IMG/VR virus record: IMGVR_UViG_3300031621_000017
Coordinates: 1-32,154 of that record
DNA from: a virus
Strand: one strand, 5' to 3'
Length of the DNA: 32,154 nt
Shown: in pieces, positions 1 to 32,154 of the stretch
How the letters are laid out: each line of letters begins with the position of its first letter
Numbering within the stretch: the stretch's first letter is position 1
Notes under the pieces: generated by a model
The model's database searches: none
What the model was told of the DNA's origin: nothing
What the model saw: the letters and a program-made list of their open reading frames with translations, nothing else
Program-made: the position numbers and the translations under genes

Positions 1-1
1 C

Positions 2-3000
2 TTTCTTCAGGTATTTTTAAATGGTATTCTTCTCGATCCAGCCGTAGACTACGTAGCAACAACAGGTAGTAGTATAGTACTTACCGTAGGTGCTACAACT
101 AGCGATCTTGTACAGATAGAAACTTTCACGCAAATAATCGGTACAGGTGACATACTTGTAGATACTTTTCCCGTATCTAGTACACAAACAGCTTTCACTC
201 TTAGTCAAGATCCTATTAATAAAAGTAATATTAGTGTCTACGTTGAAGGCGTATATCAAGAAAGCTCAACCTATAGTTTATCAACTACTACTCTTACTCT
301 TTCCGAATCTCCTGCGAACGGTACTACTGTTGAAGTAGTTATCGGAACTCGCAATGTAACTCTCGATAATATAGCAGATCTCACAATTAGCGGCACTCTA
401 CATGCGGGCGCGCTTGACTTGGGCGACGCAAACATAATCAATGTGAATGAAATCTCTCTTGATACAATCAAAGGCGATGCAGACGCAAACACAAATATTA
501 CTTTTGCAGGCAGTGACGTAACTACCTTTACACAAGGTGGAACAGAGCGTCTACGTTTAAATACTACTGGTGCAGAGGTTACTGGAAATATCGTAGTTTC
601 AGGAACTGTTGATGGTCGCGATGTCGCTGCAGATGGTGTAACGGCTGATGCCGCACTGTCAAGAGCAGGCGGAGCCATGGGCGGAGCTATAACAACTAAC
701 TCAACCTTTGATGGACGTGACGTATCAGTTGACGGTACTAAGCTTGACGGTATAGAATCAGGTGCAACCGCAGATCAAACCGATGTGGAAATAAGAGCCG
801 CTGTAGCATCAGCTTCAGACTCGAATGTCTTTACCAATGCAGACCATAGCAAGCTCGACGGCATAGAAGCCGCCGCAGACGTAACTGACGCTACAAATGT
901 TACAGCGGCAGGGGCTTTGATGGATTCAGAAGTAACTAACCTTGCACAGGTTAAGGCTTTTGCTTCTTCTGACTACGCTACAGCAGCTCAGGGCACTACA
1001 GCTGACGCAGCACTTCCGAAAGCTGGTGGTACAATGACTGGTACTCTTGCAATGGGTGCTAATGCGATTACTAGTACAGGCACAATCTCAAGCGGGGCTA
1101 TTACAAGTAACGGACAATCACTCTTTAAGGGTGCAGATACATCAAGTACTGCGTATGCAGCTCAGTTTCAAAATAGCGCGGGAACCACAATTCTTAGGGC
1201 GCGTAATGATGGTCGCGTCCTAATACCCTCTGGTTACCTATACGTTCAATCTAGTGATGGCATCTACTCTACTGGCTCAATCAAGGCTCGTGGCGGAATC
1301 ACCAACGACGGAAGTAACAACCTGTCGATTAGCTCAGGGGGTTCTGATATTGAATTTAATAGCAAGAACTTTACTTCAGTTGGCACAATCTCGAGTGGTG
1401 CTATATCCGCAACAGGGTCAGCAAACTCAGGTAGTGCGGCTCATGTTCCTGCGGTCATGGCCTCTGGTAATTACGGTGGTGGTATAGCAACAAGAGATAC
1501 AAAAGAAAGTGGTTGGTATCAGCAAACAAGTGGCGCTGATTGGCACTTCTACCACAACCGAACAGTCGCATCTGATACTCCTGCATCTAAGATAGTTCTT
1601 AGCTTTAACTCTTCAGGCAACGCTACCTTTGCAGGGACTATATCTTCAGGTGCTATTACAAGCAGTGGGACCATAACTACGAACGGCAGTTTTGTTGGCG
1701 TTAACGCAATTGTAGATAACGTAATTGCTAAAACATCTGCTGGTAATGTATCGGTTAAGACAAACGCAGGGGGTTCAATAGCCCGATTTAATAATAATTT
1801 AAGCACTGATTTTTTTGGCTCAATTGACGTAACAGGCTCAGTTGTAGCCGATGGGCTTACTGTAAATGCAACTGGATCGAGTTATCCAACAATATCACAT
1901 TCCAATGGCAATAGAATTCAATTACAGCCAAGTTACAATTACTACAATGCCTATAGTCACATTTTTAGTAGCCTTAATGGAACAACTAATCATTTAACTA
2001 TTGCAAACACAGGCAACGTCAACATCCCCAATGGCGGCCTAATGGTGGGAAGCACCACTGCGGCAAGTGCTACTTTAGAAGTGGGTGTTTTAACCTCTGG
2101 CTCTACTGGAAACGTGATAATAAACCACGAAGGCGGTGTCACTCCAGTATTGCAAGTAAAAGCGCGTACAAATAGGGCTATATTAGCAGTACAAGATAAT
2201 GATACTTCTGGTTACATTAGTTCTGAGAATGGGATTTTTAGCATAGGTAGAAATTCAGGGTCTAATGCTAATAATATTAATATTGACGCAAATAATCGCG
2301 TGGGTATTGGCACTAGTTCAGTAGCAGGATATAGCAACGGTTCACTGCAAGTTCATGCTACTTCAGGTTTAGGTGCTGGCTTATGGCTAACAGAAAGCGC
2401 GTCAGGGTCTGGAGTTTCAGATGGTTTAAGAATTGTTCAATACAATAATAACTCTGTGTTATACAACGGTGAATCTGGTTATATGGCGTTTGGTACTGCT
2501 GGCTCAGAAGCCGCAAGAATCGATGCCTCTCAAAATCTTTTGGTGGGGACTACTTCTACCTCTACGCAAAACCTTACGTCTGGTGGCGGTACAGTTATAA
2601 GTTCAGCAGGAGGAGTAGCAAGCGCGTATCAAAGCGTTAGTGCATCAGACCCTGTTGTTAGCTTAAATAACACTGGCGTAGATTCTTCAATCATTGCCTT
2701 CCGCAAAGACGGCTCAACCGTAGGTAGTATTGGTAGTAACAGTGGTTATTTGTTTGTAGGCGGTACAGCGGGAAGTGATGCCTTTTTGTCATTTGGTGAA
2801 AGCGGAGTAAGACCTGCCACATCTGCTGGTGCGGCTAGGGATGCCGCCATTGACCTTGGTGGATCGAGTAATCGCTTCAAAGACGCTCATTTTTCGGGAA
2901 CGGTGAACACCGAAGCAGTCAGCACAAACTCCCTAGACCTCCAAGCAATCGCTGTAAGCAACACAGATACAGCGGTTGACGTTTTCGTCTATGACACACG

Positions 3001-5152
3001 CAAAGACAGCGATGGTGGTGCATGGAGAAAGCGCACACAGAATACAAGTTGGTACAACGAAGCACTCAACACAAGTACTCGTGGAGCAAGAAAAGAATTT
3101 CCAAGTGTTGCTGTGATTGTGGCAGAGGCTGCTACGATTACTATTTATGACGGTGATGATCCAGACATGCCGATGTGGATGGTGTTTACAGTTACTGTTA
3201 CGTATTCTGGAGGAATCATTACTGCGGGTAACTCAGGTATCGTAACAGCTATTTCAGCACTCAACGGAACGCTTGTTGTTCCTACAGGGCAAAGCACAGG
3301 AAATGCCGGAGTTAATGGTGTTTTTGCAATTGCATTTCCGTCTGACAGCGCAATCAAACACGGCTTTACGCAACTTTCCACCAATTTTAAACTCGATATT
3401 GCCCGAAGAAATGCGTCTAATGGTAGTGGCAACAACTACCTTTCCGGCATAAGTTTGCCTCGTCTTGTAGGTACTGGCGCCAACGATGTAGCCATGACCG
3501 TCCTCCCCAACGCACCAATCGACGCTGACACTGGACTACCTGTGCCAACCATAGCGGTTGCTACGAATGGTGGTGTGAGTGTGATTAAGGATGATGGGAC
3601 TGTTGTTGATATTACTAATACTCAAGATAGCAGTACCTTTAATTTTTGCCAAGACGTTCAATTTAGAAGTGATGGCGGTATTGTATGGTCAGCAGATAGT
3701 ACAGGTAATAGTGCTGCACCAAGATTTGTTCACGTACTTCATACAATACCAGCATCGGATTTTGTTCATACAGTAGTAGCAAATCCTACCAATACAGACG
3801 AATTTTATGCCCGGTCTAGTACTGCAGCTGACGCCCGATTCATCTCCACCTCAGGTCTTCAGGCATTAAAAGAAAGCACAGGTAGAACAAATGTTGGAAC
3901 AACAGATGGTCTTAGTAGTTTTGCTTATAACAAAGCAGATGCAGCTAAAGGACTTACTAATCATATCAACTCCGACTACAACACAGGTTGGATGCACGGC
4001 GACATCAAATTAGCCACACTTTCGGATACTGATACTACGAATGCTGTTGGCACAGAGTTGGTTACTAATGGTGATTTTAGTAACGGAACTACAGGTTGGA
4101 CAGACTATAGCGGAGGGACTAATTTCAGTGTGGTTAACGGACAGTTTGTAGCCGTAGATGATGCAGATCAAGTTATCACCGTTGTCGCTGGTAAAACTTA
4201 TGTCGTTGAATGTGATGTAATTGCAGGTACAGGAATTAATATTTATGGTAACGGACAATCTACTGGCGCCGCCGTAGGGTTTGTTCGTAGTGCAACTAAT
4301 CGAGATAATACATTTGTTGCGCCTACTAATGAAATTAGTGTGTATATCTACGCTGGCGCAACTGTAGACAACATCTCAGTACGCCTAGCCGAAGAAGACC
4401 GCAGTGTTAACGGCAAAGGTCTCCAAGTATTCGGCACAGTTACGAAGACGGCTGTAGCAACAGGTGCTGACCTTGTGGGTTACAGTGGGTTTAGTGCTAG
4501 TAACTATTTACAACAGCCTTACAATGCAGACCTAGACGTTGGTACTGGTGACTTTAGTGTGATGGGTTGGGTAAAGGCTTCTGCCATGCCCACCACTGAA
4601 TTTCTTATAGAACGAGGCCGTGACTCAGGGTTTAATATTTATTGTAGCAGTACGAGCATTGTATTTAGAATAATAAGTGCGGTAATCCATACCGAAGCAT
4701 TTCCTTTATCGATTTGGAAGCACGTTGTTCTGAAGCGTGAAAGCGGCGTTGCCTCAGTTTATGTCAACGGTGTGTTGGGATCTTCTGTAGTAAATACGGC
4801 CAACACTTCCGTAGCGTCTAATACTACTATTGGGGTGCATACAGGTATAGGAGATCCTGCGGCTAACAAATCCCTAGCCCTTTGGCGTATTTCAAATACA
4901 GCACCATCAGCAACCCAAATCGCTAAAATCTACAACGATGAGAAGCACCTCTTTCAAACGAATGCAAAGGCAACTCTTTACGGAACATCGAATGCAGTCA
5001 CAGCACTTGCATATGATGACGATACAGAATTGCTTCATGTCGGAACAAGCGCAGGTCGCTCAGAATTTCAAGGACTCCGAAGAGTCAATAACACAACAGA
5101 CGCAGTGAGTGCAGCAATCAGTGCAAGCAACGGCTTCATAGTAGAGGAATAA
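2..5152 (+). CDS. Tail fibre / adhesin protein with C-terminal carbohydrate-binding-like and LamG-like domains (5' partial)
   Basis: The frame is open from nt 2, so the gene begins before the window; the TTG at 419 is only an internal codon. 1716 residues are visible. The first ~110 show two tandem beta-sandwich-type repeats (VFLNGILLDP and VYVEGVYQESS-like stretches), usual near the attachment end of phage fibres. Then come fibre-shaft modules: KLDGIESGATADQ at about nt 741, LPKAGGTMTG at about 1014, and repeated TISSGAIT units. SSNRFKDAHFSGTV marks the end of this shaft. From about nt 2965 there is a segment common in marine phage structural proteins (DTRKDSDGGAWRKRT). A carbohydrate-binding-like unit follows (nt ~4040-4390, NGDFSNGTTGW), then a LamG/concanavalin-like unit (nt ~4545-4955, GDFSVMGWVKA, WKHVVLKRESG). 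The role is inferred to be binding host surface glycans. A GAGGA ribosome site for the next gene lies in its last codons. Confidence 0.85.
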   Translation, partial: FLQVFLNGILLDPAVDYVATTGSSIVLTVGATTSDLVQIETFTQIIGTGDILVDTFPVSSTQTAFTLSQDPINKSNISVYVEGVYQESSTYSLSTTTLTLSESPANGTTVEVVIGTRNVTLDNIADLTISGTLHAGALDLGDANIINVNEISLDTIKGDADANTNITFAGSDVTTFTQGGTERLRLNTTGAEVTGNIVVSGTVDGRDVAADGVTADAALSRAGGAMGGAITTNSTFDGRDVSVDGTKLDGIESGATADQTDVEIRAAVASASDSNVFTNADHSKLDGIEAAADVTDATNVTAAGALMDSEVTNLAQVKAFASSDYATAAQGTTADAALPKAGGTMTGTLAMGANAITSTGTISSGAITSNGQSLFKGADTSSTAYAAQFQNSAGTTILRARNDGRVLIPSGYLYVQSSDGIYSTGSIKARGGITNDGSNNLSISSGGSDIEFNSKNFTSVGTISSGAISATGSANSGSAAHVPAVMASGNYGGGIATRDTKESGWYQQTSGADWHFYHNRTVASDTPASKIVLSFNSSGNATFAGTISSGAITSSGTITTNGSFVGVNAIVDNVIAKTSAGNVSVKTNAGGSIARFNNNLSTDFFGSIDVTGSVVADGLTVNATGSSYPTISHSNGNRIQLQPSYNYYNAYSHIFSSLNGTTNHLTIANTGNVNIPNGGLMVGSTTAASATLEVGVLTSGSTGNVIINHEGGVTPVLQVKARTNRAILAVQDNDTSGYISSENGIFSIGRNSGSNANNINIDANNRVGIGTSSVAGYSNGSLQVHATSGLGAGLWLTESASGSGVSDGLRIVQYNNNSVLYNGESGYMAFGTAGSEAARIDASQNLLVGTTSTSTQNLTSGGGTVISSAGGVASAYQSVSASDPVVSLNNTGVDSSIIAFRKDGSTVGSIGSNSGYLFVGGTAGSDAFLSFGESGVRPATSAGAARDAAIDLGGSSNRFKDAHFSGTVNTEAVSTNSLDLQAIAVSNTDTAVDVFVYDTRKDSDGGAWRKRTQNTSWYNEALNTSTRGARKEFPSVAVIVAEAATITIYDGDDPDMPMWMVFTVTVTYSGGIITAGNSGIVTAISALNGTLVVPTGQSTGNAGVNGVFAIAFPSDSAIKHGFTQLSTNFKLDIARRNASNGSGNNYLSGISLPRLVGTGANDVAMTVLPNAPIDADTGLPVPTIAVATNGGVSVIKDDGTVVDITNTQDSSTFNFCQDVQFRSDGGIVWSADSTGNSAAPRFVHVLHTIPASDFVHTVVANPTNTDEFYARSSTAADARFISTSGLQALKESTGRTNVGTTDGLSSFAYNKADAAKGLTNHINSDYNTGWMHGDIKLATLSDTDTTNAVGTELVTNGDFSNGTTGWTDYSGGTNFSVVNGQFVAVDDADQVITVVAGKTYVVECDVIAGTGINIYGNGQSTGAAVGFVRSATNRDNTFVAPTNEISVYIYAGATVDNISVRLAEEDRSVNGKGLQVFGTVTKTAVATGADLVGYSGFSASNYLQQPYNADLDVGTGDFSVMGWVKASAMPTTEFLIERGRDSGFNIYCSSTSIVFRIISAVIHTEAFPLSIWKHVVLKRESGVASVYVNGVLGSSVVNTANTSVASNTTIGVHTGIGDPAANKSLALWRISNTAPSATQIAKIYNDEKHLFQTNAKATLYGTSNAVTALAYDDDTELLHVGTSAGRSEFQGLRRVNNTTDAVSAAISASNGFIVEE

Positions 5153-5155
5153 AAA

Positions 5156-6328
5156 ATGGCAGTTAAATTTACAAAACCAGAAATTAACGTTCGCGAGAAG
5201 CTTGCTGAACTGGACAAACCTTCAGGAATTGCCGGAGAGGCGATGCTACGTGCTGAGACCCCGCAGGAGCAGTTTAATCTGATTGGCGCTGGTCGTAGGA
5301 ACATGATTATTAATGGTGATATGCGAGTAGCTCAGAGAGGCACTTCTACATCAAACGTAACAACTAACGGCTATTTTACTGTAGATCGATGGTTTGTTGA
5401 GGGTGGAGGACAAGTCGCAGTTGATACCTCTCAAGTGACTAGCGATAATCCAGGCGGCTTTCCGTGCAGTATAAAGGTTTCTCGTAATAGCACGGGCGGT
5501 ACTCTAGCTGCTAACCATGCCTCCATACTTGCGCAAAAAATTGAAGCTTCTACTCTGACGGGACTGGGTTACGGAACTCCTAATGCAAAAAGCATGACAC
5601 TTTCGTTTTATGTAAAAGCGAGCATGGTAGGTAAGTACGCATTAAATCTATATGCTCAGGATAGCGGAAATGCTCGTATATACACTCATACTTACACTGT
5701 TGATACTGTGGGGGAATGGAAAAAAATAAAAATTACTGTACCCCCAGATTCTGCAGGTAATTTTAACAACGACAATGGAATTGGAATGTATATGCAATGG
5801 TTTTTCAGAGCCGGATCGACTTACACTACTGGAACCGATACAGATAAATGGTTGCCTTGGGTATCAGCAAACTATGGTAATTACGCCGCAGGCCAAGTAG
5901 ATATATTCAGTCAAGCAAATAGTTACTTTCAAATCACAGGCGCCCAACTCGAAGTCGGCAAAGTCGCCACCCCATTCGAGCATCGTTCATACGGCGAAGA
6001 ACTGGCGCTGTGTCAGCGTTACTTCTACAAGTGGGAGAGCGATGCTGGTTATAACTTTGCGGCGATGGGCTATTCCTACTCAACTACCGGCATAAATGCC
6101 ATACTTCACTTCCCTGTAACAATGAGAGCCCAGCCTTCGCTGACTGTTGCTGGTAACTGGAGAGCCTGCTCTGCAACTTGTGTCACAGGGTCAGTCAGCG
6201 GAGGCTCATACAATACAGACTCTTCATGCATTCAGATGACCACTAGTGGAATATCGGCTGCAGTACCTTATATGTTGGGAGACGCTAACGATGCAACTGC
6301 ATCTTTATCTTGGAACGCGGAGCTATAA
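5156..6328 (+). CDS. Tail protein with carbohydrate-binding-like domain
   Basis: This 390-residue protein starts at an ATG 3 nt after the previous stop, with GAGGA about 8 nt upstream. After a short N-terminal stretch it carries NMIINGDMRVAQRGTS (about residues 48-63), the signature opening of a beta-sandwich domain frequent in phage tail and fibre proteins. The core (residues ~65-280) contains SMTLSFYVKAS and EWKKIKITVPP, as in carbohydrate-binding modules, and ends with ITGAQLEVGKVATPFEHRSY, the usual closing motif. The C-terminal ~110 residues (ELALCQRYFYKWES onwards) form a second domain also common in phage tail proteins. It sits between two fibre genes, so a receptor-binding or fibre-tip role is likely. 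Specific ligand unknown. Confidence 0.75.
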   Translation: MAVKFTKPEINVREKLAELDKPSGIAGEAMLRAETPQEQFNLIGAGRRNMIINGDMRVAQRGTSTSNVTTNGYFTVDRWFVEGGGQVAVDTSQVTSDNPGGFPCSIKVSRNSTGGTLAANHASILAQKIEASTLTGLGYGTPNAKSMTLSFYVKASMVGKYALNLYAQDSGNARIYTHTYTVDTVGEWKKIKITVPPDSAGNFNNDNGIGMYMQWFFRAGSTYTTGTDTDKWLPWVSANYGNYAAGQVDIFSQANSYFQITGAQLEVGKVATPFEHRSYGEELALCQRYFYKWESDAGYNFAAMGYSYSTTGINAILHFPVTMRAQPSLTVAGNWRACSATCVTGSVSGGSYNTDSSCIQMTTSGISAAVPYMLGDANDATASLSWNAEL

Positions 6329-6330
6329 TT

Positions 6331-6867
6331 ATGTATACATTTAAAATTAGTCAACATGAAACTCACGAAGATCATATATTTTCTTCTACTTCTAATTGCT
6401 TTATTCCTTTGGCTTCTGGCAATATGGACTATCAAAGAGTACTCGATGATATTATCGAACAAGGTGCTGACTGCTTTACAGGGGATATACCTACTGAGCT
6501 ACAAACTGCCGCAGATGCAAAACAATTTGCACAACAGGTAGAAGCGTATAAAACAGCGAAAGCTCGCGTAGCGCAGTATCAACTTTCTGTAGGTGTACCA
6601 GAATCTACTCAAACTATTACTACTGGAATGCAAGAGTGGAACGAAGAAACAGGAGAAATGGAGGATGTTACAGAAACAGTTGTAATTCCTGCAATTCCTG
6701 CACTCGAAGCAACAGTCGAAGAAACAACTTATGATTTTGATACTGATACTAGCACAACAGCTACAGTCGCAAACCCAGTGATCGTAAAAGACAACGAAGA
6801 AAGAGCAGCAGCTCAAGCAATAATTGATGCAACCCCAGTGCCTGTAAAAACGCACGTTGACGGGTAA
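6331..6867 (+). CDS. Probable tail fibre assembly / tail-associated protein
   Basis: 178 residues. The ATG at 6331 is chosen because GGAG lies 8 nt before it and it starts 2 nt after the upstream stop; the longer TTG alternative at 6310 would overlap the previous gene. The segment GNMDYQRVLDDIIEQGADC followed by a short acidic-proline stretch resembles the N(x)DYQ-type motif of small phage tail-fibre assembly and XkdW-like proteins. The middle is helical and Gln/Ala-rich (residues ~55-85, AQQVEAYKTAKARVAQYQL), and the C-terminal half is strongly acidic and Thr-rich. Fibre assembly chaperones commonly lie beside the fibre they fold, as here before the 1267-aa fibre. The functional call is by motif and neighbourhood, so moderate. 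Confidence 0.5.
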   Translation: MYTFKISQHETHEDHIFSSTSNCFIPLASGNMDYQRVLDDIIEQGADCFTGDIPTELQTAADAKQFAQQVEAYKTAKARVAQYQLSVGVPESTQTITTGMQEWNEETGEMEDVTETVVIPAIPALEATVEETTYDFDTDTSTTATVANPVIVKDNEERAAAQAIIDATPVPVKTHVDG

Positions 6868-6885
6868 GGTAAAAGGAAACTACTA

Positions 6886-9800
6886 ATGGCTTTAACTAAA
6901 ATTACGAATAGTGCGATAGCTGATGATATCGGTCTTGGAGGAAATCCAACAACAAGTACTCAGACCGCAGGAAACAGCACCACACGAATCGCAACAACTG
7001 CATTCGTTTCTACTGCCGTGGCTAATTTAGTAGGCTCTGCTCCTGAAACTCTCAATACTTTAGCAGAACTTGCAACTTCTATTGGAAACAGTGCTACTCT
7101 TTCGAGTACACTTACTAGTAGTATTGCTACTAAACTACCTTTAGCGGGTGGTACTATGACTGGTAATCTCAACCTTGGAGACAATGTTAGAGCAAGGTTT
7201 GGTCTTGACTCTGATTTGCAGATTTATCATAATGCTTCACATAGCTATATTGATAATGCCGGTACTGGGAATCTCTATATTCGTAATGGATCGAAGAATA
7301 GTATTTTTGCAAGAGCAGGTGGAGAGATAATTCTTTATCATAATGATTCTGGAAAACTAGCCACCACCTCCACAGGCATAGACGTAACAGGCTCAGTGAC
7401 AAGCACACAGCTAAAAATTGAAGGTACAGAGCCTCTTCTTTTCTTCAACGACACAACCACAGGTCACGATGATTGGAAGATGTATGCTGATTGGGATCAA
7501 TTTCAAATACAGCAATATGTTAATGATACGACTTGGACTTCAAGATTAGTTTTTGCGGCTAATGGTAACGCCAGCTTCTCAGGAGCAATAACAGCCAACG
7601 CAGGTGTAGTGGTAGATACAATGACGCTTGACGGTTCTACTCTGTCAGCAACAGGCGACTTTATACTAGATTCTGAAGGCGATATTATTCTTGATGCTAA
7701 CGGAGCAGACTTTCTTTTAAAAGATTCGGGTACTTTATTTCTTTCGGTTACAAACAGCTCTGGCGATACGATATTAGCAAACGCTGTACAAGATAAAGAT
7801 ATTTTTATCAGAGGTAACGATGGCGGAAGTACCATCACAGCCCTCACCCTTGATATGTCAGATGCAGGAACAGCAACATTTAATAATCATGTAAAAATTT
7901 CAGACGACTCGCAACTTAGCTTTGGAGCGGGTAATGATGCAACCATATCTCATAATTCTTCAAATAATAATTTTCAAATTACAAATAGTAATACAAGTGG
8001 GGGTATGGTAATACAGAATAATAGCTCTGCCGGAGGTATTGCACTACAACCTGTCATAAATGAAAATGCAGTTTTTTGTTCACCCAACGCTCAAGTAAGT
8101 TTATATCACAATGGAGTAGCTAAATTTCAAACAACCTCTGGCGGTGTTCAGGTTACGGGAGATATAAGCAATGCATCTGGAGACCTAACACTAGACGTTG
8201 CAGGAAACATTAATCTTGATGCTGACGGTGGTGAGTTTAGATTTAGAGATGGCGGTACGTTGTATGCTACAGCCTATCAAGGTGGTGGAGGTAACTTTTA
8301 TTTAGCTAGTGCTGTTCAAGACAAAGACCTTATCTTTCAAGGCAACGATGGCGGTTCAACCATCACAGCCCTCACCCTTGATATGTCAGCGGCAGGTAAA
8401 GCTACTTTTAATTCTACAATCTCTAGTGGTGCTATTACAGCCACAGATGCTAACGCAAATCCTAAATTAAAAGCCGCATACAATTCTTCAAATTACATCG
8501 GAATCAGCCACGAGAAAATAAATGTTCAGGGTGGCGGTGTAGGTCTAATAATTCAAGGCAACGGAGTTGATAGAGCAACATTTGCGTCTGGGGGAGGCTT
8601 AACTCTTGCAAACGGTAATTTAACACTGACATCAGGTAGCGTGACAAGCACAGGGCTTACGGTTGGCAATACCAACATTGGTAGTAACTCAAGTCACCTT
8701 GTTAATTTAACTATTAATAACAACGGCTATATCGGCACTACTTATAATAGTACTGCAATTCAGCTTTCAACCGTTGGTGCGGCTACGTTTGCTTCTAGTA
8801 TAACGTCAGCAGGAGTCACTTCTAGCAACAGCATAACCATGAACGCAGGAAATCTGTCCTTAAATAGCACCTCTGACGGCAACCAAGCATTTAGATACTA
8901 TCGGGCAGATGGAACGCTTGTTGGGCAAATATATCCTTACAATAACCGTTACAATGTTCAAACGTATAACAACCAAGGCCTAAGATTAAAAAGTCATGGT
9001 TCAGGTCAAATTGAGTTAGAAGGTAATGTTGTTATAAACGAAGACAGCGCAGACGTAGACTTCAGAGTCGAATCAAACGACAACGCTAATATGCTGTTTG
9101 TTGATGGTGGTAACAATGCGGTCGGTATTGGTAACGCTGTTGCATCTAGTATGAATGCAGGGGCTAATCAATTAGTTGTAGGTAGTGGCTCTACTGGACA
9201 GGGTATAACTCTTTACTCTAGCACTTCTACAGCAGGTTCCATTCACTTTGCAGATGGAACTTCAGGTGATGCGGCTTATCGTGGTCAGCTAGTGTATAAC
9301 CACAATGGCGATTACATGGCTATCCTTACAGCCGCACAGGAACGCATGCGCATCGACTCCAGCGGTAATCTTTTGGTGGGGACTACTTCTACAGGAATAA
9401 ATACTTCTTCATCAGTCAAAGGACACAATTTCTTTGAGCACGGATACGTAGTTCATGCTCGTTCTGGGCAAACTGTAATGAGCCTGAATCGCCAAACAAA
9501 TGACGGCACTATCGCTGACTTCCGCAAAGACGGCACAACCGTAGGTAACATTTCTAGTGTAGGCGGCACAGATATAAAAGTTACTTTTTCTAGTGATGGC
9601 GACCAGTACATTACAGGCAACTCTGCCGCTAACTATTTATCATTCAGCGCGGCTAATCAGGAGCGACTCAGGATAGATAATCAGGGGCGCGTGGGTATTG
9701 GTGTCAATCCTGCATACAAATTGCATATTTCAGGTGCTACAAACGCCAATGACGTAGTAATACAGAACTCTAGTCATGGTGTAGCTTTAAGGATGCAAGC

Positions 9801-10689
9801 TAACACTAACTCCATGAACATATTTACTACTGGTTCTAAACCTCTTTACTTAGGAACAAATAATACAGCAAATCAAGTAGTGCTTGATACGAGCGGAAAT
9901 CTTTTGGTAGGGACTACTAGCACTTCATCGAGCACTCAAGGTATAAAACTTAGAGGCGACATTGATGCCATAATAGCAATGGCAGATGGACAACAATCTG
10001 CGTATTTCGGTAGGCTAAATTCCGATGGAGAGATAGTTTCGTTCAAAAAAGACGGCACAACCGTAGGTAGTATTGGTAGTCGTATTGGCACTGGAATTAC
10101 AATAGATAGCGGTGGATCGACAGACGGTCTTTTAAAAAATAATGGAGCTGAAAGTTTTGGTTGGAATGCTAATTATTTCTATCCAAGAACAGACAACAGC
10201 AAAGACTTAGGTTTAGGCGTTTTACGGTGGAAAGACCTCTATTTATCAGGCGGAATCTACTTAGGCGGTACAGGCGCGGCTAATAAGTTGGATGACTACG
10301 AAGAGGGGACTTGGACTCCTGTTCTAAACTTTGGCGGAGCAAATACAGGGATGACAGCTAACGTACAAGTAGGCAGATACACTAAAATTGGCCGTATGGT
10401 CTATTCATCTTTCAACATTCAACTAACAAATAAAGGCACATCAACAGGTGGCGTCACAATTACAGGCAGTCCATTTGGAAACTATACAAGCAGTCAAAAT
10501 AACGCAGGCACAGTTATTTGTGAAGTTAGTGGAGTAGATTGGCCTCAAAGCGGTGTATACGGCATGATTTGGTCAGATTCAAAAATTTATTTGCGTTCAC
10601 AAGGGCTTACAAGTTATGCAAATATTACTAACACTAGTTTCTCAAATGGAACTAGAATTTTTGGAATGATGGTGTATGAAACCGCATAA
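6886..10689 (+). CDS. Tail fibre protein, 1267 aa
   Basis: Starts at an ATG preceded by AAAAGGAAA. The N-terminus (residues ~35-70, STTRIATTAFVSTAVANL then APETLNTLAELATSIG) matches the coiled/beta segment widely found in phage tail fibres. Next come the LPLAGGTMTGNLNLGDNV unit and DLQIYHNASHSYIDNAGTG, typical marine phage fibre shaft modules. Two copies of an AVQDKD...GNDGGSTITALTLDMS module sit exactly 528 nt apart. Later units carry ERMRIDSSGNLLVGTTST, QERLRIDNQGRVGIG and FKKDGTTVGSIGS repeats. The last ~135 residues start with KLDDYEEGTWTPVL, a compact C-terminal domain frequent at the tips of phage fibres; no S74 chaperone motif is seen here. It probably forms a trimeric fibre used for adsorption. 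It shares modules with both flanking fibre genes. Confidence 0.85.
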   Translation: MALTKITNSAIADDIGLGGNPTTSTQTAGNSTTRIATTAFVSTAVANLVGSAPETLNTLAELATSIGNSATLSSTLTSSIATKLPLAGGTMTGNLNLGDNVRARFGLDSDLQIYHNASHSYIDNAGTGNLYIRNGSKNSIFARAGGEIILYHNDSGKLATTSTGIDVTGSVTSTQLKIEGTEPLLFFNDTTTGHDDWKMYADWDQFQIQQYVNDTTWTSRLVFAANGNASFSGAITANAGVVVDTMTLDGSTLSATGDFILDSEGDIILDANGADFLLKDSGTLFLSVTNSSGDTILANAVQDKDIFIRGNDGGSTITALTLDMSDAGTATFNNHVKISDDSQLSFGAGNDATISHNSSNNNFQITNSNTSGGMVIQNNSSAGGIALQPVINENAVFCSPNAQVSLYHNGVAKFQTTSGGVQVTGDISNASGDLTLDVAGNINLDADGGEFRFRDGGTLYATAYQGGGGNFYLASAVQDKDLIFQGNDGGSTITALTLDMSAAGKATFNSTISSGAITATDANANPKLKAAYNSSNYIGISHEKINVQGGGVGLIIQGNGVDRATFASGGGLTLANGNLTLTSGSVTSTGLTVGNTNIGSNSSHLVNLTINNNGYIGTTYNSTAIQLSTVGAATFASSITSAGVTSSNSITMNAGNLSLNSTSDGNQAFRYYRADGTLVGQIYPYNNRYNVQTYNNQGLRLKSHGSGQIELEGNVVINEDSADVDFRVESNDNANMLFVDGGNNAVGIGNAVASSMNAGANQLVVGSGSTGQGITLYSSTSTAGSIHFADGTSGDAAYRGQLVYNHNGDYMAILTAAQERMRIDSSGNLLVGTTSTGINTSSSVKGHNFFEHGYVVHARSGQTVMSLNRQTNDGTIADFRKDGTTVGNISSVGGTDIKVTFSSDGDQYITGNSAANYLSFSAANQERLRIDNQGRVGIGVNPAYKLHISGATNANDVVIQNSSHGVALRMQANTNSMNIFTTGSKPLYLGTNNTANQVVLDTSGNLLVGTTSTSSSTQGIKLRGDIDAIIAMADGQQSAYFGRLNSDGEIVSFKKDGTTVGSIGSRIGTGITIDSGGSTDGLLKNNGAESFGWNANYFYPRTDNSKDLGLGVLRWKDLYLSGGIYLGGTGAANKLDDYEEGTWTPVLNFGGANTGMTANVQVGRYTKIGRMVYSSFNIQLTNKGTSTGGVTITGSPFGNYTSSQNNAGTVICEVSGVDWPQSGVYGMIWSDSKIYLRSQGLTSYANITNTSFSNGTRIFGMMVYETA
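7831..8389 (+). repeat. Direct repeat pair inside the 1267-aa fibre gene
   Basis: About 31 nt beginning accatcacagccctcaccc is identical at 7831-7861 and 8359-8389, 528 nt (176 codons) apart and in frame. It sits in a longer but more diverged protein repeat (DILANAVQDKD-type module followed by TALTLDMS). The conserved core suggests an in-frame duplication or recurrent gene conversion of a shaft module. Confidence 0.8.
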
Positions 10690-10695
10690 CCATAC

Positions 10696-10713
10696 GCCTA
10701 GTGGATTCTAGGC
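10696..10713 (+). other. Intergenic hairpin (GCCTAG-TGGATT-CTAGGC)
   Basis: A perfect 6-bp inverted repeat with a 6-nt loop lies 6 nt after the stop of the 1267-aa fibre gene and ends about 8 nt before the AGGAG ribosome site of the next gene. There is no T-run, so it is not a standard terminator. It could stabilise the 3' end of the upstream message, mark a processing site, or be incidental. Confidence 0.45.
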
Positions 10714-10732
10714 ACGGACAGGAGAAACAAAA

Positions 10733-11026
10733 ATGGCATTAACAAAAGAAATAACACAAGACAAAATCGAAATTGTGGGTGTAAATAAGCACATTCAGAT
10801 AAGAACAAAAACAGCAGTACTAGAAGATGGTGTGGAACTCTCAAGTAGCTTTCACCGTCATGTAGTTTTCTGCGTATCTTCTGTAAAAAATGATGATGAC
10901 ACTTGGACTCATACTGATACTGATGTATCGGCAGAAAGTGCAGAAGTGCAAGCAATCGCTACAGCAGTGTGGACAGATGCGGTCAAAGCAGAAGCAAAAA
11001 CAGCGAACGAAAACGCAGGCGTGTAG
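10733..11026 (+). CDS. Small conserved-type phage protein, unknown function
   Basis: 97 residues, ATG preceded by a good AGGAG site (about 10720-10724). No domain recognised. The N-terminal half is beta-rich and charged (ITQDKIEIVGVNKHIQIRTK); the C-terminal third is an Ala/Glu-rich helix (AEVQAIATAVWTDAVKAEAK). The pattern of a short beta N-terminus with alternating residues and a helical tail resembles other small proteins next to fibre genes, such as the 109-aa protein at 18162. It lies alone between two fibre genes and upstream of the strong promoter at 11054, so it is probably the last gene of the preceding transcription unit. A tail-accessory role is inferred from context only. Confidence 0.6.
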   Translation: MALTKEITQDKIEIVGVNKHIQIRTKTAVLEDGVELSSSFHRHVVFCVSSVKNDDDTWTHTDTDVSAESAEVQAIATAVWTDAVKAEAKTANENAGV

Positions 11027-11053
11027 AAACAATAACCTGCAGAAAAAAAGTAT

Positions 11054-11082
11054 TTGACATTTCAGCATGTTATTGCTATACT
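11054..11082 (+). promoter_or_regulatory. Near-consensus sigma70 promoter for the giant fibre gene
   Basis: TTGACA (11054-11059), a 17-bp spacer, then TATACT (11077-11082). The 35 box is perfect and the 10 box is 5 of 6. It lies in the largest non-coding gap of the left module (11027-11137), 55 nt before the ATG of the 2253-aa fibre, with the right orientation. A start site near 11089 would give a leader of about 50 nt. Confidence 0.85.
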
Positions 11083-11137
11083 TACCTAAATCCTAATAAA
11101 TCCCGCTCCTGAAGCAAGCATTCAACCAGAGAAAAAT

Positions 11138-14100
11138 ATGTCAAAATCCAAAGCAAGATTCCTCGCTGAACTTCTATCTTCAGACGGTAAGGTAATAAAA
11201 GCAAAATCAGAAGCGTCTACTATTATAGTCGGTGATTTACCTACTATTCCAAATTCCAAGCTACAAAACTCAAGCGTAACAATTGCAGGTTCAGGGCTTT
11301 CTCTTGGTGCATCTTTAACTTTAGATACAGCGGATGTTACTGAGCATACTGATTATAAGTACTATACAGATGCTCGAGCAGATGCTCGCATTGTAAATGC
11401 AGGAAGCGCAAACTGGAACACAGCCTACACTGTAGCAAATGCTGCTCTACCAAAAGCTGGCGGTACACTCACAGGCAACCTATCACTTGGCGATAACGTC
11501 AAGGCTCAGTTTGGTGCGTCTAATGATTTACAGATTTATCATGATGGTAGCCATAGCCGAATTGTAGATGCGGGGACAGGCATAATGACAATTCAGGCAT
11601 CGTCGCAGTTGGGAATTTACAACGCAGACGGTACACAAGTATCTGCTGAGTTTGTTAATGACGGCAAAGTTGGACTTAGATTTAGTGGCTCTGAAAAACT
11701 AGCAACGACAGCCACAGGAGCCGATATCACTGGGGTTCTGACAGCCGATGGGCTTACTGTAGAAGGTAACAGCATATTTACTACTGCTGACAACAGCGCA
11801 CAGGTTACGCTTATTTCTACAGATACTGATGCTCTTGTTGGACCAAAGCTTAACCTTTGGAGAAACTCTGGAACTGGGACAAACGGAGACTTAATTGGTG
11901 AAATCACCTTTACTGGTGAAGATACAATAGGTTCTACAAATGTTTTTGCTTCTATTTCATCTATTGCCGAACAGACTAACAACGGTGCAGAAGACGGTTC
12001 TTTACACTTTAATACCCTTTTAAATGGCACTTTAGCAAAAAGACTTTCAATAGGTTCGGCAAGTTCAGGCGGAGACATCAGCTTTTATGATTCTTCTGGC
12101 ACAAGTCAAAATTTCTTCTGGGATAGTTCTACCTCGCGACTAGGGCTAGGCACAACGGTTCCAACAGGATTGCTTTCATTCCAAACAGCAACTGGCACTA
12201 ACAACACTAGCTATAACATTATTGACGCAACTACAGATAATCCAACTTACAAAGCACAAATTAATTTAGTACGAGAAGGCTCAAGCGGTCAGCTTGGATG
12301 GGCGTTTCTTACAAACAGCGTAGGCTCACCAACTGAGAGATTAAGAATATCGCATGACGGCTCACTATCCACCCCAACCGCAGGAACCTCTAACGTCCGA
12401 TTCGGTGTCAACGCAGGTAACAGCATTCAGAGCGGTGGTAATTATAATACTGTCATAGGCGATGAAGCAGGTACTGCGATTACTACGGGTGATAACAATG
12501 TTGCAGTCGGTCATGCCGCTTTAAGCGCAAACACCACAGGCCAATATAATATTGCTGTGGGTAAGGGTGCTTTATTAGCTAATACTACAGGTATTAGAAA
12601 TACTGCGACAGGTGAGGCGGCTTCAGGCTCAAACACCACCGCAAACAGCAACACAGCAACAGGTTATGGTGCTTTATATACGAACACTACAGGTGCAGGT
12701 AATACCGCAGTCGGAGACTCTGCTTTAACCTCAAACACTACCGCATCTAACAACACTGCTGTTGGTTTAAGTGCTTTATACGCAAACACCACAGGCACTT
12801 ACAACGTAGCTCAAGGCTATCAAGCCCTTCAAAATAACACTACGGCTAGTAACAATGTCGCTGTAGGAAGGCAAGCTCTTCGCGTAAACACCACAGGTGA
12901 AGCTAATACTGCTGTTGGTTCTTTAGCACTAGACGCTAATACGACAGGCGGCTTTAATACAGCACTGGGTGTTTATGCTTTAAGTGGAAACACTACTGCC
13001 GATAATAACACAGCCGTTGGTTGGAGTTCTTTAAAAACAAACACCACAGGCAATCGTAATACTGCTAGTGGTTTTGAATCCTTAAAACTTAACACTACAG
13101 GATTAAGTAACGTAAGCATTGGCGCATACTCTTCAAAGAACAACACTACCGCTTCATATAACGTAGTGGTTGGTGATGCCGCTTTCTTTATCAACACAAC
13201 AGGTGCTAATTCTGTAGCAGTTGGTTATGAGGCTCTTAAAGCTAATACCACAGCTTCTAACAACACAGCGGTTGGTTATCGTTCTTTACTCGCAAACACC
13301 ACAGGCACAAACAACGTAGCTCTTGGTTCAAGTGCAGGTGCGGCTCTTACCACAGGCTCATCAAACATTCTCATAGGGTCAAATACTGGTGACGCATTAA
13401 CTACTGCGAATGAAAATGTTGCAGTAGGGCATTTTTCTATGTCAAACAATGTTTTAGGTGCTAAAAACGTAGCTATTGGTACAAGTACACTATCTGCTAC
13501 GAACCCTGCATCTGCCGCTGATATGTACAATGTCGCTGTAGGCTTTCAAGCAGGTAACGCAGTAACCACAGGCTATGATAACACTCTAATAGGTGGTCTT
13601 ACAGGTGATTCTTTAGACGTAGGGCATAGAAATGTTGCGCTAGGGCGCAGTGCATTAGGGGCTGATACAAAAGGAAACAAGTCAGTAGCTATAGGTTTTT
13701 CAGCCCTTGATTCGCAAAACTTTACATCTGCTACAGACGCATACAACACCGCAATAGGATATATCGCAGGTTATGCAGTAACCACAGGCATTAAAAATAC
13801 AATCCTTGGGGGTCTTGCGGGTGACGCAATTACTACAGGCAATACTAATGTTGCGTTAGGTTATGCCGCACTTAGTGCTAACACCACAGCATCTAACAAC
13901 ACAGCGGTGGGAACAAGTGCATTAACCGCTAATACTACAGGCGCAAGTAATACAGCCGTTGGTGTAAATGCTTTAGCTCAAACCACCACTGGTAGTTCTA
14001 ACTCTGCACTGGGTTTAAATTCTTTACTTTCAAACACCACAGGCACAAACAACGTAGCAATGGGGCAACAGGCTTTAAATAATAACACCACAGCTTCTAA

Positions 14101-17100
14101 CAACGTAGCAGTAGGTTTTCAGTCTCTATACGCAAACATTACAGGGGCTTCTAATGTTGCCATAGGGCAAGGCTCTTTAGGATCAAACACTACAGCCGCT
14201 AACAACGTAGCTGTTGGTAAAAATACTTTAGGCTTAAACACCACAGGCACAAACAACGTAGCGGTTGGGGCTAACGCTTTAGATGCTAATACGACCGCCT
14301 CTAATAACGTGGGTATAGGACTTAATGCCGCAGGAGGAACAACCACTGGCGGTAATAATGTTGCTATTGGAACAAACAGCTTGTTGACAAACACTACAGG
14401 CAATTCAAATGTTAGCATCGGTACGTATGCTCTTAACGCAAACACCACAGCATCTAACAACACAGCAGTGGGTTATGCTTCTTTAACCGCAAACACCACA
14501 GGCAGAGACAACACGGCTCTGGGTTATAGCGCAGGGGCAACTAACACTACAGGCCTTGAGAATACCGCCATTGGCATGTACGCCTTGAGATTCAATACTA
14601 CAGGAGAAACAAACACTGCTGTAGGCTTACAGGCGCTTCACCGAAATACAACGGCTAGTAACAATACGGCTGTTGGTAGAAATGCTATGGAGGCAAATAC
14701 CACAGGCACTACTAATGTTGCAGTTGGTGCAAATTCTTTAGATGCTAATACTACAGGGGCTTCAAACGTAGCAGTGGGTTATTTTGCTTTAACAGACAGT
14801 GTGTTAGGTGGTTTGTCTACTGCTGTCGGCACCTATGCTTTACAAAAACAAAACCCTGCAACTGCCACCAATATGTACAATTCGGCATTTGGCTATAACG
14901 CAGGAAATAAAATAACCACAGGCATCCAAAACACCCTCATTGGTGGCCTCGCAGGTGATGCGCTTACTGAGGCTGACGCAAACGTAGCTATTGGTAAAGG
15001 AGCATTAACTACAGATACTCTTGGAAGCTCAAGTGTTGCAGTAGGAAATAATGCTTTAACAAATCAAAACTTTACGTCTGCTACAGATACTTACAACGTA
15101 GCAGTGGGTAAAAACGCAGGTCTTGCAGTAACCACAGGCACTCAAAACACATTCGTGGGGGGCTTGTCAGGTGATGCGAATACTACTGCTTCTTACAACA
15201 CAGCGGTTGGTTATGCTTCTTTAGGCGCAAACACTACAGGGGCTGACAATACTGCGGTCGGTAGAACTGCGTTGGAAAACAACACTACCGCATCTAACAA
15301 CACCGCAGTTGGAAAGGCGGCTTTGGCGCAAAATACAACAGGCGCACAAAATACTGCTTTAGGCTCTCTTGCTTTAAACTTAAACACTACAGGCTCACAA
15401 AATGTTGCAGTAGGTACTTATGCTTTAGATGCTAACACTACTGGAGAGAACAATACTGCACTTGGTTGGGGTTCTTTAACTGCTTCTACTACAAGTTCAG
15501 GAAACACAGCAATAGGTTCTATAACTTTATTTTCAAACACGACTGGCTATGGTAATACAGCGATGGGTCAGGAGTCTTTAAGATACAATACTATAGGAGC
15601 TAACAACGTAGCTTTAGGTTATCAGGCTTTAGTAGCAAACACCACAGCAAGCTATAACACTGCTGTTGGAGCTTTAGCTTTAGACGCTAATAGCACTGGT
15701 AGTAGCAATACAGGTTTAGGTTCAAGGGCTTTAAGTTCTAATACCACAGGAGCAAGTAACACTGCCGTTGGTGAAGGGGCAATGGTTACTACCACTACAG
15801 GCGGAAATAACACCGCAGTGGGTGCAGGTGCTTTAATATCTAACACTACAGGCGGCTACAACACCGCATTGGGTTTCTCATCTTTAAGCGCAAACACCAC
15901 AGGCGCGATAAATACAGGAATTGGCTATCAAAGCCTTTATTCCAATACAACTGGTTATCAAAATACGGCAATCGGTGGGGCTTCAGCTTATTCAAATACA
16001 ACGGGGTTTTTTAACGCCGCGTTAGGTCAGGCGGCGTTGTATTCTAATACCACAGGAGATAACAATACAGCACTAGGTATTTATGCTCTAAACGGTAACA
16101 CGACAGCAGATAACAACACAGCAGTGGGTAAATCAGCTTTATTCGCAAACACCACAGGTGGAGCAAATGTAGCCGTTGGTAAAGACGCATTAAAATCTAA
16201 CACCACGGCTTCCAACAACACCGCAGTAGGCTACCAATCACAGGAAGCAACTACTACAGGGGCGGCTAACACATCGGTTGGACTACACTCACTAAGGTTT
16301 AACACCACAGGCAATAACAGCGTAGCAGTCGGGTATTTAACATTAGATGCTAACACCACAGGCGAAAGAAACGTAGCTTTAGGTGCTGAAGCACTAGGTC
16401 ACAACACAACAGCATCGGCTAACTCCGCAGTGGGTTACAAGGCACTGTTTGAAAACACGACAGGCGCTAGTAATACTGCATTGGGTCAAGACGCTCTAAG
16501 AAACAACACTACCGCCTCTAACAACACCGCAGTGGGTTTGTCGGCTTTAAAAGCAAACATTACAGGAATTAATAACACTGCGTTAGGCTACAATGCAGGA
16601 CTGAGTATGACTAGTGGTCAGCAAAATGTCTTTGTAGGCGCTCAATCTGGTGACGCAATTACAACTGGCGAAAATAATACAGCCGTAGGACAAGGTGCTT
16701 TAACCAATGATGATGTTGGTTTAGGGTCAACAGCCATAGGTACGCAAGCTATGGTTCATCAAAACATGGCTAGTGCGGGTTACACTTTAAATACCGCAGT
16801 TGGATTTCAGTCGCTATACTACAACGTCACTGGTGCGGCAAATACAGCTTTAGGCTATCGTGCCGCTTTTGGTAGTGTTTCTGGAGCTAGTCACAGTTCT
16901 AACACAGCTATCGGGTATCACGCGCTCAAGGACATTACTACAGGTAATTCAAACACGGCAGTCGGCGCGGGTTCTTTAGACGCAAACACCACAGCCTCAG
17001 ATTGTACAGCAGTTGGTACAAATGCTTTAAGCACAAACACTGTAGGTCAGAGTAATACTGCCGTAGGTACAAGTGCTTTACAGGCAAACCTCAATGGCAC

Positions 17101-17899
17101 ACGAAACACAGCAGTGGGAAGGACAGCCTTACAATCTAATACGTCAGGTAGCGATAACACTTCAATGGGTTATTTTGCTATGTACAAAACCACAAGTGGC
17201 GGTTTAAACTCAGCATTCGGCAAAGACGCTTTAAGAGAACAAACGTCAGGTGCTAATAACGTAGCTTTGGGTTATCAAGCATTAACCGCCAACACCACAG
17301 CGTCTAACAACACAGCCGTTGGTCATCAGGCTTTAGGCTCAAACACCTATGGCGCTCAAAATACAGCCGTAGGCAGGTCTGCGATGGCTTCTTATGTTGG
17401 TAATTACAACAATACTGCAATAGGTTATGGCGCAGACTCTACCGGAACTGGCGGTAATGGTAATATTAGCATAGGGTATGAAGCACAAAAATCAGCAGTA
17501 AACTCAGCAGGGCAGTGTACGCTAGGTAATAGTGCTATTACTAACTTGCGCTGTAACGACACCTCAATTTCATCATTATCAGACAGCCGTGACAAGACTG
17601 ACGTTATAGACTCACCTTATGGTTTGGACTTTATTAACACTGTAAGACCTGTTCAGTTCCTTTGGGATACTAGAGACGGCAACGCAAAAGACGGCAGCAC
17701 TCGCATAGGCTTCTTAGCACAAGAATTACTAGCGGCTACTGACGGCAACAACGCTGTATTAGATTTAGTACTGGATGATAACCCTGAGAAGCTAGAAGCT
17801 AAATACGGCAACCTGTTACCTATCGCTATACAAGCAATACAAGAACTCTCAACACAACTAGATGCCGCACTTGCCCGCATCACAACTCTAGAAGGATAA
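11138..17899 (+). CDS. Giant tail fibre with YadA-like 17-residue repeats and C-terminal peptidase S74 chaperone
   Basis: 2253 residues from ATG 11138, behind the promoter at 11054. The N-terminal ~430 residues carry fibre modules (DVTEHTDYKYYTDARADARI, LPKAGGTLTGNLSLGDNV, DLQIYHDGSHSRIVDAGTG) close to those of the 1267-aa fibre. Residues ~437-2125 are a nearly uninterrupted tandem array of a 17-residue unit, roughly N(T/V)AVGxxALxxNTTGxx, resembling the parallel beta-roll of YadA-type trimeric adhesins. The last 106 residues are an intramolecular chaperone of the peptidase S74 family: the SDSRDK motif puts the catalytic Ser at residue 2148 and Asp at 2149 (codons from nt 17579), followed by RIGFLAQEL and a terminal coiled coil. 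In this family the chaperone trimerises the fibre, then cuts itself off just before the Ser. A long receptor-binding trimer is inferred. Confidence 0.9.
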   Translation: MSKSKARFLAELLSSDGKVIKAKSEASTIIVGDLPTIPNSKLQNSSVTIAGSGLSLGASLTLDTADVTEHTDYKYYTDARADARIVNAGSANWNTAYTVANAALPKAGGTLTGNLSLGDNVKAQFGASNDLQIYHDGSHSRIVDAGTGIMTIQASSQLGIYNADGTQVSAEFVNDGKVGLRFSGSEKLATTATGADITGVLTADGLTVEGNSIFTTADNSAQVTLISTDTDALVGPKLNLWRNSGTGTNGDLIGEITFTGEDTIGSTNVFASISSIAEQTNNGAEDGSLHFNTLLNGTLAKRLSIGSASSGGDISFYDSSGTSQNFFWDSSTSRLGLGTTVPTGLLSFQTATGTNNTSYNIIDATTDNPTYKAQINLVREGSSGQLGWAFLTNSVGSPTERLRISHDGSLSTPTAGTSNVRFGVNAGNSIQSGGNYNTVIGDEAGTAITTGDNNVAVGHAALSANTTGQYNIAVGKGALLANTTGIRNTATGEAASGSNTTANSNTATGYGALYTNTTGAGNTAVGDSALTSNTTASNNTAVGLSALYANTTGTYNVAQGYQALQNNTTASNNVAVGRQALRVNTTGEANTAVGSLALDANTTGGFNTALGVYALSGNTTADNNTAVGWSSLKTNTTGNRNTASGFESLKLNTTGLSNVSIGAYSSKNNTTASYNVVVGDAAFFINTTGANSVAVGYEALKANTTASNNTAVGYRSLLANTTGTNNVALGSSAGAALTTGSSNILIGSNTGDALTTANENVAVGHFSMSNNVLGAKNVAIGTSTLSATNPASAADMYNVAVGFQAGNAVTTGYDNTLIGGLTGDSLDVGHRNVALGRSALGADTKGNKSVAIGFSALDSQNFTSATDAYNTAIGYIAGYAVTTGIKNTILGGLAGDAITTGNTNVALGYAALSANTTASNNTAVGTSALTANTTGASNTAVGVNALAQTTTGSSNSALGLNSLLSNTTGTNNVAMGQQALNNNTTASNNVAVGFQSLYANITGASNVAIGQGSLGSNTTAANNVAVGKNTLGLNTTGTNNVAVGANALDANTTASNNVGIGLNAAGGTTTGGNNVAIGTNSLLTNTTGNSNVSIGTYALNANTTASNNTAVGYASLTANTTGRDNTALGYSAGATNTTGLENTAIGMYALRFNTTGETNTAVGLQALHRNTTASNNTAVGRNAMEANTTGTTNVAVGANSLDANTTGASNVAVGYFALTDSVLGGLSTAVGTYALQKQNPATATNMYNSAFGYNAGNKITTGIQNTLIGGLAGDALTEADANVAIGKGALTTDTLGSSSVAVGNNALTNQNFTSATDTYNVAVGKNAGLAVTTGTQNTFVGGLSGDANTTASYNTAVGYASLGANTTGADNTAVGRTALENNTTASNNTAVGKAALAQNTTGAQNTALGSLALNLNTTGSQNVAVGTYALDANTTGENNTALGWGSLTASTTSSGNTAIGSITLFSNTTGYGNTAMGQESLRYNTIGANNVALGYQALVANTTASYNTAVGALALDANSTGSSNTGLGSRALSSNTTGASNTAVGEGAMVTTTTGGNNTAVGAGALISNTTGGYNTALGFSSLSANTTGAINTGIGYQSLYSNTTGYQNTAIGGASAYSNTTGFFNAALGQAALYSNTTGDNNTALGIYALNGNTTADNNTAVGKSALFANTTGGANVAVGKDALKSNTTASNNTAVGYQSQEATTTGAANTSVGLHSLRFNTTGNNSVAVGYLTLDANTTGERNVALGAEALGHNTTASANSAVGYKALFENTTGASNTALGQDALRNNTTASNNTAVGLSALKANITGINNTALGYNAGLSMTSGQQNVFVGAQSGDAITTGENNTAVGQGALTNDDVGLGSTAIGTQAMVHQNMASAGYTLNTAVGFQSLYYNVTGAANTALGYRAAFGSVSGASHSSNTAIGYHALKDITTGNSNTAVGAGSLDANTTASDCTAVGTNALSTNTVGQSNTAVGTSALQANLNGTRNTAVGRTALQSNTSGSDNTSMGYFAMYKTTSGGLNSAFGKDALREQTSGANNVALGYQALTANTTASNNTAVGHQALGSNTYGAQNTAVGRSAMASYVGNYNNTAIGYGADSTGTGGNGNISIGYEAQKSAVNSAGQCTLGNSAITNLRCNDTSISSLSDSRDKTDVIDSPYGLDFINTVRPVQFLWDTRDGNAKDGSTRIGFLAQELLAATDGNNAVLDLVLDDNPEKLEAKYGNLLPIAIQAIQELSTQLDAALARITTLEG
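12446..17512 (+). repeat. 51-nt coding tandem repeat array (17-residue YadA-like units)
   Basis: Units of 51 nt encode NTAVG-x-x-AL-x-x-NTT-(G/A)-x-x; the array spans about 5.07 kb, which corresponds to roughly 95-100 units (estimated from length, not counted one by one). NTTG and NTTASNN variants alternate irregularly. Five units are expanded to 21 residues (63 nt), at 13466, 13682, 14816, 15032 and 16727. Short stretches such as aacaccacaggc recur nearly unchanged in many units, which indicates recent duplication or gene conversion. The array stays in one open frame throughout. Confidence 0.9.
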
Positions 17900-17905
17900 A
17901 TAATC

Positions 17906-18151
17906 ATGACAAACCGAACAGCAGAAGAACTAGCATCAGACTTCACAGCAATGGGGCATAGCGTAGACTTAATAACAGACGTAATCGCAGGAAATCAAAT
18001 GGCAGATGAAAGTGCATCAGATCGACAAGACTGTGTTGATCGTAATGTAGCTCATTTGGAAATAATGGTTGCAAAGAGCGACTGGGGCAGTGAGAGTATG
18101 ACGGCTACAAACAGTGCTATTGCAACAGGAAAGGGCTACACAGCCTCATAG
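17906..18151 (+). CDS. Small phage protein, unknown function
   Basis: 81 residues; ATG 6 nt after the giant fibre stop, with AAGGA inside the fibre's last codons. No family recognised. It is mostly helical and acidic (AEELASDFTAMGHSVDLITD; SASDRQDCVDRNVAHLEIMV), soluble, with no signal peptide or membrane segment. Its position directly after the giant fibre and before the 109-aa protein suggests co-transcription with the fibre. An adaptor or assembly role is possible but nothing in the sequence proves it. Confidence 0.65.
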   Translation: MTNRTAEELASDFTAMGHSVDLITDVIAGNQMADESASDRQDCVDRNVAHLEIMVAKSDWGSESMTATNSAIATGKGYTAS

Positions 18152-18161
18152 GAGATAAATC

Positions 18162-18491
18162 ATGGCAGTACTTTGGAAAGTAATCCAAACAGAAAGAGAA
18201 ACAACAAATAATGGCATTACAACGTGTCATTGGACAGCAACTGATGCAGAAACAGTAGGTTCTGGAGATTCAGCAGTAGTACATACAGGGTCTAGTTATG
18301 GTTCGGTTGGTTTTACACCTGATCATACTGCTGGAGGCTTTACAGCTTATGCAGACGTAACGGAAGCAAATGCAATAGCATGGGTAAAAGCATCACTTGG
18401 TGCAGATCAAGTGGCAGCTACTGAAGCCGCAGTCGCAGCTCAGATTACTGAGTCAAAGACACCTTCGAACGTTTCTGGCGTACCTTGGTAA
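18162..18491 (+). CDS. Small phage protein, conserved type, unknown function
   Basis: 109 residues; the ATG has GGAG 7 nt upstream. The N-terminus (MAVLWKVIQTERETTNNGIT then a Thr-rich beta stretch ending in HWTATDAETV) is the form seen in a family of small phage proteins near tail genes; no enzymatic motif is visible. The middle is Gly/Thr-rich and probably beta; the last third is an Ala-rich helix (TEANAIAWVKASLGADQVAA). It is the last gene of the + strand module and runs straight into the terminator at 18500. A virion-associated role is inferred only from location. Confidence 0.65.
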   Translation: MAVLWKVIQTERETTNNGITTCHWTATDAETVGSGDSAVVHTGSSYGSVGFTPDHTAGGFTAYADVTEANAIAWVKASLGADQVAATEAAVAAQITESKTPSNVSGVPW

Positions 18492-18499
18492 GGCAATAA

Positions 18500-18530
18500 A
18501 AAAGGGACTTTGCAGTCCCTTTTCGTTTTA
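18500..18530. terminator. Bidirectional rho-independent terminator between the two modules
   Basis: A perfect 10-bp stem AAAAGGGACT / AGTCCCTTTT (18500-18509 with 18514-18523) closes a TTGC loop. It is followed by TTTT-rich sequence on the + strand and, read on the - strand, by a T-run from the A-run at 18498-18503. It lies 9 nt after the last + strand gene and 15 nt beyond the last - strand gene, so it can stop both convergent transcripts. Confidence 0.92.
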
Positions 18531-18537
18531 CTACTCT

Positions 18538-18786
18538 TTAAACTACTTCACCTTCTTCAGGTGCTTCAGTCGGGGCTGGGTTCTCCAACTCCTCCTGTAA
18601 TAGTCCTGTAAAGCCTCGAATACCTACTTCGATTTGGTCAAGCTTCGCACGAGTTTGATTTGCTTGTGTCTGCATGTCCTGTACCTGTGATACTAGGTAC
18701 TTTGCTTTATCAGAAAGATCGTCTACTTTGTACTCTTTGTCGTTCATAGAGATGGTTTGTACTTCATTTTCAGTTACTTCAGTCAT
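18538..18786 (-). CDS. Small acidic phage protein resembling DUF6447
   Basis: 82 residues. ISMNDKEYKVDDLSDKAKYL near the N-terminus resembles the [NG]xKEY-x-(V/L)-(D/E)-x-LSDEAK signature of DUF6447-type phage proteins, followed by a helical heptad-like stretch (VSQVQDMQTQANQTRAKLDQ) probably forming a coiled coil. The tail is Pro/Glu-rich and acidic (ENPAPTEAPEEGEVV). It is the last gene of the leftward module, 52 nt downstream of the reductase gene, and ends just before the shared terminator. Function unknown; family assignment is by recalled motif only. Confidence 0.6.
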   Translation of the reverse strand: MTEVTENEVQTISMNDKEYKVDDLSDKAKYLVSQVQDMQTQANQTRAKLDQIEVGIRGFTGLLQEELENPAPTEAPEEGEVV

Positions 18787-18838
18787 TATAATGTCCTATT
18801 TAAATAGTTTTGCTAGTGATATTATCAGTAGCGTGGTT

Positions 18839-20731
18839 TTATACTATTTCGCAAGCTCCGCCTACACAGGCAAGTTCTTGAGATCCAGTAGTGTTATCTT
18901 CCTTTTCAAATTGAGATAGCTCTTCCCAATTTACATTTTGTGGCATTGCCGCCACTAGCTCATCGTACTTCTCAGCACTGATGTCTTCATAGGGAGCTTG
19001 TTGATATACATGGTCACTAGTCGGTAATAGACTAATACCGGAGCACATATCAAAATTATCCCATATCCATTGTGCTACCTGTAGATACTCGCTATCAGTA
19101 TAGTATACAGTCACACTTGGTTTATGCTCGCACCAATGATTCTGGTACGTCTTCCATAGAGCTAACTGCTCCATTGCTCCTACTTCTTTCACACAAGTAC
19201 TAGACTCAGGCGCCTTTACAGGGAAACTAAAGACTACAGAAGAGGCGGACATAACGTCATTCTCTACTGGGAATCCTGCTTGCTCCATATAGAGTGCAAG
19301 TGGGTCTTTCTTGTCTGAACGTACTCTCCGAATGTAATGCTTACTGAAGCGAGGATGAATGCCGGAAGCACTGTCAACAAGCTGAGAAACAGTGCCGCTA
19401 GGCTTAACGCATGTAATAGCCACAGACTGATTAACACCAAGCTTTGCAGCCCACTCTTTATTTGTTTCAATACTAACATCTCTCATCTCCTCTAACCATG
19501 TTGCTAACATAGGAGACTCGGCCATGCCGTTCTTGCCTCCGAGTACATCATGATCCATTATGCCTGTTAAGCTTACGCCCAACAATGCTTCTTCTTCAGT
19601 ATTACGCTTCCAGCGCACCCGCAGATACCTAAAGTCTGTAAGAGTTGACTGTAGAGTACCAATAATGGTTGCTATTCTTACTTTCTTCTTTAAAGTTTCA
19701 AGAGTATCGTCTGAACGTACAACTACTTCTGATAAGTTACAAAACTCATTACTTCGTAGAATAATCTCAGAACAAGGGTTAGTACCGAAGTCATGAGTTG
19801 CGTCTCTACGACCATTACGTGCTGCAATCTTCTGAGCTGCTACACGACTAAAGAGACCTCGCTCGCCTGCTTTAGATTCATATAAGTTCTTCATCTCGTT
19901 AAGGTATGCTTCGAAGTCAGGCTTCTCAGTATACGCTACAGAGTTGTTTGCGAGACGACGTTGACCTTCGTTTTCCCACCAAGCGCCAGATTTAGCTTTT
20001 GACATACGTTGATCAGAAAGATTTGAAAGACTAATAAGAGCAGAACGACGTACACCGCCTACTACTACAATATCCGCAATCTTACATACAACATCATGGC
20101 ACTCGATACTTGTCAACTTACGACCTGCCGCTTTTTGGAAAATGTTTACGCAGAAACGAAACAAATCTTCTAAAGGCTCAGGTCCTGAAGCTCTTCCACC
20201 AAATGTCTTAAGTCTAGCACCTGCTGGACGTACTCGGCTCATGTCCCACTGAGGTAGTTTACCTGCATAAAGCATGGCAATCAACTCACGGAAGGCACTT
20301 GCCCATCCTAGCTTACTATCACTTACTACAATAGTAGAACTTGTTTTATGGAAAGTTTCAGCTACTTCTGGTAGTTTAGTAATAAAATTACGTTCTACAC
20401 TAAAGCCTACTCCAGTTCCGCACATTAATACATACATAAGCTCGTCAAAAGCTCGTGGATGATCAATGTGTAAATAACTACAGTTAAAGCCTGCAACGTT
20501 ATCACGTTTAAGTGCTTCTCCTGCTGTCATCATACAACGCATAGAAGGCATAACCTCCATAGCTTGAATAGCATCAAACAACTCTTGACCCTCTTCGTTG
20601 TTCAACTGCTCTCTTTCTTTGAAGAAATCAACATAACGATGTACTGTCTCTTCCCAAGTCTCTCTGCGGCCTTCTTCTTCTAGCCAACGTGCATACCTGC
20701 TTTTATGAATAAAACTTTGATACTGATCCAT
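18839..20731 (-). CDS. nrdJ: Class II (adenosylcobalamin-dependent) ribonucleotide reductase, monomeric type
   Basis: 630 residues; reduces ribonucleotides to 2'-deoxyribonucleotides for phage DNA synthesis, using a thiyl radical made with adenosylcobalamin. The active-site string NPCSEIILRSNEFCNLSE gives Cys320, Glu322 and Cys331, the same spacing as C408/E410/C419 of the Lactobacillus leichmannii enzyme. Cys84 in GFNCSY is the likely partner of Cys331. The C-terminus ends in ACVGGACEIV, a CX4C shuttle pair (Cys622, Cys627) like C731/C736. GGVRRSALI (225-233) is also conserved. It is shorter than the ~739-residue bacterial enzyme, as is common in phages. No small subunit or class I/III gene accompanies it, and no cobalamin riboswitch was seen. 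Start: ATG overlaps the exonuclease stop (TAATG), with AAGGAAG upstream. Confidence 0.92.
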   Translation of the reverse strand: MDQYQSFIHKSRYARWLEEEGRRETWEETVHRYVDFFKEREQLNNEEGQELFDAIQAMEVMPSMRCMMTAGEALKRDNVAGFNCSYLHIDHPRAFDELMYVLMCGTGVGFSVERNFITKLPEVAETFHKTSSTIVVSDSKLGWASAFRELIAMLYAGKLPQWDMSRVRPAGARLKTFGGRASGPEPLEDLFRFCVNIFQKAAGRKLTSIECHDVVCKIADIVVVGGVRRSALISLSNLSDQRMSKAKSGAWWENEGQRRLANNSVAYTEKPDFEAYLNEMKNLYESKAGERGLFSRVAAQKIAARNGRRDATHDFGTNPCSEIILRSNEFCNLSEVVVRSDDTLETLKKKVRIATIIGTLQSTLTDFRYLRVRWKRNTEEEALLGVSLTGIMDHDVLGGKNGMAESPMLATWLEEMRDVSIETNKEWAAKLGVNQSVAITCVKPSGTVSQLVDSASGIHPRFSKHYIRRVRSDKKDPLALYMEQAGFPVENDVMSASSVVFSFPVKAPESSTCVKEVGAMEQLALWKTYQNHWCEHKPSVTVYYTDSEYLQVAQWIWDNFDMCSGISLLPTSDHVYQQAPYEDISAEKYDELVAAMPQNVNWEELSQFEKEDNTTGSQELACVGGACEIV

Positions 20732-21561
20732 TAACTCATCTTCCTTTGTATTTCGGATATATTATCCGCGCCTATTGCATCGTCGCAATATGTTATTAAA
20801 TCCATCAACTCATAATTCTTTAAAAGAACTTCTGCGTTCTGGTTCAGTTCTTGAATGTATTTATAGTGTCCATTCAAAGGCACACTATCATATATAGTCA
20901 TTGCATCGCCGTAATCTCGTATAAGCTGTTCTGCTCTCTTCGGGCCAATACCGTTTATACCTGGAACGTTGTCTCCTTTATCGCCTGTGAGACACTTAAA
21001 AGAAATGTACTCTTCAGGTGTGACATTGTAGTGCTCGCTCCAGTTATCTGCTGTAACCTCTTTTCGAGTAACATATGAGAATCTACTTACATCTTCTTGT
21101 ATTAGCAAATCCCAATCTCTATCACTAGATACTAGCCATATCTTATCTAAATCATACTGCTTCTTTTCTTTCACAAGGTGGGCGGCAAGATCATCCGCCT
21201 CTACACCTTGGAACCTTAGTACTGGGTAGTCTTCTGCTAGTAACTCTAGTGTTTCTTCGTACTCTTCAAAGAAGTCAACAAATGCTTGCTTCTCCGCTTC
21301 TGTTTGTGTGGCATACTTATCTTTACGATTCTGCTTGTATTCGGGTAAAATCTCTTTGCGGTAGCTCGAAGAGCCCCAGTCTGCAGTAATAATAATATTA
21401 CTACAGTTATATGAGTGTGCTAAAGATTTTACTGTTTCTACGTACTGATTACGAAAATCTGTTCTACCTTGATGTTTCCAACGAAAAGCTAAGTTTAGTG
21501 CGTCTACGATTAGATAGGTACCTTGATTACCTGCTACTCGTTCATTAAAATTAAAAGCCAC
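20731..21561 (-). CDS. 5'-3' exonuclease / flap endonuclease (Pol I 5'-nuclease type)
   Basis: 276 residues. Metal-binding acidic residues fall where expected for the FEN/T5-T7 exonuclease family: Asp20 (LIVDALNLAFR), Asp61 (ITADWG), the arch motif RKEILPEYKQNRKDK (68-82), Glu121/Asp123/Asp124 (GVEADDLAAH), Asp147/Asp149 (SSDRDWDLL), and Asp194/Asp197 in GDKGDNVPGINGIGPKRAEQ, the helix-3-turn-helix DNA-binding motif. It removes RNA primers and 5' flaps. It complements the family A polymerase encoded at 28282, which has no 5' nuclease domain of its own. Starts at ATG inside the end of the resolvase-like gene (11 nt overlap) and ends in a 1-nt overlap with the reductase. Confidence 0.9.
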   Translation of the reverse strand: MAFNFNERVAGNQGTYLIVDALNLAFRWKHQGRTDFRNQYVETVKSLAHSYNCSNIIITADWGSSSYRKEILPEYKQNRKDKYATQTEAEKQAFVDFFEEYEETLELLAEDYPVLRFQGVEADDLAAHLVKEKKQYDLDKIWLVSSDRDWDLLIQEDVSRFSYVTRKEVTADNWSEHYNVTPEEYISFKCLTGDKGDNVPGINGIGPKRAEQLIRDYGDAMTIYDSVPLNGHYKYIQELNQNAEVLLKNYELMDLITYCDDAIGADNISEIQRKMS

Positions 21562-21997
21562 CTATCCACTCCGTCTTTTCTGCTTTCAACCAATCTTCGG
21601 CTAGTAGTACATAACAATTTAAAAACCTGATATACAGATACTCATCTGTATTTTCTGGTAAATTTTCCGTTACTACGAATACTGCTGATCGATCATACTT
21701 AAAAAATAGCATAGGCTTTTGATCGCCTCCTGCCGCTTGTATTACAACTTTCTTCCACCACCTGATAAGATTATTTGTTTTTTTCGCTGTAAATATTTTA
21801 TCGTTGAGTGCAGTCTCTTTGTAATTCTTTACCTCTATACAATAGTGATTTCTCTGATTAGGGACATATATGTCCCCTTTCAGATACTCTAGAGCGCCAG
21901 AGGCAGGCACTCTTTCAAACTTTAGTCCGGTCGCTATCCTCAGCATGTCCCTCACTAGGTACTCGCCTCTCGCTCCCTTCGCTCTCGAATCTACCAT
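21551..21997 (-). CDS. Holliday-junction-resolvase-like PD-(D/E)XK nuclease
   Basis: 148 residues from the ATG at 21997, preferred over the ATG at 22009 because GAGG lies 6 nt before it. The layout matches archaeal Hjc-like and phage resolvases: a basic start with SRAKGARGEYLVRDML (the Glu is residue 12), then LKGDIYVP with Asp42, then IEVKNYK giving the catalytic E55-x-K57. The C-terminal half has a beta strand and Trp-rich helix (IRWWKKV, LLAEDWLKAEKTEW). It likely trims branched DNA before packaging or during recombination. The neighbours, gp46-like and FEN genes, fit this role. Fold class is confident; junction specificity is inferred. Confidence 0.75.
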   Translation of the reverse strand: MVDSRAKGARGEYLVRDMLRIATGLKFERVPASGALEYLKGDIYVPNQRNHYCIEVKNYKETALNDKIFTAKKTNNLIRWWKKVVIQAAGGDQKPMLFFKYDRSAVFVVTENLPENTDEYLYIRFLNCYVLLAEDWLKAEKTEWIGGF

Positions 21998-22073
21998 CTT
22001 TATCCTCATCTTTTTCGTTGGCCGGCTCCACTACGTCGTGAAACCACCAACCTCTGCGCCTACCTGCTGACAT
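21915..22073 (-). CDS. Possible 52-aa small protein overlapping the resolvase gene
   Basis: An ATG at 22073 lies 2 nt after the gp46-like stop, with GGAG 5 nt upstream (ctggagtaagaatg), the best ribosome site in the area. The frame runs 52 codons to a TGA at 21915. The protein starts MSAGRRRGWWFHDVVEPANE and becomes highly charged (DEDKDGRF, SEGSERRV). Its second half overlaps the resolvase gene in another frame, so only the first ~25 codons are free. It fills an otherwise empty 60-nt gap. It may be a real small gene or only a coupling leader. Confidence 0.45.
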   Translation of the reverse strand: MSAGRRRGWWFHDVVEPANEKDEDKDGRFESEGSERRVPSEGHAEDSDRTKV

Positions 22074-22075
22074 TC

Positions 22076-23866
22076 TTACTCCAGTATACTGATGTTTCCA
22101 TCCTTGACTACTTCGATCTTTTCGAGTAGAGGGTGTGACCAGCCATGAGATACTATATAAGTGTTAAGGTCTTCTCTTAATAGAACTTCTACTAGCTTTT
22201 CTCTACCTTGATCGTCGAGTACATTAGTTACTTCGTCTAAGAACAATATATTGATTTTAGACTTAGAAATACTACTCATTAACTTACGAATTGCTATGAG
22301 AGTAGCGGTGTTTACCCTAGCTAATTCCCCTGAAGAAAGTGCTAGAATGTCTACTACATTACCATTGTCGGTAATTTGTACGTTTAATTTATCATTTGAA
22401 ACAACAAACTCTAAGGTAAAACGTCCGTCAGAGAGTTCAGCCAAGTATTCGTTGGCCATCTCTTCAAGTTCTCCAACTAAGTTTTCGATCTTATAAGCTA
22501 GCAATCCATTTGTACTAAAAGACTTCTTCAATACTTCTAAGTCAGATTCTAACTTTTGATTTCCTGCCAGCTTACCGTCGTACTCTTCTTGCTGTTCAAC
22601 GAACTCTGCTGTTTGTTCCTGTATAACTTGTATACGAGTGTTGAGCTTTGTTCTTCTTTCGTTCTCTGCTGCATTTTCTGCCAACTGTGTACGAGCCTTT
22701 CGCAACTTGCTCTGCACGGCTTCCAGTTGTATATCCAACTCTGCTTTATCCAACATTGAGAGTGGCAAAGAACTATCATAAGAACGGTACAATTCTTCCC
22801 AGTCTTTCTGAGCTTCGGCATTCCGTTGATACTCAAGATTCTCTGCCTTAATTCGTATAATCTCTTTTGTAATTTTCCCAATCTTTATTGTAGCTTCAAT
22901 ATAATTTTCCTGCTCTACCGCAATCATAGCTTTCTCAGCAGAGACATCTATCGGTTGCTTACAAGTAGGGCATACTTCCTTCAATTTCTCGAGCTTTGCT
23001 AACGTTCGCTTTGCACCCGCAGCGACTGCTTGTAAAGACCCTAACTCTCCTTGTAGTTCATCATAAGAAACTAAGGTTGCTGTACTAGTAGAGACAGCTG
23101 CTATATCTATTTGATCGAGTAAGGTCTTATACTGATTATTTTGTTGGATTTTTTTATTTTTATCAGAGATATTTTCAATTTCTACCATTATAGAACTTAA
23201 AGCTTTCTCATCTTCAGATGTATCAATATCCAAATCCAACATGGGCAGTATGAATGTATCACTCAATTTATTTGTATCTAACCATTTTTCTACTGTTGCA
23301 AGTTTCCCTGCTATGGTAGAAGATATACTCGATACCTCTTTTGAAGCGGCTTTAAAGACTTCAAATAACTCAACGTACTTTTCTAGGTGCAACAAATCAA
23401 TAAGAAACTTCTTTCTATTTGCGTCTGTAGCAGTTAAAAATTGCAAACTCGCATTTGTATTCTGATAAACTAATTGCGAGAAAGTTTTAAAGTCAACTCC
23501 GAGAACTTCTTGTAGACTCTTATAAGTATTAGTCGCCGTATGGCTAGAAACATCTATTCCATTCTTCTCGAGTTTTACTTTGATATTGGTTTTACGGTTG
23601 ATGGTAATCTCGTACCGATCTTCATCTTTCATGAACGAGAGATAAATGTTATAACCGTTGTTCACATACCTGTTAGGTATATCTGCTTTTTTGATACCTT
23701 TAGAGTTTTTATTGTATAACGCTTCTTCAATGATTAACGGTATGGAGGATTTCCCCATACCGTTAGTACCAAGGATTTGTGTAACAGTGTTATCGTCTAG
23801 TTGTAACTCATTACCAGCACCATAGCTAAAGCAGTTATCCCATCTCAACGTTTGTAGTGTAATCAT
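22076..23866 (-). CDS. SbcC/Rad50-like recombination nuclease ATPase subunit (T4 gp46-like)
   Basis: 596 residues. ABC-type ATPase split by a coiled coil: Walker A GTNGMGKS (33-40) near the N-terminus, two long charged helical arms, a zinc hook CPTCKQPI (Cys299, Cys302) at the midpoint, ABC signature LSSGE (510-514), Walker B ILFLDE (540-545) and H-loop His574 (IVSHGWSHP). This is the compact phage form, well below the ~1000 residues of bacterial SbcC. With the gp47-like nuclease it processes DNA ends and feeds recombination-dependent replication; in T4-type phages the pair also degrades host DNA. It overlaps the gp47-like gene by 32 nt, the usual SbcD-then-SbcC order. Confidence 0.93.
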   Translation of the reverse strand: MITLQTLRWDNCFSYGAGNELQLDDNTVTQILGTNGMGKSSIPLIIEEALYNKNSKGIKKADIPNRYVNNGYNIYLSFMKDEDRYEITINRKTNIKVKLEKNGIDVSSHTATNTYKSLQEVLGVDFKTFSQLVYQNTNASLQFLTATDANRKKFLIDLLHLEKYVELFEVFKAASKEVSSISSTIAGKLATVEKWLDTNKLSDTFILPMLDLDIDTSEDEKALSSIMVEIENISDKNKKIQQNNQYKTLLDQIDIAAVSTSTATLVSYDELQGELGSLQAVAAGAKRTLAKLEKLKEVCPTCKQPIDVSAEKAMIAVEQENYIEATIKIGKITKEIIRIKAENLEYQRNAEAQKDWEELYRSYDSSLPLSMLDKAELDIQLEAVQSKLRKARTQLAENAAENERRTKLNTRIQVIQEQTAEFVEQQEEYDGKLAGNQKLESDLEVLKKSFSTNGLLAYKIENLVGELEEMANEYLAELSDGRFTLEFVVSNDKLNVQITDNGNVVDILALSSGELARVNTATLIAIRKLMSSISKSKINILFLDEVTNVLDDQGREKLVEVLLREDLNTYIVSHGWSHPLLEKIEVVKDGNISILE

Positions 23867-24794
23867 TGTATGTTCCTATGATGTCTGGTATTTTGTCAGT
23901 ATTAAGTTCTAAGATATATGTTAGATACTCTACTAACTCTTCTTGTATCGTCATGTCCTTATCCATAATTAAAGAGGCTTCGGACTTTCGTTTTACTACT
24001 TTCTTATCCAACAGTTCGGAGTTCTTTACTGAGGCTAAGTCTTGTATGTCGCCTTCTACTTCATAAATTGTATGATCAAAATCAGTGGCTAACATATCTT
24101 TATCACTGGTAACTGTCTTTCTTATTAGCTGTGGTAGTTTGAACTCTTCCCACATCCAGCTCCAGTCTTGCTCGTTAATTAGTAAGTATCCTGTCTTTAC
24201 TAAGGCTCTATGAAAAGAAGTAGTCATAGGGCTTCCAGGATATACTATGTTCTGCTGACAGTTGCTATGAGAGTGCAAGTCTCCTGCAAATACTACAGGG
24301 AAGTCCTCAAACATAGCTAAGTCAACCTCAGGCTTAACATGAGGAGGTATCTCTCCTCTGACATGGGTAAACAAGGGCTTGCTCGTATCAAAATGATCTA
24401 TACTACCCTTTCTGTGTAGATCTGCATAAGGCAATATGCCGTATCCAAGATCGTTATCAACATAAGAAATATCTACTATGTTGATTAAAGGGTTGATGTC
24501 TCTGGAGACTTGCTTCAACTGTGTAAAGAATGTTTTATTCTTTTTAGTTGCTTCATGGTTTCCATCGTAGATAATAGTTGGAATCGATACTCCACGAATA
24601 AACCTGAAGTAAAGTTCCAACTCTTCCATATTCGGTAGACGATCAAAGAGATCGCCTCCGATTATGTGCATATCACATTCTTTTTCTAGTTCATATACTT
24701 GCTCAAAGAACATTTGATAACGGTTTGTTGCCCACTTAACTGGGACATTTTTCTGCCCCAGCTTTATGTGCCAGTCTGCCGTAAATAATATCAC
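23835..24794 (-). CDS. SbcD/Mre11-like recombination nuclease (T4 gp47-like)
   Basis: 319 residues. Calcineurin-type phosphoesterase motifs in order: DWH (Asp7, His9), GGDLFDR (Asp48), YDGNHE (Asn79, His80), THVRGE (His144) and GDLHSHSN (His174, His176), which bind the two metal ions. A shorter, helix-rich C-terminal region (residues ~230-319) should be the capping and Rad50-binding part. It is the nuclease partner of the SbcC-like gene immediately downstream. Its ATG overlaps the ssDNA-binding protein stop by 4 nt (ATGA type), which suggests translational coupling. Confidence 0.93.
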   Translation of the reverse strand: MILFTADWHIKLGQKNVPVKWATNRYQMFFEQVYELEKECDMHIIGGDLFDRLPNMEELELYFRFIRGVSIPTIIYDGNHEATKKNKTFFTQLKQVSRDINPLINIVDISYVDNDLGYGILPYADLHRKGSIDHFDTSKPLFTHVRGEIPPHVKPEVDLAMFEDFPVVFAGDLHSHSNCQQNIVYPGSPMTTSFHRALVKTGYLLINEQDWSWMWEEFKLPQLIRKTVTSDKDMLATDFDHTIYEVEGDIQDLASVKNSELLDKKVVKRKSEASLIMDKDMTIQEELVEYLTYILELNTDKIPDIIGTYNDYTTNVEMG

Positions 24795-25423
24795 CCTACG
24801 TTGAACTCAGCGTCGAGAGCTTCGTCATCAGTCTCTGCACCGTGGTTACGGAGACGATCTAACAACTCTTTCTGTGCGTCAGAAGTAGGACGGCTCATAA
24901 CATCATCCATAGACTTTAAGTCTGCAATAGATGCTAATTCGCTTTCTGTAAGAGCACGAGGCTTGCACTTCAATGCTTGGAGCTGGTACTCAACATTGTA
25001 AGGTAATGGGCCTGTCTTTACTCGCTTGAAACAAATGTCCCAGCCAGTTGTAGTATCAGTAGGGTCGCCTAAGTCTTCAGCAGCAGTAATAATTTGCTCC
25101 CACAACTTCTTCTTGAGGTTTGCTACTTTGACTGTACCATCGCTTGGGTCAATAACTTGACAAGCGTAGCTCCAGCCACATTTAAGGTCAGGGTAGTACT
25201 CGCGTACCCAGTCCTGCTCTTTGTTGTTGAATCGCTCAGAATTTCTATCAAAAGATAGACACTCTAAAGGAATGTTTTTACCGTTCTCACCCTCAATCCA
25301 GTAAACGTAACGTGCAAGAATGTCGCCAACTACGCGCATTTTGTTATCGCCGTCTTTGTATTGAAAAGTGTTAATAGATGATTTTTGGGCTCCGCCCGTT
25401 TGCTTATTAAATGATAATGCCAT
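24791..25423 (-). CDS. Probable single-stranded DNA-binding protein
   Basis: 210 residues. The central part has beta-rich stretches with aromatic and basic residues (RVVGDILARYVYWIEGENG; ATGWDICFKRVKTGPLPYN-like strand) as in SSBs of marine phages, and the C-terminus ends in an acidic tail (ETDDEALDAEFNVG) like those that recruit partners in gp32/gp2.5-type proteins. It sits in the recombination cluster next to UvsW- and gp46/47-like genes. It starts with MALSFNKQ at an ATG sharing one base with the upstream stop (TAATG). No zinc-binding pattern of T4 gp32 is evident, so the exact family is unsure. Confidence 0.65.
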   Translation of the reverse strand: MALSFNKQTGGAQKSSINTFQYKDGDNKMRVVGDILARYVYWIEGENGKNIPLECLSFDRNSERFNNKEQDWVREYYPDLKCGWSYACQVIDPSDGTVKVANLKKKLWEQIITAAEDLGDPTDTTTGWDICFKRVKTGPLPYNVEYQLQALKCKPRALTESELASIADLKSMDDVMSRPTSDAQKELLDRLRNHGAETDDEALDAEFNVG

Positions 25424-25824
25424 TAGTGTATAGTCTCCAGTGTGACTTCTTCATATATAAAAGTGATTTCATCATCTAGTACAATGAGTAGCCTGTTATC
25501 TTTGATTTCGTCTAAATCCACAGGACAATGTAGTGGATCTAGCGTGGTTTTGTTATATGCAATATAGTCTGCATAGTTTCGCAAGGAAGCTAAAGCATAA
25601 TATATGCACAGTTCTTTTTGTGTGTACTTATAGGAATGGTACAGGAGCAAATCTCCGTGAAGAAGAAAGCAGGAACCTGTAAAATTTTTATTAGAATATT
25701 TATAGATACGATCAAACTTGTTACGAGGGATCTGTTTGTTTATTAACATTTCCATGATCGTGTTGCAAGCTGGAATATTTCCATCTGCCGTATCGTAAAC
25801 CTTCTTCCAATCAAATAAGAGCAC
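25423..25824 (-). CDS. Phage protein of unknown function before the SSB gene
   Basis: The start is ambiguous. The frame opens at TTG 25854, but that TTG is the 35 box of a promoter. GTG 25824 (133 residues, beginning with V/M-LLFDWKKVYDTADGNIP) has AGGA 9 nt before it and keeps the FDWKKVYD stretch that looks like the true N-terminus; it would only be made from read-through transcripts. ATG 25755 (110 residues) lacks a good ribosome site. The protein is mixed alpha/beta with Tyr-rich middle (YKYTQKELCIYYALASLRNY) and an acidic C-terminus. No family recognised. The tight coupling to SSB suggests a replication or recombination accessory role, unproven. Confidence 0.6.
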   Translation of the reverse strand: MLLFDWKKVYDTADGNIPACNTIMEMLINKQIPRNKFDRIYKYSNKNFTGSCFLLHGDLLLYHSYKYTQKELCIYYALASLRNYADYIAYNKTTLDPLHCPVDLDEIKDNRLLIVLDDEITFIYEEVTLETIH

Positions 25825-25825
25825 T

Positions 25826-25854
25826 ATTATACATCCTTTTAACCTTCCTGTCAA
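25826..25854 (-). promoter_or_regulatory. Consensus sigma70 promoter within the replication module
   Basis: Read on the - strand: TTGACA (25854-25849), 17-bp spacer, TATAAT (25831-25826); both hexamers are perfect. It lies in the 11-nt gap and start region after the UvsW-like gene, pointing toward the unknown/SSB/gp47/gp46 genes. The predicted start of transcription (near 25819) falls just inside the unknown gene's possible GTG start, so it would mainly boost SSB and the nuclease pair. Confidence 0.88.
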
Positions 25855-25865
25855 GAATTATTTTT

Positions 25866-27149
25866 TTAAAGGTACTTCATGTTCCAACCCTGCTTCATAT
25901 AGAACCCGACACGATTTGAGGCTTGTTTTCGAGCCGTATTTCCTTTCAGGTGTATATCAACTACAACAGGACTTATCTTACCTTCCTTTTTACGAATTAC
26001 TCGTCCTACAAGCTGTGTGAGTAAGGGTTCATTGTTCACGGGCGTAGCAAGTATGAGACAACTTAATGTATCTACTGATATGCCTTCGGAGAAAATTGCT
26101 TGCGTTCCGTAAAGAACATTTGCATCTCCGTAGAGAATCTGGTCTACAAGCTTTTCTCTATCTTCGTGAGCAACTTCCCCTGTCACACACACTGCTTTAT
26201 CTCCCGTCAATTCAGAGCATGCTTTCAGAAAGCTTACTCGATCGCTTACTACTAGTACTTTATGCCCTCTTGCGGCGTAGGCCGCAGCAAGCATTGCTAT
26301 AGTATGCCGATACTCCTCATCGTTTGACAACTTTGTTACTCTGTTAGCCCAAGGTGTTTTAGCACCATCCATGAATCTAATATCGGAAGCTACTAGGTGT
26401 ACTGTAGGGGTCATATAGTTTTCTTTTGGTGGCTTAAAAAGAGTATTACCAAAGTAATCTCTGAACACAACGTGCTTACCATCCTTTCTTTCTATAGTAC
26501 CCGACAGACCTATCTTATATCTACAGTAGTTTGTATCTAAGATTTTAGAAAAGGTAGGACTGCTAACATGATGCATCTCATCTAGTATGACAGTCCCGAA
26601 CTCCTTACGAATCTTTTCTACGTTTCGGTACAAAGTCTGCGTATTACCAATTACGATAGGACTATCAAGATCAAAGTGACCACTGCCTATGATGCCTGGT
26701 TTAAATCCGTAGACTTTCTCTACCTCTTTTGCCCATTGATTACGCAGAGCGACAGTATGGGTAACAACAAGTGTCTTTTGTCCAAGTTTACCTGCGATAG
26801 CTAAACCTGTAAAAGTCTTTCCCCAACTGACCCAAGCGTTAATTATAGAGTTATCTTCGATTGCGTCAAAAACATCCTTCTGACTTTGTCGTAGTTCAAA
26901 CCTAAATTCAGGAAAGTCTACAGGTACATGAATACGCTTATCGATTATCTCATAGTGCTCTGGTATTAAATCCGTGCGCCCTATAGGTAATGATACTAAC
27001 CCGTTTCGAATGATCCCCATATTCTTAATGATCTGAGGAGGATCAAGAGGATTGTGCGTAGGAATTGTATAGGTAAGCTCTTTATCAATCTTATCCTGCA
27101 ATTCGGCACTGCAATCCATGTATATTCTGTGGCTTATAACTGCTTTCAT
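25866..27149 (-). CDS. SF2 DNA helicase, UvsW-like
   Basis: 427 residues. Q/N-terminal RQSQKDV (88-94), P-loop AWVSWGKT (105-112; consensus A-x4-GKT), motif Ia VVTHTVALRNQW, Walker B DEMH (190-193), motif III GLSGT (214-218), motif V GTQAIFSEGISVD and motif VI TQLVGRVIRKKEGK (378-391). This set is typical of T4 UvsW and related phage DEXH helicases that remodel R-loops and stalled or branched forks. An N-terminal ~80-residue region may be the small double-stranded-DNA-sensing domain. It follows PhoH in a 4-nt ATGA overlap. The promoter at 25826-25854 begins 12 nt beyond its stop. Confidence 0.88.
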   Translation of the reverse strand: MKAVISHRIYMDCSAELQDKIDKELTYTIPTHNPLDPPQIIKNMGIIRNGLVSLPIGRTDLIPEHYEIIDKRIHVPVDFPEFRFELRQSQKDVFDAIEDNSIINAWVSWGKTFTGLAIAGKLGQKTLVVTHTVALRNQWAKEVEKVYGFKPGIIGSGHFDLDSPIVIGNTQTLYRNVEKIRKEFGTVILDEMHHVSSPTFSKILDTNYCRYKIGLSGTIERKDGKHVVFRDYFGNTLFKPPKENYMTPTVHLVASDIRFMDGAKTPWANRVTKLSNDEEYRHTIAMLAAAYAARGHKVLVVSDRVSFLKACSELTGDKAVCVTGEVAHEDREKLVDQILYGDANVLYGTQAIFSEGISVDTLSCLILATPVNNEPLLTQLVGRVIRKKEGKISPVVVDIHLKGNTARKQASNRVGFYMKQGWNMKYL

Positions 27150-27805
27150 AAATTAAGTTCGTTCTTTGCGATAATATAGTCTTTAACAAACTCGGAGCGT
27201 ACAATATCTTCTACCTGAAAGTCTATGAAGGTAAAACGCTTCATTATCTTTAGAACTCGGATAAAGTCTTGCAACCCATTTGCTTTTAAGTCTGCCTGTC
27301 TAAAGTCTCCACAGAAAATAATCCTAGTGTTCTCACCCATACGAGTGATAATAGAATCAAGTTCATGAAAACTCATGTTTTGACACTCATCAATAAGAAT
27401 AACTGCATCCCTGAGCGTGATACCCCGTATAAACGAAGTAGTCATAAAGTGTACTAAGCCTTTGTTCTTGAGGATCTCGTAAGCATCTCCTCTCCCAAAC
27501 AAGTCATTAGCAATATCTTTATAAGGTTCTTCGTACACTGAGCCTTTCTCTTTTTCAGTTCCCGGAAGGAAACCAATGTCACGAGTTGGTACTGCACTTC
27601 GTATAATTACTAAGTTTTGATACTTTCCCTTTGACATATCATCATACGCTAGATATGAGGAAATGAACGTTTTACCTGTACCTGCCAAGCCGTGGAGTAC
27701 GAGGTTCTTTTCTGACTCAAATGCTGTCAGCTGATTTCTGGTTAATGGTTCAATCTCGCGCAGTTCTAAACTAGCACCTGCGAGTGTTTTCCGTCTCTTC
27801 GCCAT
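27146..27805 (-). CDS. phoH: PhoH-like ATPase
   Basis: 219 residues. Walker A GLAGTGKT (39-46), a second conserved stretch RSAVPTRDIGFLPG (69-82), and Walker B LIDECQN (137-143) match the PhoH family, with GDFRQADL (166-173) downstream as in SF1-like ATPases. PhoH genes are very common in marine phages whether or not phosphate starvation is involved; the phage role is not settled and may relate to RNA or nucleic-acid handling. It lies between a conserved unknown gene and the UvsW-like helicase, starting 2 nt after the former. Confidence 0.9.
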   Translation of the reverse strand: MAKRRKTLAGASLELREIEPLTRNQLTAFESEKNLVLHGLAGTGKTFISSYLAYDDMSKGKYQNLVIIRSAVPTRDIGFLPGTEKEKGSVYEEPYKDIANDLFGRGDAYEILKNKGLVHFMTTSFIRGITLRDAVILIDECQNMSFHELDSIITRMGENTRIIFCGDFRQADLKANGLQDFIRVLKIMKRFTFIDFQVEDIVRSEFVKDYIIAKNELNL

Positions 27806-27806
27806 A

Positions 27807-28301
27807 TTATACTTTCTTCTTAGTGTCTTTGAGTTTCGTCTCTGAATACTCGTAAAGCACCCACGGTATGTCGTGTAGATGCAGAACCCCTGCCCATGTG
27901 TAGCCTACTGCGGGAGGGCGTGGAACAGTAAAAGGAGAATAGTGCCCCTTTACCTTAATAAGTGTAGCCTTCTCTTTAAGCTGCACTTCTTTAATCTTTA
28001 AATATTTTAATTGTAAAAACTTAGTCTTCTGGTAGATAAAAGGCATCCCTTTATTATCTATAAAATATTGTGTACGTTGCTTTAGTATTCCATTAAAAGA
28101 CACAACCATTTTCTTTAAAACGTACTTATCTCTATGAGCTGTCTGCATTCGCCTAGCTCCTAATGTTTCTCCGCTTTGGTTTTTATCGTCTAATACCTGT
28201 CCGTCTAGGAAGAGCATACCATCTACTGCTTCCCAGTCGGAAGATTGTAATAAAAATACAGGGTACTGAATTAGACCTATATTACGATATGTGATCACCA
28301 T
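27807..28301 (-). CDS. Conserved-type phage protein of unknown function after the polymerase
   Basis: 164 residues from ATG 28301 (MVITYRNIGL), 20 nt inside the end of the polymerase gene; a longer GTG start at 28355 would only add overlap. No catalytic motif is recognised. It is basic, with a beta-rich middle and features such as FLDGQVLDDKNQSGETLGAR, HRDKYVLKKMVVSFNG and TVPRPPAVGYTWAGVL. The spacing of charged and aromatic residues suggests a folded, possibly nucleic-acid-binding protein. I recall proteins of this kind beside family A polymerases in other marine phages but no function. The order polymerase-unknown-PhoH suggests a replication accessory factor. Confidence 0.65.
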   Translation of the reverse strand: MVITYRNIGLIQYPVFLLQSSDWEAVDGMLFLDGQVLDDKNQSGETLGARRMQTAHRDKYVLKKMVVSFNGILKQRTQYFIDNKGMPFIYQKTKFLQLKYLKIKEVQLKEKATLIKVKGHYSPFTVPRPPAVGYTWAGVLHLHDIPWVLYEYSETKLKDTKKKV

Positions 28302-30561
28302 ACATTTTCTCGAACTTTCCGCCTGAGTAATCTTGGTGTACAATCTCAAAGTCACAACCTACTGGTACTCCTGGTATAGAGAGACCTCTATCTAGTTGTA
28401 CAAAGTGTGCTAATTTTTCCATGTACTCGTCTATCTCGTCGTCTGGTACTTCTGCTAGAATTGAATCGTGTACTAAAGCAAAGATACGTGCTTTCTTTTT
28501 GTTTGCTTTAATCCACGAACCCATGTCTATAGCACCTAATAAGTTAATATCAGAAGCAGCAGACTGCACCAGAAAATTAAGACCAGACCTAACGCTATGG
28601 CTCTGGATGCCTTTGTCGGTCGATGCGACATTTGGTAATCTCCTCTTTCTTCCGAAGAAGCTGTAAATAAATCCATTTTGTTGAATGTATTTTTGGTTGT
28701 CTTCGATCCACTCTTTTAACTTATAAAACTCTGCAAAGTAGTCATCAATGACTTCTTGTGCATCTTTTCTACTAAAAGGTTTACCACTGTCTTTTGTTAC
28801 TTGTTCACTAATCTTGTTTGCACCAGCTCCATACATAATACCAAACGTTACGGCTTTAGCGGCCTGACGTTGCATACTATAAAGAGATGCTACTTCTGAT
28901 ACGTCACAAGGTAGTTTAAATACTTTGTGTGCGATAGCTGAGTGAAAGTTACCTCCAGACTTAAACACTTCAATCAGTGCTTTATCTTTTGCTAGGATTG
29001 CCGCGACATATACTTCTGCCGTAGTTAAATCCATTGCAACTATCTTATGACCAGGAGCTGCTTTTATACACCCTTTAACAATAGGATTATCTCTGGGTAG
29101 TTGCTGCATATTAAGCTTCCCACTAGAGCTAAGCCTCCCACTAGTTGTACCATGAAGATTAAAACCCGTACGAAGTCTGCTATCTCTATCCAACTGAGGA
29201 AAGATTTTGTCCAGATAAGTATTTTTAATCTTTGATTTTTGCCTAATAGCAAGGATAAGTTGGGGGACTTCGGATTGCTGTGCCAACTCCTCAAGAACCT
29301 CCGCATCTGTACTGTTTGCGCCCGTACCAGTTTTCTTTCCAGTAGGATTAAGCCCAATGAAATCAAACAATAAACTACGAAGCTGAACAGTGCTATTAGG
29401 ATTAAAATCTTTTCCATTTAATTTCTCAAACTTACTAATGGCAGGATGCTTGTATAACTCTACTACTGCTTCATCAATCTGGTCTTGCATAAGAGACTGA
29501 GACTTTAGCAGACGTTGTTTGTCAAAAGGCACACCATTGTCTTGGATGTCTGTAAGGAAACGACAGCCAGGTATTAATATATTGTCATAGACTTTTGCTA
29601 GACGTTTATTTTGTTTAATCTTTACTAATTTTTCATAAAGCAGAAAGGTACATGCCGCATCCATGCCTGCGTATAGCTTCATAATATCAAAAGGAATATC
29701 TCCCCAGTTAAAATCAGCCTTGAGAATACCGTTTTGCTTACGGTAGTTATCAATCCAATCATACATAGGCTTCTCATAGTCGCCATAGATTGTATACTTC
29801 ATTGCTAACTGTTTAAGACCATGTGTTCCCGGATTCTCATCTACGAGGTAGTGGAGAAGCATGGTGTCTTCAAAGCGAGGAAACCTAAAGTTAAAGTGAT
29901 ACTCAAAGAACGCCAAGTCAAACTTAGCATTATGAAATATTACTGTCTTCTTGTCGAACAGTTCCTGAAGTAAGCGTTCAGACTCTTCGTCTAAGCACTC
30001 TGTATCTATGTACGCACCACGATCTGCTTCGTAGGAGAGGGAGAGTCCAAGAATGTGCCCATCACGTGGGTATAGTCCTGTTGTCTCTGAGTCAAGCCCT
30101 ACGTAAGGTAACGGAGCATCTATAGCTGCTTGGAAGAATGCATTTGCTTCTTCTGTATCTTGAATGCCCCAAGCGTTGTATGTAGTAATTACTGTGTCTT
30201 GTTTATTACCAGTTATGTACTCTACTATACTTTGCTTGGAGTCGTCCCACGTTCTTTGTGCTTCTGGTTTGAAGGCAAGCATCGCAGGGTTAATGACAGG
30301 CAAGAACTTTTCTGCTACTTTCTTGCCAGAGTATTCTGTGACTGAGTTTACAGGGGTGAAGTATTTTAATGCGTCACTTCCTACGAGAATAAGCCAGTCA
30401 TAAGCATCAACATCTATTTCAATGTCGCAGTCTCGTTTTAGTACTTTCTTTATGTTTGGGTCGGAGCAGAGCTGATATTGATCAAACTCGAACGCATCAT
30501 CAAACTCTTTCTTGAAATTTGTTCTACTTGGTTTAGTTTCTACTAATGCAACTTTAGGCAT
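28282..30561 (-). CDS. Family A DNA polymerase with 3'-5' exonuclease; divergent motif A
   Basis: 759 residues. 3'-5' exonuclease: GLDSETTGLY (Asp157, Glu159), FHNAKFD (Asp215) and YAGMD (Tyr297, Asp301). Polymerase: TSGRLSSSGKLNMQQLPR, motif A AMDLTTAEVYVAA (Asp511, Glu516), motif B RQAAKAVTFGIMYG (Arg565, Lys569, Phe573, Tyr577), and motif C VHDSI (His698, Asp699). The motif B residue matching E. coli Pol I 762 is Phe, the wild-type E. coli state. Motif A DLTTAEVY departs from the usual DYSQIELR but keeps the key Asp and Glu. The N-terminal ~120 residues (LVGSDALKYF, YSGKKV, PVINPAML) recall the uracil-DNA-glycosylase fold attached to some phage polymerases. It overlaps the primase end by 8 nt. 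It is the replicative polymerase; no 5' nuclease domain, supplied by the gene at 20731. Confidence 0.95.
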   Translation of the reverse strand: MPKVALVETKPSRTNFKKEFDDAFEFDQYQLCSDPNIKKVLKRDCDIEIDVDAYDWLILVGSDALKYFTPVNSVTEYSGKKVAEKFLPVINPAMLAFKPEAQRTWDDSKQSIVEYITGNKQDTVITTYNAWGIQDTEEANAFFQAAIDAPLPYVGLDSETTGLYPRDGHILGLSLSYEADRGAYIDTECLDEESERLLQELFDKKTVIFHNAKFDLAFFEYHFNFRFPRFEDTMLLHYLVDENPGTHGLKQLAMKYTIYGDYEKPMYDWIDNYRKQNGILKADFNWGDIPFDIMKLYAGMDAACTFLLYEKLVKIKQNKRLAKVYDNILIPGCRFLTDIQDNGVPFDKQRLLKSQSLMQDQIDEAVVELYKHPAISKFEKLNGKDFNPNSTVQLRSLLFDFIGLNPTGKKTGTGANSTDAEVLEELAQQSEVPQLILAIRQKSKIKNTYLDKIFPQLDRDSRLRTGFNLHGTTSGRLSSSGKLNMQQLPRDNPIVKGCIKAAPGHKIVAMDLTTAEVYVAAILAKDKALIEVFKSGGNFHSAIAHKVFKLPCDVSEVASLYSMQRQAAKAVTFGIMYGAGANKISEQVTKDSGKPFSRKDAQEVIDDYFAEFYKLKEWIEDNQKYIQQNGFIYSFFGRKRRLPNVASTDKGIQSHSVRSGLNFLVQSAASDINLLGAIDMGSWIKANKKKARIFALVHDSILAEVPDDEIDEYMEKLAHFVQLDRGLSIPGVPVGCDFEIVHQDYSGGKFEKMYGDHIS

Positions 30562-31381
30562 ATAATTTACTCTTTAATGTTTGTACTGATTTTAAGGGTA
30601 ACGCTCCTGGATCTGTGTCCTTTAACGCTACATTTCTTGATGACAAGCCTACTCGCTCTGCCATTTCTTTTACTACAATTGCTGCATCCTGTCCTGCGGT
30701 ATCGCCATCGAAGAAAATTATTACTTCATCTACTCCTTGTATCGAAAGCATACGCAATTTATCTTCATTTATATTCTTTGTGCCAAAGCAACACACTGCA
30801 TTGTCTAATCCTTTATCATGCAGATTAACCATATCAAATATACCTTCTACTAGTATAACTGATCCTTTTATCGCATCTACTACAGGGTAGAGAGGCATCT
30901 TTGCACCCGCAGGCGAGATCATGTACTTAGGTACACCGCCTGTAGTGTGACGACCGTTGAATGCTATAATACGTCCTGAAATGTCTCTTACAGGAAACAC
31001 AACCCTACCAATATGGTCAGAGTCATGGTGTTGAAACGCCTCAAACTTCTTGTATGTCTCAGGCTTAATACCTCTCCAGTTACCTAGATAAGGTATAATG
31101 TTTTTTGGAAATGACAAACCAACCGACTCGGACCTCTTCTCTCTAATACTTTTCTTTAGTAATTCTCGTCTGAGTTGTAGTTGATTTGCCTTTTCACCAA
31201 AATGGGTAAAGATATTGCCTTTGTATCCGCAGGTAAAGCACCCGAAAATCCCCGTAATACGATCAATACGCATACTAGGGTTTCTATCAGGGTGCTCTGG
31301 ATTTAGACAGGTAACTACGCAATCTGCACCTTTAGGTGTAAAATATATTTGCTTAGATACTAATAATTCTTCTACTGTCAA
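30554..31381 (-). CDS. DNA primase, DnaG type (CHC2 zinc finger plus Toprim)
   Basis: 275 residues. The start codon is TTG in a TTGA overlap with the previous stop, preceded by AAGGA. N-terminal zinc finger: Cys25, His30 in TCLNPEHPDRNP and Cys48, Cys51 in GCFTCGYKGN. A catalytic core follows, including PKYMISPAGAKMPLY. The Toprim domain has LVEG (Glu179) and FFDGDTAG (Asp225, Asp227). Length equals a zinc plus Toprim primase only; the helicase is a separate gene upstream, unlike the fused T7 gp4. It makes RNA primers for lagging-strand synthesis beside the polymerase encoded downstream. Confidence 0.93.
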   Translation of the reverse strand: MTVEELLVSKQIYFTPKGADCVVTCLNPEHPDRNPSMRIDRITGIFGCFTCGYKGNIFTHFGEKANQLQLRRELLKKSIREKRSESVGLSFPKNIIPYLGNWRGIKPETYKKFEAFQHHDSDHIGRVVFPVRDISGRIIAFNGRHTTGGVPKYMISPAGAKMPLYPVVDAIKGSVILVEGIFDMVNLHDKGLDNAVCCFGTKNINEDKLRMLSIQGVDEVIIFFDGDTAGQDAAIVVKEMAERVGLSSRNVALKDTDPGALPLKSVQTLKSKLYA

Positions 31382-31659
31382 CGTCCGATATCCTTAATGT
31401 TTTCTCTACTAATAACTTGATAAGCACCCTTGTTATATGCAGGGGCTACGGTGAAGTCAGCTTCGTTAGCATAGCTACGATCTGCTGCTTCGCAAGTCCC
31501 GCCCATAATGCTGGCCGAACTATAATGTTTTGTGGTTCTACGGTATGTGTCTTCTACTACAAGTTCTGTGAACTTAGGAGTATATCGTTTAGCTTTGGGC
31601 AAAGGCTTTCGCTTTCTACCTGAGCTAGTGTGTCGTAAACTACCGAATGTAAGTGCCAA
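31378..31659 (-). CDS. Small basic phage protein, unknown function
   Basis: 93 residues. TTG 31659 is chosen as start: GGGAG stands 8 nt upstream and the promoter at 31689-31717 gives a leader of about 23 nt; the upstream TTG at 31677 lies too close to the predicted transcription start. It begins with (M)ALTFGSLRHTSSGRKRKPL and is rich in Arg/Lys at the N-terminus (KRKPLPKAKRYTPK). The middle has Tyr/Thr/Ser-rich stretches and the end is NIKDIGR. No domain recognised. The first gene behind the strongest promoter, coupled to primase in a 4-nt overlap, suggests an early replication accessory or nucleic-acid-binding protein; this is inference. Confidence 0.65.
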   Translation of the reverse strand: MALTFGSLRHTSSGRKRKPLPKAKRYTPKFTELVVEDTYRRTTKHYSSASIMGGTCEAADRSYANEADFTVAPAYNKGAYQVISRENIKDIGR

Positions 31660-31688
31660 ATTGCTTTCTCCCTTCAAAGTATCCGTAT

Positions 31689-31717
31689 ATTATACGCAAG
31701 AAGAGATAAAAAGTCAA
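31689..31717 (-). promoter_or_regulatory. Near-consensus sigma70 promoter for the primase-polymerase operon
   Basis: On the - strand: TTGACT (31717-31712), 17-bp spacer, TATAAT (31694-31689). The 10 box is perfect, the 35 box 5 of 6. It lies in the 67-nt gap between the helicase gene and the 93-aa gene and is oriented to drive primase, polymerase and downstream genes. Confidence 0.88.
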
Positions 31718-31726
31718 GAAATATTT

Positions 31727-32154
31727 TTAAAGATCGTTAATGTCTTCGCCTGTCTTGTGCGTAGAATCTTCTTTCTCTTTAGGGGTGAGGGCAGACTCAG
31801 GGCCAATCTTAAGGGTGTCCCAGTCTACTGTAGATGTGAATGACTTCATAGAGGCTGATCGCATCTTTACACAGTTCAAAGTGATACACGCATCTTCGTG
31901 ATCCCACGTTTCAAGTGCATAAGCCGCATCTGCCGCATCGAGAATACCTTTAGCGAATCGCGCTTCTCCACTTGCGTCTGTTTGATACGGTGTAAATACT
32001 GTACAATCATACTCTTGTGCCATTGATTTCAACGCCTTACTTACTTCGATTTGTTCTGTCCAGTCATACTGACCTCCGCGAGAAGGGAGACTCGACCGCT
32101 TTACTTGATTGATATAGTCCACTATGATAATACCCACATTCATTGGCTTAACTT
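31727..32154 (-). CDS. Replicative DNA helicase, DnaB/gp41 family (5' partial)
   Basis: The C-terminal ~142 residues are visible; the frame runs open to the right edge, so the gene starts beyond it. IIIVDYINQVK (Walker B, Asp in strand) followed by WTEQIEVSKALKSMAQEYDC and VFTPYQTDASGEARFAKG, with a conserved Gln in the sensor strand, is the RecA-like core of DnaB/T7 gp4/T4 gp41 helicases, and DAADAAYALE gives the last conserved helix. The C-terminus is acidic and lysine-rich (TPKEKEDSTHKTGEDINDL) and probably disordered. The Walker A is outside the window. It unwinds the replication fork and partners with the DnaG-type primase. Confidence 0.85.
   Translation of the reverse strand, partial: VKPMNVGIIIVDYINQVKRSSLPSRGGQYDWTEQIEVSKALKSMAQEYDCTVFTPYQTDASGEARFAKGILDAADAAYALETWDHEDACITLNCVKMRSASMKSFTSTVDWDTLKIGPESALTPKEKEDSTHKTGEDINDL

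What the first reader, a model, noticed from the sequence alone, without database searches (positions are those of the whole stretch)
12446..17512. A ~5-kb coding array of 17-residue YadA-like repeats in one phage fibre
Roughly 95-100 in-frame 51-nt units build a beta-roll-like stalk ending in a self-cleaving S74 chaperone. NTAVG resembles the NSVAIG-type repeat of bacterial trimeric autotransporter adhesins, although YadA units are nearer 14 residues. A repeat stalk of this length in a phage fibre could act as an unusually long reach or glycan-binding surface. Length changes by recombination are likely, which could tune host range.
Basis: partly seen in the sequence, partly recalled or inferred. 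Interest (0 to 1): 0.78.

Follow-up and report, generated by a model that had tools for sequence, protein, structure and literature searches.

The report
Very long repeat-built phage tail fibre
This gene encodes an unusually long version (98 repeats, against a typical 27) of a tail-fibre design already widespread in marine phages: a rod of stacked 17-residue repeats folded by a chaperone domain predicted to cut itself off, so it is a record-sized member of a known family rather than something new.

Summary
ORF 11138-17899 (2253 aa) holds 98 in-frame 17-residue units at 12446-17512 (99 counting a degenerate first one), followed by a Peptidase_S74 chaperone domain with an intact Ser-Lys pair (S2148/K2153).

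The kind is known. PHROG structural-protein families cover the array. 158 phage records and hundreds of IMG/VR contigs carry relatives. A 2014 paper reported YadA-like and S74 domains in a pelagiphage fibre. Bacterial proteins of Ignavibacteria and Bacteroidota share the array plus S74.

New here:
- Length. 63 distinct complete arrays have a median of 27 units and a maximum of 52, so 98 is extreme. Others of at least 74 (truncated contig), about 76 and 78 exist.
- Repeat type. The unit matches the YadA-type beta-roll layer in register (about 1 in 3,000 shuffles as good), with three extra residues. It scores below Pfam's YadA_head cut-off, and the fold is unproven.
- No recent expansion. Synonymous sites are saturated and no exact repeat exceeds 28 nt.
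- How relatives differ. Near-identical fibres keep their unit number. Differences look like exchange of whole arrays or tips.

Receptor, glycan binding and host-range tuning are untested.

The parts
11138..12391 (+). N-terminal part of the fibre (residues 1-418): presumed virion-attachment and shaft region
   Evidence: No Pfam match at E<=10; relatives of this part occur in viral contigs, some without the array
12392..12445 (+). degenerate first unit and start cap (NVRFGVNAGNSIQSGGNY, residues 419-436)
   Evidence: Counted as a unit by the matrix; the cap segment is matched by 556 viral-contig stretches
12446..17512 (+). array of 98 units, consensus NTAVGxxALxxNTTGxx, 17 residues each with five 21-mers and one 20-mer
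13415..13846 (+). irregular cassette A: eight units with two 21-mers, residues 760-903
   Evidence: 62% nucleotide identity to cassette B at a shift of 1350 nt (26 units)
14765..15196 (+). irregular cassette B: eight units with two 21-mers, residues 1210-1353
17513..17578 (+). linker between array and chaperone, residues 2126-2147 (AGQCTLGNSAITNLRCNDTSISSL type), predicted end of the mature fibre
   Evidence: alignment of 25 relatives; no separate receptor-binding domain lies between array and S74
17579..17896 (+). Peptidase_S74 (intramolecular chaperone auto-processing) domain, residues 2148-2253; dyad S2148/K2153, predicted self-cleavage just before S2148; C-terminal helix
   Evidence: Pfam PF13884; S, D, R, D, K invariant in 25 relatives; AF2 model matches 7dc3, 3gw6, 3gud; dyad equivalence from PMC8326128
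2..10689 (+). three further fibre or tail genes upstream: 2-5152 (5'-open, Laminin_G_3), 5156-6328, 6886-10689; with 6310-6867

Best explanation
This is a homotrimeric phage tail fibre. Its N-terminal part attaches to the virion. Its long distal part is a rod of about 98 stacked 17-residue layers of the YadA-type left-handed beta-roll (14-residue layer plus a three-residue loop extension). The C-terminal S74 domain trimerises the chains, guides folding, then cuts itself off before S2148, so the mature fibre ends about 22 residues after the last repeat, with the array at its tip. The invariant positions (G5, A3, V/I/L4, N1, T13) form the core. Six variable positions per unit (6, 7, 10, 11, 16, 17) would face outward, so the rod is both spacer and variable contact surface. 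At about 0.48 nm per layer it would reach about 47 nm. New versions arise by exchange of whole arrays or tips between phages, with slow unit-number change. Shown: the array, the S74 match with intact dyad, the register match to the beta-roll layer, wide length variation between relatives, stability between near-identical fibres. Inferred: trimer, fold, cleavage, reach, receptor contact.
For: Array and periodicity. S74 above cut-off, invariant S-D-x-R-D-K in 25 relatives, dyad spacing equal to endoNF S911/K916 and MyRF S587/K592 (PMC8326128). The AF2 model of the C-terminus finds MyRF ICA 7dc3 (probability 1.00), 3gw6 and 3gud, though E is 0.06 or more. Profile test against 350 natural beta-roll layers from bacterial YadA_head proteins: 11.05 against a null of 3.1 +/- 2.0, 1 of 3000 as good, with G15=@1, A3=@6, V/I/L4=@7, G5=@8, A/S8=@11. 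Solved beta-roll layers have an invariant G@8, a conserved A@6, loop insertions between @14 and @1, and a 4.8 A rise (PMC9543794). S74 follows the array in 54 of 63 distinct complete relatives. Position entropy. L254 and L258 are 99.96% identical over 917 aa and then carry different last units and S74. L309/L311 and L261/L274 share N-termini and differ in the array.
Against: YadA_head is not matched above cut-off anywhere in the fibre (best 14.7 bits against 25). The monomer AF2 model has pLDDT 70 and pTM 0.60 and no PDB match below E 0.19, none of the best being a YadA head. The site of the three-residue insertion is not resolved, since placements after @9 to @14 score alike. Trimer, handedness and cleavage were not tested. 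Whether the array or another fibre gene in the window touches the receptor is unknown.
Confidence: 0.66

Rival explanations
1. The array is only an inert spacer. Receptor binding is done by another of the window's fibre proteins (the Laminin_G_3 protein at 2-5152 or the 1267-aa protein at 6886-10689), and the array merely sets length.
For: Laminin_G_3, a sugar-binding fold, in the 2-5152 protein at 5.8e-10. The conserved-core, variable-surface pattern is also what an unconstrained spacer would show.
Against: After predicted cleavage no other domain lies beyond the array. In L254/L258 only the last units and S74 differ, and in L309/L311 the array itself differs, as expected of a recognition part.
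Confidence: 0.2
2. The repeat folds as a different two-strand 17-residue solenoid, not the YadA-type left-handed beta-roll, and resembles it only through the xAVG motif.
For: Below the YadA_head cut-off; 17 rather than 14 residues; PDB Foldseek gives only weak unrelated helices; weak hits to left-handed hexapeptide helices in sequence searches.
Against: Register test: the invariant G, the A two before it, the hydrophobic residue one before it, the G seven before it and the A/S three after it all coincide. A hexapeptide helix needs hydrophobics every six residues, but positions 10 and 16 are variable and polar.
Confidence: 0.28
3. The length is a recent tandem expansion, or an assembly artefact, in this one contig.
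For: Window count 98 against a median of 27 in relatives. Many related contigs end inside their arrays.
Against: No exact repeat above 28 nt; identical residues in different units share codons at 0.36, close to the roughly 0.25-0.33 expected from codon usage for T, V, A, G and S; identity does not fall with distance between units. Only one old internal duplication of 26 units, at 62% identity. Long arrays occur elsewhere: at least 74 in L298, about 76 in AG-345-L05, 78 in bacterial L380.
Confidence: 0.04
4. Unit number is a fast contingency switch that tunes reach or host range by slippage.
For: Unit numbers differ widely among relatives. One 7-residue indel between otherwise identical fibres of L017 and L019.
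Against: Clusters of near-identical fibres from separate contigs keep the same unit number: 33, 37, 30, 30, 27, 18. No long DNA repeats are present for slippage.
Confidence: 0.06

Closest known systems
PHROG families 23837, 4636 and 6002 (virion structural / tail spike proteins) and isolates such as Pelagibacter phage HTVC112P gp48, Methylophilales phage Venkman gp55, Prochlorococcus phage P-SSM2, Bacillus phage SPO1 gp2.52
   Same: Same 17-residue repeat followed by S74 at the C-terminus
   Different: 10 to 38 units in those isolates against 98 here; N-termini not compared in detail
Pelagiphage tail fibre with YadA and S74 domains, PMC3909814 (2014)
   Same: Marine phage fibre with a YadA-like C-terminal region and S74, in a genome island that recruits few metagenomic reads
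   Different: Not stated there to be a 17-residue array of this length; the sequences were not compared directly here
Trimeric autotransporter head (left-handed parallel beta-roll: YadA, BpaC)
   Same: Layer register: invariant G@8, A@6, hydrophobic @7, G@1, A/S@11 (PMC9543794)
   Different: 17 instead of 14 residues; no membrane anchor; below the Pfam YadA_head cut-off; S74 at the C-terminus
Endosialidase / MyRF intramolecular chaperone (ICA, Peptidase_S74)
   Same: Domain, dyad spacing, C-terminal helix
   Different: The upstream part is a 98-unit array rather than a short triple beta-helix
Ignavibacteria and Bacteroidota proteins with array plus S74 (for example L380, 78 units)
   Same: Same 17-residue unit and S74
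   Different: Encoded in bacterial genome contigs, several with signal-peptide-like N-termini; not shown to be phage genes
FhaB-like adhesion protein of Bodo saltans virus and other BFVD models
   Same: Predicted fold of the array (TM 0.94, 53% identity)
   Different: Virus of a eukaryote; the two predictions share the same kind of method

Membership tests
Peptidase_S74 / intramolecular chaperone (PF13884) | Profile match above the curated cut-off at the C-terminus | tested here: met
   34.3 bits against 22, residues 2148-2200
Peptidase_S74 / intramolecular chaperone (PF13884) | Ser-Lys catalytic dyad five residues apart | tested here: met
   S2148 and K2153, invariant in 25 relatives; S911/K916 in endoNF (PMC8326128)
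Peptidase_S74 / intramolecular chaperone (PF13884) | Fold of solved ICA domains | tested here: met
   The top 11 PDB matches of the C-terminal model are all chains of 7dc3, 3gw6 or 3gud; probability 1.00 for 7dc3, but E 0.06 or more
Peptidase_S74 / intramolecular chaperone (PF13884) | Trimerisation and self-cleavage | not testable with these tools
   needs biochemistry
YadA_head (PF05658) / trimeric autotransporter head | Profile match above the curated cut-off | tested here: not met
   no hit at E<=0.1 or E<=10; best 14.7 bits against 25
YadA_head (PF05658) / trimeric autotransporter head | 14-residue layer (15 in UspA1) | tested here: not met
   91 of 98 spacings are 17
YadA_head (PF05658) / trimeric autotransporter head | Invariant corner glycine (@8) with A@6 and hydrophobic @7, in register with natural layers | tested here: met
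   G5 98/98, A3 82/98, V/I/L4 89/98; register score 1 in 3000
YadA_head (PF05658) / trimeric autotransporter head | Left-handed parallel beta-roll trimer | tested here: inconclusive
   Single-chain AF2 only, pLDDT 70, no PDB match below E 0.19
Trimeric autotransporter (type Vc) | C-terminal membrane anchor domain | tested here: not met
   the only Pfam match in the protein is Peptidase_S74
Phage 17-residue repeat plus S74 fibres (PHROG 23837/4636/6002) | Profile match over array and C-terminus | tested here: met
   E 0, 3e-264, 2e-239

The most novel reading that the evidence does not exclude
The 17-residue unit defines its own subclass of trimeric beta-roll, absent as such from the Pfam and NCBIfam searches run here, shared by phages, giant viruses and bacterial secreted proteins, in which the mature fibre has no separate head and the variable faces of the rod itself are the recognition surface, renewed by swapping whole arrays or tips.
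Probability: 0.3. Interest if true: 0.55.

Novelty: new member of a known kind. Interest (0 to 1): 0.33.

Why it matters
It is among the longest phage repeat rods of this type seen here and gives a clear register between an abundant but unclassified viral repeat and the well-studied YadA-type beta-roll. That makes the fold of hundreds of marine phage fibres testable with one short construct. It also suggests that the variability of such fibres comes from exchange of arrays and tips, not from fast changes in repeat number.

Tried and rejected
Tandem expansion by slippage: rejected on synonymous saturation and absence of long exact repeats. Hexapeptide left-handed helix: weak sequence hits, but hydrophobic spacing does not fit. 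PDB match for the array: none significant by sequence or by fold. Alignments A1 and A2 of overlapping windows were useless because MAFFT aligned the overlaps; A3 with non-overlapping windows was gapless. One related-loci query was out of frame. Searching papers for the letters of the motif returned only noise. The apparent one-unit gap between L309 and L311 was an alignment artefact lying beyond the point where the arrays diverge.

Full report
What is there. The window is a complete IMG/VR virus record of 32,154 bases. Its left half carries four tail or fibre genes on the + strand. Its right half carries genes on the - strand that read as replication genes: adenosylcobalamin-type ribonucleotide reductase, DNA polymerase, helicase. 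ORF 11138-17899 (2253 aa) contains 98 in-frame repeat units from exactly 12446 to 17512, or 99 with a degenerate first unit. Consensus: N-T-A-V-G-x-x-A-L-x-x-N-T-T-G-x-x. G5 is present in all 98 units. Residue identity at lag 17 is 0.437, against 0.110 +/- 0.008 in shuffles.

Surroundings and C-terminus. After the last unit come 22 linker residues and a Peptidase_S74 domain. The S-D-x-R-D-K motif is invariant in 25 relatives. S2148 and K2153 have the spacing of endoNF S911/K916 and MyRF S587/K592, the dyad required for self-cleavage in trimeric chaperones (PMC8326128). An AF2 model of residues 1990-2253 (pLDDT 73) finds MyRF ICA and two phage intramolecular chaperones as its best PDB matches, at high probability for the first but E-values of 0.06 or more. 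Predicted cleavage leaves the array at the tip of the mature fibre, with no further domain.

What fold. Pfam's YadA_head is not matched above its cut-off. I therefore compared the 17-residue profile with 350 natural 14-residue layers from YadA_head proteins of a gammaproteobacterial order, plus the 1254-aa protein found earlier, allowing any circular register and one three-residue insertion. The best score was 11.05, against 3.1 +/- 2.0 for column-permuted profiles (1 of 3000 as good). It aligns unit position 15 with @1, 2 with @5, 3 with @6, 4 with @7, 5 with @8 and 8 with @11. In solved layers, G@8 is invariant, A@6 is conserved, and loop insertions sit between @14 and @1 (PMC9543794). The insertion point in our repeat is not resolved: all placements after @9 to @14 score 10.4-11.05. 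One caveat is that the natural layers were anchored on G with A@6 enriched. The AF2 model of 12 units gives two short strands per unit (pLDDT 70, pTM 0.60), no significant PDB match, and a near-identical predicted fold in BFVD proteins such as the FhaB-like protein of Bodo saltans virus (TM 0.94). The fold is thus a reasoned inference, not a result.

How common. PHROG 23837, 4636 and 6002 cover the array at E of 2e-239 or lower. 158 phage records match: HTVC112P with 30 units, Venkman 33, P-SSM2 38, CRP-7 24, SPO1 10. The array start is matched by 556 viral-contig stretches. Among viral contigs and isolates fetched, 63 distinct complete arrays have a median of 27 units and a range of 6-52. Longer incomplete ones have at least 74 (L298). 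AG-345-L05 has a 2491-aa ORF with about 76. Bacterial genomes of Ignavibacteria and Bacteroidota hold the same array plus S74, up to 78 units. A 2014 study of marine phages reported a YadA-like plus S74 fibre in a genome island that recruits few metagenomic reads (PMC3909814). The system is therefore known; the window's member is record-sized within this sample.

How it changes. Units share 50% nucleotide identity on average, with no decline over distance. No exact repeat exceeds 28 nt. Identical residues in different units use the same codon about as often as codon usage predicts, 0.36 against 0.25-0.33 for the residues counted. The only higher-order signal is an old duplication of 26 units, with 62% identity between its irregular cassettes. 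Near-identical fibres from different contigs keep their unit number (clusters with 33, 37, 30, 30, 27 and 18 units). One pair shows a 7-residue indel (L017/L019). By contrast L254 and L258 are 99.96% identical over 917 residues and then carry different last units and S74, and L309/L311 and L261/L274 share N-termini and diverge in the array. Phages whose ribonucleotide reductase is 87-94% identical carry other genes at the fibre locus. This pattern fits module exchange better than slippage.

Mechanism proposed. S74 trimerises and folds the chains and then leaves. The 98 layers stack to about 47 nm (98 x 4.8 A). Positions 6, 7, 10, 11, 16 and 17 carry the highest entropy (2.95-3.77 bits) and would face outward, giving a long variable surface whose tip, or whole length, contacts the host. 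Steps shown: array, S74 and dyad, register, length distribution, exchange pattern. Steps inferred: trimer, cleavage, reach, receptor contact. The host is unknown; closest named relatives of the reductase are in phages of marine and soil alphaproteobacteria at about 60% identity.

Noticed in passing
L154 13777-18345, L160 14071-19419, L165 6351-10580, L166 14059-18480, L167 11178-15719 (all - strand): Phages with 90-94% identical ribonucleotide reductase carry, close to that gene, a 1410-1783 aa protein made almost wholly of Thr/Ser-rich repeats (TTTAFNTSRGTTT type) between conserved N- and C-termini; its length differs in all five.
   Followed up: partly
L380 and other loci L326-L403: Bacterial genome contigs of Ignavibacteria and Bacteroidota encode proteins with the same 17-residue array and S74, several per genome, some with signal-peptide-like N-termini; they may be surface proteins rather than phage fibres.
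   Followed up: partly
L254 5103- and L258 6629-: Two fibres identical over 917 aa then carry different last repeat units and different S74 domains, a natural tip swap.
   Followed up: yes
window 2-5152: 5'-open fibre-like protein with a Laminin_G_3 domain near its C-terminus, a candidate sugar-binding protein beside the repeat fibre.
   Followed up: no
window 13415-13846 and 14765-15196: Irregular cassettes with 21-residue units recur 1350 nt apart and also appear in relatives' arrays; their structural role is unknown.
   Followed up: partly
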